From Silvibacterium dinghuense (GTDB lineage Bacteria; Acidobacteriota; Terriglobia; Terriglobales; Acidobacteriaceae): a stretch of 64,000 nt of DNA. Location: positions 1 through 64,000 of the forward strand of contig NZ_SDMK01000003.1 in NCBI RefSeq assembly GCF_004123295.1. The letters run 5' to 3'. Positions 1-64,000 of the stretch are shown piece after piece; the first letter of the stretch is position 1, and each line of letters opens with the position of its first letter. The notes beneath the pieces are model-generated. The model worked only from the letters and a program-made list of their open reading frames with translations. It ran no database searches and was not told the origin of the DNA. The position numbers and the translations under genes are program-made.

Positions 1-10
1 GCTGCAAGTC

Positions 11-42
11 AAAGAGGGAGCAACTCCTATTGCTCCCTCTTT
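11..42. terminator. Bidirectional hairpin terminator
   Basis: A perfect 13-bp stem (AAAGAGGGAGCAA at 11-23, TTGCTCCCTCTTT at 30-42) closes a 6-nt loop. The arms end in AAA/TTT so a short U-run exists on either strand. It lies 15 bp after the stop of the minus-strand propeller gene and probably ends its transcript; it could also serve a gene left of the window. Confidence 0.75.
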
Positions 43-56
43 AATTTGCGTGAAGC

Positions 57-1049
57 TTACTTTTCATTTACGACAGTCAGGATGGGAGTGTTTGCTGAGG
101 GAGCTACATAGACCTTTTGTGTCACCGGGTTTACTGCCAGAAAGAGACTGGAGACCGGCAGCGTCGCAGTCACTGCATTGGTCTTTCCGCTAATGATCCC
201 GACAGTATTGGACTGGCTGTTCGCTACGAAGATGAGGTTAGTCCCGAAGTCGACATCAATACCGAGGGGCGCATAGCCAGCTGGGATCATAGCCTCGAGT
301 GTCCCACTCTGGTTGAGAGCTCCGACCGATCCGGACTCTGGATAGCTGACAGAATTCGCAACATACACGTTGCCGGTGAGAAGATTCACCGCAATACCTG
401 CATCGGAGGCTCCAAAGGGCGTAGTAACAGTGATCTGATTCGTTTTGGCATTGATGATGCTGACATTGCCATCAACCAGCGCAACATATACGTTACCTAT
501 AAGCGGATTCACGGCAACTCCGAAGGGCTGAGCACTGAGCGAGATGCGCTGTTGCACGGTCAAATTCTGGACTACATCGAGTTCGTTGTCGCTGCCGTTG
601 CTGACATACAGCATACCGGTGGCTTCGTTCACCGCGAGCCCTTGGATACCATTGCCTGGCGTAGTGGAAATAGCGATCGTCTTTTGCACGGTGTTCGTGC
701 GGGCATTCACAACCGCCACTTCGTTCTGTGAAACGCCACTGGCATCCACATAGGTGCCACCGACGTAGACGAGGCAGCGGAAGGGATCGACCGCAACCGC
801 ATAGGCCACCGGGGGAATTTCGATGTTCTGGATCACAGCATCTGTGTGTCCATCGACGACGGAGAGCGTGTCATACGGTTCGGCTCCGAAGTTAGGCACG
901 GCTACGTAGACGCGATTGGTGATGGGATTGACCGCCAGTTGCTCCGGCAAGCCAGGCAGAGCGATTGTACCCTTGACCGACTGCGCACCGGCAACAGCAG
1001 AGGTGGCCAGCATCGCCACGGCAAAGGCCTTCACATATGTGTTGAGCAT
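57..1049 (-). CDS. Exported YncE-like beta-propeller protein
   Basis: The 330-aa protein starts with a signal peptide (about residues 1-22, hydrophobic core then AGAQS). The mature part is built of about seven repeats of roughly 40 residues with the recurring pattern 'G(I/V)AVNP.TG.VYVAN ... V.VI(D/N)..TN.V', typical of YVTN/YncE beta-propellers. Proteins of this fold are periplasmic or surface binding proteins and a few are lactonases; no catalytic residues can be assigned here. The gene stands alone, with a terminator directly after it and about 220 bp before the next upstream gene. Function is inferred only at fold level. Confidence 0.85.
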   Translation of the reverse strand: MLNTYVKAFAVAMLATSAVAGAQSVKGTIALPGLPEQLAVNPITNRVYVAVPNFGAEPYDTLSVVDGHTDAVIQNIEIPPVAYAVAVDPFRCLVYVGGTYVDASGVSQNEVAVVNARTNTVQKTIAISTTPGNGIQGLAVNEATGMLYVSNGSDNELDVVQNLTVQQRISLSAQPFGVAVNPLIGNVYVALVDGNVSIINAKTNQITVTTPFGASDAGIAVNLLTGNVYVANSVSYPESGSVGALNQSGTLEAMIPAGYAPLGIDVDFGTNLIFVANSQSNTVGIISGKTNAVTATLPVSSLFLAVNPVTQKVYVAPSANTPILTVVNEK

Positions 1050-1272
1050 CGATTCGTCCTCTTAAGGTTAGGGTTCAGCCGCCGGAAAGTCGCTGCAGTA
1101 GAGGCCGTTGCCTTCCGTCTTTGCATGAAGAAAGCATGGTTAGCAGCTGAAGCATGATGATTGGGATCCGCCTGGCGGGAGTTGCACCATCCGGACCACT
1201 ATGCGAGAGCCCTCAAACAAGTAAGTAAAGAACGGGCGGCACAAATTCTCCACCCGCAGGAAGACCTGTATA

Positions 1273-4200
1273 TCACTGAATTGTCACAGTGACAGGCACA
1301 GATGCTGTAACCGCGCCGCTACCCGACGGTGTAGTTCCGCTGCCGTTGACCGTGATGGTTATTGTCCCGGAAGCAGCCGTCTCGAGCCCCGTGGAACCAC
1401 CGCAGGAAACGAGTGACACCATACCGAGCCCCAACACGACCAGGCCACGGACACGCCAGAGCGTCATCTGCCTGGTAGCGCGTCTGCGAGACCACGCCAG
1501 AACCAATGCGGCGAAGGCACCTGGAAGCAGGAAGCCGGCCATCCGTGGTCCTTTGTCCAGGGTCTTGACAGAAGAGACCACCGCAGCCGCGGAGGTATTG
1601 ATAGTCAGCGTTCCCTGGGCGGGATTTTCGCTGCCATCCGGATTCTGACTACCGGGAAAACTATAGGTGGCAGGACTGAATACGCAGGAAACATTTGCCG
1701 GGAGTGAACCACAGCTTAGGCTGATCGTCCCCTGGTAATAGTTTGCAGGTGTGATGGTCAATGTCGCCTGACCAATCTGCCCTTGAGGGATAGTCAATGT
1801 CGATGGGTTGGCGGTGATGACGTAACTGCCTGGTTGCGTAACGGTCAATGTCCCGTTGATAAGGACGAGCGAGTAGTTAGGCGCAGATAGCGTGCCTTGT
1901 GCGATAGTGATCGGATAGCTTCCTGGGGGCGAGCTCTGCGTCGCAGCGGTACTGATTGTGGGAAGACCTGTGATGACGCTGGGGGTGTCCCCGTCACTCA
2001 GGACGAAGCAGCCTGAAACTCCAGTCTGCGTGCAGCCTATCTGGTAAGTGAAGTTAGGATTTGGAGCACCTTCTTCACGCGCAACATTATTGACCTGAAT
2101 ATTCAGAGGTGCTGGCTTCACCGTGAAGGTCTGCGATAGCAGCGGCGCAGCCATATAGTTACCGTTTCCCGGCTGCGTGGCAGTCACCGTCACCGTGCCA
2201 ACGCCATTCAGCACAAGCAGGCTATTGATGTTGTTGTAGAAGGAAGCTGGACCTGTCGTAGTAAAAACTGGCGTCAGGCCCGAGCTGGCCGTCGCGGTAA
2301 GCTGGACCTGATTGCCATAGGTCTGGCTGACTGAAATTGGATTGAAATTGATGGTTTGTGCAGCCGGATTCACGGTGAGCGTGCCATTGACCGTGGTTGC
2401 AAAAGCATAGTTCGCTGCCGCAGCCGGTAATAGCGTGAGTGTGCCCAATCCCACGTTAATCGGATACGTCCCCGCGTTCGGCGTTCCTGCTACCGTGGTG
2501 TACTGTGCGCTTCCAGTCAGCGTAGTGGCCGTTGTATCACCAGCCACAAATCCAGTGATGACAGCTGCCGGGAAGCTGGCAGGATTAATAGTTGTACCGT
2601 AGGTGAGCGCCACGGATGGGCCGGTCACAGTCAACAACGCTGGGGTGACTGTCAGGCTGTGGGTTACGGGTGTTGCCGCCTGATATTGCTGATACCCCTC
2701 CTGAACTGCCTCTACTACGATCGTTCCCGCTCCGGTAATAGTCAGCATGGAGTTATTCGCACCAGAGAGTTGCCCTGGCCCACTCAGCAGCAGAAATGAG
2801 ACAACCCCTCCCGAAGTAGCCGTAGCACTCAGCGTAATTGGGACATGGCCATAGGCCACTGAAGACTGTCCCAAAAGAAAACTGATAGTTTGCGATTGTG
2901 TACCGGTGACAGTGAGTGTTCCGTCAGCGAAGGCAGCGAAGTTATAGCTTTTCGAGCTCAGCGTTCCAAGTGAGGGTGTGATCGGATACATTCCGACCGA
3001 TGAGTTGGTAACAGCAGTGGTAGTAAAGGCTGGCGCACCGGTGTAGACACCTGGCGTACCAGCTGTATCTCCGTTGACGAACCCGGTGATGGTTGCCGTG
3101 AAGTCTGGGTTTGCCGTGTCGTAAATCTTAGAGGCCGGATTCGCTGTTACAGTCAGAGAAGCCTGATTGACAGTCAGGATTTGCGAAACCGGCGTAGCAG
3201 CAAGATAGACGTCGTTCCCGGGTTGCGCAGCTGTAACGATGATCTGTCCGGCTCCCTCGATCTGGAGCTGTGAGCCATTCAGCTTGCCGATGCCGCTCGG
3301 CGTCGAGCTTACCGAATACTGCAGCGTCAATCCTGAGCTGGCTGTGGCGCTTAGCGTAATCGGGCTGGCCCCATAAGTCACTGTTGCAGGATCAAAGGCA
3401 GAAAAGTCGATATTCTGAGCCTGCAGCGGAGATGCTTTCCAGACGAGTGTCCCACCGTCGGCAATGTAGAGATTGTCCTGCGCATCGAAGGAAAGCTGCT
3501 CAGGGGCATTCAGATAGGTGCCAACAGCCGGACCACCATCTGGAACTGGCACAGTTGCTGGAGGCGTCTGCGATGGGTTATCAATCCCGGCAATTGTCGA
3601 AGCATAACCCGAGACGTCGATCTTGCGAACGGCGTGCGCGGACAAGTCCGAGACATAGAGATTACCGAGACTGTCCAGCCAGAGATGGAGGGCTCCCGAG
3701 CCAAAGATTGCATCTGCAGCCGTTCCCCCATCACCACAACCTGCTATTGTGCAAGGACCATATTGTGGATTTGCACCAGACCCCGTTATCGGGTAGAGAT
3801 AGCCGCTCTGAGGCGCACCGCTGTCGCCTCCTCCGGGATTGAGATATTGATTGAGGGCGGCTGGCGCACTGACACCTGCATATACCATCCGGATGTAAGA
3901 AACATTCGCACCAGCGGAAGAGGTCATGCCATCGGCGATGTAGACGTTGCCGCCTGCATCCACTCCGATTGAGGTCTCAGCTCCTAACCCTGCCGAAGTC
4001 GCTAAACCATCGTCGCCACAACTTCCGAGAGTTGTGCAGTAGTAGGCAGCTTGCCCAGCGAGGTTAAAGATATAGCCCTTCTGAGCGGACGTAACACTTA
4101 CTCCCTCGGCAGCCAATGCCGGTGGCGGTTCACTTCCCTGATAGACAACACGCACTTCATCGTCAAAATTGTCATCAATGTAGAGGTTGCCCCACGGATC

Positions 4201-4857
4201 AAGCTTGATGTCTTCCGGGTAGTAGAGGACCGCGCTGGTGGCCGGACCGCCATTGCCGATGTTCGAACTGAAAGAGGAATTGTTCACACCCCATTGCCCA
4301 GCCACAGTGGTAACAATAGAAGTAGTCGCATCCACTTTACGCACTACGTCCACGGTGCCGACATCTTGCGATTCATCATCGGAGTAATAGAGATTGTCTT
4401 GACTATCGATGACCAATCCGGCGATGTTTGAGATGTTGACCTGGCTCAGCGGCTGCCCTTCACAGGCACCGCAACTTGTGACACCAAAACCGGCAACCTG
4501 GTAAATGCGGCCAGTTTCCGGATCTGCTGCAACGCTCTTGAGCGCTTGCGGAATAGTATTGCCTCCGTAAATCACAAAGAGGCTCGTCGAGATCGCGACA
4601 TAGACGTTCCCGTGGCTATCTGTAGCAGTGGCCACCACACTCCCCAGCGGTACCTGAGTAGGGAGCGAACCATCAGAAAAGCTCGCATTCGAGTTACTGG
4701 GATCGCCTGCGAAGTAGTGAATAAGCCCCGGCTCGAAGCCTGATGTCGTATCACCGCTCGTTTGCGCCAAGGCAGCCAGCGGCAAAAAAAGCGATGCGGA
4801 AGCAAGCAGCAAAGTACGCAATACCGCGGAGAGCAGAGCGAGGAAACGAAGTTTCAC
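1273..4857 (-). CDS. Large exported NHL-propeller / MBG-domain surface protein
   Basis: A 1,194-aa protein with an N-terminal signal peptide (residues about 1-31, ending ALAQ). Residues about 50-470 contain NHL-type propeller repeats (patterns such as 'G.LY.SD...H.VRK.D', 'G.G...D.G.A..A'). Residues about 480-1010 hold three MBG-type modules (each with 'LTVT...S..YG/YDT..P.F.A.ITGF..GDT...Y.G') alternating with Ig-like linkers. The last 100 residues contain a hydrophobic segment, a run of Arg, a second hydrophobic segment ending VSLVSCGGS, and a Thr/Ser-rich tail. The order resembles large acidobacterial surface proteins. Probably adhesive or structural; no enzyme motif was seen. It sits 104 bp downstream of the PstS-like gene on the same strand. 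Confidence 0.8.
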   Translation of the reverse strand: MKLRFLALLSAVLRTLLLASASLFLPLAALAQTSGDTTSGFEPGLIHYFAGDPSNSNASFSDGSLPTQVPLGSVVATATDSHGNVYVAISTSLFVIYGGNTIPQALKSVAADPETGRIYQVAGFGVTSCGACEGQPLSQVNISNIAGLVIDSQDNLYYSDDESQDVGTVDVVRKVDATTSIVTTVAGQWGVNNSSFSSNIGNGGPATSAVLYYPEDIKLDPWGNLYIDDNFDDEVRVVYQGSEPPPALAAEGVSVTSAQKGYIFNLAGQAAYYCTTLGSCGDDGLATSAGLGAETSIGVDAGGNVYIADGMTSSAGANVSYIRMVYAGVSAPAALNQYLNPGGGDSGAPQSGYLYPITGSGANPQYGPCTIAGCGDGGTAADAIFGSGALHLWLDSLGNLYVSDLSAHAVRKIDVSGYASTIAGIDNPSQTPPATVPVPDGGPAVGTYLNAPEQLSFDAQDNLYIADGGTLVWKASPLQAQNIDFSAFDPATVTYGASPITLSATASSGLTLQYSVSSTPSGIGKLNGSQLQIEGAGQIIVTAAQPGNDVYLAATPVSQILTVNQASLTVTANPASKIYDTANPDFTATITGFVNGDTAGTPGVYTGAPAFTTTAVTNSSVGMYPITPSLGTLSSKSYNFAAFADGTLTVTGTQSQTISFLLGQSSVAYGHVPITLSATATSGGVVSFLLLSGPGQLSGANNSMLTITGAGTIVVEAVQEGYQQYQAATPVTHSLTVTPALLTVTGPSVALTYGTTINPASFPAAVITGFVAGDTTATTLTGSAQYTTVAGTPNAGTYPINVGLGTLTLLPAAAANYAFATTVNGTLTVNPAAQTINFNPISVSQTYGNQVQLTATASSGLTPVFTTTGPASFYNNINSLLVLNGVGTVTVTATQPGNGNYMAAPLLSQTFTVKPAPLNIQVNNVAREEGAPNPNFTYQIGCTQTGVSGCFVLSDGDTPSVITGLPTISTAATQSSPPGSYPITIAQGTLSAPNYSLVLINGTLTVTQPGSYVITANPSTLTIPQGQIGQATLTITPANYYQGTISLSCGSLPANVSCVFSPATYSFPGSQNPDGSENPAQGTLTINTSAAAVVSSVKTLDKGPRMAGFLLPGAFAALVLAWSRRRATRQMTLWRVRGLVVLGLGMVSLVSCGGSTGLETAASGTITITVNGSGTTPSGSGAVTASVPVTVTIQ

Positions 4858-4961
4858 AAAGCCATCCAGACAGGAAATCCGAAGATCGGTCGTACTGGTG
4901 AAGCAGATTCAGGGCGAAGACTCGACAAGAGCCTTCGCCCGGATAAATGGAAATCAGCCTC

Positions 4962-6740
4962 TTAGTGCGGCTGGCTTTCCGTGGGACCAGGGGTGCTCGG
5001 CGAGCTGGTGAACGGCCCTTCGACAGTGCCGCCCACATCGCCGCCTGCTTCGGTGCCGCCGCCAAGGGTAAGCGGGGGGAGGGACTTGGCGATGACACGG
5101 CAGGTCACCGTCGAGCCGAGGGAACCGTCATTCGGGGTGATCGATACGGTGTCAGGAGTGGTCTCGATGGTCGAAGGCACGAAGTGCTCACGATAGACAT
5201 CGAGGCCCGGATCATTGAGGCCCGAAGTGGAAGTGGCGCATACCGGAGTGAAGGGCACAAAGTCAGGGATGGTGTTATCCACCAACTGCTGCGCCTCGGT
5301 AACCAGCGCCTGAGCGTTGGTCTCACCGGTCGAATCGGTAATGAGACGGTAGACCGACCAGGCAGTGTAATCGCCGTTGCGCAGATTGGGGAAGGACAAG
5401 CCGGTGCTTGAGGTGAGCGGGCAGTCGTAGCTACCGCCGGACACCGCACAGGTTGGCAAAGTACCGGTGTAGGTATGGCTGGTGGGATAGATCGGGTCAT
5501 AGCCGTTCAGTTCGAGATAGCGGTCCGTCTTACCGCCACCCACGGACTCATAGCTAAAGAAGGCATAGCCGAGCGTGTTTGGTGTAGCGATCACGTTGTT
5601 GACATCGTCGCCTGTGCCTACAGCACGGTAGCGATGGCCACTACCGCAAGCAATCGCCAAAGGATTGCCATCATTGGCCGCAGTCGGAGGATTGGGGATG
5701 TTAGCTTCCTGATCGCCGCCACCAGGCACGAAGACGGTGTATTGGGTGGTGTTCATGGTGCCGGAAAGAGGTTCGCGGAGAACCGGATCGATGGTGCCCG
5801 TGGCTCCCGATACATAACTGGAGGAGCACGGCGCTGCCGAACAGGCCGAGGGAGAACCACTGACGCCAGTTCCGTAACCACTAAACAAGCAAGCTGCATT
5901 GGTCGTGGTGATATTGGTGGCGCTGGCTACCGTGCTACCGCTGGCGGTGCTGGCGACAAAGACGATCGGTGCCGCGCCAATGGGAAGCGTGATTTCTGTA
6001 GGACCAGTGCTACCCGAGAAGGGATCGGCACCACCAGCAATGGCGAAAGAGACAGGGTTAGCGATCGACGTCGAAGTGAAATGGCTCACGATAGGATTGC
6101 CGATCAGGTACTGGCCGCTGTGGCCGCTACGCGGATCCGGCACATAGCCGTAACCGAGGCTGTTCAGAGCCCGGTTCGTGGCAAACAGCGCATCTTCGGG
6201 GCGGATATCTGTATTCGCTGCCGTCAGAGCTGTACCGCTCAGGGCACTGTACACGGTGCTGGTGAGAGCAGTGTCATTGGTTCCATCTGCCCAGTAGGTG
6301 TAATTGGTGGTCGCACTCACCGGGAGCGAAGATAGCGCGGCCAGAGCTAACGTAGCGCGCGGTACTGCACTGAAAGCGCGCACACCCACCGTCGAGTCGA
6401 CGCTAAGGAAGGCCCAGATGCCATTCGTGCTCCAGCACACCCAAAGGTTACCCGGCTCGGGTGGAATGGTGTAAGTCGTTCCACCTGAAGTGACGGTGCG
6501 ACTGTCATTCAAGTAGGCATAGCAGGAGGTTCCCGGGCAGCTGCCTGACTTCACGGTGTAGTGATAAGCGGTGACGCCGCCTGCTTTGGCCAGCGCATAG
6601 GCAGCAACGGCGAAGGGACCAAACTGCGCGGATGATCCGGCAGTGAGAACCTTCAGCGTTTGAGCGTTGGCATTGTTCATCCCGAACATGGTGCCGAGCA
6701 CCAGCACGAGAACGGCAATAATTCCTTTCGGAACTTTCAT
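4962..6740 (-). CDS. Exported PstS-like substrate-binding protein
   Basis: A 592-aa protein. The reading frame is open further upstream, but the ATG at 6740 is chosen because it follows a strong GGAGG (8 nt spacing) and begins a clean signal peptide (KVPKGIIAVLVLVLGTMFGMNNANAQ). Residues in the second half (REPLSGT, NTLGYAFFSYE, RYLELNGYDPI, FPNLRNGDYTAWSVYRL) resemble the periplasmic binding protein fold of PstS-type phosphate-binding proteins. It is about 250 residues longer than a typical PstS, with Ser/Thr/Gly-rich insertions and several cysteines. No ABC permease or ATPase lies nearby, so a transport role is doubtful; it may be an extracellular scavenging or structural protein. The C-terminus is Pro/Ser/Thr-rich. 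Confidence 0.7.
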   Translation of the reverse strand: MKVPKGIIAVLVLVLGTMFGMNNANAQTLKVLTAGSSAQFGPFAVAAYALAKAGGVTAYHYTVKSGSCPGTSCYAYLNDSRTVTSGGTTYTIPPEPGNLWVCWSTNGIWAFLSVDSTVGVRAFSAVPRATLALAALSSLPVSATTNYTYWADGTNDTALTSTVYSALSGTALTAANTDIRPEDALFATNRALNSLGYGYVPDPRSGHSGQYLIGNPIVSHFTSTSIANPVSFAIAGGADPFSGSTGPTEITLPIGAAPIVFVASTASGSTVASATNITTTNAACLFSGYGTGVSGSPSACSAAPCSSSYVSGATGTIDPVLREPLSGTMNTTQYTVFVPGGGDQEANIPNPPTAANDGNPLAIACGSGHRYRAVGTGDDVNNVIATPNTLGYAFFSYESVGGGKTDRYLELNGYDPIYPTSHTYTGTLPTCAVSGGSYDCPLTSSTGLSFPNLRNGDYTAWSVYRLITDSTGETNAQALVTEAQQLVDNTIPDFVPFTPVCATSTSGLNDPGLDVYREHFVPSTIETTPDTVSITPNDGSLGSTVTCRVIAKSLPPLTLGGGTEAGGDVGGTVEGPFTSSPSTPGPTESQPH

Positions 6741-7212
6741 GGCGATAATTCCTCCGGTCGAGCAGCCTTGTGCGGCTACTCCCGTTTGGGGGTGAGGGGG
6801 CCGTCCACACGCATCCATGCTGCATTCCGCAGCCTGACTTGGGGTGTGGTGTTCGGAAGCGAACTGCTTAAAGAAAAGCACTAAGACTTAGCAGCAGAAA
6901 TAACTCAATATCTTTTGCGAATGGCGAGTAATTGAGGCAGGCTCTGATGATGGCCCTGAGAAGCGCCTGGTTTATTTCTGCGCTTCCGATCGAGAAACTA
7001 TCGCCACATGGAACCGGCGATCATTACATAACGATCAACATCGCATGAATTACATCGGAAATAAATCATCGTAAACAAGTAATGAAGGTTGGAAAGATAT
7101 CCCAAGGGACACACGGATATAAGAAAGAGTGCGCCGGAGTCGGGAATTATGAAAAGTTGACGTACATACGACAGATTCGACGACCTGCACGCGGATATAA
7201 AAGGAAACGCAT
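6741..7212. promoter_or_regulatory. Divergent promoter region, PstS-like gene / tethered sigma operon
   Basis: This 472-bp gap separates divergent genes and is more AT-rich than its neighbours. A 9-bp direct repeat CGGATATAA occurs at 7114-7122 and 7192-7200, the second just ahead of the AAAGGAAA ribosome-binding site of the sigma gene. A possible -35 element TTGACG lies at 7157-7162 but no convincing -10 follows at the usual distance. No gene is supported here. Confidence 0.45.
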
Positions 7213-10014
7213 ATGCGCCTCGTTCACCCGCGCCTCCCAGACTCCGACTCCGGGCTGACGCTTGAGAGCCTTTTCGCCGCCAAGTACACATGGCTATTGC
7301 GGTGGGCACTGCATTTTTCTCACAATGATCGCGCCCAGGCTGAGGATCTTGTCCAGGAAACCTTTGTCCGCATTCTCAATCTTCGCGGCAGCATCGACGG
7401 CGATAACATCGAAGCTCTGCTTTACACGCAACTCCGTTTTGCATATTTAACCGAACGCCGCCGCAACCATCTGCTGCAAAACCTCGATGTCGTCGATTTC
7501 GATACCCTCACAATTGGCCTGCGCACTTTTTCGACCCTCGACCAGATGCAGGTGCAAAACGACTTAAGAAGAATCCTCGAATACCTGTTGTGGAGGCGGC
7601 GAGCAGCTAAGTTCGCCAGCTTTTTCCTGTTGCGATTTTTCCACGGCTTTGCTGTAGATGAGGTTGCTGCCATCTGCCGGGTTACGCGCAATGCGATCGA
7701 TCTGGGATTGCGCAATGCACGCGAGGAACTGAAGAGCTATCTGGCTGATCCGGCGCGAATGCAGGTACTCGGTCGAGGAGCCGCACCGGAAGTACGACAA
7801 CTCAACAGCACGCTTTCCTCCCCTGAATTTGCCGATGCATTGATCGAATCCATTTTCGCCGCATCATGCGGTCACTGTCCCGCGACGGAACTTGAACGCC
7901 GCTATGCTGCACTCAACGCGCCATCCCTCGATATCGACCTGTTAGCCCATATCGTGAGCTGTCGAGCTTGTTTGGAAAAGATTCGGCGCATCGGTGCTGC
8001 ACCGCCTGATCTCCCTGCGAGTAGTTCAATGGAAACTGGCCGACGTCGTTCGCGCTCAAAGCGCTCCCTATCGTCGGAAAAGGATATCCTCGCGCGTATT
8101 TTCACGCACGGTCGGGAGCGCATGCGGGAGATTTTCTATCACGACCCATCAGAGCTGGTCATGGTGTTGAACGGAGAAGTCGCTGCTGTTCGTGACATCA
8201 GCTCAGCTCGCGCCATTCTTAAGGTTGAGGCGCGGTCTATCGAGAAGCTGGAACTGATCGAGATCTTCAGCGAACAAGGGCTATTGATGTTAATGCTTCC
8301 AGTCACAGAACATCCGCCGCAGGCATCGCCAGAGCTTTCAAGCGGAGTCGTGCTGAGCCGCGACCGTAATCTACGCCTTTCTCTTCGCTTCACTGCGGAA
8401 GGCGCGCTGATTGAAGCACATTATTTCGATCCACAGTTCGGTGCCGTATTCGCAGGGAACGAGAATTTCACACCGCGGCCCAGGCAGGACGATGAATCCC
8501 CAGCAGAGTTAAAGCTTGAGGATGTGAGAAAAACGGACCGCTCACAGCTGCAGCAGATTTGGACCAGGCTACGGAATTGGCTGTACATACAACCGCTAAT
8601 TCCTGTGAGCGCGATTGTCCTCCTAGCAGCTGGTCTCGCAATCTGGCAACATACCACGCATCCGGAAGAGCAGATCCAGGTCTCGGCCATGCTCAATGAC
8701 AGTGTCCGTGCGGAACGCCAGCATCGCATCGCGCACGGTCCGGGTATCGTTCACCAGAGCGTGGAGATTCACTCCTCGCGTGGCATCTTTCATCATGATC
8801 TCTATCGCGATATCGATGGGCGTCGGCGTCCACGGCCGCAATCTATCAATAGCGCGGAGAAAGAGCTGCGCGACAAACTTGCCGACGCTGGACTTGAGTG
8901 GAACGACCCGCTCTCCGTTGCCGGCTTCGAAGCATGGCGCGATCATATCGCTGGAGAGCAGGACAGCGTTGCGCATACAGCAGCCGGTCTGATCACCGTC
9001 ACCACTCATGCCCCCTCCGGGCCAGTGCTCAGCGAATCGGTCACTCTTCGCTTGAGTGACCTGCATCCCGTCGCCCGCAGCCTTGTCTATCGAGATCAGG
9101 AAACGATCCAGATTGCCGAGTTGAGCTACGAGGTTCTGCCTTGGGATGCGAGAAGCGAGCAGTGGTTCGAGCCGCTCTCTTCTCGCACAACGATATCGCA
9201 TCCCATTACACTGCCTCAGGCTTATCATCCAGCGACGCTCACCACCGCGGATCTTGATGTAACCGAGCTCGCTGCGATGCTCGCACTCCAGCAGCTCAAT
9301 GCAGAGACAGAACGTCTCGAAATCGTGCGTTCTGTCGGGGGCGTTACGGTCAAGGGCATCGTCGCCACGAACGAGCGCAAACAAGAGATTGCAAGCCGCC
9401 TGCGCTTAATTCCTCATGTTTCGGTAGAAATTCGCAGTTATCAGGATCTAGCTTCGGAACAATCAGCCTCATCTGCTCCGACCGAGATCAAGGCTGTTTC
9501 CGTTTCTTCTGAGGTCAGCCCCCTTGACGACGATTGTGTCTCGCAGCATCTCACACAGGATCGCTGCCGCCAGCTCGCCTACATCCTGCTTGAGACCTCG
9601 GCAGCACTGGGGCGGGAGAATCACCATCTCGACGAGCTGCAGCGCCAGTACCCCGACATACAAATGCTCTCTCCCGGCGCCCGTACTTTATTAGCTGAAC
9701 TCACGCGCCTGCATGTGCTGCATCTGCTTTCTGCTGTACATGAGCAGATTGAAAGCTTCCCCACCCTCGGTTTCTCCTCGCAGTCTTCTCCTGCCGATAC
9801 CATTGCTAACCTCAGCAATGCCGTTGAGCGCGATCAATTGCTGACGCGAGAGTTGGTCTACGCACGCGACGAGCACTCCCGCTCCGCCGCACTTATTTTG
9901 CAAGACCTCGCCACCTCAGCTGCAGCAGTACAAGCCGCCGCCTCGAACTTCCCCGCTTCCCACCCTGACCAGCAAGACTCTTCTCTCACGGATATCAAGT
10001 CCCCTCACCAGTAG
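7213..10014 (+). CDS. Membrane-tethered ECF sigma factor fused to anti-sigma-like zinc motif and periplasmic domain
   Basis: 933 aa. Residues about 15-110 match sigma-70 region 2 (ALHFSHNDRAQAEDLVQETFVRIL) and 125-180 match region 4 with its helix-turn-helix (HGFAVDEVAAICRVTRNAIDLGLRNAREEL), as in ECF sigma factors, which are normally about 170-200 aa. C219, C222, then H246-x3-C250-x2-C253 reproduce the HxxxCxxC signature of zinc-binding anti-sigma (ZAS) domains. Residues 290-430 form a further cytoplasmic part of unknown type. A single membrane span lies at about 459-477, preceded by Arg residues, giving an N-in topology; the remaining 450 residues would be periplasmic. The sigma domain is therefore probably held at the membrane and released or activated by an outside signal (inference). 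ATG with AAAGGAAA upstream. The receptor gene starts 14 bp downstream, indicating one operon. Confidence 0.8.
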   Translation: MRLVHPRLPDSDSGLTLESLFAAKYTWLLRWALHFSHNDRAQAEDLVQETFVRILNLRGSIDGDNIEALLYTQLRFAYLTERRRNHLLQNLDVVDFDTLTIGLRTFSTLDQMQVQNDLRRILEYLLWRRRAAKFASFFLLRFFHGFAVDEVAAICRVTRNAIDLGLRNAREELKSYLADPARMQVLGRGAAPEVRQLNSTLSSPEFADALIESIFAASCGHCPATELERRYAALNAPSLDIDLLAHIVSCRACLEKIRRIGAAPPDLPASSSMETGRRRSRSKRSLSSEKDILARIFTHGRERMREIFYHDPSELVMVLNGEVAAVRDISSARAILKVEARSIEKLELIEIFSEQGLLMLMLPVTEHPPQASPELSSGVVLSRDRNLRLSLRFTAEGALIEAHYFDPQFGAVFAGNENFTPRPRQDDESPAELKLEDVRKTDRSQLQQIWTRLRNWLYIQPLIPVSAIVLLAAGLAIWQHTTHPEEQIQVSAMLNDSVRAERQHRIAHGPGIVHQSVEIHSSRGIFHHDLYRDIDGRRRPRPQSINSAEKELRDKLADAGLEWNDPLSVAGFEAWRDHIAGEQDSVAHTAAGLITVTTHAPSGPVLSESVTLRLSDLHPVARSLVYRDQETIQIAELSYEVLPWDARSEQWFEPLSSRTTISHPITLPQAYHPATLTTADLDVTELAAMLALQQLNAETERLEIVRSVGGVTVKGIVATNERKQEIASRLRLIPHVSVEIRSYQDLASEQSASSAPTEIKAVSVSSEVSPLDDDCVSQHLTQDRCRQLAYILLETSAALGRENHHLDELQRQYPDIQMLSPGARTLLAELTRLHVLHLLSAVHEQIESFPTLGFSSQSSPADTIANLSNAVERDQLLTRELVYARDEHSRSAALILQDLATSAAAVQAAASNFPASHPDQQDSSLTDIKSPHQ

Positions 10015-10028
10015 GACAGGACACAGCA

Positions 10029-13000
10029 ATGCACCTATGGTTCAGAAGATGTCTCCGCAGTGTGTCGTTTTGGCTGTTTGTGCTCCTTTGGACTTTCCCC
10101 TGCCTTGCACAGACCGCCCGATTTGCCGGTCAGGTTACCGACGCTCAGAATGCCGCCATCCCACATGCCGCCGTGGAAGTTACAAATCTTGACTCAGGCG
10201 TGCAACTGCATACCGAAACCGACGATGCCGGTTCCTACACTGTGCCCTATCTCACCGCCGGGCACTATCGCATTGTTGTGCAATCGCCAGGCTTCGGCGT
10301 TTCTGCTCACGACGTAGCGTTGGGTATGGGCCAGGCTCTGATCTTCAACGTGCAGTTAAGTGTTGGTAGCGCACAAACGACAGTCAATGTGCAGAGCGGA
10401 TCGGAACTCACGCAGCTGCATCTAGAGAACTCCGAGGTCAGTGGCACGATCACAGGTAAGGAAGTTGCCGGTATTCAGCTCAATGGCAGAAACTTCTCGC
10501 AACTCATTGCGCTTGCTCCTGGGGTCAGTAATCAGACCCAACAGGACGAAGCGCGGGTAGGCATGGCCGGCAGCGTTGCCTACAGCGTGAATGGTGGCCG
10601 CACCGAGTACAACAGTTTTCAGGTGGATGGCTCGGAAACGCTCAACGTCGGCATCAACAAGGATCACAGCACCCTCATCGTCTATCCCAGCATTGATGCA
10701 ATTCAGGAGATCAAGGTCCTCACCTCCAATTATGGCGCTATGTACCCGAGCACAGGCAATGGCACCACCATTGTCACCACCAAATCTGGTGCGGATAGCT
10801 ATCACGGCAGCCTCTATGAGTTCTTCCGCAATGAGGATCTCAATGCTAAAGGTTATTTCGATGTGGGTAACAGCGCTCCGCTCTATCGCCGCAATGATTT
10901 CGGCGGAACCATAGGCGGCCCATTGTCGATTCCGCATCTCTATGACGCGCGTAGCCACACTCACTTTTTCTTTTCTGAAGAAGCGCGCATTGAGAAAGAC
11001 CCTTATGCCTACCGGCAGGCTGTGCCCTCGCTTGGAGAGCGTAACGGAGATTTCAGTACTGTTTGCCCGGCCGTAGCCAATGGCGGCCAGGCATCGTTCT
11101 CCCGCACGGAGTATCCGGATTGCCCCGATCTCTACCTGGGCAACAGCACCAGCCCCTTCACTTTTTACAACAACCAGATGACTTATCCAGGAAATACCGG
11201 TGTCTTCCTCAACCATAATGCACTCGCGCTGCTTGGCAACGGCATCTTCCCTGCCCCGAACGCAACCACCGGCTGCACCACCACAGGCTCATCCTGCTAT
11301 CTCGCCGACGCTTCGCTGCCGACATACTGGAGAGAAGAACTCTTTCGCATCGACCATGCTCTCCCTGCGAATCAGCAATTGAGCTTCCGCTACATCCATG
11401 ATGAATGGAGCGAAACTACACCTGTCCCGCAGTATGCCTATACCCAGGACACCTTTCCCACCATCTGGAATAAGTTCTATGCGCCGGGCCTGAGCCTGGT
11501 AGCGCGGCTCTCCGGAGCCTTCTCTTCGAGCTTCCTCAACGAGCTTGTCGTCAGCTACACCAACTCTCACATCACTCTTCAGGATGAGGGCGCACCCGCG
11601 GTCAGTCTGGCACGGCCCACGATTCTCGATACAAGCTGCAGCAATACAGCGGAATGCGGGTTCAGCACCATCTTCAATAACGGCGGCCACGGCACCGATG
11701 GTATAGCCAAGATGCCTGGTGTCGCGATTGCAGGCAATAACGAAGAGTATGGCGGCCTGGGTTTTGCGACCGATCCTGGCTACATGCCATGGGAGCACAG
11801 CAACCCTGCCTACAGCTTTGCCGACAATCTCGACAAGATGCTGGGGCGGCATCACCTGCAATTCGGCGCCCAGTGGGTCGTCTTTCAACGCAATCAGATC
11901 AATGGTCCCATCGGCGCAGCTACGGGCGACACGCAAGGGCTGCTTACCTTCAGCAATGAGCGCACAATCGGCTCAACGGGCAATGCTTTTGCCGATTTTC
12001 TTTATAGCCAGACCACCAACGCCGCGCCGGCCGGTGGCTATGGAGCCATCTCCAGCTTCCAGCAGGACAGTGGTCAGTCCCACTATCGCCAGCGCTATCA
12101 AATCGTCGAGCCTTATATCCAGGACGACTTCAAAGCGACACCGCACCTGACATTAAACCTCGGCCTGCGCCTCAGTCTCTTCGGCACATTCACTACTGCT
12201 GATCACAATGCCTGGAACTGGGAGAGATCTATCTTCAGCTCAGCGCTGGCACAGACTGTAACAGTCGACGGAGAAGGCGGTCTGCGCAACCCTGAAACTG
12301 GCGCAAACTATCCGATTTATCTGAGCAACGGCAGCGTGAATCCGCTGGTAGTGAATGGCGTCGTGCGATGCGGCGTGAACGGCATCCCCTCCAGTTGCAT
12401 GTCCGGACATCTCTTCAATCCAGCGCCGCGCGTGGGCTTTGCCTGGGACCCGACCGGAGCCGGCAAACTGGCTCTGCGCGGAGGCTACGGCATCTTCTTC
12501 GAGCACGGTACCGCGGATGAGGCCAACACCGGCTCTCTCGAAGGCTCAGCCCCCATCGTTCTCAGCATGACGCAAATTAATCCTACCGGCTGGGGAACCA
12601 TTGGCCTGGACAACTCATCCGGTGTCTATTCCCCATCGGCCTTTCCTATCAATGTTACCGCCATTCCAACCAAAGCTGTATGGCCCTACGTGCAGCAGTG
12701 GAGCTTCAGCATGGAACACACACTCCCAGGCGACGCGCTTGCCACAGTGGCCTATGTGGGCAGCAAGGGTACACATCTCACGACAGAGGTCGAGAGCAAC
12801 CAGCTGACTCCGCTGGCAACGGGAAAGAATCCCTTCGCCGCCCACCAACCCCTGCACACCCGTGGCGCGAACTACGCAGCCAGCACAAGTTCGGATACAG
12901 GTGACTGCACAGTTTCGCCCGCAGGTGTCTTTACACTCATCAACGGCACGACGGTGAGCCCGGGCGATGCGGCCTATCCCAATGTTGTCTCTGCGTGCTA

Positions 13001-14033
13001 CAGCGCGATCGGCGCAGTCAACAGCTTCTCGTCAGCCACCGCCAATAGCATCTCACCGAATTCACTGCGCAGTTATGCCCCGGGCATCGGTGAAATCTAT
13101 GCTCTGGAGAATGTCGCCAACTCCAACTACAACGCTCTCCAGGCCACACTCCGCAGAACGCGCGGCCCTCTGACACTGGGCATCGCATATACCTACAGCC
13201 ATTCCTTCGATAATGCCTCTGACCGCTCGGACAGCACCTTCGTCAACTCCTTCAACCTGCGCTCGAATCGTGCCAGCTCGAACTTTGACCAGCGCCATCT
13301 CCTGCACATCAGCTATATCTACGACCTGCCTTTGATCCAGTTTTTTGATAACTTCCTGCACTTCATGGACAACGATCCCACCAATACAGCCGCGGATCAG
13401 CCCTATGACCGCGGTGCATGGGCCAATTCCCGCTCAGTCAAGGCTGTACTCGGAGGATGGCAGCTCAGTGGTCTCACGCTCTATGAAACCGGCATCCCTT
13501 TCACCGTCGTGAATAACGGTACGCCGACGGGCATCAGCGCGCTCGATAACGCAGGCGTAGCGAACGGCGTAGGCTCAGGCTCCTATCCTGATCTCTCCGG
13601 CATCTCGCCTCACAGCCGTGTACCCGCAGGCGGCAGGAACAGCAAAAGCTTTGGCCCGCTTTTACTGAATCCCGCAGCGTTCCTCGCTCCGCAGGGCCTC
13701 ACTTTTGGTAATGCCGGACGCAACTCCCTCAACAATCCCAGCCGATGGAACTGGGATATGGCTCTGCTCAAAACCTTCCGGATAGCCGGGGTCGTCAACG
13801 CCGAGTTCCGCGCGGAATCCTTCAATGTCTTCAACCACACCCAGTTCCGTATCTATGATCCGACCCTCGGCAATCAGGCGGAGAACGAAGTCAGCTGCTA
13901 TGGCGGACCAGTCGCCTATTACAGCGCGGGAGGAGGAGACGGAACCGACTGCCTCACCGGTAATTCCTTTCTCCATCCTGTCGACGCCCACCGTCCGCGC
14001 ACCCTGCAGCTGGCACTGAAACTGGCATTCTGA
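10029..14033 (+). CDS. Oar-like TonB-dependent receptor
   Basis: 1,334 aa with a signal peptide (about 1-27, ending CLAQ). Residues about 30-115 form a carboxypeptidase-regulatory-like beta-sandwich (FAGQVTDAQNAAIPHAAVEVTN...GSYTVPYLTAGHYRIVVQSPGF). A plug-like section follows (QLNGRNFSQLIALAPGV, YSVNGGRTEYNSFQVDGSE, IQEIKVLTSNYGAMYPSTGNGTTIVTTKSG). The rest is a large outer-membrane beta-barrel ending in the aromatic-terminal ALKLAF. There is no N-terminal STN signalling domain, so any link to the sigma factor is not of the FecA type. It lies 14 bp after the sigma gene and 11 bp before the next gene, so is co-transcribed. Substrate unknown, probably a large oligomer. Confidence 0.88.
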   Translation: MHLWFRRCLRSVSFWLFVLLWTFPCLAQTARFAGQVTDAQNAAIPHAAVEVTNLDSGVQLHTETDDAGSYTVPYLTAGHYRIVVQSPGFGVSAHDVALGMGQALIFNVQLSVGSAQTTVNVQSGSELTQLHLENSEVSGTITGKEVAGIQLNGRNFSQLIALAPGVSNQTQQDEARVGMAGSVAYSVNGGRTEYNSFQVDGSETLNVGINKDHSTLIVYPSIDAIQEIKVLTSNYGAMYPSTGNGTTIVTTKSGADSYHGSLYEFFRNEDLNAKGYFDVGNSAPLYRRNDFGGTIGGPLSIPHLYDARSHTHFFFSEEARIEKDPYAYRQAVPSLGERNGDFSTVCPAVANGGQASFSRTEYPDCPDLYLGNSTSPFTFYNNQMTYPGNTGVFLNHNALALLGNGIFPAPNATTGCTTTGSSCYLADASLPTYWREELFRIDHALPANQQLSFRYIHDEWSETTPVPQYAYTQDTFPTIWNKFYAPGLSLVARLSGAFSSSFLNELVVSYTNSHITLQDEGAPAVSLARPTILDTSCSNTAECGFSTIFNNGGHGTDGIAKMPGVAIAGNNEEYGGLGFATDPGYMPWEHSNPAYSFADNLDKMLGRHHLQFGAQWVVFQRNQINGPIGAATGDTQGLLTFSNERTIGSTGNAFADFLYSQTTNAAPAGGYGAISSFQQDSGQSHYRQRYQIVEPYIQDDFKATPHLTLNLGLRLSLFGTFTTADHNAWNWERSIFSSALAQTVTVDGEGGLRNPETGANYPIYLSNGSVNPLVVNGVVRCGVNGIPSSCMSGHLFNPAPRVGFAWDPTGAGKLALRGGYGIFFEHGTADEANTGSLEGSAPIVLSMTQINPTGWGTIGLDNSSGVYSPSAFPINVTAIPTKAVWPYVQQWSFSMEHTLPGDALATVAYVGSKGTHLTTEVESNQLTPLATGKNPFAAHQPLHTRGANYAASTSSDTGDCTVSPAGVFTLINGTTVSPGDAAYPNVVSACYSAIGAVNSFSSATANSISPNSLRSYAPGIGEIYALENVANSNYNALQATLRRTRGPLTLGIAYTYSHSFDNASDRSDSTFVNSFNLRSNRASSNFDQRHLLHISYIYDLPLIQFFDNFLHFMDNDPTNTAADQPYDRGAWANSRSVKAVLGGWQLSGLTLYETGIPFTVVNNGTPTGISALDNAGVANGVGSGSYPDLSGISPHSRVPAGGRNSKSFGPLLLNPAAFLAPQGLTFGNAGRNSLNNPSRWNWDMALLKTFRIAGVVNAEFRAESFNVFNHTQFRIYDPTLGNQAENEVSCYGGPVAYYSAGGGDGTDCLTGNSFLHPVDAHRPRTLQLALKLAF

Positions 14034-14044
14034 GCGAGGTTGAC

Positions 14045-15433
14045 ATGAAGAAAATATTTTTACGCCGCAGTTCGCCTCTCCCCTCTGTCAACATCGTTTG
14101 CTCTCCATGCACCGCACCTGCATATGTGACGTGGTCGAGCCATCGGCCCATGCTTACTCTTGCTTCGCTTCACGCACTTTTGCTGTTCACGATACTGCTC
14201 GGCTGTGGCGGAGGATCAACAACGCTGGTAGTTCCCAATCCAGACGCTACCGTGGGACTTCCTACACCTTCTGCCGCGAGTGCAAGCAATACTTACTCCG
14301 GCGGGCAGAGTCCGGGAGCGTGGACTTTCATTGTCAATCACACCTCGAACACTTACACCTATCGGCCCATCACCTATTCCACGGCCTCGACCTCAGGTAC
14401 CTTCCAGTCGGCGCATGGATTTCTCCAACTCGGCGCCGACAGCTCTGCCGGATATGCTGTCGAGGTTCCCGGCCGTGCGGCTATACTCCGGCCAGGAGAT
14501 AGCACCACACCACCGATCTTCGCTGTACCCCAGACCCAATGCTATGCCATTACCGGCCGGGTCCGTTTCCAGTACATCGGAATGCAGGCCGGCACCTTTT
14601 CCAATAGCTTTGGCGGCAGCGCACCCACACTCGGCTATGGCAGTGTTGTCGCAAGTACAGACACTACCGGCAAGAGCTGGCAGTTCCAGAGCCTGCAAGG
14701 GAACATCGTGATCGGACCCGGCTCGTTCAACGGAAGCTGTGCGACATCCAACGATCAGGCCACGATTAGTTTTACCGGGCAGCAGAGCATCCTCAATTTA
14801 CTGTGGACTCCCAACCAGGTCGAAGCACCCACGGCTGGTACGCAGTCCAACATATGGATCGGCCCCTCCGGCTTCTTTGCCTCCGACCAGAGCGACCCCA
14901 CGGCATCGTCACCTACAGGAGCCTCCGTCGCCGGCATCATTGAGCCGACCTCAGCACTGACTACGAGCAGCGTGACGACCCAGCAATACGCCGGTTTCTT
15001 CTACCAGTCGGCCACCGCTCTGGGATACAACGGCACATCTCCAACGATCACGATCACCTCACCGATTGCCTTCGGCCAGACCGCCTCTTCGGGAACTTCG
15101 ATGACCGGCGGCATTTATCCCAACGACGATGTAAGCCAAACGCCGGAAGCAAACATCGTCCTCACATTGGGTGCGCAGGACGCCACCTACAACGGCCTCT
15201 ATAGCTCAGCCACTCTTACCGTCCTCGATCCCAACCAGAACTGCGCCAATTACACGGGAGGAGGAAGCACGGCTACTACCAGTCTCAACGCTCAGGGTTA
15301 CGTCACTTGCACCTTCCCCGCGATCGTTGTCGCTGGCAATCCGGAGAATAAGTACGTCCTCTTCGTCACCTCTTATAACTGGGCCGCCCGCATCGGAGGG
15401 GCTCCCCTGCAGCTCTATCTCGTTCAGCAGTAG
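14045..15433 (+). CDS. Putative exported lipoprotein of unknown function
   Basis: 462 aa. The N-terminus carries a hydrophobic segment followed by LLGC-GGGS, a plausible lipobox with the acylated Cys near residue 56. The ATG at 14045 has GAGG upstream; an internal ATG at 14150 would give a more usual short lipoprotein signal and could be the true start. The mature part is rich in Ser, Thr, Gly and Tyr, without recognisable enzymatic motifs, and looks like an all-beta secreted protein. It follows the receptor by 11 bp. By analogy with receptor/surface-lipoprotein pairs it may be the partner that captures ligand at the cell surface (inference). Confidence 0.65.
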   Translation: MKKIFLRRSSPLPSVNIVCSPCTAPAYVTWSSHRPMLTLASLHALLLFTILLGCGGGSTTLVVPNPDATVGLPTPSAASASNTYSGGQSPGAWTFIVNHTSNTYTYRPITYSTASTSGTFQSAHGFLQLGADSSAGYAVEVPGRAAILRPGDSTTPPIFAVPQTQCYAITGRVRFQYIGMQAGTFSNSFGGSAPTLGYGSVVASTDTTGKSWQFQSLQGNIVIGPGSFNGSCATSNDQATISFTGQQSILNLLWTPNQVEAPTAGTQSNIWIGPSGFFASDQSDPTASSPTGASVAGIIEPTSALTTSSVTTQQYAGFFYQSATALGYNGTSPTITITSPIAFGQTASSGTSMTGGIYPNDDVSQTPEANIVLTLGAQDATYNGLYSSATLTVLDPNQNCANYTGGGSTATTSLNAQGYVTCTFPAIVVAGNPENKYVLFVTSYNWAARIGGAPLQLYLVQQ

Positions 15434-15492
15434 CCGGCCCGGGCCTCGAGCGTCCGACGCAAAGTGCGCAACCACCACATCCGGAGGTTTCC

Positions 15493-16494
15493 ATGTTCCG
15501 CTCCCCCAGCATGCCCCGCACCAGCTTTGCTGCCTGCTTACTGTTCTCTATCCTCACGCCCGCTCTCTGGAGCCAGCAGGCACAAGCGCCAGCCCAGAAT
15601 CCGAGCACTGAACGCTGGGACATTCTTTCTCTAACAGGCAGTGGTCTGCATGCGCAGCCGCCAATTCTCGGCCAGAAGGACACCCTGCCCGATTTCACTC
15701 GCGAGCTGATACAGGTGCAATGGCGTGATAACGACCCAATGGATCTCTATGTAATTCGTCCAGCGGGAATCGCAAAGCCTCCGGTTGTTTTGGTGCTCTA
15801 CAGCTATCCCACCGATACGGCAAAATTTCTCAACAATGCACTGTGTGAGAATTTCATCCGGCATGGTTTTGCCGTTGCCGGATTCGTCTCCGCGCTGACC
15901 GGCTCTCGCTACCATGATCGGCCAATGAAGCAGTGGTTCGTCAGCCAGCTCCCCGAGTCTATCGGTGCGTCAGTACACGATGTACAGATGGTGATCAACT
16001 ATCTGGAAACTCGCAGCGATCTCGACGCCGACCGTGTTGGAATCTTCGGCCAGGGCTCCGGCGGCACCATTGCAATCCTTGCTGCAGCCACCGACTCGCG
16101 CATCCAGGCTGTCGATGTGATGGATCCCTGGGGGGACTGGCCCAATTGGCTGGCTAAATCTCCGCAGGTTCCAGAGAGCGAGCGCCCTGCCTACCTGCGG
16201 CCGGAGTTCCTGGCATCGGTTGCACCGCTTGATCCCGTCCATTGGCTGACTCAATGGCGGAAACATCCAACACACACGGTAATCCGCATTCAGGAGAACC
16301 TCTTCAACCTCGCTATGCCGGAAGATGTGCGTCGTCAGATGGAAACTGCTGCAGCCGGCAGCGCCGAAATCGTCGAGTACCATAGCCGGCAGGAATACCT
16401 CGAAAAAGTAAGTACGAATAGCCGGATGCTCGACTGGATGCAGTCGAAGCTGGACACGAAAAATCTCAGTGCCGATAACAAGGCTGGCAGCTGA
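15493..16494 (+). CDS. Exported alpha/beta-hydrolase-like protein, nucleophile position altered
   Basis: 333 aa with a signal peptide (about 1-27, ending LWSQ) and a good ribosome-binding site (CGGAGG, 6 nt before ATG). The sequence follows the dienelactone-hydrolase/acetyl-xylan-esterase type of alpha/beta fold: a strand PPVVLVLYSYPTD, then DADRVGIFGQGSGGTIAILAAATDSRIQAVDVMDPWG. At the nucleophile elbow, the expected GxSxGG reads G186-Q-G188-S189-G-G, so the catalytic serine is either displaced by one residue or lost. The usual C-terminal Asp/His pair is not obvious. Last gene of the sigma/receptor operon (59 bp after the lipoprotein). It may be a binding protein or an esterase with an unusual elbow. 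Confidence 0.65.
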   Translation: MFRSPSMPRTSFAACLLFSILTPALWSQQAQAPAQNPSTERWDILSLTGSGLHAQPPILGQKDTLPDFTRELIQVQWRDNDPMDLYVIRPAGIAKPPVVLVLYSYPTDTAKFLNNALCENFIRHGFAVAGFVSALTGSRYHDRPMKQWFVSQLPESIGASVHDVQMVINYLETRSDLDADRVGIFGQGSGGTIAILAAATDSRIQAVDVMDPWGDWPNWLAKSPQVPESERPAYLRPEFLASVAPLDPVHWLTQWRKHPTHTVIRIQENLFNLAMPEDVRRQMETAAAGSAEIVEYHSRQEYLEKVSTNSRMLDWMQSKLDTKNLSADNKAGS

Positions 16495-17425
16495 TCTCTA
16501 CCGATTATTTTGGATAAATTAGAGCCGAGCAGTTAAAGAAGAGCCTGGCTTTACCATGCCAGGTCGGATGTTAGTCCGCAGCCATTCATGCTATCAAGCA
16601 GCGATCTCTGCCAATAAACAGCGGATATCACCTGCGGCGCATAGTCAACAGCCTGTGCATGGCGGGAACGGATCATCTGCCGGCTAGTGACCATCGCGTA
16701 CAGAAAGCGAAAGCCGTTCGTCAGCTTTGCCGTCCAGAGATCCGTTCCTGCACTGCCGATCGGCACAACGGGCGCCTCACGCAGATTACTTTCGGAGAGA
16801 TCAGACATGATGGCCTTGCGCGTCAGTTGCCCAATGCCCACCAGCACCTCCTAAATATGCAGCTTCAGATTCGAGGATCGGGTCACCTCTGATGGAGGTC
16901 GGAGAGCATAGGCGCTGGGCTTCGAGATACAGAGGATCATGCGGTTCAGACTCCGGATCATGTGGCCCGGACTCAGTACGCTGCTCGATTGAAGGAACAT
17001 AGGTGCCAGGCCTAGGCGTGATCATCACCAGGCGCAGCCTGATGACAGAGAGTCAGACGGCGAAGCTCATATGCGGTCACACAGACAATCGCATCCGCGC
17101 CGGTATAAAGCACTTCGACGATAGAGCGGAGAAAAGCCTGGCATCGCTGACCACGGCCAAATTCTTCGCTGTTTCGTATGTACCGAACAATCTGCGCAGT
17201 ATGAATAATGATCTTACTTGGCAGACACGCCATCTTTGGTGCAAGCGCCACGATCTATTTGCGCTATATGGCCACTACTCGCTGCCTACGCGCGGCAAAG
17301 GTTCAGGCTAACTATTGGGAGCCGGCATCGCGTCAAGAATAACGGGATCATCACCTCCCGATTGTCCTGCCATGCTCGTCTGTTCCCCATTCGTGTTCAC
17401 ATCTTTCGCGTAATCCAAGAGTGCA
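16495..17425. other. Gene-poor 0.9-kb region, possible decayed gene
   Basis: No intact gene is supported between the hydrolase-like gene and the SDR gene. Minus-strand open stretches at 17251-17012, 17028-16801 and 16847-16551 abut or overlap in different frames and could together be the remains of one frameshifted minus-strand gene, but no family was recognised. A 6-bp-stem hairpin (CCTGGC 16544-16549, GCCAGG 16558-16563) lacks a T-run and is a weak terminator candidate for the preceding operon. Confidence 0.35.
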
Positions 17426-18199
17426 TCAGATCCCCTTGACTTCGCCACCATCCATGCGCACGGAGGTTCCGGTCATCCACCTGGCCTCTGGCGACACCAT
17501 GAACGCTAACAGCGCGGCAATCTCCTCTGGCTCTCCGTAACGGCTGATACCCGCCTCTTCAGGAAACTTCTTTGTCGCCTCTTCAACGCTCATATTATGA
17601 GCCGGCGCCCATTTCTCAAGAAACGATCGCCGCCTTCCCGTCATCACCGCGCCCGGCACAATGCTGTTCACCTGTACGCCGTCTTTGATTCCCTGCTCCG
17701 CAAAAGCTTTTGCCATGGCAATAATCGCTGCGTTGGTCGTTGCTACCGCGGCAAAGCCAGGTTTTGGATCGAGCGCCGCACTCCCCGACATGAAGACCAC
17801 TGATCCCTTGCTTGCTTTCAGCGCTTCCCACGCTCGAATCGTTAACCTGCGCGCTCCATGAAGCTTCAGTTCCATGCCCTGATACCATTGCTCGTCCGTC
17901 ATCTCAAAAAGATCGATCTGTGGCACCGCTCCTGCGATATTGAGCAGAGCATCGATACGATCGTAGCGATCCAGTGTCGATTGGACAACCGTTTCAGGCG
18001 CATCCACTCTGCTAAGATCTAGCACCAAAGAAAGTGGCTCGGCTCCTGCCGTGCGAACCGCATCCGCAACATCCTTCAGCGAATCTCCGTTCCTTGCGAC
18101 AAGAACAACTGCGGAAAAATCTTTAGCCAGTCGAATGGCAGTTGAGCGGCCAATGCCTTGACTGGCGCCGGTAACGATAGCCACAGAGTTCTGTTTCAC
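17426..18199 (-). CDS. SDR-family protein lacking the catalytic Tyr and Lys
   Basis: 257 aa, full length for a classical short-chain dehydrogenase/reductase. The cofactor motif TGASQGIG (residues 10-17), the NIAG motif (87-90) and the VNSIVPGAVMT strand are intact, so NAD(P) binding is expected. In the active-site segment PGFAAVATTNAAIIAMAKA the Tyr of YxxxK aligns with V152 and the Lys with N156, and the Ser position falls on G139 between two serines. It is therefore probably not a standard oxidoreductase. It is the last of three minus-strand genes divergent from the CGNR regulator, 66 bp after the preceding hydrolase gene. Confidence 0.8.
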   Translation of the reverse strand: MKQNSVAIVTGASQGIGRSTAIRLAKDFSAVVLVARNGDSLKDVADAVRTAGAEPLSLVLDLSRVDAPETVVQSTLDRYDRIDALLNIAGAVPQIDLFEMTDEQWYQGMELKLHGARRLTIRAWEALKASKGSVVFMSGSAALDPKPGFAAVATTNAAIIAMAKAFAEQGIKDGVQVNSIVPGAVMTGRRRSFLEKWAPAHNMSVEEATKKFPEEAGISRYGEPEEIAALLAFMVSPEARWMTGTSVRMDGGEVKGI

Positions 18200-18265
18200 G
18201 AAAGTACTCCTGTCCTATGAAAATGCACAGCACCGCGGAATCCTGCATAGCCATCGCACCGCTTT

Positions 18266-18961
18266 TCAGAGCAATGCTGTTTGGGCTGCCTCGCGAATAA
18301 TGCCTGTAACTTTATCCGGCGCAGTGAGCAGCGGCGTGTGGTCAACGGCGAATGAGCGTATCGTCGCGTTCATCCGTTCTGCCAGAAAACGCTGTGTTGT
18401 GGGATGAATCATCCGGTCTTCTTCTGCAAGCAGGTACCAGCTCCGCTTGGTCTTCCATGCAGGCGAAGTAATTGGTTCTTGAATACTCCTGACCGAAATT
18501 GGCCGCTGCACCGCACGGCTCAAAGCAATCTGTTCAGCGGTTGCATTCTGCGCAAATGCCTCTGCGAAGCTCTCATCAGGCATCCAGATGAAGCCGTCTG
18601 CATCTGGTGCAAGCTTAGGAGCTTTTGGATGAGATGCTTCACGATAGAAGACGTCCGCAACTGTTTCTCCCTCGTCCGGAGCCAAAGCGGCAACATAGAC
18701 GAGCGCCTTCACACGCTCGTCGTTCGCCGTTCCCACGACCGCTCCGGCGTAGGCATGCCCAGCAACAATCACCGGACCTTGTGTGCGGGCAATTGTCCGC
18801 CGCAGCGCCTCAGCATCCTCGCTCAGTGAAGTAAGTGGAATAGGTGCAGCTACAACGTGGAATCCGTCGTCCTGCAGCCGGCGGATGACGGGCTCCCAGC
18901 TCGAACCATCCGCCCATGCGCCATGGATCACAATTACTGTGGCATTTCTCAATGTTGACAT
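18266..18961 (-). CDS. Alpha/beta-hydrolase-fold protein with Ala at the nucleophile
   Basis: 231 aa from the ATG at 18961, chosen over an upstream in-frame ATG at 19018 because GAGGAAA precedes it and family members begin with a strand (TVIVIHGAWADGSSW) at this point. The oxyanion region HGAW is typical of small esterase-like alpha/beta hydrolases. At the elbow the expected GHSxGG reads G68-H-A70-Y-A-G, so the nucleophilic serine is alanine. The putative acid (LAEEDRMI) and His (DHTPLL) are present. Lies 57 bp after the epoxide-hydrolase-like gene and 66 bp before the SDR gene; one operon is likely. Confidence 0.78.
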   Translation of the reverse strand: MSTLRNATVIVIHGAWADGSSWEPVIRRLQDDGFHVVAAPIPLTSLSEDAEALRRTIARTQGPVIVAGHAYAGAVVGTANDERVKALVYVAALAPDEGETVADVFYREASHPKAPKLAPDADGFIWMPDESFAEAFAQNATAEQIALSRAVQRPISVRSIQEPITSPAWKTKRSWYLLAEEDRMIHPTTQRFLAERMNATIRSFAVDHTPLLTAPDKVTGIIREAAQTALL

Positions 18962-19018
18962 GATGATTTTCCTCTTTTCATCTTTTCGTACGGATGAGAT
19001 GCGAGACTGGCGACGCAA

Positions 19019-19867
19019 TCAGGCGAAGGTATGCAAAATTTTTTCTGCAATGAACCTTGAGGAGTCTTCCAGCGCGAAGTGTCCGGTATCAAGCAGATGC
19101 AACTCTGCACGCGGGATGTCACGCAGATATGCCTGCGCACCTTCGACGGTGAAAAACGGATCGTTCTTACCCCAGACAATCAGCGTCTTCGGCTGCTTAT
19201 TGCGGAAGAACGTCTGCCATTCGTCATAATGCAGCAGGTTCGCCTGGTAGTTATGGAGCAGATTCAATTGAATCGCATCGTTGCCTGGACGGTCGAGAAA
19301 ATGCTGATCGACGGTGTAAGCATCGGGATTAATACGGCTCACATCCTTGACGCCATGCGTGTATTGAAAGATCGTCGTCTCAAGTGCAAGCACCGCCCTT
19401 ACCGGTGCTTCTGTCTCTGCCGTACGATTTGCCCAAAATGGCTTCAACGGGTCGAAGCCACCGCCAATACCCTCGGCATAGGCATTTCCATTCTGGACAA
19501 CGATACCCTCGATTGCATCCTGATGCTTGAAGGCAATGCGATATCCGATAGGAGCGCCATAGTCCTGCACGTAGATGCTGAACTTCTTCAGACCTAGGAC
19601 GTTGAACAGAAAATATTCGACATAGACGGCCAGGTTGTCGAAGGTGTATTCAAATTCGCTTACATCGGGCGCGTCGCTATAGCCAAAACCAATGTAATCT
19701 GGCGCGATGACATGAAACTTGTCCGCCAGTTGAGGAATTAGATCGCGAAACATGTGCGACGAGCTTGGAAAACCGTGTAGAAGCACGATGGTAGGGGACT
19801 CTTTGGATCCAGCCTCGCGGTAGAACATCTTGAGGCCGCGAACATCGGCATGTTGAAACGTCTGCAT
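19019..19867 (-). CDS. Alpha/beta hydrolase, epoxide hydrolase / dehalogenase type
   Basis: 282 aa, cytoplasmic. The oxyanion motif HGFPSSS (31-37) and nucleophile elbow VQDYGAP with Asp102 as nucleophile are those of epoxide hydrolases and haloalkane or haloacid dehalogenases. A catalytic acid (IVWGKNDPFF) and base (DTGHFALED) are present in the expected order, so all catalytic residues look intact, unlike its two downstream neighbours. It is the first gene of the three-gene minus-strand unit, divergent from the CGNR regulator, and is the likely detoxifying enzyme of the set. Substrate unknown. Confidence 0.85.
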   Translation of the reverse strand: MQTFQHADVRGLKMFYREAGSKESPTIVLLHGFPSSSHMFRDLIPQLADKFHVIAPDYIGFGYSDAPDVSEFEYTFDNLAVYVEYFLFNVLGLKKFSIYVQDYGAPIGYRIAFKHQDAIEGIVVQNGNAYAEGIGGGFDPLKPFWANRTAETEAPVRAVLALETTIFQYTHGVKDVSRINPDAYTVDQHFLDRPGNDAIQLNLLHNYQANLLHYDEWQTFFRNKQPKTLIVWGKNDPFFTVEGAQAYLRDIPRAELHLLDTGHFALEDSSRFIAEKILHTFA

Positions 19868-19938
19868 AATCTCTCCTTCTGCGGCGAACCTTCTGGCAAT
19901 CGAGCGCGGATGATCCGGCGCCTATGAAGCGAGAATAT

Positions 19939-19972
19939 TAAACACCTTTAAAATAGTCAATATAGGTGTTTA
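19939..19972. promoter_or_regulatory. Inverted-repeat operator candidate in divergent promoter
   Basis: Perfect 9-bp arms TAAACACCT (19939-19947) and AGGTGTTTA (19964-19972) are separated by 16 bp, with two further matching inner pairs. It lies 72 bp before the hydrolase start and 37 bp before the CGNR regulator gene, in an AT-rich stretch. A likely binding site for the adjacent regulator (inference). Confidence 0.6.
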
Positions 19973-20008
19973 TGTTTCTATGAATTATTTTGGGAAAGAG
20001 GAGTCTCA

Positions 20009-20644
20009 ATGCGCGCTTCTACTATAGAGCCCAGCGAATGGGTCGATGGCTTTCTTTTCGTGGCAAACAGGCTGATTCTGGATTTGCTAAACACAAGACC
20101 GGTACTGGATCAAGGGCCAACCGAACTTCTTTCTGATGTACAGGCTCTGGAGCGCTGGCTGATTGCTGCGGGAGTTGTACGCTCCACAAAGACGAAGGCA
20201 GTCGTACGAAGCTGGCGGCACATGCCGGAAGCAGCTTTACTTCTCAAGGAGTTAATTGCATTTCGAGAGCGGCTGCGCGCCGCTGTTGTGCGCATCGAAG
20301 ATGGCGCGGCGCCTTCTGAGGAATTCATCCACGAGGTGAATCTAGGTCTTCACCAGCATCCATTGGTGATGGCCATCCGCAGGCATGAGGGCCAGATTGT
20401 CCGGGAGCCGCACTTTGAATTGAAACGGCCATCGGATCTGTGGACATTGATCTTCGACGGTGCAGCGAACTTGCTGAGTGAGCCAGAGCGCCACCGGATT
20501 CGCCAATGCGAAGCATGCGTACTTCACTTTTTCGACACAAGTAAAAAAGGTTCACGACGCTGGTGCAGCATGAATATCTGCGGCAACAAGTTCAAGGTTG
20601 CAGCATACCAGCGCAGGAAGAGGGATGCAGCCTCTGCCGAGTGA
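20009..20644 (+). CDS. CGNR zinc-finger putative regulator
   Basis: 211 aa. The N-terminal two thirds (GFLFVANRLILDLLNTRPVL...LLSDVQALERWLIAAGVV) resemble the ABATE-type stress-associated domain found before CGNR fingers. The C-terminus has C-x2-C (RQCEACVLHFFDTSKKGSRRWCSM) and then C-x4-C ending in NICGNK, matching the CGNR zinc finger, with Lys instead of Arg in the last position. Such proteins are usually transcription regulators next to detoxification or oxidoreductase genes. It is divergent from the three-enzyme operon with an inverted repeat between them, so it probably controls that operon and itself. Confidence 0.85.
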   Translation: MRASTIEPSEWVDGFLFVANRLILDLLNTRPVLDQGPTELLSDVQALERWLIAAGVVRSTKTKAVVRSWRHMPEAALLLKELIAFRERLRAAVVRIEDGAAPSEEFIHEVNLGLHQHPLVMAIRRHEGQIVREPHFELKRPSDLWTLIFDGAANLLSEPERHRIRQCEACVLHFFDTSKKGSRRWCSMNICGNKFKVAAYQRRKRDAASAE

Positions 20645-20820
20645 AAGTTTCATCTCCGCACGCCGGCCACCCAAATAAAAGCTTCTTGTCTCCACCTGGC
20701 GATGCGCAAAGGTTAATTCCGCATGAAAAGGAGCTTTCGGCCGCAGACCTTTAGTTTGATTTTAGATTGCGTTGCCATACTGCCACCCGAATCACCCACT
20801 CCGGGCTTTGTGAGGCAAGT

Positions 20821-23757
20821 ATGCAAGCAGGCAAGCGAATTTTGATCTGTCTGTTGTTCGTCGGGTTGATGCTGGCAAAGCCGGGATCATCCTCCAGTGC
20901 GCTCGCACAGAGCGCGAAAGGATCGATCAGCGGCACAGTGACCGACAGATCGAAAGCGGTCATCCGAAATGCGCGCGTGGTGATCAGTCCCGGAAATACT
21001 GTGGCCATAACGAATGGGTTGGGGAACTTCACCATGATCGGATTGGCTGCAGGGAGCTATACTCTGACCGTCACCTCACCAGGTTTCAATCCACAGGCAC
21101 AAGTTGTCGCATTGGGAGTTGGGCAGGCTCAAACCCTGGATGTTGTTCTCCAGGTCGGTTCTGCCACCGAGCAGGTGATTGTCACCGAGGCATCAGGACC
21201 AACGCAAACGATGACTCAGGCCATTAACGAGGAGATCACCTCGGCAAACATCGTGAACGTGATACCGGAGAGTGAGATTGTCGCACTGCCAAACGCGAAC
21301 ATCGCCGACGCGGTAGGTCGCATGCCGGGTGTGACGCTACAGCGGGATGAAGGGGAGGGTGTGTATGTGCAGGTACGCGGGCTTGATCCGCGTCTCACGA
21401 ACGTGACCATCGACGGCGTGACCATACCTGCGCCAGAGGTCGCCATCCGCCAGGTTGATTTGGCGACCATCCCCGACGATATGGTTCAGTCGATTGAATT
21501 GAACAAGACACTATCGGCCAACCAGGATGCGGACGGCATCGGCGGCTCTGTGAACCTGGTTACGAAAACAGCCGGAACGAAACCATACTTCGGTATCGAA
21601 ACGACCATGGGGTACACACCAATCCAAAGCACGCGCTACATGGGCAAGGTGGATACGACAGCTGGGATGCGCTTTGGCGCAGCTCAACGCTGGGGACTGA
21701 TTGGCGGAGCCGAATACGATTACAACGGCCGCGGGATTAACGATATCGAGCCTAACCCAATCCTCAACCCGGATGGATCCGACACTCCTGATTTCAACAA
21801 GATCACGCTGCGCGAATACCGCTACGACCGGCTGCGCTGGGGTGGCACCAGCAGTCTGGACTACAAACTGAGCGATCACTCAATCATCGCCGCTCACTTC
21901 ATGCTCTCCGACTTCAAGGACTGGGGTGACAAATGGTACTACGAGATCGAAACAAATAAGGCTCCCAGCTTCTACGAGTCCTTGCGCAGGCCCGATCTGG
22001 CAGTGGGCACATTTTCGCTCAATGGCAATCACATCTTCAAAAATTCATGGGTTCACTGGGGCTCGGCTATTTCACGCTCCCGAGAACTGAACTCCGGCGG
22101 CAATCCCGAAGCAGACTTTGCACCGACCTCGAACGCTCTCAACAACATCAACTTTCCTGCCGGCGGCGATGGGAATGTTACGGGACAGGCCTCATGCACG
22201 TTCGATCCCAATGCTCAGGCAGATATTCATCGTCCGCGCTGGTCAGAGAATTGTATGGTCGGCTCGTCGCCGATGTATAACCTGAACAATTACGGCATGA
22301 CGCAGTTCATCACCACGACCGGGCAGGCCGTAGAGCTAAACCTGCAGGAGCAGGCCGGAATGGGTATCAACTACCATCTTGGCTCGCTATCTTCCACCTT
22401 CGAATTCGGCGGAGAGTTTCGTAACAGTCATGCGTTCCAATATGCGTGGACGCCGACCTATGACACTCCAACAGATGCCAATGGCAATCCCACGGTACTG
22501 GCTTCACTCTTTCAAACGGGCTTCACCGATCCAAACTATTACGACGGCAGCTATCACAACGGACCATTCACGGATTACTACCGGATGCAGGCCTACGTGG
22601 CGCAAAATCAAGGGCAATTTCCGTTGGATCAGACCTTGACGCACTTCGGGTCCGATTCAAACAACTTTGATCTGATCGAGCGAGTCTCCGCCGGCTACAT
22701 GATGAATACGATCGACTGGCCAAAATTCCGGCTGCAGGCTGGTCTACGGCTTGAGGCGACCCAGGTTCACTCTCTTGGCTTCACCGTCAACCCAACCGCC
22801 GGTCCGAATGGAGACGGCCTCGATGACAACGGAAACTGGATCGGAACATCGCCCACCTCGACCAGCAAGTCCTACATCGATCCCCTGCCCAGCGTGCAGG
22901 CGCGCTGGCAGGTAGCACAGCTAACCGCCATTCGTGCGGTGTATGCGCGCGGCATATCCCGCCCTAATCCATATGATCTGGTTCCCTACCTACTCGACAA
23001 TGGCGCGGGCAGTGTACCGCGATACGCGATCGGCAACCCGAATGAACAGCCTACACACGCCAATAACTTCGACCTCCTGCTCGAACAGGAGCTGCGCCCC
23101 TTCGGCGTAATCCAGACAGGATATTTTTACAAGCAGTTGATCGATCCGATCGTCTCAGTCTACCTTCCGTATACCACCGTCAACCCCGACGGTTCTCCCG
23201 ATCTGGCGGCTCAGAATATCAACGCGGACAACGCGAGCATCTACGGACTGGAATTCTCATGGCAACAACGGCTCAATAGCCTGCCAGGGATACTGAGTGG
23301 GCTGGGCATGATGCTGAACTATGCTTATACCGGTTCGCACACTCATGGGATTCCCGGACGTACCGACGCGCCACCACTCATCGGACAGGCTCGCCACGCG
23401 TTCAATATCGAGCCATCGTATGAATACGGCCGCTTCGAGATTCACACCGGCATTAGCTACAACGGCGCGAACGACAATGCTTATCAGTACTTCAACAATC
23501 AGGCAGACCCCAGTAACAACTCGGCAGGCCTCCCGAACGGGCCAAATGGTGATAACTATTTCTTTCCGCACTTGCAAGTGGATGCCCAGGTAGGCGCGCG
23601 CATCTGGCACGGACTGCAAGCGCATATCGACGGATTGAACCTGACCAATGAGGTCTTTGGGTTCTATAACGGTAGCCCACAGTACATGACACAACGCGAA
23701 TACTACAAACCCACTTATAGCCTTAGCCTGCGCTGGCACAGCGGAGCAGAGCGCTGA
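20821..23757 (+). CDS. TonB-dependent receptor (TonB-Xanth-Caul-like)
   Basis: 978 aa from the ATG at 20821, selected because it begins a signal peptide (QAGKRILICLLFVGLMLAKPG...ALAQ); the frame is open 54 nt further upstream. Residues about 30-115 form a carboxypeptidase-regulatory-like domain. The plug contains ALPNANIADAVGRMPGVTLQ, then VYVQVRGLDPRLTNVTIDG and SVNLVTKTA, the pattern of the receptor subfamily common in carbohydrate loci of Xanthomonas and Caulobacter, and different from the Oar-type receptors elsewhere in this window. The barrel ends LSLRWHSGAER. It converges on the GH43/lyase genes, consistent with oligosaccharide uptake. Confidence 0.9.
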   Translation: MQAGKRILICLLFVGLMLAKPGSSSSALAQSAKGSISGTVTDRSKAVIRNARVVISPGNTVAITNGLGNFTMIGLAAGSYTLTVTSPGFNPQAQVVALGVGQAQTLDVVLQVGSATEQVIVTEASGPTQTMTQAINEEITSANIVNVIPESEIVALPNANIADAVGRMPGVTLQRDEGEGVYVQVRGLDPRLTNVTIDGVTIPAPEVAIRQVDLATIPDDMVQSIELNKTLSANQDADGIGGSVNLVTKTAGTKPYFGIETTMGYTPIQSTRYMGKVDTTAGMRFGAAQRWGLIGGAEYDYNGRGINDIEPNPILNPDGSDTPDFNKITLREYRYDRLRWGGTSSLDYKLSDHSIIAAHFMLSDFKDWGDKWYYEIETNKAPSFYESLRRPDLAVGTFSLNGNHIFKNSWVHWGSAISRSRELNSGGNPEADFAPTSNALNNINFPAGGDGNVTGQASCTFDPNAQADIHRPRWSENCMVGSSPMYNLNNYGMTQFITTTGQAVELNLQEQAGMGINYHLGSLSSTFEFGGEFRNSHAFQYAWTPTYDTPTDANGNPTVLASLFQTGFTDPNYYDGSYHNGPFTDYYRMQAYVAQNQGQFPLDQTLTHFGSDSNNFDLIERVSAGYMMNTIDWPKFRLQAGLRLEATQVHSLGFTVNPTAGPNGDGLDDNGNWIGTSPTSTSKSYIDPLPSVQARWQVAQLTAIRAVYARGISRPNPYDLVPYLLDNGAGSVPRYAIGNPNEQPTHANNFDLLLEQELRPFGVIQTGYFYKQLIDPIVSVYLPYTTVNPDGSPDLAAQNINADNASIYGLEFSWQQRLNSLPGILSGLGMMLNYAYTGSHTHGIPGRTDAPPLIGQARHAFNIEPSYEYGRFEIHTGISYNGANDNAYQYFNNQADPSNNSAGLPNGPNGDNYFFPHLQVDAQVGARIWHGLQAHIDGLNLTNEVFGFYNGSPQYMTQREYYKPTYSLSLRWHSGAER

Positions 23758-23798
23758 GCACGATACTGCGGAGCTATCTCCATGAGAGAGCCGATACA

Positions 23799-24785
23799 CT
23801 ATTTAAGCTTTGTAACACCTGTCTTAAGGTTGATGGACCACGGCTGAGGTGCAGGCAAATGGAGTTTTCCATCCTCGATCTCGACCGGCATCCACAGATA
23901 GCGCGAATCCCAAAGTGTCTTTGGCTTCCAGATATCTGCCATGAAGATCACAGTCGTCTGCTTCGTGCCTTCGACCTTAAGTAGCATGGTGGACTGCGCC
24001 CCATAGGTTTTTGCCTCGGGCGGAGCCACATCTTTGAACTCTGTCCAGGGACCGATCAGCGTATTGGATGTGGCATAGACATTCGAGTTCGGTGCCCACC
24101 CTGTCATATGCGAACCCACTACGTAGTAAATTCCCTTATCATGCACGAGCGCCCCGCCTTCGAGCGGGGCATGGATGAAACTCATCTTCTCGCTCACTTC
24201 AAGGTAATCATCCGACAGGCGGCCAATGAAGAAGCCCCTGGTCGGTCTCGCCTCGAAGATCAGATAGGCTGAGCCGTCATCGTCGATAAACTGACCGATA
24301 TCTCGGCTCTCCTGCCCCAGGGGACGGAAACTGTGCACATAGGTATATGGACCATCGATCCGGTTGCTCACCGCCACGCCAACACGCGCGAACTGATACT
24401 TCGCATCGTCTAGATGGAAGTAGAGGACAAACTTCCCCGTCCGCCGATTCGGAAAGACCTTGGGGCGTTCCAGCACCCAGTTCTTGCCCAGGTGTTCCGG
24501 ATCACTCAACACGAACACCTGCCCGCACGAGTTCCAGCGCACAAGGTCCTTCGAGAAATAACATGCGACATATCGCTTCTCGGGATCGTTTGTCCTGGTT
24601 CTGTCCTCTCCAAACCAGTAATACCTGCCATGCCAGCGAATCACCCCACCACCATGGGCCTGAATCTGCTGTCCGCTGCTGTCGAGCCACACGTTACCGG
24701 GGCGAATCACCCGGACTCTTGCAACCAGCGGATGTGTGCATGCGAGAAGAACGAGAATCCCAAGTACAAAACCAAGCTTTTTCAT
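23799..24785 (-). CDS. Glycoside hydrolase family 43 (exo-galactanase-like)
   Basis: 328 aa with an N-terminal export signal containing LLAC, a possible lipobox. The five-bladed GH43 propeller is indicated by GNVWLDSSGQQIQAHGGGVIRWHGRYYWFGE, VERPKVF-like ERPKVFPN, IGQFIDDDGSAYLIF and EGGALVHDKGIYYVVGSH. The QAHGGG start is like exo-beta-1,3-galactanases (GH43 subfamily 24), which shorten the backbone of type II arabinogalactan; that subfamily lacks the usual GH43 base Asp, as this protein appears to. ATG with AGGAAGG upstream. Lies 107 bp downstream of the lyase gene on the same strand. Confidence 0.82.
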   Translation of the reverse strand: MKKLGFVLGILVLLACTHPLVARVRVIRPGNVWLDSSGQQIQAHGGGVIRWHGRYYWFGEDRTRTNDPEKRYVACYFSKDLVRWNSCGQVFVLSDPEHLGKNWVLERPKVFPNRRTGKFVLYFHLDDAKYQFARVGVAVSNRIDGPYTYVHSFRPLGQESRDIGQFIDDDGSAYLIFEARPTRGFFIGRLSDDYLEVSEKMSFIHAPLEGGALVHDKGIYYVVGSHMTGWAPNSNVYATSNTLIGPWTEFKDVAPPEAKTYGAQSTMLLKVEGTKQTTVIFMADIWKPKTLWDSRYLWMPVEIEDGKLHLPAPQPWSINLKTGVTKLK

Positions 24786-24892
24786 GAACCTTCCTGTCTA
24801 GGCATTCCCGAAACAAATCCAGGCTGAACAAGCGATGCACTACCTCTGAGAGAGCGACCGTTACCAGCACGATCGCATGGATAGCTTAAGAT

Positions 24893-26761
24893 CTAGGGCT
24901 CAGGCTCAATAATCATGTCAAACGCTGCGTGACCCTGCAGTAGGGCAGAGATTCCCACGCGCAGGAAAGGATTGCCGTACTCGTCGATTGTCTCCTGGCG
25001 GATTGTAATTGGCGCTGAAGCTTCGATCGTCACACGCACGCTCTCACCATGCATGGTGAAGAGAAGCGTATGCGCATCCAGTTGTTTCACCTGTCCATGT
25101 GTAGGCAATGATTCTTCCACAGTTGTGGGAGTCGACAGGCTGAACCGGTCGACAATTTCAATATTTCCTTTTCCGGCGCGTGTATGTTTCATTGTCCGAG
25201 TAAAGTCATGCAATGCAGGGACAGCGTATGCCTCAGAAAGATCGAGCATCCATGTATCCTCAGCACCTGTGAAGTGTGTTTCAGGTCCTCTAAGCGTGAT
25301 GCTGGTCGCATCCTTTTGTAGCTGTCCACCGATCACCGGCACGGGGTGTCCGTAAGAGTTCAACAGCTTCGAGTCAAAGCGTCTACTGCTAAAGGTGTTT
25401 GCATTGTATGCTTCGGGCCCTCCTGGGTCCCCCAAGACCTGCTCTGTACCAAGGCCGACTGAAAAGGCACCGAGGTCATTGTGACTGTGCCCTCCATTAC
25501 CGCCTCCCTTGATCGTGATCGCAACACCTCCCTGCGCTCCGGGCCGAGAAACCAGCACACCGGCTCCGGGGAAGTAGTCTCGCAACGGATCGACATCGAG
25601 GGTAGCCGTATCGAACCTCTGCAGTGGCGGTGCCAGATGCCATGCGGTGATCTGAGCGACCAGAGACTGTCCGAGCAGTGGCCTCCCAAAGGAAAATGGA
25701 TTCTCCAGTGATTGTGTGCCAAGAGAATATGCATGGTCGACATATGCAATGAGCGAGTTATTCGGCTTTACTCCGAAATGCGCGTCGCCAAAATCCGCCA
25801 TAACTCCAGGGATCATCTGAAAACGGCGGCCAAAGAGCGCAATATTCCTTACCTGCTGACTGCGGAAAAGATCGATGCCCCCACCGGTCTGGTTCCAAAG
25901 CATCTCGCGCAGCAGCGCATAGTGCGTGAAACCATATCCCCAATACCCGATGCCTTCGATCGCATAGCCTTCCGGAGTGAAGCTGCGCAAATAATTCCGG
26001 GAATACTTTTCCGCGACTGCCGTAAACCATGCCCGATCCTTGCTCGACGATAGCGTCATCAGCGCTGCTCCGGTCACGCCATCCAGGCACACGGCATTCC
26101 AATTCGTCGCACCGCTAACCCAAAACTCCTTGGACCGGTTTAGATAAATCTCACGCGCAGGCTGAATAGTGCGCTCCAATATTGCCATACGAACCCGATC
26201 TTGCGTAGCGTGGGGAATCGCATTACCGAGCAGATAAAGCGCCTCTGCAAGATCATCAGCCAACACCGCGGAGTTCAATTCCACCCGATAGTGCTCCCGG
26301 TGGAAAGAGCTGAGGTCTGCATCATGCGCAGGGAGCGTCCAGGTCGGCTGCTCTGCGAGTCCGTCGAGAAGAGCAGTAAGCGCCTGCAGATATCGCCCCT
26401 TCCATTGCGCGCACTCCGCCATCGTGAGCGAAGCAAGCCGGTCCTGCCGCGCATGCAACATTGCCTCGCCGCGCGGACGCTGTCCTGTTCGACTGAAGTC
26501 AAGATATGCCTCATCGCTCCACGCCGGCAGCGGCTCTGCGATCAAACTATCCGCCTGCTGAATCTGATCCTGCAATTGTGCAGCGCGAGGAGCCCAAATC
26601 CCGCGGTTGGAACATGGAACATCCAGCCCTCGTGCGGCCGCAGGAAGCATAGCCGCAATCTGCTGCACTCGCTCAGAAGACAGCTGTACTCCCTGTGCAA
26701 ATGCGGTAACAGCTACGAAGAGCAGCACCCAGGCACCCATTCCATGCAACATCTGCTTCAT
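24893..26761 (-). CDS. Exported heparinase II/III-like polysaccharide lyase
   Basis: 622 aa from the ATG at 26761 (GAGGAG upstream); an in-frame ATG 54 nt earlier gives an implausible charged N-terminus. Signal peptide about 1-22 (WVLLFVAVTAFAQ). Residues about 60-340 form a helical toroid-like region (NWNAVCLDGVTGAALMTL, GYAIEGIGYWGYGFTHYALL), and residues about 395-620 a beta-sandwich with GGNGGHSHNDLGAFSVGL, the hallmark of the heparinase II/III family, which cleaves uronate-containing polysaccharides by beta-elimination. Conserved Asn, His and Tyr are visible (NWNAVC, HSHNDLG, EGIGYWGYG). The true substrate cannot be told; the pectin/arabinogalactan context suggests a plant uronan. Confidence 0.8.
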   Translation of the reverse strand: MKQMLHGMGAWVLLFVAVTAFAQGVQLSSERVQQIAAMLPAAARGLDVPCSNRGIWAPRAAQLQDQIQQADSLIAEPLPAWSDEAYLDFSRTGQRPRGEAMLHARQDRLASLTMAECAQWKGRYLQALTALLDGLAEQPTWTLPAHDADLSSFHREHYRVELNSAVLADDLAEALYLLGNAIPHATQDRVRMAILERTIQPAREIYLNRSKEFWVSGATNWNAVCLDGVTGAALMTLSSSKDRAWFTAVAEKYSRNYLRSFTPEGYAIEGIGYWGYGFTHYALLREMLWNQTGGGIDLFRSQQVRNIALFGRRFQMIPGVMADFGDAHFGVKPNNSLIAYVDHAYSLGTQSLENPFSFGRPLLGQSLVAQITAWHLAPPLQRFDTATLDVDPLRDYFPGAGVLVSRPGAQGGVAITIKGGGNGGHSHNDLGAFSVGLGTEQVLGDPGGPEAYNANTFSSRRFDSKLLNSYGHPVPVIGGQLQKDATSITLRGPETHFTGAEDTWMLDLSEAYAVPALHDFTRTMKHTRAGKGNIEIVDRFSLSTPTTVEESLPTHGQVKQLDAHTLLFTMHGESVRVTIEASAPITIRQETIDEYGNPFLRVGISALLQGHAAFDMIIEPEP

Positions 26762-27271
26762 GCAACGTCTCTCCTCTTTACCAATATGCTTCCTGCTCCA
26801 ATCCAAGACCGGCATTTACATTTTTAGACATTCCAAGCGGTGCTCGACGTTAACAGCGAATAATTCGCAATGTGAACTCATCACCCTAGAATGCTCCACG
26901 CGCAGATAGAAATCTGCAATAAAGTAATGACAACTGTCGTGAATCAGAATAAGCACACTCTCTCATGTGCCAGAATAACGACTTCAGAAATATAGAAGAT
27001 CCCGACCAATAGGATTGCCGTGCAACGCTACGCGCGAAGAATTGGGATCAGCATGCATGGATAGAAATACGAATGGACACTGCGTATCCTGTCCGGCAAC
27101 CGGCGTTTGATCACTGGAGGACCTTGTTGCTAGCACCCGATAACAGACTGGCGGCGCGGCCAATTCACAGATTTACCGCCTTCGATATGCAGGACGAAGC
27201 AGAAGAGCTGGTCGCATGACTCCATCCATGCATGTATAAATTCTGTATCGCCTTCGTATGGTCTAGCCATT
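26762..27271. promoter_or_regulatory. Divergent promoter region between lyase and GH43
   Basis: A 510-bp AT-rich gap holding the promoters of the two divergent genes. The decamer AGACCATACG lies on the minus strand at 27255-27264, immediately before the GTG start of the GH43 gene, and recurs upstream of GH2 at 37282-37291. No gene and no clear palindrome were seen. Confidence 0.4.
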
Positions 27272-28954
27272 GTGCCTATCAAGCGTTCTCAACGTCCTGC
27301 GTTGCTTTTTTTCGTTTTTCTTCTATCGCTATGTCTGTTTTCGCGGCTTGCTCAAGCCGAAAAAAACGCACGTACGCTATCAAACGTATGGGTTGCCGAT
27401 GAGGGAAACGGCAAATACAAAAATCCGGTTCTCTATGCCGACTATTCTGATCCGGACGTAATCCGGGTTGGCGAGATGTTCTACCTGGTCGCATCCAGCT
27501 TCGATCAGGTGCCCGGCCTGCCGATCCTCGAATCCAGGGACCTGGTGAACTGGCGATTGGTTGCACATGCCCTGCCAGCCTTATCTCCTCTGCAGACCTA
27601 TCGCACTACCCGCCATGGAAGCGGCGCATGGGCTCCAAGCATCCGCTATCACGCGGGCATGTTCTTCATCTTCTATTCCGATCCAGACTTCGGCATTTAC
27701 ATGACGAAAGCCACGAAAATCACCGGCCCATGGTCACCGCCGAAGTTAATCCGCGCGGCCAAAGGATGGATTGACCCTTGTCCCCTGTGGGATGACGATG
27801 GCAAGGCTTATCTCATTCATGGCATGGCGGCCAGCCGTTCCGGAATCAAAAATATTCTGGTGATCGATCGCATGACGCCGGACGCAGAACAGCTGCTCGA
27901 TGACGGCAGCCTGGTCGTAGATGGGCATCCGAGCGACACCACGCTCGAAGGCCCCAAGCTCTACAAGCATCACGGCTACTACTACATCTTTGCTCCTGCA
28001 GGCGGCGTCACTGCGGGCTACCAGCTAGTGCTACGCTCCCGATCCATTTACGGCCCCTACGAACGCAAAGTCGTTCTCGCGCAAGGAAACACTGCCTTCA
28101 ACGGACCGCATCAAGGCGCATGGGTAACCACGGCAGAACACGAAGACTGGTTTCTCCATTTTCAGGATCGCGGCCCGTACGGACGCGTGGTCCTGCTTGA
28201 GCCCATGCACTGGCAGAAAGATGACTGGCCGATCATCGGCGTGAATCAGGATCACCACGGCATTGGGGAACCTGTAGCTGAGTTTCAAAAGCCGCACGTT
28301 ACAGGATTCCAGCCGCGCGAAACACCGGCCGATTCCGATGAATTCGATGGCTCCCAGATCGGTCCGCAATGGCAGTGGCAGGCAAACCCACAGCCTGGCT
28401 GGGCTCTTCCCTCTCCTGCACTCGGCGTACTGCGGTTATTGAACGTCGCAATTGATAGCACTATCGGGGAGCGTCTCTGGACCACTCCTAATCTTCTCTC
28501 GCAAAAACTTCCAGGGCCAGTCTTCACCCTGACCACCAGGTTGACCGCGCATAACTTCCAAATCGGCGATCGCAGCGGGCTGGTTCTGCTTGGGCAGGAC
28601 TATGCATATCTCGCTATACGCAAGACCGAAGCCGGACTCGTTGTTGTGTACGGCACATGCATGGATGCCGAACAGGACGGAGTCGAAAAAGAAACAGTGA
28701 TCGGCAAACTCGAGTCCGACACCGTCTACTTACACATAGACATGGACGCTGAAGCTCGTGCGACTTTCTCCTTCAGTACAGACGGCCAAAGCTTTCAACC
28801 TGCCGGTTCCGGTTTCAAGGCTCGGGAGGGCGTTTGGATCGGGGCAAAGCTGGGGCTCTTTGCACAAAGCCGCATTATGAATCGAGAGAATGGTTACGTA
28901 GACGTAGACTGGTTTCGCTTCGCCAAGCCTGCTGACAGGGGAAACGGATCGTAG
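27272..28954 (+). CDS. Glycoside hydrolase family 43 with C-terminal beta-sandwich
   Basis: 560 aa from a GTG start that begins a signal peptide (KRSQRPALLFFVFLLSLCLFSRLAQA). Catalytic residues of GH43 are all visible: base Asp60 in YSDPDVI, pKa modulator Asp168 in GWIDPCP and acid Glu226 in LEGPKLY. Residues about 345-555 form a C-terminal concanavalin-type domain typical of GH43 beta-xylosidases and arabinofuranosidases (DEFDGSQIGPQWQWQANPQP ... GYVDVDWFRF). Removes terminal xylose or arabinose from plant polysaccharides (family knowledge; the sugar is not certain). No ribosome-binding site is evident, so the start is less sure. Convergent with the pectin esterase gene. Confidence 0.88.
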   Translation: MPIKRSQRPALLFFVFLLSLCLFSRLAQAEKNARTLSNVWVADEGNGKYKNPVLYADYSDPDVIRVGEMFYLVASSFDQVPGLPILESRDLVNWRLVAHALPALSPLQTYRTTRHGSGAWAPSIRYHAGMFFIFYSDPDFGIYMTKATKITGPWSPPKLIRAAKGWIDPCPLWDDDGKAYLIHGMAASRSGIKNILVIDRMTPDAEQLLDDGSLVVDGHPSDTTLEGPKLYKHHGYYYIFAPAGGVTAGYQLVLRSRSIYGPYERKVVLAQGNTAFNGPHQGAWVTTAEHEDWFLHFQDRGPYGRVVLLEPMHWQKDDWPIIGVNQDHHGIGEPVAEFQKPHVTGFQPRETPADSDEFDGSQIGPQWQWQANPQPGWALPSPALGVLRLLNVAIDSTIGERLWTTPNLLSQKLPGPVFTLTTRLTAHNFQIGDRSGLVLLGQDYAYLAIRKTEAGLVVVYGTCMDAEQDGVEKETVIGKLESDTVYLHIDMDAEARATFSFSTDGQSFQPAGSGFKAREGVWIGAKLGLFAQSRIMNRENGYVDVDWFRFAKPADRGNGS

Positions 28955-28993
28955 CAACTCCGATCTTCATCACAACAAACGCACAATCCTGGC

Positions 28994-30061
28994 TCAACGC
29001 AGTTTGCGCAGTGCCTTTACCACTTTTTCGGGATCCCATCCATCGCTACCCGCAAGCAGATGGCCAGGATTCAGCTTCTTCCTCTCCGCCCTGGTTAAAA
29101 CCGGGCTATCCACGATACGATGCCCTCCATTCACACCAGGGCCATGCGAGTCGTATTCGCGATAGGTGCTGGTCATAAGCCGGTCATTCCAATCCGACCA
29201 GCCTTCTGCCATGATCGTCTGTTCGATATCTGTCTCGTAAAAAGTAACGGTGGCATAGGGACGCCATGGCCTGCCAAGAGCCACCTTGCCTACTGTGTTC
29301 TCTCCCGTAATGCGGCAATGAAGAAAGGTATAACCGGAGTCTTCCATCGGAGAATGTCTGCTCTGCGCAGTAATCATCACATTCGGTGCAGCACGCGAAT
29401 GAAGTTCACAATGATCGAAGACGGCCTTTGCATCTCCAAAGATGTAGTCCACATGTCCTTCAATAAAGCAGTTCGAGAAATACTGTCTCGAAGCCGCACA
29501 GGCCTCTTCCGACGACGCATCTCGGCAGGTCCTGCTGTTCGCATAGAGTGTGTCCTGGGCTCCTAGCAGCCACACATGATCCAGCACCGCGCGATCCGAG
29601 CTCATCATGAGTGCCACGGCCTGCGAAGCGTATTCCTTCGAGCGTTGGTGCTCGTTCTCCCAGGTGTTTTCGATCGTCAGGTTTTCCGCTTGAAAGCCAT
29701 CAGCATCCACCAAGATACTGCCAGATCTGGAAGTGCTTCCCACTGTTTTTGCCGAATCATCCCAACTCAGGACAGTGTCTTCGGGCGATGCCCCTGTTCC
29801 AATCAGCGCGATATGCGGCTTATGGATCGTGATCTTCTCGCGGTAACGGCCAGGCGCAATCCTGATGATGGCGCCTTCGAGCGGAGCGTGATCGATAGCC
29901 GCCTGCACCGTGTGAAACTCCGCGTCGCCCCCTGGAGCCACCGAAAAGCGGACACGATGATCTGCTGCGAATCCGGCTAGAGGCAACAGCAGCAGTAGCA
30001 ACCACGCAAGCATAAAAACTCGTATGCAGCGCAACTCCAAACCATCACAGTTTCGATTCAT
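28994..30061 (-). CDS. Exported pectin methylesterase (CE8)
   Basis: 355 aa with an N-terminal hydrophobic signal (FMLAWLLLLLLPLAGFAA). A right-handed beta-helix of the pectinesterase family: FHTVQAAIDHAP, IIRIAPGRYREKITI, GAQDTLY with Q169 and D170, EGHVDYIFGDA with the nucleophile D205, and LGRPWRP with R264. All key residues (Gln, two Asp, Arg) are present, so it should hydrolyse methyl esters of galacturonan in the periplasm or outside. It lies 164 bp downstream of the GH3 gene on the same strand, with a repeated half-site motif in between, so it may have its own promoter. Confidence 0.92.
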   Translation of the reverse strand: MNRNCDGLELRCIRVFMLAWLLLLLLPLAGFAADHRVRFSVAPGGDAEFHTVQAAIDHAPLEGAIIRIAPGRYREKITIHKPHIALIGTGASPEDTVLSWDDSAKTVGSTSRSGSILVDADGFQAENLTIENTWENEHQRSKEYASQAVALMMSSDRAVLDHVWLLGAQDTLYANSRTCRDASSEEACAASRQYFSNCFIEGHVDYIFGDAKAVFDHCELHSRAAPNVMITAQSRHSPMEDSGYTFLHCRITGENTVGKVALGRPWRPYATVTFYETDIEQTIMAEGWSDWNDRLMTSTYREYDSHGPGVNGGHRIVDSPVLTRAERKKLNPGHLLAGSDGWDPEKVVKALRKLR

Positions 30062-30150
30062 TGTGCGTGGCCCTTTGGAGATGCATCCTGATGCTCCGGC
30101 TCGTCCACTCTATTATGAGGGCTGGATTCCACCTCCGGACGAATCACATC

Positions 30151-30189
30151 ATCCGTAACCATACGGATAGAAGCTCTCCCCTATCCGTA
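30151..30189. promoter_or_regulatory. Three-half-site operator candidate upstream of pectin methylesterase
   Basis: ATCCGTA (30151-30157) and TACGGAT (30162-30168) form an 18-bp palindrome with a 4-bp centre. A third copy, TATCCGTA, lies at 30182-30189. The cluster is about 90-130 bp upstream of the esterase start and after the GH3 stop. No T-run follows, so an operator is more likely than a terminator. Confidence 0.5.
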
Positions 30190-30225
30190 CTCGGCTATGG
30201 GTTCTTATTTGAGCAAAGCCTCTAA

Positions 30226-32472
30226 TCAGCGAATTGCAAATTCGCTCCGAAGCGGAGTATCAGCAGACGATGCCCCTGCTGCAACGCGATAGGTGCCCGG
30301 AAGTAGCGTCCAGTCGCCCTTCTGTTCGTTGAAAACCTTGAGCACGCGCGAATCGATAGCTACCGTAACAGTTTTCGACTCGCCCGGGATAAGCTCCACA
30401 CGCTGCCAGCCTGCAAGCCGCTGGAATGGCTCACCTGCTACATCCGGAATGGTGACGTAAACCTGTGCGATCTCCGTACCTGCGCGGCTACCTGTATTCT
30501 TCACCGAGAAGATCGCCGTACGCTCCTTGCCTTCGCCGCCGATCTTCAGATCAGAATATGCATACGTGGTGTAAGAGAGACCGAAGCCAAATGGAAAAAG
30601 AACGGGCTTATGCTCTGCCTCATACCACTTATATCCGACCTTCGCACCTTCGTCGTAGCTCACCGAATACTTCGACGCCGGGTGTGTCTCACCATTCACC
30701 GCGTGCGTACCCTGCCCTTCATCCTCGCGAGAAAGCGCAGGAATGCTCGGGTGCGGGAGATCCCCTTCATCTCGAGGGAAAGTCATCGCCAGTTTGGCTG
30801 AGGGATTCACCTGTCCCGTCAGGACATTCGCCAATGCCCTGTGGCCATTGCTTCCCGCATACCATGCCTCAACGATGCCTTGCACCTTATCCGCCCACGG
30901 CATCTTCACCGCTGTTCCCGTCTCGAGCACCACGATCGTTCGCGGATTCGCTGCTGCAACCTTCTCGATCAGCTCATCCTGTCCATCCGGCAGCGAAAGA
31001 TTCGGCAGGTCCATCCCCTCCGACTCCCACTGGTAGGCAAAGACAATCGCGACATCGGCGTTCTTAGCCGCTTCAGCTGCGGCTGCAGGATCATGCCCGG
31101 AATTGAAGTCGATCCTGGTATCGGGCATCTGTGCGCGAAGCGCCTTGAGCGGCGAGGTCGGGAACCAGATATGATCCTGCCAGTGCGTCGCTCCCTGCCC
31201 CCACGGCACGATCGCATTGCCGCCCGGAGGATCAACCTGCGCTGAGCCTCCACCCGAGATCATGCCGACATCGGCGTGCCCCCCAATCACGGCAATCGAG
31301 TGCACTGCGGAGCTCGTTAATGGCAGCACCCCATTCTGATCCTTGAGCAGCACGATGCTCTGCTCTTCGACCTTCCGCGCAACTTCCAATCCCCCCTCTA
31401 CATCGGGCACGCCCTTTGCAACGGGATGATCGACAATGCCGGACACGAATTCTGCATAAAGCACGCGCCGGGCGCTGTCATCGATCTCAGCCACCGAAAC
31501 CTTGCCGGCCTCCACAGCCTCCTTCAACTTCGGGCCGAGGTAGTCGGCCATCGGCTGCTCCTGATCGAGACCAGCGGCGATCGCCTCTACCGTGCTGTGC
31601 GTCCCACCCCAGTCTGAAAGCACGAAACCGGGAAACTTCCAGTCATACTTCAGCACTTCATGCAGAAGATAAGGATTTTCGCAGGCGTACGCGCCGTTTA
31701 CACGGTTATAAGAACACATCACCGCGCCCGGGTTCGCAATATCGATGGCGATGTGGAATGCAAGCAGATCGCTCTCCTGCATCGCCTTCTTCGAAGCCAG
31801 AACATTAACAATATTCCGGCCGGTCTCCTGATCGTTCATCGCATAGTGCTTGATATCGCCGATGACATGCTCGGCCTGCTCGCACTTCATCAGATTGCCG
31901 ACCACCGTGCCGGCCAGCAGAGGGTCTTCCCCCGCGTATTCAAAAGTTCGCCCATTCCTCGGATCTCGCGTCAGATCGACACCACCGCCCAAAGTCATGT
32001 TGAACCCCTGATCGCGCAGTTCGCGACCGATCAGTGCGCCATACTCGCAGGCCAGTCCCGCATCCCAGCTCGAGGCCGCTGCCAGATCAGAAGGAAGCGC
32101 AGTCGAATACCGGCCATTCTCTCCGCTACTGCGTACGCCATACGCTGCGTCGGAGATCACAATCGGTGGAATCCCGAGACGAGGAATGCCTTCCACGTAT
32201 CCCGCTCCACCATTGCCCAGCCGAGTCAGCGGCATCTGCCAGTTAGGAACATGCGGCATACCATTTCCGTGGAGCAGCGCAATCTTCTCGTCGAGAGTCA
32301 TCTGCTTCAGCACAAGATCGGCACGCTCACCTGCAGAGAGACTCGTATTCATCCATGGGTGCGAGGTATCCTGCGCGAGCATCGCGGCTGCGAACGTAAA
32401 TTGTGAAACCGCAAACAGGAGCGCAGCTCCACGGCGTGTTCCTCTCTTTGAGCTTCTGTCGAACTTCTGCAT
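30226..32472 (-). CDS. Exported GH3 beta-glycosidase
   Basis: 748 aa with a signal peptide (ALLFAVSQFTFAAAMLAQ). The GH3 N-terminal barrel shows LTRLGNGGAGYVEGIPRLGIPP, MNDQETGRN and the nucleophile D287 in FVLSDWGGTHS. The alpha/beta sandwich follows (SIAVIGGHADVGMISGGGSAQVDPPGG) and then a fibronectin-III-like domain (FPFGFGLSYTTYAY ... RLAGWQRVELIPGESKTV). Full length for the bglX-type architecture; removes beta-linked glucose or xylose from oligosaccharides in the periplasm. AAGGAAA precedes the ATG. It is divergent from the OmpR-type response regulator, with a palindrome between them that may let the regulator control it. Confidence 0.92.
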   Translation of the reverse strand: MQKFDRSSKRGTRRGAALLFAVSQFTFAAAMLAQDTSHPWMNTSLSAGERADLVLKQMTLDEKIALLHGNGMPHVPNWQMPLTRLGNGGAGYVEGIPRLGIPPIVISDAAYGVRSSGENGRYSTALPSDLAAASSWDAGLACEYGALIGRELRDQGFNMTLGGGVDLTRDPRNGRTFEYAGEDPLLAGTVVGNLMKCEQAEHVIGDIKHYAMNDQETGRNIVNVLASKKAMQESDLLAFHIAIDIANPGAVMCSYNRVNGAYACENPYLLHEVLKYDWKFPGFVLSDWGGTHSTVEAIAAGLDQEQPMADYLGPKLKEAVEAGKVSVAEIDDSARRVLYAEFVSGIVDHPVAKGVPDVEGGLEVARKVEEQSIVLLKDQNGVLPLTSSAVHSIAVIGGHADVGMISGGGSAQVDPPGGNAIVPWGQGATHWQDHIWFPTSPLKALRAQMPDTRIDFNSGHDPAAAAEAAKNADVAIVFAYQWESEGMDLPNLSLPDGQDELIEKVAAANPRTIVVLETGTAVKMPWADKVQGIVEAWYAGSNGHRALANVLTGQVNPSAKLAMTFPRDEGDLPHPSIPALSREDEGQGTHAVNGETHPASKYSVSYDEGAKVGYKWYEAEHKPVLFPFGFGLSYTTYAYSDLKIGGEGKERTAIFSVKNTGSRAGTEIAQVYVTIPDVAGEPFQRLAGWQRVELIPGESKTVTVAIDSRVLKVFNEQKGDWTLLPGTYRVAAGASSADTPLRSEFAIR

Positions 32473-32541
32473 AGGTCGTTTCCTTGCCCCAGGCGCGGTT
32501 CACGCGCGAACTATATTTGAGCCGCATGGCATCATCTCTGT

Positions 32542-32561
32542 CTCTTAAGAATTCTTAAGAG
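32542..32561. promoter_or_regulatory. CTTAAG tandem/palindrome, OmpR-type operator candidate
   Basis: The 20-bp perfect palindrome CTCTTAAGAATTCTTAAGAG also reads as two direct CTTAAGA repeats (32544-32550, 32554-32560) one helical turn apart, the layout used by OmpR/PmrA-type regulators. It sits 70 bp before the GH3 start and 56 bp before the response-regulator start. Confidence 0.65.
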
Positions 32562-32616
32562 GCTCCGGCTGGCACACTTTATACACTGAATTCGGGAATG
32601 AGGTTCAGACTCCACA

Positions 32617-33300
32617 GTGAACACATCCATACTTCTGGTCGATGACGACATTGAGTACGCCGAATTACTCGGCGTGATCCTGCACCAGGCTGGCATCCAT
32701 GTGACCTTATGTCACACCGGCAAGCAGGCACTGCAGGAAGTCGCGTCAGCCCCTTTCAACCTCATACTCATGGACGTCGCCATGCCAGAAATGGACGGCT
32801 TTTCGGCGTTGCATCAGCTGCGTCGCGTCAGCGACATCCCGGTCATCATGCTTACGTCGCGTATCGCGGCTGCGGACCGGGTACAAGGCCTCGACGGCGG
32901 AGCGGATGACTACATCTGCAAACCCTGCGATCCGGATGAACTGCTCTCGCGCATACGTGCAGTTTTACGGCGCACTCATCGCAGCAATTATGATCCGGTG
33001 TTCCTCTTCGGCTCTCATCGCTTTGAATCCCGTACCCGGGAACTTACCCACGACAATCGCGTGATAAGGCTCACATCGCTTGAGGCAGAACTACTCTCCA
33101 TGTTGCTTCATGCGCGGGGCCGAACGGTAACACGAGAGTCCATCGCACTCGCGTTGCAGGATCGCGAGCTCGACGCCTTTGATCGCAGCCTCGATGTGCA
33201 CATCAGCCGCCTTCGGGCAAAACTTGGCGAAGACGCCGCCAGCATTCAGACTATTCGCGGCATCGGATACTCGCTGCACGCGACAATCGAAAGGATGTAG
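32617..33300 (+). CDS. OmpR-family response regulator
   Basis: 227 aa from a GTG start. Receiver domain residues 1-120 with acidic pocket D9/D10, phosphoacceptor D53 (LILMDVAMPEMDG), Thr of MLTSR and the KP motif CKPCD. Residues 130-225 form the winged-helix trans_reg_C domain (RLTSLEAELLSMLLHARGRTVTRESI ... RSLDVHISRLRAKLGEDAASIQTIRGIGYSL). The kinase gene follows after 4 bp. Divergent from GH3; the tandem CTTAAG site between them suggests autoregulation and control of the glycosidase (inference). Confidence 0.95.
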   Translation: MNTSILLVDDDIEYAELLGVILHQAGIHVTLCHTGKQALQEVASAPFNLILMDVAMPEMDGFSALHQLRRVSDIPVIMLTSRIAAADRVQGLDGGADDYICKPCDPDELLSRIRAVLRRTHRSNYDPVFLFGSHRFESRTRELTHDNRVIRLTSLEAELLSMLLHARGRTVTRESIALALQDRELDAFDRSLDVHISRLRAKLGEDAASIQTIRGIGYSLHATIERM

Positions 33301-33304
33301 GTCA

Positions 33305-34630
33305 TTGTTCAGGCGCTCCATTCTCATCGGCGTCACGGCTGCTTACCTGATTTCACTGACATGTGGACTCCTCGTTGCGCACTTCCTGGCGCAGAAGAGT
33401 TACGAGATGTACGTCGCTCCGACATTCGAGGCAATGGATCGCCTCGAGTTGAATGAGGCTCGCAGTGCGCTCCAGGCACATGGACCAGACGCACTTGCGG
33501 AATACCTCCGCAGCCTCGATCGCGCCTTCGGTGGTCGGCACTTTTTGCTCTCTGCGAATGGAACCGACCTCATTACCGGCAACTCGCTGGCGGGACTTCT
33601 GCCCCGAGCGACCGATCTGCGATATCGCGGATATTTCCACGGGGTCTTCCACCTGGCCCAACGCTCCGATGACGGACAATTCTGCTTTGCCGTAGTAGGT
33701 ACTGCAATCCAGACCGGCCCAGCGACATGGGGTTACTTTGCCGTGTGCATGATCGTGACCACCGGCCTGCTCCTGTTCTCCCTGCTTTATCTGGTATTCC
33801 CGCTACGCCGCATCCGCGACGCACTGCATGCCTTCGGTAAAGGACAGATGGAGCTGCGAATCGCCTCCCATCGTGAAGACGAAATTGGACAGGTTGCGGC
33901 CAACTTCAATGCCATGGCCGAGCGCGTTGAGCAGAGCTTCCGTACCGAACGGCTTCTCCTGCAGGACATTTCCCACGAACTTCGTGCACCTCTCGCGCGA
34001 TTGTCCCTCGCCGTACACCTGGCGAAGCAACAGCGCCAGGACGACCTGACCGCACAGATCGAAACGAATGTAAAGAAACTATCCGCGCTCGTCGGTGAGA
34101 TTACCGAATTCCATCAACGTTGGAGCGCGATAGAGAATCAAGCGCCTCTACAAGATGCAGACCTCGAGCAAATCGTCAGAAATGCCGTCCAGGATGCATC
34201 GATCGAAGCCTCTTCACGGTCTGTCACGATCGAGCTTCAATCTTCCTCTATGATCCTGCACAATACCCGTCCTGAACTTATCGGCCGTGTACTCGAAAAT
34301 GTGCTTCGTAACGCGATTGTCCATTCCTCTCCGGGGTCTCACATCGAAGTCGCGATGCATCACCAGCTCAATGAGGCTATCGTCACCGTCCGCGATTTCG
34401 GCGGAGGCGTACCACCTGAGCGTCTGGAGCGAATCTTTGATCCCTTCTATCGGGAAGAAGACTCGCAAAGTGAGCGACCTGGTCTCGGCCTCGGCCTCTC
34501 TATCGCTCGCCGCGGAGTGCAATGGCATGGAGGAACACTTCACGCCGAGAACGCATCTCCTGGCCTTCGACTTATCGCGATATTCCCTCTCAATGAGAAA
34601 GCGAATGCCCCATCCGCAAAGCAAAGATAA
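33305..34630 (+). CDS. Membrane sensor histidine kinase (HisKA/HATPase)
   Basis: 441 aa. The start is placed at the TTG at 33305, 4 bp after the regulator stop and preceded by AAGG, because it begins directly with the first membrane span (FRRSILIGVTAAYLISLTCGLLVAHFL); the frame is open further upstream only through the regulator gene. A periplasmic loop of about 110 residues, a second span at about 140-163, HAMP, then the H-box LLQDISHELRAPLARL with H224, N-box ENVLRNAIVHSSPG, G-boxes RDFGGGVPPE and GLGLGLSIARR. CpxA-like layout. Partner of the preceding regulator. Confidence 0.92.
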   Translation: MFRRSILIGVTAAYLISLTCGLLVAHFLAQKSYEMYVAPTFEAMDRLELNEARSALQAHGPDALAEYLRSLDRAFGGRHFLLSANGTDLITGNSLAGLLPRATDLRYRGYFHGVFHLAQRSDDGQFCFAVVGTAIQTGPATWGYFAVCMIVTTGLLLFSLLYLVFPLRRIRDALHAFGKGQMELRIASHREDEIGQVAANFNAMAERVEQSFRTERLLLQDISHELRAPLARLSLAVHLAKQQRQDDLTAQIETNVKKLSALVGEITEFHQRWSAIENQAPLQDADLEQIVRNAVQDASIEASSRSVTIELQSSSMILHNTRPELIGRVLENVLRNAIVHSSPGSHIEVAMHHQLNEAIVTVRDFGGGVPPERLERIFDPFYREEDSQSERPGLGLGLSIARRGVQWHGGTLHAENASPGLRLIAIFPLNEKANAPSAKQR

Positions 34631-34706
34631 ACCTCGCCCGACACGCTGGACGCTCTCTGGCATAAGCGATCCCAGCAGCTCATCAGGATAAGGTTCTAAA
34701 TATGGC

Positions 34707-37220
34707 CTATCCTGTCACGGATTGAATCTGCAGTTCTGCTGCCTTCAAACCAGGAGCGGAAGCCACGATCCGGATCATACCGGCTCGCGGTGTTGTCCGA
34801 AGTAATGCCGTAGCAATACCTACCTGCGCTCGCATGGGATTGGCCAGCAGGCGCTCATCACCGATAATCGCGCCTTCCCCATCTACATGAAAGCTCACCT
34901 GATCCGCGCCATAGGGGTATGTGGTCCCCCGTGAGTCGCAGACGTGTGCATAGAGCCGTACCCAGTCTGCGCCATCCGCAGTCAACGAGCGGCCACAGGT
35001 ATCGGCAATCAGCTCTATATGTGTCGCTACACCCGGCGCTTTGATCTCGTGGGTTGCGACTACGACTCCGCCGATGCATCCTTCCGCTTTCACATTGCCG
35101 ATCGCCGTCCCAGGCGCAGCCACGCCGGTAGCAAACAGCATGGAATGCAGTTGACTGAACGGCTCCAGGCGAAAGGTAAAGGGAGGATGTGGCAGATGAT
35201 ATCCCTCATCCGGCCGCTGCGTTGCAACCAGCTTTCCGTTCTGTGTCAGCCGCACCTCTTCGCAATTGCTGAACACTATCACCGTCGTTGGGGATTGGAA
35301 AGTCGCAAAGTTCGCGATGAAAACCATGGGGCCACTGCCATAGTCCGAAGCATCGCGACTCGCTGGTCTCTGGCTCTGAAACAGGTAATAGTCGAACTTC
35401 GGCAGCCGGAACAAATCAAGCGGCGAACCGAAATATGTTTGGTGATGATAACCGCGATAATAATCAATCCCCGCCCACAGGTCTGCGCCCGCAGCCCGAG
35501 CGTTGCCCGGCTTAAGAGGCTCCGTTAATTCCGCATAGATCTCATCGAGCGCTGTCAGATGACGCGCCGCCTGCACCAGCATCGGTGTTTCGCCCCATTC
35601 CCGGTCCACGCGCGCACTTCCTTGCTGGTCGGTCCAGTTATCTACCTGATCCCCCCATTCGCGAGTCCACAAGGGTCGGCTACCATCATTGCGTGAGTAC
35701 TCTACATCCCATCCCGAAAAGCCTGAAACCGGCTCCGTAATCCGGTCGCCGGCGGCATAACAATCCTTGCCCGGATACTCTTCATGAACGATGCGATAGA
35801 GCTCTGCGGCAACACTCCTGTTATCCGTCTCATTGAGCTGCGCCTCCCATAGCACCACACACGCATGGTTACGATCCCGGCGAATCATCTCCCGTGCATC
35901 TTGATACACACGCTCCCGAAAGACGGCATCACCGATGAACTGCCATCCAGGGTTTGACACGATACCCAGAATGCCCAGCTCATCGCAAGCATCCATGAAT
36001 GCCGGGTGCTGGGGATAATGACAGCGGTAAGAGGTGAAGCCCGCATCGCGCAGCTTCCATGCATCGCGGTAATGCGCTGAAGCAGGCAACGCGCAACCGA
36101 CATAGGGATGATCCTGATGGCGGTTCGCTCCTAAAGAAAAGAACTTCTCCCCATTGAGCACCAACCCCTCATCGCGATCGAAGCGAAATGTCCTGATCCC
36201 GATGCGCAGGTACTGGTCATCGACCGAAACTCCCTCCTCGAGCACTATTGCATGCAACTGATAGAGGTACGGACGATAGGGATGCCATAGATGTGGTTGC
36301 TGCACGACGATCATCTGAGTGATCGCATGCGAGCTACCTTCGTTGATCTCGACTTCACGTTCTACTTTCGCAACGGACATACCCGCCGCGTCCCACAGCT
36401 CCAGCCGCACAGCCGCATGCCGCGTTCGCCCAGAGACATTGGAAACATCCACTTGCACCTGCACAGTCGCTGCGTCTCTCGACACCGAAGGATAGGTCAC
36501 GAAGATGCCGCCACCCGCGGTCTTGTTTGCGAACATCGGATCGCTGATATGGACCGGATGGATAACCTCCAGCCGTACGCTGCGATAGAGTCCACCGAAG
36601 TAAACAAAATCGAGCTCGCCCTGCGGCTTGCCTGGCGGCACCTCGGGATTGTCTTTGTTATTCAGCCGCACCGTCAGAACATGGTTATTCCCATTCGCAA
36701 AATCGAGCAACGGAGAAAGGTCGAGAACGAACGGAAGATATCCGCCGTAATGGGTAGTCAGATGGCGTCCGTTAAGCCATATATCGGCAACAGACATCGC
36801 CCCATCAAACGTTAGTCTCACGACTCGTCCGCGCCACTCCGGTTTCGCGGTGAACCGCTTCTGGTACCAGCACACGCCCTGAAAATTCTGCCCTCCGCCG
36901 GCATTGAGCGGCTCAAGCCTCACGCTGTGCGGCAGTGTCACCGCTTCCCAACTCTTGTCATCAGGCGGAATCAGATCCCCACCGGCAACATCAGATGGAA
37001 GACCCTGCACGCTCCCATCCGACCGCGCGAATTGCCATCCTTGATCAAAGCTGTGCGCCTCGCGAAAACGCGGTGCAATCGGCCATACGGCAGAAGATGT
37101 AACGTTGGGGCCTTCCCTCTCGGCGGCAGAGGCCGCAGAAGGCTGCATAAAACGGGCAAGAGCTAAACCTGCCCCGGTAACAACTCCGGAGCTTAAAAAT
37201 TCTCGACGCGAGATGGACAT
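34707..37220 (-). CDS. Exported GH2 beta-galactosidase-like hydrolase
   Basis: 837 aa with a twin-arginine-type leader (SISRREFLSSGVVTGAGLALARF), implying export folded through Tat. A sugar-binding jelly roll (VTLPHSVRLEPLNAGGGQNFQGVCWYQKRF ... DIWLNGRHLTTHYGGYLPF), an Ig-like domain, then the TIM barrel with LGANRHQDHP, HYPQHPAFMDACDELGI, acid/base E464 in QLNETDN and nucleophile E521 in WTREWGD. A C-terminal beta domain follows. GH2 members of this type act as beta-galactosidases, but related specificities are possible. Isolated between two signalling modules. Confidence 0.88.
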   Translation of the reverse strand: MSISRREFLSSGVVTGAGLALARFMQPSAASAAEREGPNVTSSAVWPIAPRFREAHSFDQGWQFARSDGSVQGLPSDVAGGDLIPPDDKSWEAVTLPHSVRLEPLNAGGGQNFQGVCWYQKRFTAKPEWRGRVVRLTFDGAMSVADIWLNGRHLTTHYGGYLPFVLDLSPLLDFANGNNHVLTVRLNNKDNPEVPPGKPQGELDFVYFGGLYRSVRLEVIHPVHISDPMFANKTAGGGIFVTYPSVSRDAATVQVQVDVSNVSGRTRHAAVRLELWDAAGMSVAKVEREVEINEGSSHAITQMIVVQQPHLWHPYRPYLYQLHAIVLEEGVSVDDQYLRIGIRTFRFDRDEGLVLNGEKFFSLGANRHQDHPYVGCALPASAHYRDAWKLRDAGFTSYRCHYPQHPAFMDACDELGILGIVSNPGWQFIGDAVFRERVYQDAREMIRRDRNHACVVLWEAQLNETDNRSVAAELYRIVHEEYPGKDCYAAGDRITEPVSGFSGWDVEYSRNDGSRPLWTREWGDQVDNWTDQQGSARVDREWGETPMLVQAARHLTALDEIYAELTEPLKPGNARAAGADLWAGIDYYRGYHHQTYFGSPLDLFRLPKFDYYLFQSQRPASRDASDYGSGPMVFIANFATFQSPTTVIVFSNCEEVRLTQNGKLVATQRPDEGYHLPHPPFTFRLEPFSQLHSMLFATGVAAPGTAIGNVKAEGCIGGVVVATHEIKAPGVATHIELIADTCGRSLTADGADWVRLYAHVCDSRGTTYPYGADQVSFHVDGEGAIIGDERLLANPMRAQVGIATALLRTTPRAGMIRIVASAPGLKAAELQIQSVTG

Positions 37221-37432
37221 GGATAAGGTTCCTGCTCAATGCGAATAAAGACAGTCTACCCTCCGCATCGCGCAGTGAGCCAGACCATACGGGTGATAGT
37301 CGCACAGATGGCTTCGCTCTTTGCGAATACATCTGCACCCGAAACATTACGTGAGGCACAACTTCTTGCGTATCCACCAAAAGTCGAACCAAACCTGAAT
37401 TTGAGGTTATGGACCTGCAGCAATCAGCACAC

Positions 37433-38062
37433 TCACAGATGTGCAAGTCCGCGCTGCAGCGCCGTAATGACGGCCTGTGTACGATCAGTCACATTCAGGC
37501 GCATAAGAATGACGCTGACGTGCGACTTCACCGTCGCCTCCTTGATCGAAAGCAGCTCGGCGATTTCGCGATTGCTCTTCCCGCGCACCAGCAGCTCAAG
37601 CACTTCGCGCTCGCGCGTGCTGAGTTCACCGTCAGGCATACGCGAGGCCAGCGCTCTCGCCACCGGTGCAGGCACAAAGCGCCCGCCTGCCTTCACCTTC
37701 CGGATCGCCTCGATCAATGCTTCATGCGGCATGCCTTTGATAAGGTAGCCGCGTGCGCCCGCCTCGAGCGCCTGATGAATATCCTCGTCGCCCTCATACG
37801 TCGTCAGCACGATCAATCTGGCCCACGGCGCAAAGCTCCGGATTTCGCGAATTGCTTCGACCCCGCTGCGATCCGGCAGGCGCAGGTCCATTAACGTGAT
37901 GTCCGGACGATGTTCGCGAAATAGCTCGACTGCTCCGGAGGCAGTTCCTGTCTGCGCAACCACCCGCATATCGCTTCGCGCGGCAATGATCGCTACTACG
38001 CCATAGCGCATGATCGGGTGGTCATCGACGACCAGCACGCTCGTCTGCGTCTCTTCTGTCAT
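37433..38062 (-). CDS. NarL/LuxR-family response regulator
   Basis: 209 aa. The ATG at 38062 overlaps the stop of the kinase gene by ATGA and is preferred to an upstream in-frame start inside the kinase gene. Receiver domain with DD at 13-14, phosphoacceptor D59 (DITLMDLRLPDRSG) and Lys in YLIKGMP. C-terminal LuxR-type helix-turn-helix (LSTREREVLELLVRGKSNREIAELLSIKEATVKSHVSVILMRLNVTDRTQA). Translationally coupled with the propeller kinase, its obvious partner. Confidence 0.95.
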   Translation of the reverse strand: MTEETQTSVLVVDDHPIMRYGVVAIIAARSDMRVVAQTGTASGAVELFREHRPDITLMDLRLPDRSGVEAIREIRSFAPWARLIVLTTYEGDEDIHQALEAGARGYLIKGMPHEALIEAIRKVKAGGRFVPAPVARALASRMPDGELSTREREVLELLVRGKSNREIAELLSIKEATVKSHVSVILMRLNVTDRTQAVITALQRGLAHL

Positions 38063-41000
38063 ACGGCAATGCCCTCCCGCGCTGGAGCCAGCGCCTGCCT
38101 TCGAATGCTGAAGCAAACAGTCGTTCCCGAGCCCGGAACACTTGTCCATTGAATCTCGCCGTGCAGGCGCTCGATCCGCTCCCGCATGCCCGCAATACCG
38201 TAATGTGGCTTGCCATCATCAGGCGGAGAGGCAGGGTCGAAGCCCATGCCATCATCACGCACCACTGCGGAGAGCTGCGCCGCTCTTTGTCCTACGCCCT
38301 GTCCCACGCGCCACCCGGACTGCGCCTCCAGCTCAATCCAGATTTGCGACGGGCGGCCATGCATCACCGCGTTATAGATAGCCTCGCGAATGACCATCAG
38401 AATTTCATGCGCTGCCGATCGTGGAATCAGAAATGCAGAGCCCGTCTTTCGGCACACAATGGGGATACCAAACTCGCGGGCCGTGTGCTCGGCCATCGAC
38501 TCCACCGCCGCCGCAATATCCTGCTGCGGCTCTTCGCCGTGACGAAGATTCCACACCGCCTGCCTCGCCTCTTCGATCGTCGTTCGAACCTGCGTACGCG
38601 CATGGTGCAACAGATCATGCTGCATCGACGTGTTCTCCCGCTCGAAAGAAGATATTGCCTCAAGCAGCGCGGAGATACTCGTGCAACCCTGAATGACCGT
38701 ATCGTGCATCTCCCGCGCCAGCCGGCTGCGCTCTTCGAGCACCGCCTGAAAGCGCAGGTTCAACAAGCGCATTCGCCAACGGTACGAAGCCAGGACCAGC
38801 AATCCTGCCAGCACAACACAAAGCGAAAGAAACCACCAGCTCGCATAGAAATGCGGTTCCTTACGAAAGGTGAGCGATGTCTCCGATACCGCCTCAGGAT
38901 TATTCAAGGGGAAGGCAGCAACATGAAAGGTGTAGCGTCCGGCAGGAAGATTCGTATAGGCCGCCATGCGCGAGCTTCCCGCATACGTCCATTGTCGATC
39001 GAAAGGCTCCAGCTTATAGCGAAAATGCGCGCTGCCTTGGGCACGAAGCGAGAGGGGAGAGTAACTGAATTCCAGCCGCGACGTATCCGCAGGAATCGTA
39101 TGCAACGCACTCGCCGGGATCGAACGGCCATCCACGATAGCGTCGGTAAGCATCACAGCAGGCGCCTCCAGCCGGGGAGCCGGCTCAGGCACAATGTGCA
39201 GCGCACCTTTGCTGCTCGGAAACCATAACCCGCCGTCACGATCCACACAACCTGCCGGCTGCCTGCCTCCATACATCTGCGCTCCGCTTGCATCGTAGGG
39301 CATGCCGTAGGTCGTAACCGGCAATTGCGCACCGCTCTCCGGCTGTGCCGAATCGAGCGCCGAGAGTGGGATCGACGAAATGGAATCCGGGCTGCTGATC
39401 CACAGCTGGTCAAAGCGATCCTCCAGCAGCTGATAGACACTGTTGCTCGTCAGCCCTTGCTCCGTCGTGAAGTGCTCAAGTACTCCCTCTCGATAGCGGA
39501 AGATGCCGTGATCCCGGGTGCCAAACCAGATCGCCTCGGAACGGTCCTGCAGGATCGACCAGATTTTCTCCTTCGCCAGCATCCGTGTTGCTTCGTTCTG
39601 TACAAATCGTCCAGCCTCCCAGCAGCTCAGGCCCTGATCCGTGCCGATCCAGATTTTGCCCTCGTTGTCCTCGATCAGGGAGCGCGTGCTGAAATATGCG
39701 AGCCCATCGCGGACGCGGTAATTGCGCACATGCCCATTCGCAATGCGCGTCACGCCTTCATCGGTCGCAATCCACATCGCCCGGTCGCGGCTCTCGAGAA
39801 ATCCGCGCACAAAATTATTCGATAACGTCTCCGGTGCCGAGTAATGCGTCACTTCGCCTGCGGCAACACGATAGGCACCGCTGCCATCGCTGCCGATCCA
39901 GAGACCTCCTTCGCGATCGCGAAAGACATTCCGCACCGGAACGCCCGAAAGCTGCGAAAAGCTATACAGCGACGCGAGCTGCTGCCGAATCGCATAGACC
40001 TGCGACGCGGCGACCCATACCATCCCTTCCGGGTCCCCTTTAGGGTCAAAGGAAATCGTCTCGAAATCCGGATCCGACCCACCCGGGAGCGGCACCACTC
40101 CCACCGGTGTGCGGCTCAACCGCGTCAATCCATCCTGCGTCCCGATCCACATCTGGTGCGCGCTGTCCGTTGCCAGGCTCAGAACCGTCTTGCTCGGCAA
40201 CAATCCACGATCGGCGGCGCTCTGAAGAAGGCCATGGCTGTAGAGAAACAATCCGTGTCCGATCGTTCCGATCCATAACGTCCCGTCGTCCATCTCACGC
40301 AGTGTCCGCACCGTGGCATGCAGTCCAGGCACGGCTTCGAAACGTCCGCCTCTTAGCCGTTGCAACCCGCTCACGGTGCCCACCCACACCGTACCGTCGG
40401 AAGTCTGGACGATGCTCTTTACCCGGTTCTGGCTGTAAGCTCCCTCAAGCCGGTAGGCATGCACCCCACCTCCGGAGAACATCAGCAGACGCGAGCCACC
40501 CACCCATACACGATGTTCGCGGTCTTCATAGATGGCATGCACAGCCAGGCTCGGCGCCACCTGCGAGGTATCCACACGCAGCGCCCGGTCATGCTCCATG
40601 CGGAAGAGACCATTATCCGTACCTACCCAGAGGCGTCCCGCGCTGTCTTCGATCACGCTGCGCACAAAGCTGTCTGTCAGCCCCTGCTCCGGCCCATAAC
40701 TGTGAAAGCTCCCATGCTCGAGATGAACCAGCCCGCCACCCTCGGTACCAAACCACAAACTCCCATCCTTTACCGCCGCCAGGCAAAAGATACTGTTCTC
40801 GGATACACCCGGATTCGTACTTCGGCTATAGGTGATAAAGCGCGAGCCGTCGAAGCGCACCAGACCGCCAGTCGTGCCAATCCAGAGGTAACCCTCTGCA
40901 GCCTGCTGCACAGCCTGCACTGTCTCCTCTGGCAGACCATCCTGCACATGCCACACGCGCTGTGTGTACTGCAGGCGCGGACTTGTGCTCATCTGTCCGT

Positions 41001-41091
41001 GCGCTGCCACGCTACCGAGCGATAAAAGCCCGAGTGCGATCATCCATAGCCGCCATACCGCACGGCTTCCCAGTGAACCCAACCAATTCAT
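38059..41091 (-). CDS. Two-component sensor kinase with periplasmic beta-propeller sensor
   Basis: 1,010 aa. A signal peptide or N-terminal span, then about 600 residues of two-component-regulator propeller repeats (GL...DS.GRLWVGTDNGLFR..., G.IWIGTDQGLSCWE) forming two propellers, a Y_Y_Y domain (FSYSPLSLRAQGSAHFRYKLEPFDRQWTYAGSSRMAAYTNLPAGRYTFHVAA), a span at about 745-768, a DesK/NarX-type HisKA_3 with H796 (LAREMHDTVIQG) and a HATPase domain ending YGIAGMRERIERLHGEI. Such sensors typically detect oligosaccharides in the periplasm and control polysaccharide-use genes. No regulator domain is fused; the partner follows with ATGA overlap. Confidence 0.95.
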   Translation of the reverse strand: MNWLGSLGSRAVWRLWMIALGLLSLGSVAAHGQMSTSPRLQYTQRVWHVQDGLPEETVQAVQQAAEGYLWIGTTGGLVRFDGSRFITYSRSTNPGVSENSIFCLAAVKDGSLWFGTEGGGLVHLEHGSFHSYGPEQGLTDSFVRSVIEDSAGRLWVGTDNGLFRMEHDRALRVDTSQVAPSLAVHAIYEDREHRVWVGGSRLLMFSGGGVHAYRLEGAYSQNRVKSIVQTSDGTVWVGTVSGLQRLRGGRFEAVPGLHATVRTLREMDDGTLWIGTIGHGLFLYSHGLLQSAADRGLLPSKTVLSLATDSAHQMWIGTQDGLTRLSRTPVGVVPLPGGSDPDFETISFDPKGDPEGMVWVAASQVYAIRQQLASLYSFSQLSGVPVRNVFRDREGGLWIGSDGSGAYRVAAGEVTHYSAPETLSNNFVRGFLESRDRAMWIATDEGVTRIANGHVRNYRVRDGLAYFSTRSLIEDNEGKIWIGTDQGLSCWEAGRFVQNEATRMLAKEKIWSILQDRSEAIWFGTRDHGIFRYREGVLEHFTTEQGLTSNSVYQLLEDRFDQLWISSPDSISSIPLSALDSAQPESGAQLPVTTYGMPYDASGAQMYGGRQPAGCVDRDGGLWFPSSKGALHIVPEPAPRLEAPAVMLTDAIVDGRSIPASALHTIPADTSRLEFSYSPLSLRAQGSAHFRYKLEPFDRQWTYAGSSRMAAYTNLPAGRYTFHVAAFPLNNPEAVSETSLTFRKEPHFYASWWFLSLCVVLAGLLVLASYRWRMRLLNLRFQAVLEERSRLAREMHDTVIQGCTSISALLEAISSFERENTSMQHDLLHHARTQVRTTIEEARQAVWNLRHGEEPQQDIAAAVESMAEHTAREFGIPIVCRKTGSAFLIPRSAAHEILMVIREAIYNAVMHGRPSQIWIELEAQSGWRVGQGVGQRAAQLSAVVRDDGMGFDPASPPDDGKPHYGIAGMRERIERLHGEIQWTSVPGSGTTVCFSIRRQALAPAREGIAV

Positions 41092-41150
41092 GCGTATGCC
41101 GCTGATGATAGACCCCGGATATGCGTCTCATGAAGGAAGCAGAAACAAGA

Positions 41151-41178
41151 AAGCCCAGGTTTTGAGAACCCGGGCCTT
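41151..41178 (-). terminator. Rho-independent terminator after receptor gene
   Basis: AAGCCCAGGTT (41151-41161) pairs with the segment 41167-41178 with one mismatch and one bulge around a 5-nt loop. On the minus strand it is followed by TCTTGTTTC. It would end the transcript of the receptor gene whose stop is at 41309. Confidence 0.65.
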
Positions 41179-41211
41179 GTAACCATGTTTCAAGTTCAAA
41201 GCCAAGTGCCC

Positions 41212-41300
41212 GCCCATGCCTGCTTTGGGCATGAGTGGGGTAGAACAGAACCCCACTCCGCAACCAAAGGGAGCGGAAGCCGAAGGCGTCCCACCCTGCG
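41212..41300. repeat. REP-like cluster of small hairpins
   Basis: Between the receptor stop and the terminator are adjacent hairpins: CATGCC (41215-41220) with GGCATG (41228-41233), and GAGTGGGGT (41233-41241) with ACCCCACTC (41250-41258), followed by a GGGA/TCCC-type stem region to about 41293. The packing of palindromes without coding sequence looks like a repetitive extragenic palindromic element. Only one copy is visible in this window. Confidence 0.5.
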
Positions 41301-41308
41301 CGAAGCAG

Positions 41309-44300
41309 TTAGAAGGTCAGCTTCAGCGCCATCTGGCCGATACGTGCCGGTTCCGATCCCGTCGCCGTGATCTTACCCTCACTACCGCCGACATTGCCGA
41401 TCGTCGAATCATAGGAGAGCTGGTTGGTAGAGTTCGGAGCCGCAAAACTCGGCTGATTGAAGGCGTTAAACATCTCCCAGCGGAATTGCAGGTTATAGCG
41501 CTCGAGGAACGGGAAGTTCTTGAACAGGCCCGCATCCGTATAGGTCAGCGGAGGAGCCTGCATCAGGTTCTTATCGCTGTCACCAAAGGTTCCCGGCTGG
41601 TTCTCTACAAACGCATTCACGTTGTAGTAGCTGTTGATCCAGTTCGATTTCCCTCCCTTGCGCACCTCAAGTCCCTGGCCGGAGACGCGATCGGCGCGAT
41701 CCTCATACTGCAGCGCCTCGGACTCGTTCGCGCCGAAGCCGCCGCTCACCGAGAATGGGAAGCCGGACTGCGCCGTGGTAATGAGGCTCAGCTCCCAACT
41801 CCCCAGCACCTGCCGCAGCAGGCCATTATGTGCGCGCAGCTCCGGTGTGGTGTAGGTCAGGTTGCCTACCCAGCGCAGCGGCACGTTCTCACTCGAAATG
41901 CCATGGCTCCATGCCAGGTTGAACGGATCGCCTAGCTGGTTCGTTCCGAAGCTGATGTTGGCCGACGATGCCAGATCCTGCGTCTTCGACCAGCTGAAGT
42001 TGGTTTGGAACTGTAGATTGTGGCTCAGCCGCCGCTCCAGACTCACCTGCAACGCGTGGTAGTTCGCTGTGCCGTAGCTCAGCATGTCGAGAATCTCCCC
42101 GAACTGCGTGTACTGGCTGCGCGCTCCCGCGCTCGCGTACACGCCCGGGTTGCGGTCCAGGATGAATGGCGCATGATAGGTCTGGCTACCCACGTACGCC
42201 AGCCGCAACACCATCGCCTGACCAATCTGCTGCTCCAGCGTCACATTCCAGCTCTGCGTCGTGCCCAGCTTGAAGCCCGGATCGATGGTTGCCGGAATGC
42301 TCAGCCCGGAATTGAAAGCCACCGTCGAGGCCGGCTTGTAGGATGAGGATGCAAATGGCGGAAATGGGCTCACATAATTGGTGCCCGCAAATGTCGACCA
42401 CGGAGCCGCCAGGTCCAGCGGTGTCGTGCCGGTGCCGTAGAGGCTGTAGGTCGGAGCAAACGGCGCATTGTCCGCCGTGTGGTTGTAGTCCGAGTAGATC
42501 ATCGGCGAGGTAAATAGTCCGAAGCCCGCATGCACGGAGGTATGCGGCAGGCTGCGCGGCTGCCAGGCCACACCGATGCGCGGCTCCCAGTACCCGTATG
42601 TCGTGCGCATCAGCCCATCGCCAATACCCGTATCGCCGGGGAAGACCAGGCCTACCGGCGCATTGGGATACACCGTGCTCTGCTGTCCGGGAACGAAAGT
42701 CGCTGCGCGTCCATTCACAATCTGGGGCGGAATATTCGGATCCCAGCGCAGCCCTGCCGTCAACGTCAGATTTGGCCGGAAGCGATACTCGTCCTGCGCG
42801 AAGAAACCCGGTTGCCAGCCATGCACTGCCGCAATCTCGCCGGCGCCTTGCGTGTACGACGAGAGGTCGCCGAGCAGATAATCGGCCAGCCCCACGCCCG
42901 TATACTCGCCGCTGAAGTCGAGGATCGGCGCGGCCGGATACTGCGTCTGCTCCGCCGCCGACTGGTGCTGCACATCCACACCGAAGGAGAGTGTGTGCGT
43001 GCCGATCGTCTTCGTCAGCTGGTCATAGAGCCCATAAGTCGTACGACCCTCCGACGACGGTTCGTAGTAGCCCACGTTGAACCCGTCGCCGCCCACCGAG
43101 AAGCCTTCCACATAGCACTGCCCCGGCAATTCGGTCACATCGATATAGTTCGACCAGCAGAAGGGCTGGCCTTCCTTGGTATCCGCCTCGGCGCCGTTCA
43201 CCGCATTCATCTGCGTCCAGAAGGCCGAGAGCACGTTCACCGTCGAGGGCGAGATCGTCCATGTATAGTTCAACGTCTCGTTGTAGTAGCGCTCGTTGAT
43301 GGCAAAGTCGTAGGTCCAGTTATTGTTCATCGCCAGCAGGTTTCCCGGTACATCCCCTGAAGGCTGAATGAAGCTGTTCACGAAGCTGCGCAGAGAGAGC
43401 CGGTGATTCGGCGTGATGTCGTAATCCAGCCGCGACGTCCCTTCATCAAACTGGTTAATGAACGCCGGCGAGGTGTAATAAGTGAGTCCGTCCGCCTGCT
43501 GCCCCAGTGGCAGCGCATCTGACGCAACCTTCACCGCGACGGCGCTGTAGAGGCTCGGGTCGATCTGGTTCGGCACACCATTCACCATATGGAAAGGCGC
43601 CGGCAGCGTCTCCTGCCCGCTGCTCGAGTAGGCACTGAAGTCGCCGTTGAGCATGGCCTGCGTCGGCAGGTAGGAGGAAAGCGATGTCGAGGCCGAGGCA
43701 TTCCGCGTCCCCTGGTAATTAGCAAAGACGAACAGCTTATTCTTGATGATCGGCGCGCCCGCATAGCCGCCGAACTGGTTCTGGTGCAGCGGGTTCACTT
43801 CGTGCGAGAACCAGTCCTTCGCGTTGAAGACCTTATCGCGGTAGAAGTCGAAGGCTCCGCCATGAATATCATTGGTGCCGGACTTGGTCTGGATGCTCAC
43901 CACCGCACCCGGAGCGAATCCATATGCGGCATTGAAGTTGTTCGTGATCACGCGGAATTCCTGCGTCGCGTCGGCATTGGGAAACGGCGCCGGCAGCCCG
44001 AGATAGGTATCCATATTGGGTACGCCGTCCAGCAGGAAGTACGTGCTGCCCTGCGTGCCGCCGTTCGCGGATACAGTCGTCTCCGTAGGGAACGAAAATC
44101 CCGTCTGCGAATAGGTGTTGCCGCCCGAAGTCATACCCGGCGCGAGATAGACCAGAGTCGAAGGCGACCGCCCGTTCAATGGCAGCTGCGAAACAGACGT
44201 CGAATCGATCGTCTGCCCCAGCGAACCGCTTGTCGTGTTCAGCAGCTCGGCATTGGCTGTTACCGTGACCGTCTGCTGTACGTCGCCTGTCTTCAGCGTC

Positions 44301-44635
44301 ACATTCTGTGTCGCCGGAGTATCCACCGTGATTGTAATGCCCTGCTGCAGGTAGCTCTGGAAACCCGAAGCCTGAACAGACAGCGTGTAATCGCCCGGTG
44401 GCAGCGGCGCCACGCGATAGGTACCCACCTCTGAGCTCTTCGACGTCAGCGTTAACCCTGTGCCCGTGTTTTTAACCGTGACCGTTGCCCCGGGAATCGC
44501 TGCTCCCGTCGGGTCCACAATCTGCCCGTTGAGGCTGGCTCCTACTGCCTGCGCCAAAGCCGGAGCGGCCATGCCAAGCATGAGCACACAGATCAGCAGC
44601 GCCAGCAGAGAATCTCTGCGCCAGTTCCTATCCAT
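41309..44635 (-). CDS. Oar-like TonB-dependent receptor
   Basis: 1,108 aa, ATG with GGAGG upstream. Signal peptide about 1-28 (LLALLICVLMLGMAAPALAQ). Residues about 32-118 are a carboxypeptidase-regulatory-like domain (ASLNGQIVDPTGAAIPGATVTVKNTGTG ... GTYRVAPLPPGDYTLSVQASGF). Plug: QLPLNGRSPSTLVYLAPGM, FLLDGVPNMD, TQEFRVITNNFNAAYGFAPGAVVSIQTKSGTN. The C-terminal barrel ends MALKLTF. It lies downstream of nothing on the same strand and next to the propeller two-component system, which may regulate it (inference). Substrate unknown, likely oligosaccharide. Confidence 0.9.
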   Translation of the reverse strand: MDRNWRRDSLLALLICVLMLGMAAPALAQAVGASLNGQIVDPTGAAIPGATVTVKNTGTGLTLTSKSSEVGTYRVAPLPPGDYTLSVQASGFQSYLQQGITITVDTPATQNVTLKTGDVQQTVTVTANAELLNTTSGSLGQTIDSTSVSQLPLNGRSPSTLVYLAPGMTSGGNTYSQTGFSFPTETTVSANGGTQGSTYFLLDGVPNMDTYLGLPAPFPNADATQEFRVITNNFNAAYGFAPGAVVSIQTKSGTNDIHGGAFDFYRDKVFNAKDWFSHEVNPLHQNQFGGYAGAPIIKNKLFVFANYQGTRNASASTSLSSYLPTQAMLNGDFSAYSSSGQETLPAPFHMVNGVPNQIDPSLYSAVAVKVASDALPLGQQADGLTYYTSPAFINQFDEGTSRLDYDITPNHRLSLRSFVNSFIQPSGDVPGNLLAMNNNWTYDFAINERYYNETLNYTWTISPSTVNVLSAFWTQMNAVNGAEADTKEGQPFCWSNYIDVTELPGQCYVEGFSVGGDGFNVGYYEPSSEGRTTYGLYDQLTKTIGTHTLSFGVDVQHQSAAEQTQYPAAPILDFSGEYTGVGLADYLLGDLSSYTQGAGEIAAVHGWQPGFFAQDEYRFRPNLTLTAGLRWDPNIPPQIVNGRAATFVPGQQSTVYPNAPVGLVFPGDTGIGDGLMRTTYGYWEPRIGVAWQPRSLPHTSVHAGFGLFTSPMIYSDYNHTADNAPFAPTYSLYGTGTTPLDLAAPWSTFAGTNYVSPFPPFASSSYKPASTVAFNSGLSIPATIDPGFKLGTTQSWNVTLEQQIGQAMVLRLAYVGSQTYHAPFILDRNPGVYASAGARSQYTQFGEILDMLSYGTANYHALQVSLERRLSHNLQFQTNFSWSKTQDLASSANISFGTNQLGDPFNLAWSHGISSENVPLRWVGNLTYTTPELRAHNGLLRQVLGSWELSLITTAQSGFPFSVSGGFGANESEALQYEDRADRVSGQGLEVRKGGKSNWINSYYNVNAFVENQPGTFGDSDKNLMQAPPLTYTDAGLFKNFPFLERYNLQFRWEMFNAFNQPSFAAPNSTNQLSYDSTIGNVGGSEGKITATGSEPARIGQMALKLTF

Positions 44636-45084
44636 TCGACTGCCTCCATAATCGCCATCGTCCCGCTCCTGTAATCCGTTCTACGGAGCGGGATCCTTGC
44701 CCTGTCAGTCATCCGAATCTCTCTATCCAGGGTTCGCCGAAGACTGTATGCGCCGGAATCAACACCGCGAATCCGCCGAAAGTAGAACCGCTCACAAAAA
44801 AGTGGATACGAAGGCAACAAGGTCGATCGATAAGATCACACCGAAGCGAAGCGTCAGCGCTAGAGCCCATGCGGGCAGGCGCCACGCTTTGCCACCACAT
44901 ACCGCTCTGCGCTGCATAGCGCATGCCGCACGCGACAGTACGGCGGTTGCATCGTCCCCCAGCTTCTCGCAGAGCTCAAGACACCGGCATCCCATCAATA
45001 TTCAAATAGGAAATAATTCCTATAGGATAATCAGGCCTGCGGCTACGTCGCGTGAATCGTTATCCCGGAAAGGTGTCTCTTCTC
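44636..45084. promoter_or_regulatory. Divergent promoter region with 18-bp palindrome
   Basis: A 449-bp gap between the receptor and the GH106-like gene. ATAGGAA (45006-45012) and TTCCTAT (45017-45023) form a palindrome with a 4-bp centre, overlapped by a second perfect palindrome TCCTATAGGA (45018-45027). It lies about 60-80 bp before the GH106-like start and may be an operator. The rest shows nothing recognisable. Confidence 0.5.
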
Positions 45085-47313
45085 ATGCTTCGTCATTTCC
45101 GCATTGCATGCCTGCTGGCCATAGGCAGCACTTTCATGGTTGCAGGCGCTCAGAGACCCTCCTCCTGGCAGCGATTCAGCAATCCGACAGTCGAGCAGCT
45201 GCGAAAAACATGGCGGACACCGCCGCCGGAATACGGCCCGGAGCCATACTATGGCTTGAACGGCCCCATCACCATCGAATCGGTGCGGCATGACCTCGAC
45301 ACGATGGTGCAGCTCGGCTTCCATGCCGTCACCGTGCAGGGGGGACGCAATGCGGAGCTGCCCTATCTCTCGCCCGAGTACTTCAACTTCTTCAAGCAGT
45401 TTGTAGAGGAAGCAAAGCGCCGCAACCTGCGCATCTGGATCGTCGACGATGCCGGATACCCAAGTGGATTTGCCGGCGGCAAAATCTCTTCCGATCACCC
45501 GGATCTCCGCATGCAGGCACTCGTCGCCGTATCGCACTCCACGATAAGTGGCGGAGCAAGCTTCAGCCAGGCAGTGACACCAGCAACGGTAGCCGTCGCA
45601 GCCATGCGCGCAGACGGCAAGAGCGTTCAGCTACCGATTTCCGACGGCCATGTAAGCTGGACCGCGCCATCGGGCAGCGGCAGTTGGACGGTCTACATCG
45701 TAGAGCACCAGTTCCGTACCTCACCAACCAGGTCCGACACCAATCCGAAAGCGGTCAAGGATACCTCGCAATCCCTCGAAGACTACCTTGATCCGAATGC
45801 AACTGCGGAATACCTGAAGATCACACACGAAGCGTATTTCAAAGCTGTCGGAGACGAGTTTGGCAAGACGATACTCGGCTTCCGCGGCGATGAGCCGGAC
45901 TATTCGATCAGCGGACTACCCTGGACGCCAGCACTCTTCGACCGCTTTCAGAAAGAGAAAGGCTACGATCCGCGGCCATGGCTGGCAGCACTGCTGCAAG
46001 GCAAGGACATCGCACTGACAGCAGAACAACTGCGCGCGAAAGCAGACTACTACGATGTGTTCGCGGAGATGTTCCGTGATGGCTTCTTCAAGCCGCAGGC
46101 CGACTGGTGCACAGCCCACGGCGTCGAGTACCAGGTACACCTGAACCACGAAGAAATGCAGCTTCAGCTGGCTCGTAGCGAAGGCGACTTCTTTCGCGAT
46201 ATGCGCTATGTGCAGGTTCCAGGAATCGATGCCATCTGGCATCAGATATGGACAGATACCGTATCCGATTATCCCAGGCTTGCAAGCTCGGCTGCGCACG
46301 TCTATGGGCATCCCCGGGTATTCACTGAGAGCTTCGCCGCTTATCGTCCACTGCCGGATGTTCCGATGGCGCGCTACATCCTGAATGAGCAGTTCGTCCG
46401 CGGCATCAATCTAGTAGAAACGATGTACTACCCCTCGACCACGACTTCAGGCAAGGGCGGCCCCATAGAATTCATGCGCGATCCGGGCTATCCCGCGCTG
46501 ATGCACGATGCAAGCCGCATGAGCTACATCCTCTCGCAAGGCAGACCCGCAGCTCAGGTCGCGCTGCTGCTGCCGGCTGAAAGCCTCTGGATGGGCAGTG
46601 CCAAAACCGATGACACCTTTGTCTCCATGGAACGGGTCTTATCCGAGCATCAGATCGACTTCGACATCGTCGACGAAGATGCGGTTGGGCATCTGCTGAA
46701 GGCAGAACCCGGAGCATTCCGAAGCGACAGTGGAAATGCATACAAGACCGTCATTGTCCCGCATGCCATATTGCTGCCCCAGACGGTGGTCGAGCGGCTT
46801 CGTGCCTTTGCCAAGACAGGAGGCCACGTCCTTTTCATCGGAGCAGTTCCCTCGTTCATTGCCGGCCGCACGGATCTGCAGGCTCGCTCAACCAAAAGCG
46901 AAGATTTCGCATGGGCCAACATCGTACCCGTAGATCTGGCGCCCACGCCGACACCGCCACAATTCCCGCCCGCCGCTCCTCCTGCCCCTCTTGAGACACC
47001 AGCGCCGCTCCTGCAGCAACTCAAAGCATCGATTCCGAAACAAGGAGTCGAACTTGCAGAACCAGACCCAGCACTGCGCGTGGAGATGCGAACGATTCGT
47101 AATGGCCAAGTCATCCTGCTGTTCAACGAAGGCAGCCGCACGCTGGATAATCGCCTGCTGTTGAATCTCAAAGCACAAAAAGTGGAGCGATGGAATCCAG
47201 AGACAGGAGAGACGGAAACTCTGCAGATCGATACCTTGAAGCCCTACTCCTCCTTGCCGCTGCACCTGTCGGCCTATGCCACCCTGCTGCTCGTCGTGCA
47301 AGGGAAAGCATGA
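45085..47313 (+). CDS. Exported glycosyl hydrolase, GH106-like
   Basis: 742 aa from the ATG at 45085, which follows GGAAAGG and starts a signal peptide (LRHFRIACLLAIGSTFMVAGAQ); a GTG 33 nt upstream is possible. The N-terminal barrel shows EPYYGLNGPITIESVRHDLDTMVQLGFHAV, LRIWIVDDAGYPSGFAGGKISSDHPDLR and GFRGDEPDYS, matching the layout of GH106 alpha-L-rhamnosidase-type proteins (a wG.it.e...rdle.m...G pattern, then D.GwPSG and T/GDEP). At about 740 aa it is shorter than classical GH106 rhamnosidases because the C-terminal beta domains are reduced. Rhamnosidase activity would suit rhamnogalacturonan or arabinogalactan side chains, but this is inferred. Confidence 0.7.
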   Translation: MLRHFRIACLLAIGSTFMVAGAQRPSSWQRFSNPTVEQLRKTWRTPPPEYGPEPYYGLNGPITIESVRHDLDTMVQLGFHAVTVQGGRNAELPYLSPEYFNFFKQFVEEAKRRNLRIWIVDDAGYPSGFAGGKISSDHPDLRMQALVAVSHSTISGGASFSQAVTPATVAVAAMRADGKSVQLPISDGHVSWTAPSGSGSWTVYIVEHQFRTSPTRSDTNPKAVKDTSQSLEDYLDPNATAEYLKITHEAYFKAVGDEFGKTILGFRGDEPDYSISGLPWTPALFDRFQKEKGYDPRPWLAALLQGKDIALTAEQLRAKADYYDVFAEMFRDGFFKPQADWCTAHGVEYQVHLNHEEMQLQLARSEGDFFRDMRYVQVPGIDAIWHQIWTDTVSDYPRLASSAAHVYGHPRVFTESFAAYRPLPDVPMARYILNEQFVRGINLVETMYYPSTTTSGKGGPIEFMRDPGYPALMHDASRMSYILSQGRPAAQVALLLPAESLWMGSAKTDDTFVSMERVLSEHQIDFDIVDEDAVGHLLKAEPGAFRSDSGNAYKTVIVPHAILLPQTVVERLRAFAKTGGHVLFIGAVPSFIAGRTDLQARSTKSEDFAWANIVPVDLAPTPTPPQFPPAAPPAPLETPAPLLQQLKASIPKQGVELAEPDPALRVEMRTIRNGQVILLFNEGSRTLDNRLLLNLKAQKVERWNPETGETETLQIDTLKPYSSLPLHLSAYATLLLVVQGKA

Positions 47314-47400
47314 TCTATCGGAGAGCCGCTGCCATCCTGCGCAAAGGGTGGTCTTCCATCAACATGTCGATGCAGCCTCCAGCCCTCGATCGCAACGCAT

Positions 47401-47430
47401 GCACCGTTTAGTTTCGTTTTATTACATTTA
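47401..47430. promoter_or_regulatory. Phased CGAAA-type motif, copy 1
   Basis: On the minus strand the segment reads TGTAATAAAA then CGAAACTAAA then CG, i.e. 10-bp phased units closely matching the array at 57736-57761. It lies about 170 bp before the mutarotase-like gene in the 278-bp gap after the GH106-like gene. Probably a DeoR-type repressor site (inference). Confidence 0.5.
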
Positions 47431-47591
47431 AGTGCTACTATTCCCTTGCAATACTCCTGGCTCTCCATCCCCACCGGCATTGCGATCTGGCAATAGCACG
47501 ACTGCGAATCGTCATATCGACCCGCTGACAATCGCGACGAAATCGGAAGGCTCTCGGAGAACCTGCACCTCAGCGCTGAAGCGGAGTCCTT

Positions 47592-48599
47592 GTGTCACAA
47601 TCTCTGGAGCTCAGAACAGAAGCACTCCAAGTCATCGTCGCACCCGCAGAGGGTGGTCGCATTACCTCAGTGATAAGCCTGGACTCGGGACTCGAATTTC
47701 TCCTGCAGCCGCATCGTCCCTTCTGGCCCCTGCAGCCGGCTCGGCACAATATCTTCCTGCAAGGAGCCTGCGCAGGCATCGAAGAATGTCTGCCTACCGT
47801 CAGTGCATGCAACCTGAACGGCGAGCAGATTCCCGACCACGGTGACTTCTGGCAGATGCCATGGGAAATCCTGTCAGTCCCCACGAAAACCACGCTTTCT
47901 CTTTGCGCGGAAGGCTTCAGCCGTCCGCTCAGGTTCCGCAAAGATATCTCTCTCCATGACTCAAGCCTGAGCATTGCCTACTGCATAAAAAACATCGGAG
48001 AACAAGCCACCGATTTCCTGTACGCTACGCACCCTCTGCTCGCAATCGATTCAGACAGTTGGATCGTTCTTCCGCAGGAAGTCTCCAACCTCACGCTGCA
48101 CTCGTCGTTGCACGATCGCCTCGGCGCACCTGGCGAGAACGTCCGCTGGCCTGCAGCAAATCCATACTCCCAGCGTCTCGATCACTTGGCACATTCCATA
48201 GAAAAGACCGCCGACATGCTTTATACAGGCAGGCTCAACCACGGATGGTGCGGCCTCTATCGTACCCTGCACCGCCAGGGTCTTGTCATGCGCTTCGATA
48301 CATCGAAGCTTCCTTACATCGGCCTATGGATCTGCCAAGGAGGCTGGCCAGAAAACGAAAACACGCCGAAGCAATACGCCTTCGCCCCCGAACCGACGAC
48401 CGCACCCTGTGGATCACTGCGTCAGGCGCGTGAAAAGGATCTGGCTACACCGCTGATGCCGGGAGAATCCTTCCGCTTCACGATCGAATTCCATCTATCC
48501 CGGGCTGGTATCACCAGGGAAGAATTCATTCGCTTTGCATCAAAGCATCCCACCGCTTCCACTGCCCCACTTATCTCACAACAATCCGGAGAATTATGA
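47592..48599 (+). CDS. Aldose 1-epimerase-like protein
   Basis: 335 aa from a GTG start (GCGGAG upstream). It has no signal peptide. The overall pattern (GGRITSVISLDSGLEFLLQP, GIEECLPTVSACNLNGEQIPDHGDFWQMPWEI, LRFRKDISLHDSSLSIAYCIKNIGEQATDFLYATHPLLAID, FRFTIEFHLS) matches the galactose-mutarotase-like beta-sandwich, with His in PDHGDFW and in THPLL as plausible catalytic bases. Mutarotases interconvert the anomers of sugars released by hydrolases. The stop overlaps the start of GH35 (ATGA), implying translational coupling and co-function with the galactosidase. Confidence 0.78.
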   Translation: MSQSLELRTEALQVIVAPAEGGRITSVISLDSGLEFLLQPHRPFWPLQPARHNIFLQGACAGIEECLPTVSACNLNGEQIPDHGDFWQMPWEILSVPTKTTLSLCAEGFSRPLRFRKDISLHDSSLSIAYCIKNIGEQATDFLYATHPLLAIDSDSWIVLPQEVSNLTLHSSLHDRLGAPGENVRWPAANPYSQRLDHLAHSIEKTADMLYTGRLNHGWCGLYRTLHRQGLVMRFDTSKLPYIGLWICQGGWPENENTPKQYAFAPEPTTAPCGSLRQAREKDLATPLMPGESFRFTIEFHLSRAGITREEFIRFASKHPTASTAPLISQQSGEL

Positions 48600-50452
48600 C
48601 TGACTCTGCCAGGAGACCTCGTGGACGCTGGTCGTGCAGTGCTCTATTAACACTGAGCATCACGACGCTCCCCATCCATGCACTTTTTGCTCAAAGCACA
48701 CCCCACACATTCGGCGTCCAGCAGGGGCATTTTGCGCTGGATGGAAAACCCTTTCGCATCATCTCCGGAGAAATCCACTATGCCCGCATTCCTCGCGCAG
48801 AATGGCGGGCGCGCCTCAAAATGGCAAAGGCCATGGGGCTGAACACGATCACCACCTATGTCTTCTGGAACCTGCATGAGCCGCAGCCAGGCAGCTACGA
48901 CTTCAGCGGGCAAAACGATGTTGCAGAGTTTATCCGCGAAGCGCAGCAGGAAGGCCTTTATGTGATCCTCCGTCCAGGCCCGTATGTATGTGCAGAGTGG
49001 GAGTGGGGCGGATATCCTTCGTGGCTGCTGCGGCAGAAAGGCATCGTCGTTCGCAGCTCTGATCCTAAGTTCATTACACCTGTAACTTCGTGGATGAAGC
49101 GGCTTGGACAGGAGCTGGCGCCGCTGCAGATCGGCAATAGCGGTCCGATCATCGCAGTACAGGTCGAGAATGAATACGGGTCCTTTGGGGACGATCACGC
49201 ATACATGGAACAGATCAAGAGCATCCTCCAGGCCAGCGGTTTTACCAGGGCCATGCTCTATACCGCCGACGGCCCGGAGCAGCTTCCCCATGGCGCGCTC
49301 CCTGAGTTACCAGCCGTGATTAACTTCGGCACCGGAGGCGCAAAGGAAGGCTTTGCACTGCTCCATACCCTGCGCCCGGACGGCCCATTCATGAGCGGGG
49401 AATACTGGGCCGGATGGTTCGATCACTGGGGAGAAAAACATCACGTCACCGACGGCGACAAAGAAGCCGCGGAGTTGGCATGGATGCTCAATCAGGGCTA
49501 CTCCGTAAGCATGTACATGTTTGACGGAGGCACAAGTTTCGGCTGGATGAACGGCGCCAACTCGACCAGAGGAGAGTATCAACCGGACACGACCAGCTAC
49601 GATTACGACGCGCCGGTGAGCGAAAGCGGCATTCCTACGGATAAGTTCTATAAGTTTCGTGATGTGATTGCGAAGGCCACCGGTATAACTCCTCTGCCGG
49701 TTCCTGCAGCACCGACTCTACAGACGATTCCCAGCTTTTCGCTGTCCAGTGCGGCATCTCTCTGGGATAACCTTCCTGCGCCGATTCACTCTGCCGGATT
49801 GCAATCGATGGAAGACCTTGGCCAGGCCTACGGATACATTCTCTACCGCACACAGGCACCGGCCGATGCGGATGGAGACCTCATCATCGATGGGCTCCAT
49901 GACTACGCGCAAATCTATGCCGACGGCAAACTACTCGGCACGCTTGACCGTCGGCTGAATCAGACCCGGCTGCATGTCACCGTGAAAAAAGGACAGCGTC
50001 TCGACTTCCTGGTCGAAAACAGCGGACGCGTAAATTTCACTCCTGTACTCCGCGGAGAACGAAAAGGTATTCTCGGCAGCGTAACGCTCGCCTCCGCTCC
50101 GCTGCAGGACTGGTCGATTTATCCGCTGCCGATGCTCAACCCCGGAGAGATGACCTTCCGCAGTAATGCATGTGATCAGTCTCCTTGCTTCTATCGTGGC
50201 TCATTTCAAACCGAATCCACCGCAGATACCTATCTGGACACCAGCAACTTCACAAAAGGATTTGTCTGGATCAACGGACACCCGCTCGGCCGCATCTGGA
50301 GCATCGGCCCTCAACACACGCTCTTTACTCCCGGATCGTGGTTAAAGCAGGGCGAGAACGAAGTGATCGTCCTCGATCTTCACGGCGTAAGCCATCCCAC
50401 CATGCAGGGCCGAGATAAACCGATCTTCGCTACAGCGGCTCCCGCGAAATAA
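48596..50452 (+). CDS. Exported GH35 beta-galactosidase
   Basis: 618 aa, signal peptide ending ALFAQ. The barrel shows FRIISGEIHYARIPRAEWRARLKMAKAMGLNTITTYVFWNLHEP, ILRPGPYVCAEWEWGGYPSWL, acid/base E193 in QVENEYG and nucleophile E269 in SGEYWAGWFDHWG, all diagnostic of GH35. Two C-terminal jelly rolls end GFVWINGHPLGRIWSIGPQHTLFTPGSWLKQGENEVIVLDL. It should remove terminal beta-galactose from plant or animal glycans. CGGAG precedes the ATG, and the gene overlaps the mutarotase-like gene by 4 bp. A strong terminator follows 15 bp after the stop. Confidence 0.95.
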   Translation: MTDSARRPRGRWSCSALLTLSITTLPIHALFAQSTPHTFGVQQGHFALDGKPFRIISGEIHYARIPRAEWRARLKMAKAMGLNTITTYVFWNLHEPQPGSYDFSGQNDVAEFIREAQQEGLYVILRPGPYVCAEWEWGGYPSWLLRQKGIVVRSSDPKFITPVTSWMKRLGQELAPLQIGNSGPIIAVQVENEYGSFGDDHAYMEQIKSILQASGFTRAMLYTADGPEQLPHGALPELPAVINFGTGGAKEGFALLHTLRPDGPFMSGEYWAGWFDHWGEKHHVTDGDKEAAELAWMLNQGYSVSMYMFDGGTSFGWMNGANSTRGEYQPDTTSYDYDAPVSESGIPTDKFYKFRDVIAKATGITPLPVPAAPTLQTIPSFSLSSAASLWDNLPAPIHSAGLQSMEDLGQAYGYILYRTQAPADADGDLIIDGLHDYAQIYADGKLLGTLDRRLNQTRLHVTVKKGQRLDFLVENSGRVNFTPVLRGERKGILGSVTLASAPLQDWSIYPLPMLNPGEMTFRSNACDQSPCFYRGSFQTESTADTYLDTSNFTKGFVWINGHPLGRIWSIGPQHTLFTPGSWLKQGENEVIVLDLHGVSHPTMQGRDKPIFATAAPAK

Positions 50453-50467
50453 CAACAAAGTCCTTCC

Positions 50468-50512
50468 ACAAAGAGAAGAGGCGGCGATGCAATCGCCGCC
50501 TCTTCTCTTTGT
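50468..50512. terminator. Bidirectional terminator with 21-bp perfect stem
   Basis: Arms 50468-50488 and 50492-50512 are perfectly complementary over 21 bp with a 3-nt GCA loop, and begin ACAAAGAG / end CTCTTTGT. It lies between the convergent GH35 and receptor genes and probably stops transcription from both sides. Confidence 0.85.
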
Positions 50513-50525
50513 ATCTTGCTTAAGG

Positions 50526-53500
50526 TTAAAAAGTGTACTTCGCCGAGAACTGAAAGAACCTCGCATCTGGCGTATACGACTGCAGGCTGCGGGTACTCGT
50601 GATCTCGCCGCCTGTTGGTCCATTCGTCGTAGACGGCGTTCCGAAAGCGGGAGTATTCAGCAGGTTGAAAACATCGGCCCGGAACTGCAGCCGCTGCTCA
50701 CGCCAGGTAGTGAAGTTCTTGAAGAAGGACATATTCACGCGATCCAGGCCCGGGCCAAACGTCTGGCTGCGGGTTCCGCCGGCATAGCTGAGAACCGTGG
50801 CCAGATTCGATGTAGCCGCAGTAAGATCGCTCGCCGGAAGCGGACTTCCAAACGCACATGGATTGAACCAGTGTGCGACGGTCTTGGTCTTCGTCGCGCA
50901 AGTCGTGGAGTTGGAAGCCGGCGAACTGCCGCCGCTTGCAAACGGATCGCTCAAGCGGATCGCATTTGCGGTGCCCAGACCCGATGCAACCGTGATGTTC
51001 GGGCCGATGCTGATCGGATTGCCGGTCTGAGCCTGGAAGGTCAAGCTCGTGGACCAGCCGCCGACGGCCTGGTTCACAACACCCGCATGGTTATAGAAAC
51101 GGCGTCCCTGTCCAAACGGAAGCTCATAGTTTCCGTTGAAGGTAACACGGTGACGCACATCCATCGGAGAGTTCGCATACTCCATGCTGATTGGAATCAG
51201 CAACGGGTTGCGATACCAACTCGCATTGTTCGACTCGAGCACCAGAATGTCATTGTCGAGCCCATGCGCAAAGGTATAAGTAGCCAGGAAGCTCAGGCCG
51301 GAGGAATAACGCTTTTCAAGCTTGGCCTGGAGCGAATTGTAGTTTGACGATGCACGATAGCTAATGAAGTTCGCACCGGAGAAGTTTGTGAACGGCCGCA
51401 CCGACTGCGCACTGCTCGTCGAAGGTACAATCTCCATCGGAGAATTCACGTTGTAGGAAGTCGGAAGATGGCGTCCATCCGTGCCGACATAGCTGAGCGT
51501 TGCCGTCATCTGATTGCTCAGAGAACGCTCCACGCTCAGGTTGTACTCCTGGCTATAAGTCGTCTTTGGGTCCTTATCCGCACCGATCGGAGTCAGCAGT
51601 GACGTGCCTGCGGAATTCAGCAGCCCCGCCGCGATCTGCGAGCTGAAGCCATTCGCAAGCGTGAAGCCATCCGTGGGGCAGTTGCCCTGATAGCAGGAAG
51701 TGTTACCGCCGTAGTTTGCGGTAAAGCTGAAGGGGTAATTCTGAGACATATTGTTCCCAAGTCCCAGCGCCTGGAATCCACCATAGAAGAGACCGTATCC
51801 GGCACGCACCACGGTGCGGTCATCCAGGCTATAGGCCACACCAATGCGCGGAGCGAAGTTATCCTTCCGCGGATCGACGAGATAGCGGTTCTTCGAATAC
51901 ACCAGCGACAGGTTGCTGGAACTTAGAGCCGAAAGAAAGCCGGACGGAATCGTCGTGCTTTCCTTGCTGATGGGCATGGCGAAGGTGCCAGTCCCCGCTC
52001 CGGCAGCAAGCGTCTCCGGGAAGAGCGATGCCTGGTTATCATGGCGCTCCAGGATCGGCGTCTGATAGTCATAACGCACGCCGATGTTCACTGTAAGCCG
52101 CGGCGTCGCCTTCCAGTCATCCTGCACATAGGCAGAGTGCGCCCAGCGCAGATCGTCGGTATTCAGGATGTTCGAGATGCTGGAGCTGTACTGCGCATCC
52201 TGCAGAAAGTCCGCAGCACCGTATCCGCTGTCCTGCACTCCGGGAATCCCGGTATAAGCACCGGAATAGTCGTAATAACCACGAGCATAGGGCGGCTGCA
52301 ACGCATCGAACCGGATACGCTGAAAGCTATAGCCCACCTTGATGGAGTGGTTCTTCACCTGCTGCGTCAGATTGTCCAGAATCTGATACGAATTCTGGTA
52401 CTCCTGCGAAGGATAGTACGCAGGCTGCCCCATCGTCGTCAGCGAATTCACACCATCGAGTTCGATGTTCGGAATGCCGCCAAAGCCTGTCTCGTAAGGA
52501 ATACCGCCCAGTCCGAGGCTGGAGGAAACATCCGAATCGCTGGACGCGCCAGTATAGAAAAAGTGGCCGTAGTTATAGCCGAAGCGGAACTCGTTCACCA
52601 GCTTATCGGTGAAAACATGCGTTTCGCTGAGCGCAAAATTCTCGCCCAGGTTGCGATTGTTGCCGTCGCTCGTATACGAACCGCCATCCACGATCACACC
52701 CAGCGGAGGAGGCTGATAGCCGGCCTGATTCAGATAGCTGTAGCGCACAAACGCCTGATCCTTCGAACTGATATTCCAGTCCACGCGCGCGTCCCACTGC
52801 CAGGTATTGTTCGTCGCATTCACCAGCGACGTGTAGTTGTTATAAGTCTGCCCTTCGGCACCGGTATTCGGCAGCGGATACAGGTTCAGAACCTTCTGCG
52901 CCAGGCTGTTGATCTGCGAAGAGCAAAGCACGTTCACCTGCCCGTTGCAGCTCTGAACATAGGGGTTGCTGGTTCCATTCGTAGGCGTAGCCCCCGTGCT
53001 CGTCTGTCCGCCTGCACTCGAAAGCTGATAGAGGTAGATCGCTCCCGAGGCTCCACTCAGCGTGGGATTGAGCAGCTCGCTGAAGTCTCCGGTACGCATC
53101 TTTGCCGTGGGCACAGAAAAATACCCATCATTCACGCCCTGCACAATGCGATTCGCTTCCACATCGCCGAAGAAAAACAGCTTGTTCTTAAGAATGGGCA
53201 GGCCCAGAGTCGCCCCGAACTGATTCTCGCGATACTTGGCTACCGAGGTATCGAAATAATTGCGCGCGTCGAAAATATCATTCCGTACATATTCCCATGC
53301 CGTACCGTGAATCTGGTTGGTGCCTGACTTCAGGCTGGCATTGATGACCGCACCGGCAGAGTGCCCGAACTCTGCACTGTAATCGCCGGTCTGGATCTTG
53401 AACTCGGCCAGCGCATCCGGCGGAGGACGAACAACGAAAGAAGATCCGTTCAGGTAATCGACAACAGCCGTATTGTTATCCACGCCGTCCAGCACAAAGT

Positions 53501-54086
53501 TGTTCTGCTCGGCATTCTGTCCATTCGCGGAGAAGTCGCCGGTCCCCGTGCCGCGTGCGCCAACCGAGGGCGTAACACCTGCGCTCAGATGCGCGATATA
53601 GACCCAGTTGCGGCCATTCAGCGGAGTGTTATTGATCTCTTTTGCATCCATCACCTGTCCCACGGATGCTTCTTCCGTCTGCAGTTGCGGCGGAGCGCTG
53701 CTCACCGTCACGGACTGATCGATCGAACCCGGCTTGAGGGCCAGGTTAACGTTTAGGCGCTGCTGTACGTTCACCTGCAGCCCAGCCTGCGTCGTCGTAG
53801 AAAAACCCGCGGCACTGGCGCTGATGCTATAGTTTCCGATCTTTACAGGCGAGAACGTATATACACCGCCATCACCTGTCACCGTCTTCAATACCAACCC
53901 GGTATCAAGATCTGTAAGTGTTACCGCCGCCTTTGCAACAACGGCTCCCGTGCCATCTTCTACGACTCCTGTGACAGCCCCTTGATCAACCTGCGCTTTT
54001 ATCGAGGACGGAAACACAATCCCCAATGCACCAAGCAAGAGAAGACAAAGTGTCCAACAGAACTGCAACGTTCTCTTCTGCGACAT
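50526..54086 (-). CDS. Oar-like TonB-dependent receptor
   Basis: 1,186 aa, GGAGG before the ATG. Signal peptide about 1-31 (FCWTLCLLLLGALGIVFPSSIKAQ). Carboxypeptidase-regulatory-like domain at about 36-118 (AVTGVVEDGTGAVVAKAAVTLTDLDTG ... GGVYTFSPVKIGNYSISASAAGF). Plug: NNTPLNGRNWVYIAHLSAGVTP, FVLDGVDNNT, LAEFKIQTGDYSAEFGHSAGAVINASLKSGTN. Barrel ends FQFSAKYTF. An AT-rich promoter with four CG steps phased at 10 bp lies about 150 bp upstream. Likely imports galactose- or amino-sugar-containing oligosaccharides for the flanking enzymes (inference). Confidence 0.92.
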   Translation of the reverse strand: MSQKRTLQFCWTLCLLLLGALGIVFPSSIKAQVDQGAVTGVVEDGTGAVVAKAAVTLTDLDTGLVLKTVTGDGGVYTFSPVKIGNYSISASAAGFSTTTQAGLQVNVQQRLNVNLALKPGSIDQSVTVSSAPPQLQTEEASVGQVMDAKEINNTPLNGRNWVYIAHLSAGVTPSVGARGTGTGDFSANGQNAEQNNFVLDGVDNNTAVVDYLNGSSFVVRPPPDALAEFKIQTGDYSAEFGHSAGAVINASLKSGTNQIHGTAWEYVRNDIFDARNYFDTSVAKYRENQFGATLGLPILKNKLFFFGDVEANRIVQGVNDGYFSVPTAKMRTGDFSELLNPTLSGASGAIYLYQLSSAGGQTSTGATPTNGTSNPYVQSCNGQVNVLCSSQINSLAQKVLNLYPLPNTGAEGQTYNNYTSLVNATNNTWQWDARVDWNISSKDQAFVRYSYLNQAGYQPPPLGVIVDGGSYTSDGNNRNLGENFALSETHVFTDKLVNEFRFGYNYGHFFYTGASSDSDVSSSLGLGGIPYETGFGGIPNIELDGVNSLTTMGQPAYYPSQEYQNSYQILDNLTQQVKNHSIKVGYSFQRIRFDALQPPYARGYYDYSGAYTGIPGVQDSGYGAADFLQDAQYSSSISNILNTDDLRWAHSAYVQDDWKATPRLTVNIGVRYDYQTPILERHDNQASLFPETLAAGAGTGTFAMPISKESTTIPSGFLSALSSSNLSLVYSKNRYLVDPRKDNFAPRIGVAYSLDDRTVVRAGYGLFYGGFQALGLGNNMSQNYPFSFTANYGGNTSCYQGNCPTDGFTLANGFSSQIAAGLLNSAGTSLLTPIGADKDPKTTYSQEYNLSVERSLSNQMTATLSYVGTDGRHLPTSYNVNSPMEIVPSTSSAQSVRPFTNFSGANFISYRASSNYNSLQAKLEKRYSSGLSFLATYTFAHGLDNDILVLESNNASWYRNPLLIPISMEYANSPMDVRHRVTFNGNYELPFGQGRRFYNHAGVVNQAVGGWSTSLTFQAQTGNPISIGPNITVASGLGTANAIRLSDPFASGGSSPASNSTTCATKTKTVAHWFNPCAFGSPLPASDLTAATSNLATVLSYAGGTRSQTFGPGLDRVNMSFFKNFTTWREQRLQFRADVFNLLNTPAFGTPSTTNGPTGGEITSTRSLQSYTPDARFFQFSAKYTF

Positions 54087-54232
54087 TGGTTCCTCCGGAA
54101 TTGCCGTCTCTTTCGCAGCCGCCCCTCGCTGCGGGGGAGCAATTCAAACATCAGGACCAGTCAACAAAAGAGCGGATAATGCAGGTAAAGTAAATAAAAA
54201 ATAATAGTAAATGCAACGTAAAAATTAATAAT

Positions 54233-54272
54233 CGACACAAAACGACACTATTCGTTATTCCACGAAATACTT
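54233..54272. promoter_or_regulatory. Phased CGACA/CGAAA motif, copy 2
   Basis: Four units beginning with CG lie at exact 10-bp intervals: CGACACAAAA (54233), CGACACTATT (54243), CGTTATTCCA (54253) and CGAAATACTT (54263). The region is about 150 bp upstream of the receptor start. The units resemble those at 57736 and 47401. Confidence 0.55.
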
Positions 54273-54352
54273 TTCTTCATACGCCGGCAAAAATATCGCT
54301 TTTTGGTGTAGCGATCGAGTGATGAAGTCGAGGCCACGGTCTACAAAAATAG

Positions 54353-54402
54353 GGGCGTTTCATCCTATGGCGGCACACTCGCCGCCATAGGATGAAACGC
54401 CC
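54353..54402 (-). terminator. Terminator with 21-bp perfect stem after kbaZ-like gene
   Basis: Arms 54353-54373 and 54382-54402 pair perfectly over 21 bp around an 8-nt loop. On the minus strand the hairpin is followed by CTATTTTTG, a good U-run, 33 bp after the stop of the KbaZ-type gene. An unusually long stem for a terminator. Confidence 0.8.
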
Positions 54403-54435
54403 TCGATCTCTCATCTGTCTTTTGCTGTTCCGGCC

Positions 54436-55707
54436 TCAACCGAAGCAGGCAGCGGCATAGGGCTCTAGCGCCCGACGAATCTGTCGCAGGACAATCGCTT
54501 CCGGCTCGGCCTGCAAAACTCCCTGTCGCACTTCCCTGTACTCAAGCGGCAGATAGGCGCTCAGCAGTGTTTCCGGCAGTGTTACGGCGCGAAGATTTCG
54601 CATCAGCAACTCCACCGCCCGCTCCGCATCCGGGTCATTCCAGTAATAACGAATGCGATCACTGTAGCTGTAACGGCGCAGGAGCTTCTGCTCCTTTGTA
54701 TTGCCGTGATAATGACTCGACCAGTTCTTCGGATGAGCCAGCATCACCTCTTCCATGACCTCCGGCAATCGAGACGATTCTTCCGGCGGCACCAACTCCT
54801 TTTCGATCGCAGCGAGTGCAAAGAGCGCCTCGCGCATGGCAAAAGTAAGTGCCGGACCGACCTTCAGAATGGCAAACCCATCCTCCACAAGAGCACGGTA
54901 AAGATCGGGGCGCTGATAATCCGTGGAGTGCGCTTCGAACACCAGCCCATGGGCGCGGTCAAGTAGAGAGGTCAGCGTAACCGCTTTGGCGCGGTCATAA
55001 TTCACAACGCTGTCGTGGTTGAATTCGACCCCTGGCTGCACCACCATGCCCAGCATACGCTCCCATGCATCATCAAGGCCGTGTGCGTGAAAGACCTCCC
55101 GATGAATACGCCAGGTCTCTTCGGCATCCTTGAGTCTGGTCACTTCAAGCCCGTTCAGACTTTCTGTCGCGCCTCCCGGCACCGGAACCTCCGTGCCGAA
55201 GATGTACCCGGGCTTCTCGCCGGTGGCCGCCTTTTCCGCTGCCCGGCAAAGCCGCGCTGCGCGCTCTGCGACAACCGCAGTTGGCAGAGGAGACACATCA
55301 TCGGCACAGGCCATGCTGGCATCGAGATGGATTTTGCGGAAGCCGGCAGCTGCATACTCCGCGACCATAGCCTCAGCACGCCTCATTGCCTCTTCCGCAG
55401 GCAGGTTCTGCCATGGATTCGGCCCGAGATGATCGCCGCCAAGAATAATCCGGTCGAGCGCGAGGCCTTCTTCCGCGGCAAGCTCTTCTACCAGCTTGCG
55501 AAAATCCTTCGGCCGCATACCGGTATAACCGCCATCCTGGTTCACCTGATTTGAAGTCGCTTCAATCAACAACGGACTGCCGTCGGCAATCGCCTGCTGC
55601 ATGGATGCACGGATCACCCATGGATGCGCCGAACATACGGAATAGATACCGCGCGCCTTCCCGGGCTCATTCCGCTCTTTCAAAAGCTGTTGCAATAGCT
55701 GCGACAT
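54436..55707 (-). CDS. KbaZ/GatZ-type tagatose-bisphosphate aldolase subunit
   Basis: 423 aa, the usual length of the KbaZ/GatZ family. The N-terminus RGIYSVCSAHPWVIRASMQQAIADGSPLLIEATSNQVNQDGGYTGMRP and GGDHLGPNPWQNLPAEEAMRRAEAMV are highly characteristic. In Enterobacteria these proteins are the non-catalytic subunits that stabilise the class II D-tagatose-1,6-bisphosphate aldolase (GatY/KbaY) in galactitol or N-acetylgalactosamine breakdown; some homologues have been proposed to act alone. No KbaY/GatY gene is in this window. GGAGAAAGAG precedes the ATG. It follows the GH36-like gene after 16 bp, so the two are co-transcribed. Confidence 0.92.
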   Translation of the reverse strand: MSQLLQQLLKERNEPGKARGIYSVCSAHPWVIRASMQQAIADGSPLLIEATSNQVNQDGGYTGMRPKDFRKLVEELAAEEGLALDRIILGGDHLGPNPWQNLPAEEAMRRAEAMVAEYAAAGFRKIHLDASMACADDVSPLPTAVVAERAARLCRAAEKAATGEKPGYIFGTEVPVPGGATESLNGLEVTRLKDAEETWRIHREVFHAHGLDDAWERMLGMVVQPGVEFNHDSVVNYDRAKAVTLTSLLDRAHGLVFEAHSTDYQRPDLYRALVEDGFAILKVGPALTFAMREALFALAAIEKELVPPEESSRLPEVMEEVMLAHPKNWSSHYHGNTKEQKLLRRYSYSDRIRYYWNDPDAERAVELLMRNLRAVTLPETLLSAYLPLEYREVRQGVLQAEPEAIVLRQIRRALEPYAAACFG

Positions 55708-55723
55708 ATTCTCTTTCTCCGAT

Positions 55724-57694
55724 TCAGCTGCGGGGCGTAGCCTGCAGGGTCAATACTTCGAATGGCTTCAGCGTAAAGGTGTGCGGATCACCAGACTGCA
55801 GTTCCACAGCAGGCTGCGCAGCATCTGCCTTCCAGGGACTATGCGCTACATAACGCGAAGCGGCATCTCCCGGTAGTTCGAATGCCTTTCCGATGTCCAC
55901 AGGAAACGACGCAGCATGGGAGGAAGGATTCCGCAAAACCAGAATTCCGCCATGCTTGCTCCACGAAGCCCATCCATAGACTTCTCCATGCAACGGATTG
56001 CCTCCGACCCAATGGGTGTCACGAAGAATCGCCGCATTGGCACGTGACCAGCGAGCGCTCTCCGCAAGAACATCCCAGTCTGCGGAGGAGAGCAGCGACG
56101 GCGTGATGTACATCTCCTGCAACTGCGTTCCCGATCCGAAATAAGAGTGCACCTCATCTGCGAAATCGTGCCCAGGATCATCGCTGAGATGTTCCGCCTC
56201 CCGCGCATAGATCAGCCCATGCAGCATCAGCGAATTTAAAGGAAACAGCGGCCCGGCCTGAACAATATTCTGATACGTCTGGCCGTCACGATAGGTAATC
56301 CATCGCTGTCTCCAGCTCCCTTCCCCGGCAAAGCTGTTGTCCATCCCCGAGCGCCAGATCGTATCCGCGTATCGCAGCCAGAAAGGAGAGGGCTTCGTAC
56401 CTGTCGTGAGATTGATAAAGAGGTTGCTTTCCTGTTTCCGCAAGCGATCGATCAGATGAATCGCAGCAGAAAAATCGCTGTCAAACACACTGCCGGGAAA
56501 GACCTGGTTCGCATTGCCCGTACCATCGAACTTGAACTGATTCACACCGTATTGGCTGATGAAATTCAGGCATGCTTCTTCGAATTTGGCGTAATACTTG
56601 GGACCGGACAAGGCATAGCCGTCTTTTACGATCTCGTAGCCTTCCCGCTTTCCATAAGCAATGCGCTCGCTCTTTTCCTTATCGTAGCCACCCCACGGCG
56701 AAAGCCATACGCCGATACCGAACCCATACTGCTTTGCCGTGGCACGCAAAGGCGCAAAGCCATCCGGAAATCCGCTATCGAACCCCCACAAGGAGCTGGT
56801 ATTGTCCCAGCCGTCATCCATCAGGAACGAGTCCATGACCACACCGCGCTTCCGGACCAGCTCCTCTCCGAACGCATGCATACGGTTCAGCACGCCATCA
56901 GCGCCGAAGCGCTCGCCAAAGCCCAGGTCATACCAGGTGTTGTAGTGCAGAAAAGTCCGGTAAGGATGCGCACGTTCCAGCTCGATGTAAGCAAGAAAAT
57001 CGCGGCGCATCTGTCCCGGGTGAGTCACTCCCGCAACCGACGAATACGTAATGGATTGACCGGCATCGAGTGGCAATGTGCGCTTGAGCCCCGCGACCGC
57101 CTCTCCATCCTTTACCTCGCTATAGGACAGCGGATGTTCAAAGCCGCGGAAAAACTCCCCGCTGATCATCGGCGAGCCCGCAACCGAGCCCACCACCTTG
57201 GCCTCATCGTCGTGGAAATGCAGCATCTCCACATCCGCCAGCGGCAATGACCTGCCGCCAGCGTGGATGGTGATCTCCTGGCGCAGATAAGGCGCATCGC
57301 CCCGGGCGATCATGCACCAATGCACCATGGCACCGGAGCCCTCATCTTTGAGCTCTGCGCACAGTTCCCTGCCCGGCAGATGCTCCGCCGCTCTGGCCGC
57401 TTCGGGGCTTGCCTCGAGCACGGATTCTGTAAATCCTCCCTCCATCTTCATGGATGAGGCAGGCACCTCCCGGCCATCCTGCAGGACAAGCACAAAGGCT
57501 TCCCCCAAGGGCAGCTGGGCGTGCGTCGAGCGATCTTCCAGAACCCCCAATCGCAGCCGCCCTCCGTCATTCTGTACATTGGCGCTGACCACACGGTTGC
57601 CAAATACAGGCTGCGGCCCAGCGGCCCAGGCTGCAGATCCGCCCGCGAGGAGGAGAATTGCAACATAGATCGAATATCGGGAAGGTTCTGCCAT
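55724..57694 (-). CDS. Exported GH36-like (clan GH-D) alpha-galactosidase
   Basis: 656 aa, signal peptide about 1-24 (YVAILLLAGGSAAWA), AAGGAG before the ATG. An N-terminal beta-supersandwich (1-240) precedes a TIM barrel with HYNTWYDLG, SFLMDDGWDN, GFGIGVWLSPWGG and the probable nucleophile D390 in NQFKFDGTGN. The C-terminal beta domain starts near 585. This is the clan GH-D layout (melibiase-like), but the sequence is divergent from classical GH36 enzymes, so alpha-galactosidase versus alpha-N-acetylgalactosaminidase cannot be decided. First gene of the GH36-like/kbaZ-type operon, divergent from the amidohydrolase gene across a phased operator array. Confidence 0.78.
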   Translation of the reverse strand: MAEPSRYSIYVAILLLAGGSAAWAAGPQPVFGNRVVSANVQNDGGRLRLGVLEDRSTHAQLPLGEAFVLVLQDGREVPASSMKMEGGFTESVLEASPEAARAAEHLPGRELCAELKDEGSGAMVHWCMIARGDAPYLRQEITIHAGGRSLPLADVEMLHFHDDEAKVVGSVAGSPMISGEFFRGFEHPLSYSEVKDGEAVAGLKRTLPLDAGQSITYSSVAGVTHPGQMRRDFLAYIELERAHPYRTFLHYNTWYDLGFGERFGADGVLNRMHAFGEELVRKRGVVMDSFLMDDGWDNTSSLWGFDSGFPDGFAPLRATAKQYGFGIGVWLSPWGGYDKEKSERIAYGKREGYEIVKDGYALSGPKYYAKFEEACLNFISQYGVNQFKFDGTGNANQVFPGSVFDSDFSAAIHLIDRLRKQESNLFINLTTGTKPSPFWLRYADTIWRSGMDNSFAGEGSWRQRWITYRDGQTYQNIVQAGPLFPLNSLMLHGLIYAREAEHLSDDPGHDFADEVHSYFGSGTQLQEMYITPSLLSSADWDVLAESARWSRANAAILRDTHWVGGNPLHGEVYGWASWSKHGGILVLRNPSSHAASFPVDIGKAFELPGDAASRYVAHSPWKADAAQPAVELQSGDPHTFTLKPFEVLTLQATPRS

Positions 57695-57731
57695 ATAGCT
57701 CCTTGACGAGGAGAGATCGATCGCAGTAGTT

Positions 57732-57761
57732 TTGTCGAAACAAAACGAAATAAAACGACAA
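57732..57761. promoter_or_regulatory. Phased CGAAA operator array in divergent promoter, copy 3
   Basis: Units CGAAACAAAA (57736), CGAAATAAAA (57746) and CGACAA (57756) follow each other at exactly 10 bp, bounded by the inverted pair TTGTCG (57732-57737) and CGACAA (57756-57761). The array is centred in the 101-bp gap between two divergent genes. It resembles TTTCGTTTT-type sites of DeoR-family repressors such as AgaR (family knowledge; assignment is inference). Confidence 0.65.
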
Positions 57762-57795
57762 CCTTTTATACCATGGAGAAAAAGAGGAGCTGACG

Positions 57796-58869
57796 ATGCC
57801 TTCAGGAGAATCCGGGAAGACTGACAACGATATGTTCGTCAACTTGGTCAATGCCACCGCGGAGGTGGATTTGCGGCTAAGCGATTTCCATCCGCGCTCC
57901 TCGCTGCAAACCGCGGTTCACACCATAGAACGCGCACGCTTCCCCGTCATCGACTACCACAACCATCTCGACTCGACAGACCCCAGAGAAGTCCTGTCCA
58001 TCATGGACCAGACCAACGTCGAGCACTGTATCAACATCACCATGAAAGTCGGGCAAAAGGCGCTCGACATGATGGACAAGTTCCACAACGCCGCTCCCGA
58101 TCGCTTCTCGTCGATCGGCTGGATGGACTGGAATGGTCTCGACCGTCCGGACTTCGTGAAGCTCACCATCGACCGCCTCCACCAGATGGTGGAGCATGGT
58201 GCGGTCGGCATCAAATTCTGGAAAGATCTCGGCCTGGTGCTGCGCGATGCCAACGGCTCACTGCTGCGCATCGACGACGAGCGCTTCATCCCCATCTTTG
58301 AAGCATGCGAAACCCTGAAGCTGCCGGTGATGTTCCATACCGCGGACCCAAGCGCCTTCTTCGAACCTATCGATGCCGAGAATGAACGCTATGAGGAGCT
58401 CGCGGCGCATCCCGATTGGGGATTCAGCCACTCACCGGTCTCGAAGCGTGAACTGCTGGAACAGCGCAATCGCGTCATCGCCCGCCATCCCAATGTCACC
58501 TTCGTAGGCGCACATTGCGCAGAATCAGGCGAAGACCTCGCCTATCTTTCCGGCCAGCTTGATGCGCTTCCTAACTTCTATATCGACATCAGCGCACGCA
58601 CGCCGGAACTCGGACGCCAGCCATACACCGCTCGTTCCTTCTTCCTGAAATACGCCGACCGCATCCTCTTCGGTACAGACTTACTGCCGGAAGTGGAGAT
58701 GTACCGTCTCTATTTCCGCTTCCTCGAAACCGCAGACGAGTACTTCGAATATCCATCGCACGCCTCACGGCAGGGGCGATGGAATATCTACGGTCTCTTC
58801 CTGCCGGACGACGTGCTGAAGAAGGTCTATCGGGACAATGCCTTGAAGCTTCTGCCGAAGTTGCGCTGA
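57796..58869 (+). CDS. Metal-dependent amidohydrolase family protein
   Basis: 357 aa, cytoplasmic, GAGGAG before the ATG. An Amidohydro_2-type TIM barrel: metal-binding DYHNHLD near the N-terminus, GIKFWKDLG, MFHTADP, GAHCAESGEDLAYL and the final FGTDLLPE Asp. Metal-dependent hydrolases or decarboxylases of this family act on lactones, ureido or amide bonds. Substrate not known; in this context (KbaZ, GH20, GH109) a role in sugar-acid or amino-sugar breakdown is possible. GH20 follows 55 bp downstream in the same direction. Confidence 0.82.
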   Translation: MPSGESGKTDNDMFVNLVNATAEVDLRLSDFHPRSSLQTAVHTIERARFPVIDYHNHLDSTDPREVLSIMDQTNVEHCINITMKVGQKALDMMDKFHNAAPDRFSSIGWMDWNGLDRPDFVKLTIDRLHQMVEHGAVGIKFWKDLGLVLRDANGSLLRIDDERFIPIFEACETLKLPVMFHTADPSAFFEPIDAENERYEELAAHPDWGFSHSPVSKRELLEQRNRVIARHPNVTFVGAHCAESGEDLAYLSGQLDALPNFYIDISARTPELGRQPYTARSFFLKYADRILFGTDLLPEVEMYRLYFRFLETADEYFEYPSHASRQGRWNIYGLFLPDDVLKKVYRDNALKLLPKLR

Positions 58870-58924
58870 CGCAGATGCCTACTTTTTGCTGATCGCCTAT
58901 TTTCCCCCGATATAAGGAGCCGTC

Positions 58925-61003
58925 GTGACGAACCGGAATTTCAGGATGAAGCCTCTGTTGTACGCACTGCTGGGCCTGCCTCTTCTTTTCTCCGGCAGGC
59001 TGTACGCACAGGCACCGCCTGTGCACTTTGTGAACACTCTGATGCCGCAGCCGCAGAGCCTGACGGTTTCCGATGGCTGGCTGCCGGTCACCTCCGCATG
59101 GACCGTCTCTCTGAATGGATCGGAAAATGCGCTCCTGAAATCTGCCACGAATCGTATGCTCACCCGGCTTGAGAGCATGACCGGAGTGGAACTCAGCAGA
59201 GATCTTCAGCAGCCCGCACAGGCTCTCGTCTCGATTGAAATCAAAGACTCATCCCTCACCATGCCGGCGCTGGGCATCGACGAGAGCTACACGCTCGATA
59301 TTCGTGCCGGCAAGGTGCAACTCCAGGCAGCCAACGTCTTTGGAGCGATGCATGGCTTTGAAACGCTGCTTCAACTTGTCCAGGCATCGGGAGACGGGTT
59401 TTCTCTGCCCTTCGTCCATATTCAGGATGCTCCGCGCTTTCCCTGGCGCGGCCTCCTGCTCGATCCCGGCAGACACTTCCTTCCCGTAGACGTCATCCTC
59501 CGGAACCTTGATGGAATGGCCGCCGTCAAGATGAATGTCCTGCACTGGCACCTCACCGAAGATCAGGGCTTCCGCGTCGAGAGCCAGCGTTTCCCCAAGC
59601 TCCAGCAGCTTGGTTCCAATGGCCTCTATTACACGCAGGATCAGATTCGTGAAGTCGTGAAGTATGCCACCGAGCGCGGCATACGCGTCGTTCCTGAATT
59701 CGACATGCCTGGTCACTCCACCTCATGGTTTGTCGGCTATTCGGATCTGGCCAGCGCACCCGGCCCCTATCACGTGGAGTACCAGAACAAAATCTACGAC
59801 CCGGCCATGGATCCGACGCGCGAATCCACCTACCGCTTCCTCGACAGTTTCATCGACGAGATGACCACTCTATTCCCCGATGATTACATCCACATCGGCG
59901 GCGATGAGAGTAACGGCAAGCAATGGAAAGAGAACCCCTCCATTCAACATTTCATGCAGCAGCACAATCTGAAGGACACAGCCGCACTCCAGGCCTACTT
60001 CAATGCACGTGTGCAGGAGCTGTTGAAGAAGCACCACCGCCAGATGGTGGGCTGGGATGAGATCCTCCAGGCTGATCTTTCTCCCGATGTGGTTGTGCAG
60101 AATTGGCATGGCATCGAGTTCCTCATAAACAGCGCACGACAGGGCCACCATGGTCTGCTCTCGAAGCCCTTCTATCTCGATCACATGTACTCGGCAGCGG
60201 AGATGTATGCAGCCGATCCAGTCCCCGCAGATGCCGGCCTCACCGATGCGCAGGCTAAGCTTGTCCTCGGGGGAGAAGCTTGCATGTGGGGCGAACAGGT
60301 TACGGGGCTGATTGTGGACTCACGCATCTGGCCCCGCACCGCAGCGGTTGCAGAGCGCTTCTGGTCACCGGCAAACACGCGCGACACCCAGGACATGTAC
60401 CGCCGCCTGCAGGTCGAATCGCTCCGCCTCGATGCGCTGCACCTCACGCATCTCTCCGGCCCGGAGCGCGGATTGCGGCAGATTGCAGGCAGCGAAGAGG
60501 GTGCGGAAAGTCTCTCGGTACTCGCCTCTGTTCTTCAGCCTGTGGACTTCCACGAGCGCTATGCCGAGCAGCACACCTCGCAGCGGACTCCGATCGGGCA
60601 TCTCGTCGACTTTGTGCATCCCGACCCTCCGATGAAAGAAGCCTTGGCAGCTATGGTGGAAACCTATCTACACAGCACCGACCCGGCGGAGCACAAGAAT
60701 GCTCTCGCGGCACTGGAATCCCTTTTCCAGTCCTGGGTCAGCAGCCGCCCCGCACTGGATCAACTGGCAGTCGATCATCCCTTCATTGCCGAGATGCAGC
60801 AACGGCGCGAGCAGCTTCCGCGCCTCGGCCTGCTGGGCCTGGAATCGCTCGGCTATATCGAGGCAAAGCAGCATCCATCCGCGGCATGGCTCGATCAACA
60901 GAAGCAGCTTCTTTCAGATGCCGGCAAGCATGTGGAGCTTACCGACTTCGTTGTACTGGATCCGCTCAATGCGCTGCTGGACAATATTTCGGCCACAAAG
61001 TAA
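58925..61003 (+). CDS. Exported GH20 beta-N-acetylhexosaminidase
   Basis: 692 aa from a GTG start with AAGGAG 8 nt upstream; an ATG at residue 8 would still give a signal peptide (KPLLYALLGLPLLFSGRLYAQ). An N-terminal GH20b domain (about 40-155) precedes the catalytic barrel: FPWRGLLLDPGRHFLPV, KMNVLHWHLTEDQGFRVES, VPEFDMPGHSTSW and the catalytic pair D327-E328 in HIGGDESNGKQW, followed by ARVQELLKKHHRQMVGWDEI and GEACMWGEQV. It releases terminal GlcNAc or GalNAc from glycans in the periplasm. Terminator 35 bp after the stop. Confidence 0.95.
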   Translation: MTNRNFRMKPLLYALLGLPLLFSGRLYAQAPPVHFVNTLMPQPQSLTVSDGWLPVTSAWTVSLNGSENALLKSATNRMLTRLESMTGVELSRDLQQPAQALVSIEIKDSSLTMPALGIDESYTLDIRAGKVQLQAANVFGAMHGFETLLQLVQASGDGFSLPFVHIQDAPRFPWRGLLLDPGRHFLPVDVILRNLDGMAAVKMNVLHWHLTEDQGFRVESQRFPKLQQLGSNGLYYTQDQIREVVKYATERGIRVVPEFDMPGHSTSWFVGYSDLASAPGPYHVEYQNKIYDPAMDPTRESTYRFLDSFIDEMTTLFPDDYIHIGGDESNGKQWKENPSIQHFMQQHNLKDTAALQAYFNARVQELLKKHHRQMVGWDEILQADLSPDVVVQNWHGIEFLINSARQGHHGLLSKPFYLDHMYSAAEMYAADPVPADAGLTDAQAKLVLGGEACMWGEQVTGLIVDSRIWPRTAAVAERFWSPANTRDTQDMYRRLQVESLRLDALHLTHLSGPERGLRQIAGSEEGAESLSVLASVLQPVDFHERYAEQHTSQRTPIGHLVDFVHPDPPMKEALAAMVETYLHSTDPAEHKNALAALESLFQSWVSSRPALDQLAVDHPFIAEMQQRREQLPRLGLLGLESLGYIEAKQHPSAAWLDQQKQLLSDAGKHVELTDFVVLDPLNALLDNISATK

Positions 61004-61037
61004 AGAGCGCGCATCGAAGAGATAACTTCGTGACATG

Positions 61038-61066
61038 AAAAGCAGGGCCGAAATGGCCCTGCTTTT
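61038..61066 (+). terminator. Rho-independent terminator after GH20
   Basis: AAAAGCAGGGCC (61038-61049) and GGCCCTGCTTTT (61055-61066) form a perfect 12-bp stem with a GAAAT loop and a T-run continuing after the stem. Ends the amidohydrolase/GH20 transcript. Confidence 0.9.
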
Positions 61067-61118
61067 TCGTAAAACAAAAACATAGGAGAAGAAGACTCGC
61101 GTCCTCTCCCACAGCCTG

Positions 61119-61402
61119 AGAGCCTGTTATGAACTTTCGCGCGAGCGGCGTTGCGCGGGGAAAATCGGCCGAGACGAGACGGAGGACGAAAGCTTAGGCT
61201 ATTCCTAGGTGAGGACGACAACGAAGTATGGGTCGATTTTCCCCGCAACCCCAATATTCGTTTTCAGGGGGCTGGGGCCAATTTTCCCGATCTCTTCGTC
61301 GCTCGCTGCTCGGAGATAACCCGATATCCGTCGCAACTCGCTCCTCGACCTCAGAAAAATTGGCGCCCAGCGTCCGCCGCGGGAAAGTTCATAACAGACT
61401 CT
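61119..61402. mobile_element. MITE-like 284-bp element with 20-bp terminal inverted repeats
   Basis: The left end AGAGCCTGTTATGAACTTTC (61119-61138) and right end (61383-61402) match as inverted repeats with one mismatch in 20 bp. Inside are two more inverted pairs: GTTGCGCGGGGAAAATCG (61150-61167) with CGATTTTCCCCGCAAC (61234-61249), and a CCAATTTT/AAAATTGG pair near 61278 and 61356. No transposase gene is present. The right end overlaps the last two bases of the GH109-like stop codon. No clean target duplication was found. Confidence 0.65.
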
Positions 61403-62750
61403 AGGCTTCTTTGCCTATTGGTGATCCCTGCCGGTCCTTCCAGCGTCCGCCAGTGAAGTCCGGAAACTTCATCGGAGCACTGCCATTCGCTACGGACTGC
61501 TCACTGAGCGGACCAGGCGCAGACCAGGTCGCGGCATCATACACATCCATATCCGGCGGCAGTCCTTTCCGCATGCACTCAAGCAGGCGGAAGCACATAA
61601 TGAAATCCATGCCTCCGTGGCCGCCGAGTTTGCGTGCCAGTTCGCCCTCATTCTTCCATAGCGGATGCTGGTACTGGTCCTTGTAGCGGTCGATCGCTCC
61701 CCATGCTTCCGGGTCTTCGCCATCAAAATAGATGCGCGGCGGATAATCCGTGAATAGTCCCTTTGTACCGGCAATCGTGTTGATGCGATCGTAAGGATGA
61801 GGATTGCTCACATCGTGCTTCAGCGTGATCGTCAGTCCATTCGCGGTCTTGATGAGCGAAGTATTCAGATCGCCGGTAATGTATTTCTCCGACCAGCGTG
61901 GATCGCCCTCCTTTAAATGCACCTTGCGATACACATCGAGACCACGCTGTGGGCTGCTCATCGAAACCAGGTATTCAAAGCGGTCGCCGCGATTCACGCT
62001 CATGTAGTTCGCCACCGGGCCAAGCCCATGCGTCGGATACATGTTGCCGTTCAGCAGCGTATGGAAGTTACGCCGCCATAGCCCTTCGCCTGCATTCGAG
62101 AAAAGCTCCTCGCGCAGATCATGCAGATAGGCGGCCTCGCCATAGAGTAAGTCGCCGAATTCACCAGCACGCACCATGTTCAGGATCAGAGTTTCGTTGA
62201 ACCCATAACAACAGTTCTCGAGCATCACGCAATGTTTGCGTGTCGTCTCCGAAGTATGCACCAGCTTCCAGCAATCTTCGATCGTCGTCGCTGCCGGCAC
62301 TTCTACCGCGGCATGCTTGCCATGCTGCATGGTTGCAACTGCCATAGGCACGTGCCAGTTCCATGGCGTTGCAATCACCACCAGATCCACGTCTTCACGG
62401 GCGACCAGCCGTTCATAGTCGTGATCGCCCCTGGTATACAGTTCCGGCGCCTTCTGCCCTGCCTTCACGACCAGCGATTGTGCGTGCTCAGCCTTCTCCG
62501 CCACAATGTCGCACAGCGCTACCACCTGCGCATCGCATCCTAGAAGATTGCCCAGCAACGAAGTGCCTCGGCCGCCTGTCCCAATCAACGCAACGCGTGG
62601 GTTCTTCGCCTCATAGGACACATTCATCATGGTCTGCCCTGTGAGTTTCGGTTCGCTGCCTGCCGACGCCTCAGAGGGCATCGGCAGATTCATCGCTGCG
62701 GCGCTCATTGCACCTGCTCGGAGAAAGCTTCTCCGTGAAACATCCTGCAT
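61401..62750 (-). CDS. GH109-like / Gfo-Idh-MocA oxidoreductase (alpha-N-acetylgalactosaminidase-like)
   Basis: 449 aa from the ATG at 62750 (AGAGGATG upstream); the longer open frame upstream gives a cysteine-rich nonsense N-terminus. The leader MQDVSRRSFLRAGAMSAAAM is of the Tat type. The Rossmann motif ALIGTGGRGTSLLGNL binds NAD. ATPWNWHVPMAVATMQHGKHAAVEVPAATTIEDCWKL, NCCYGFNETLILNMVRAGEFG and LLNGNMYPTHGLGPVANYMSVNRGDRF follow the pattern of the NAD-dependent GH109 alpha-N-acetylgalactosaminidases. Tyr and His of NMYPTHGLG are conserved in that family. The TAG stop straddles the edge of a MITE-like element. Confidence 0.88.
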   Translation of the reverse strand: MQDVSRRSFLRAGAMSAAAMNLPMPSEASAGSEPKLTGQTMMNVSYEAKNPRVALIGTGGRGTSLLGNLLGCDAQVVALCDIVAEKAEHAQSLVVKAGQKAPELYTRGDHDYERLVAREDVDLVVIATPWNWHVPMAVATMQHGKHAAVEVPAATTIEDCWKLVHTSETTRKHCVMLENCCYGFNETLILNMVRAGEFGDLLYGEAAYLHDLREELFSNAGEGLWRRNFHTLLNGNMYPTHGLGPVANYMSVNRGDRFEYLVSMSSPQRGLDVYRKVHLKEGDPRWSEKYITGDLNTSLIKTANGLTITLKHDVSNPHPYDRINTIAGTKGLFTDYPPRIYFDGEDPEAWGAIDRYKDQYQHPLWKNEGELARKLGGHGGMDFIMCFRLLECMRKGLPPDMDVYDAATWSAPGPLSEQSVANGSAPMKFPDFTGGRWKDRQGSPIGKEA

Positions 62751-62813
62751 ATCCACATCCTCTCTGCGCGAAGCTCCCGCAACGCACAGCATGATCCAAC
62801 ATTGCGCAAGACA

Positions 62814-62845
62814 ATCATGGCAACAGCATAAGCAATTGCCATGAT
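62814..62845. promoter_or_regulatory. Inverted-repeat operator candidate upstream of GH109-like gene
   Basis: ATCATGGCAA (62814-62823) and TTGCCATGAT (62836-62845) are perfect 10-bp inverted arms separated by 12 bp, about 64 bp before the GH109-like start. No T-run follows on either strand, so an operator is favoured over a terminator for the receptor gene upstream. Confidence 0.5.
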
Positions 62846-62897
62846 GATTGCGTATAAACAAGCAAAATGCGGCGCCGGAGCACCGCATTTCTTTTGA

Positions 62898-64000
62898 TTA
62901 GAAGGTGAAACCGCCCAGGAACGTGATCTGCCGTTGCTGCCCACTCTCCAGCGAATCGAAGGTCCCGTATTGACTGGTGAACTGGTTCCCGCCCGCCACA
63001 GAAATATCGCCGCTCGGAGTCAGGAACTGTGGATGGTTGAAGATATTCGACATCTGCGTCACGAAGTTAAAATGCACGCGGCTAGTAAGCGCGACACTCT
63101 TCGTGATCGAAAGATGCGTCTGATACAAGTGTTGCCCTTCCAGGCTGTTGGGCCGCGCATTGCCGAAGTGTCCATCCTGTGGCACCGCGAAGGCCGCAGT
63201 ATTGAACCAATCGCTGGGCCGCTTGCCTCCAGGCACGTTGTTTGGATCACCGACCAGATCAGGCAGTCCACCGAAGGTATCCGTGTTCGACGGATCGGCA
63301 CTGTCGAAGTGCGGTGAAAAGCCCAGACCCGATGCCATATACGTGAGCACACTCGCTGACCAGCCGCCGACCGCTTCGTTCATCAGGTGGCCGCCATCGC
63401 TCAGGAACCGCTGTCCGTGACCGAAAGGCAGCGCCCAAACCATGTTGGCCGAGACATAATTGCGGCGAGTCTGTCCATCGTTCGCCCAGTGTCCGCTCGT
63501 CACGTCGTACGGATTCTCCGTGTCGAGATAGTTGGCCAGGCTCTCGGTGTAAGAATAGCTGCCGCTGAAGGTAAGCCCGCCCACGCGACGCTTTGCTTCG
63601 AACTGCAGCGCGTTGAAGCGCGAGCCGCCATCGAAACGCAGCATCGTCGTATCGACGAACTGCGGATACGGGCGGCGGCTGGTGGTGAATGGGATCGTGC
63701 TCGGCATCGGCAGGTTCGTATTCACGGTGTAGTTCAGGTTCCCGCCGTGTGAGCCAAGGTACGATGCGCGCAGGCCGATATGTGCAACCTCGCGCTCATA
63801 GCTCAGGCTGTACTGCTGCAGGCGCCCATGTGTAATGTGCATAGGATAGCCATTCACGCTCTGGCTAGGCACGTCGGCGGATGTAGTGCTCGAGGGATAC
63901 GGATCAGGGAATGCGAGCAGCGGTGTGGATCCCGCACTCCATTGGTTCGTGTAGTTTTCGCTGATCGAGAACGGCCCGGTCGAGCCAAGCTGCGGATTGA
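62898..64000 (-). CDS. Oar-like TonB-dependent receptor, 5' end outside the window
   Basis: The 3' 367 codons of a large receptor; the reading frame stays open to position 64000, so the start lies beyond the window. The visible part is barrel sequence typical of Oar-type receptors: YSLSYEREVAHIGLRASYLGSHGGNLNYTVNTNLP, FNALQFEAKRRVGGLTFSGSYSYTES, SANMVWALPFGHGQRFL, NEAVGGWSASVLTYMASGLGFSP, FNFVTQMSNIFNHPQFLTPSGD, and a terminal strand QITFLGGFTF ending in the aromatic residue needed for outer-membrane insertion. It lies 147 bp upstream of the GH109-like gene on the same strand, perhaps in one transcript. Confidence 0.9.
   Translation of the reverse strand, partial: NPQLGSTGPFSISENYTNQWSAGSTPLLAFPDPYPSSTTSADVPSQSVNGYPMHITHGRLQQYSLSYEREVAHIGLRASYLGSHGGNLNYTVNTNLPMPSTIPFTTSRRPYPQFVDTTMLRFDGGSRFNALQFEAKRRVGGLTFSGSYSYTESLANYLDTENPYDVTSGHWANDGQTRRNYVSANMVWALPFGHGQRFLSDGGHLMNEAVGGWSASVLTYMASGLGFSPHFDSADPSNTDTFGGLPDLVGDPNNVPGGKRPSDWFNTAAFAVPQDGHFGNARPNSLEGQHLYQTHLSITKSVALTSRVHFNFVTQMSNIFNHPQFLTPSGDISVAGGNQFTSQYGTFDSLESGQQRQITFLGGFTF

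Follow-up and report, generated by a model that had tools for sequence, protein, structure and literature searches.

The window, a stretch of 64,000 nucleotides from Silvibacterium dinghuense (contig NZ_SDMK01000003.1, positions 1 to 64,000), encodes at 7213-10014 of the forward strand a protein in which an ECF sigma domain, a zinc anti-sigma (ZAS) segment, a membrane helix and a periplasmic sensor follow one another in a single chain, and directly downstream of it an Oar-type TonB-dependent receptor. The features of the locus, each with the evidence that places it, are as follows.

7151..7179, + strand: putative autoregulated promoter, GAAAA-N17-AGATTCG, 33 nt upstream of the ATG
7213..10014, + strand: sigma/anti-sigma/sensor fusion, 933 aa (uninterrupted ORF, ATG start, domain matches)
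7252..7758, + strand: ECF sigma domain, residues ~14-182, regions 2 and 4 (Pfam/NCBIfam; SigH, SigR and SigW structures)
7819..7998, + strand: ZAS segment, residues ~203-262, ligands C222, H246, C250 and C253 (45-sequence alignment)
8077..8427, + strand: cytoplasmic beta-domain, residues ~289-405 (AlphaFold pLDDT 91.7, folded alone)
8587..8655, + strand: single transmembrane helix, residues ~459-481 (hydropathy in 17 homologues; model helix 463-481)
8671..9195, + strand: periplasmic LolA/RseB-like domain, residues 487-661 (VIA structural matches)
9235..9471, + strand: BON-like domain, residues 675-753 (VIA; weak Pfam matches in relatives)
9520..9945, + strand: helical periplasmic tail, residues ~770-911 (AlphaFold model)
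10029..14033, + strand: Oar-type TonB-dependent receptor (CarboxypepD_reg and OMP_b-brl_4), 14 bp downstream of the fusion
14045..15433, + strand: lipoprotein-like third operon gene (same family behind the receptor in 10 loci)
15493..16494, + strand: secreted alpha/beta hydrolase, possible fourth gene (Pfam DLH, E 2.6e-6)

An earlier note on this DNA had claimed a single 933-aa protein with about 450 residues beyond its membrane span, and the intact reading frame at 7213-10014 bears this out; the opposite (minus) strand of the same interval holds many stops. Along the chain the order is ECF sigma, ZAS, beta-domain, transmembrane helix, LolA/RseB-like domain, BON-like domain and helical tail. 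An AlphaFold model of the whole fusion, built on a 17-sequence alignment, has a mean pLDDT of 75 and a pTM of 0.45, the latter low enough to leave the relative placement of the domains undefined. The earlier note identified neither the receptor gene, which begins 14 bp after the fusion, nor the beta-domain on the cytoplasmic side, nor the fold of the periplasmic part.

ECF sigma factors (group 4 sigma-70) have regions 2 and 4 and no region 3, and both regions are found in the window protein. Region 2 exceeds its curated Pfam cut-off (E 8.8e-7), region 4 is divergent and falls under its own (E 0.019), and NCBIfam sigma models cover residues ~17-181 with a best E of 5e-11, yet under their curated cut-offs. 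In VIA structural alignments residues 10-181 reach Z 11.6 against ECF sigma structures with a large rmsd, because regions 2 and 4 are differently placed; region 2 by itself reaches Z 10.6 at 2.9 A. The sigma helices lie at 17-178 in the AlphaFold model, and D45, L70, R141, E150 and E172 are among the sigma residues invariant in the aligned fusions. These matches uphold the earlier assignment of regions 2 and 4 to residues ~1-180. Pfam finds region 2 in 17/17 fusions and region 4 in five of the 17 at E 0.05, and since region 4 is divergent and below its cut-off, promoter activity of the sigma part is assumed here.

The segment that follows, modelled as helices at 203-260, was examined in an alignment of 45 relatives. 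Anti-sigma factors of the ZAS type carry zinc ligands in the pattern C/H-x(20-30)-H-x3-C-x2-C, N-terminal to a membrane helix, and this arrangement is present in the window protein. H246, C250 and C253 are invariant (45/45), and position 222 is cysteine in 42 relatives and histidine in three, an exchange expected of a zinc ligand; the ligand spacing is also preserved in 43 of the 45. The earlier note had proposed a cluster of five residues, C219, C222, H246, C250 and C253, and had staked its reading on their conservation: four of them stand, with the motif kept in 45/45, whereas C219 was rejected as a ligand (cysteine in just 2/45). The HxxxCxxC core is rare, occurring 0.029 times per 1000 aa in the other ORFs of the same loci, and relatives in which the sigma domain is separate match Pfam zf-HC2.

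Between the ZAS segment and the membrane lies the beta-domain, for which Pfam gave no match in the window protein and fold searches no convincing one (Foldseek best E 0.07, VIA best Z 5.2), although the lack of a confident match to this predicted structure is no proof of a new fold. H310, P312, G321, E350, S353, E354 and Y404 are invariant in the 17 fusions. One fused copy (L104) is without the domain, and at L106:6678-7067 it occurs alone in a 129-aa ORF, perhaps a remnant.

The protein has just one strong hydrophobic span, the best 19-residue window starting at 459, and the same span is found in all 17 aligned fusions, in agreement with the earlier placement at ~459-477. Its flanks are basic on the N side and acidic on the C side, from which an N-in/C-out topology follows. 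Residues 487-661 of the model match a LolA-like protein (4mxt, VIA Z 12.1) and RseB (2p4b, Z 10.0), and the MucB_RseB sequence profile has no match in the window protein. RseB and MucB possess a LolA-like N-terminal domain. The next domain, residues 675-753, matches BonA (Z 7.8) and OsmY (Z 6.9) near the level reached by common arrangements; the BON fold is an alpha-beta-beta-alpha-beta unit, and relatives give weak Pfam matches to BON and BON-like families.

In genome contigs the window protein alone retrieved no match, and a closer set of relatives did. Fused relatives occur within the family of the window's organism and, in a sparser spread, in further acidobacterial families; 42 non-redundant fused loci from 31 acidobacterial genomes were read. 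The one-chain arrangement of sigma domain, ZAS segment, transmembrane helix and periplasmic sensor described in the earlier note is kept throughout this set, with conserved zinc ligands. The survey for receptor linkage that the note had suggested was equally clear: in 42/42 loci the fusion is followed, in the same orientation, by a gene for an OMP_b-brl_4/TonB-dependent receptor related to that of the window, usually within 70 bp or overlapping, some of the receptors being cut by contig ends. Chance linkage is negligible when set against the ~65 OMP_b-brl_4-class receptor genes in the 5.1 Mb of the S. dinghuense genome, two of which stand behind fused sigma genes, and with only 20-34% identity between the window protein and the relatives aligned first (n=16), recent copying does not account for the linkage. 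Up to five paralogous fusion-receptor pairs occur in one genome (G035), and in a Pyrinomonadaceae MAG one more fused gene likewise lies beside such a receptor gene. CarboxypepD_reg was found in 25/25 N-termini of the downstream receptors, and the STN signalling domain in 0/25 at E 0.01.

The third gene belongs mainly to two families, the lipoprotein of the window (10 loci, this one included) and an S9-type hydrolase (11 loci, among them that of the organism's own paralogue). In the window, gene spacing suggests that the alpha/beta hydrolase gene at 15493..16494 may be a further member of the operon. Elsewhere in the window, ORF translations point to a large carbohydrate-degradation neighbourhood at 23799-61003 (pectinesterase-, GH3-, GH43- and beta-galactosidase-like), within which Oar-type receptors at 41309-44635 and 50526-54086 have no adjoining fused sigma gene.

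A motif, [AG]-A-W-W-N16-19-W-GATT, carried by the window at 7151-7179, is concentrated 60-120 nt ahead of the sigma domain, with 16 locus-hits in that interval compared with three elsewhere in 400 nt and three in the opposite-strand control. It is present in ~15/42 loci, about a third, and fits a putative autoregulated ECF promoter. Scanning the S. dinghuense genome for a regulon gave 12 matches, uninformative beyond that at 7151. In several related loci, among them L038, L046 and L112, an inverted repeat, GCGAAT...ATTCGC, surrounds the candidate promoter, and its arms could serve as an operator, either in place of a promoter or alongside one.

The same sensor is also found in proteins that lack a fused sigma domain, at 17 loci if L053 and L107, both regarded as frame-broken, are included in these counts. 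In this split form a separate sigma factor accompanies a protein composed of zf-HC2, a transmembrane helix and the sensor; 15 of the 17 sensor proteins have HxxxCxxC near the N-terminus, and most adjoin a sigma gene. The next gene encodes a TonB receptor in ten cases and a protein of ~1320 aa in seven. In the latter loci (L035, L040, L041, L042, L119, L133 and L135) the two-gene set precedes a protein of ~1310-1390 aa and no TonB receptor; weak NHL/Reg_prop propeller matches were found in the two scanned (L035 and L041), and it is possible that this protein is an alternative surface partner of the same sensor. The converse combination is encoded at L101:5739-7732, in a different, distant acidobacterial family, where a separate anti-sigma factor joins ZAS, the same beta-domain and a transmembrane helix to an unrelated periplasmic part, and a sigma gene follows directly. 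The gene after that appears rich in repeats, TPR-like as judged by eye. Taken together, the two-gene relatives and L101 point to the C-terminal half of the fusion as an anti-sigma factor, and to the sensor and the cytoplasmic half as modules.

Two loci were judged frame-broken. L053 resembled another fusion of independent origin, one that lacks the beta-domain, but its region 4 looks like a wrong-frame translation and the locus is probably a frameshift artefact; L107 represents a fused copy with a broken frame rather than a true two-gene set. At L107:4699-8435 the broken fused gene stands with a fragmented receptor, which reflects either a decaying operon or sequencing errors. In a tree of the periplasmic part the fused and split labels change six times, at least four of the changes being forced by well-supported branches, although L053 and L107 partly inflate this count, and repeated exchange or fission and fusion between the two forms can be claimed only loosely.

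Distances between the periplasmic parts correlate with those between the receptors (rho 0.41, Mantel p 0.0005; 0.38 in a partial test with the cytoplasmic half removed), compared with rho 0.16 for the cytoplasmic parts (0.03 with the periplasmic half removed), and on bootstrapping, the interval for this difference (-0.05 to 0.54) just includes zero. The comparison favours the periplasm as the part that would read the receptor. The periplasm-coding half adjoins the receptor gene, however, so that shared recombination gives the same co-variation signal.

With moderate confidence, we interpret the fusion as a one-polypeptide sigma/anti-sigma sensor that controls the adjacent receptor operon, probably through cleavage, and hence probably as a compact switch for monitoring the cell surface. 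Beyond this anatomy we infer each step, namely sigma-ZAS contact, ligand, proteolysis and regulon. At rest, the ZAS segment, joined through a short linker, would hold the sigma domain at the inner membrane and prevent regions 2 and 4 from engaging RNA polymerase, while the LolA/RseB-like and BON-like domains would sense the state of the adjacent Oar-type receptor, whether ligand-bound or signalled by a lipid or lipoprotein intermediate of receptor assembly. The signal would most likely open the periplasmic part to attack by a site-1 protease, with an RseP-type site-2 protease acting next, and the freed cytoplasmic fragment would transcribe its own operon, starting with the receptor 14 bp downstream. 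This route of clamp, signal, proteolysis and release is proposed by analogy with two systems: IutY, a sigma/anti-sigma fusion for which activation through cleavage by Prc and RseP has been shown (PMC5411451), and MucB, a protein of LolA-like fold that gates MucA proteolysis in response to lipid (PMC7400510). The S. dinghuense genome encodes RseP-class M50 and S41 family proteases, a finding merely permissive for cleavage.

IutY, or ECF243, of Pseudomonas putida (iutY PP2192, iutA PP2193) is a close precedent, with sigma and membrane anti-sigma in one chain, one membrane span, a periplasmic C-terminal part and a TonB-dependent receptor partner (PMC5411451, PMC8999054). However, it is only 374 aa long and is a member of the cell-surface signalling family, in which the receptors have a signalling domain of the STN type, whereas the window protein has 933 aa, a ZAS motif, a LolA/BON-like sensor, an additional beta-domain and a receptor without STN. 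In the related FecI/FecR/FecA system an ECF sigma factor, an inner-membrane anti-sigma factor and a TonB-dependent receptor are likewise encoded together (as here in 42/42 loci), but as separate proteins. There the STN-like end of the FecR-like periplasmic domain binds the STN domain of the receptor (PMC11637429); because the receptors described here are without STN, contact of the FecA-FecR kind cannot apply, and the window protein has no match to the FecR domain up to E 10. A bolder version of the sensor interpretation, tentative and somewhat less likely than not, is that these loci represent a separate kind of cell-surface signalling, in which a sigma-ZAS-beta-TM-LolA/BON chain reads an STN-less Oar/SusC-like receptor and its halves are exchanged as modules. 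Contact might then be made through the LolA/BON periplasm, perhaps with the CarboxypepD_reg domain of the receptor.

The LolA-like fold also invites comparison with RpoE-RseA-RseB and AlgU-MucA-MucB, where a domain of this kind in the periplasm governs an ECF anti-sigma factor, although these comprise three separate proteins, respond to stress and have no dedicated receptor, whereas here all parts form one chain. It is conceivable, if rather unlikely, that the fusion is an RseB-type sensor of envelope or lipid stress, the receptor being a target gene or the misassembled source of the stress and no nutrient signal being involved. A fold resembling RseB and MucB next to the membrane, the BON-like domain and the missing STN would all accord with this, as would the sensing of lipid A by MucB (PMC7400510), but one dedicated receptor per copy in 42/42 loci suits receptor-specific signalling better, and a general stress role sits poorly with the up to five paralogous copies of the pair in a single genome (G035) and with partners for only two of the ~65 receptor genes in S. 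dinghuense.

Retaining the receptor-linked sensor, one may ask whether release is needed at all. The sigma domain might work while anchored, or a conformational opening of the ZAS clamp might suffice in place of proteolysis; the covalent fusion makes dissociation unnecessary, the conserved beta-domain between ZAS and membrane could pass on a signal, and soluble ZAS anti-sigma factors are described as acting by conformational change (PMC8999054). We consider this unlikely, as IutY, the best studied fused precedent, is activated by cleavage and the M50 and S41 proteases are present.

Fused sigma and anti-sigma factors are themselves not new, and the earlier description of the locus as an undescribed regulatory design goes too far, given what is reported of ECF48, ECF52, ECF53 and IutY (PMC8999054, PMC5826349, PMC5411451). 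ECF52 (SCO4117), ECF48 and ECF53 are described there as fusions of sigma, zinc finger and membrane helix or helices with an extracytoplasmic domain in one protein, for which proteolytic activation has been proposed (PMC5826349, PMC8999054). Despite this common order (PMC5826349), it is highly improbable that the window protein is an ordinary member of such a group: ECF52, compared by its description, is exclusive to Actinobacteria and has a proline-rich region and a carbohydrate-binding module; Pfam finds no such module in the window protein, whose relatives are acidobacterial and whose sensor is LolA/BON-like, and the descriptions of the three groups used here mention no TonB-receptor partner and no LolA/BON sensor. 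It is scarcely credible that the protein is a membrane regulator with a degenerate sigma domain and no remaining ability to programme RNA polymerase, since, weak as region 4 is in Pfam for most members, region 2 is universal among the 17 fusions, the five sigma residues named above are invariant and an alignment with ECF sigma structures can still be made.

What is new in the receptor-linked sensor is the LolA/BON periplasm, the beta-domain, the phylum and the STN-less receptors. The combination of these, with one such receptor per operon in an acidobacterial family, was not found in the open-licence papers searched, although a LolA/BON-sensor fusion has possibly been described elsewhere. The open-licence literature searched likewise yielded nothing on the regulation of acidobacterial Oar-type TonB-dependent receptors. 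Acidobacteria carry dozens of these receptors (~65 in S. dinghuense), and for a subset of them the fusion family supplies dedicated, operon-linked regulators. It predicts a route from receptor to sigma factor that dispenses with the STN contact of FecA-type cell-surface signalling and, because one bacterial family has this sensor in both a fused and a two-gene version, makes the question of why the parts are fused directly testable.
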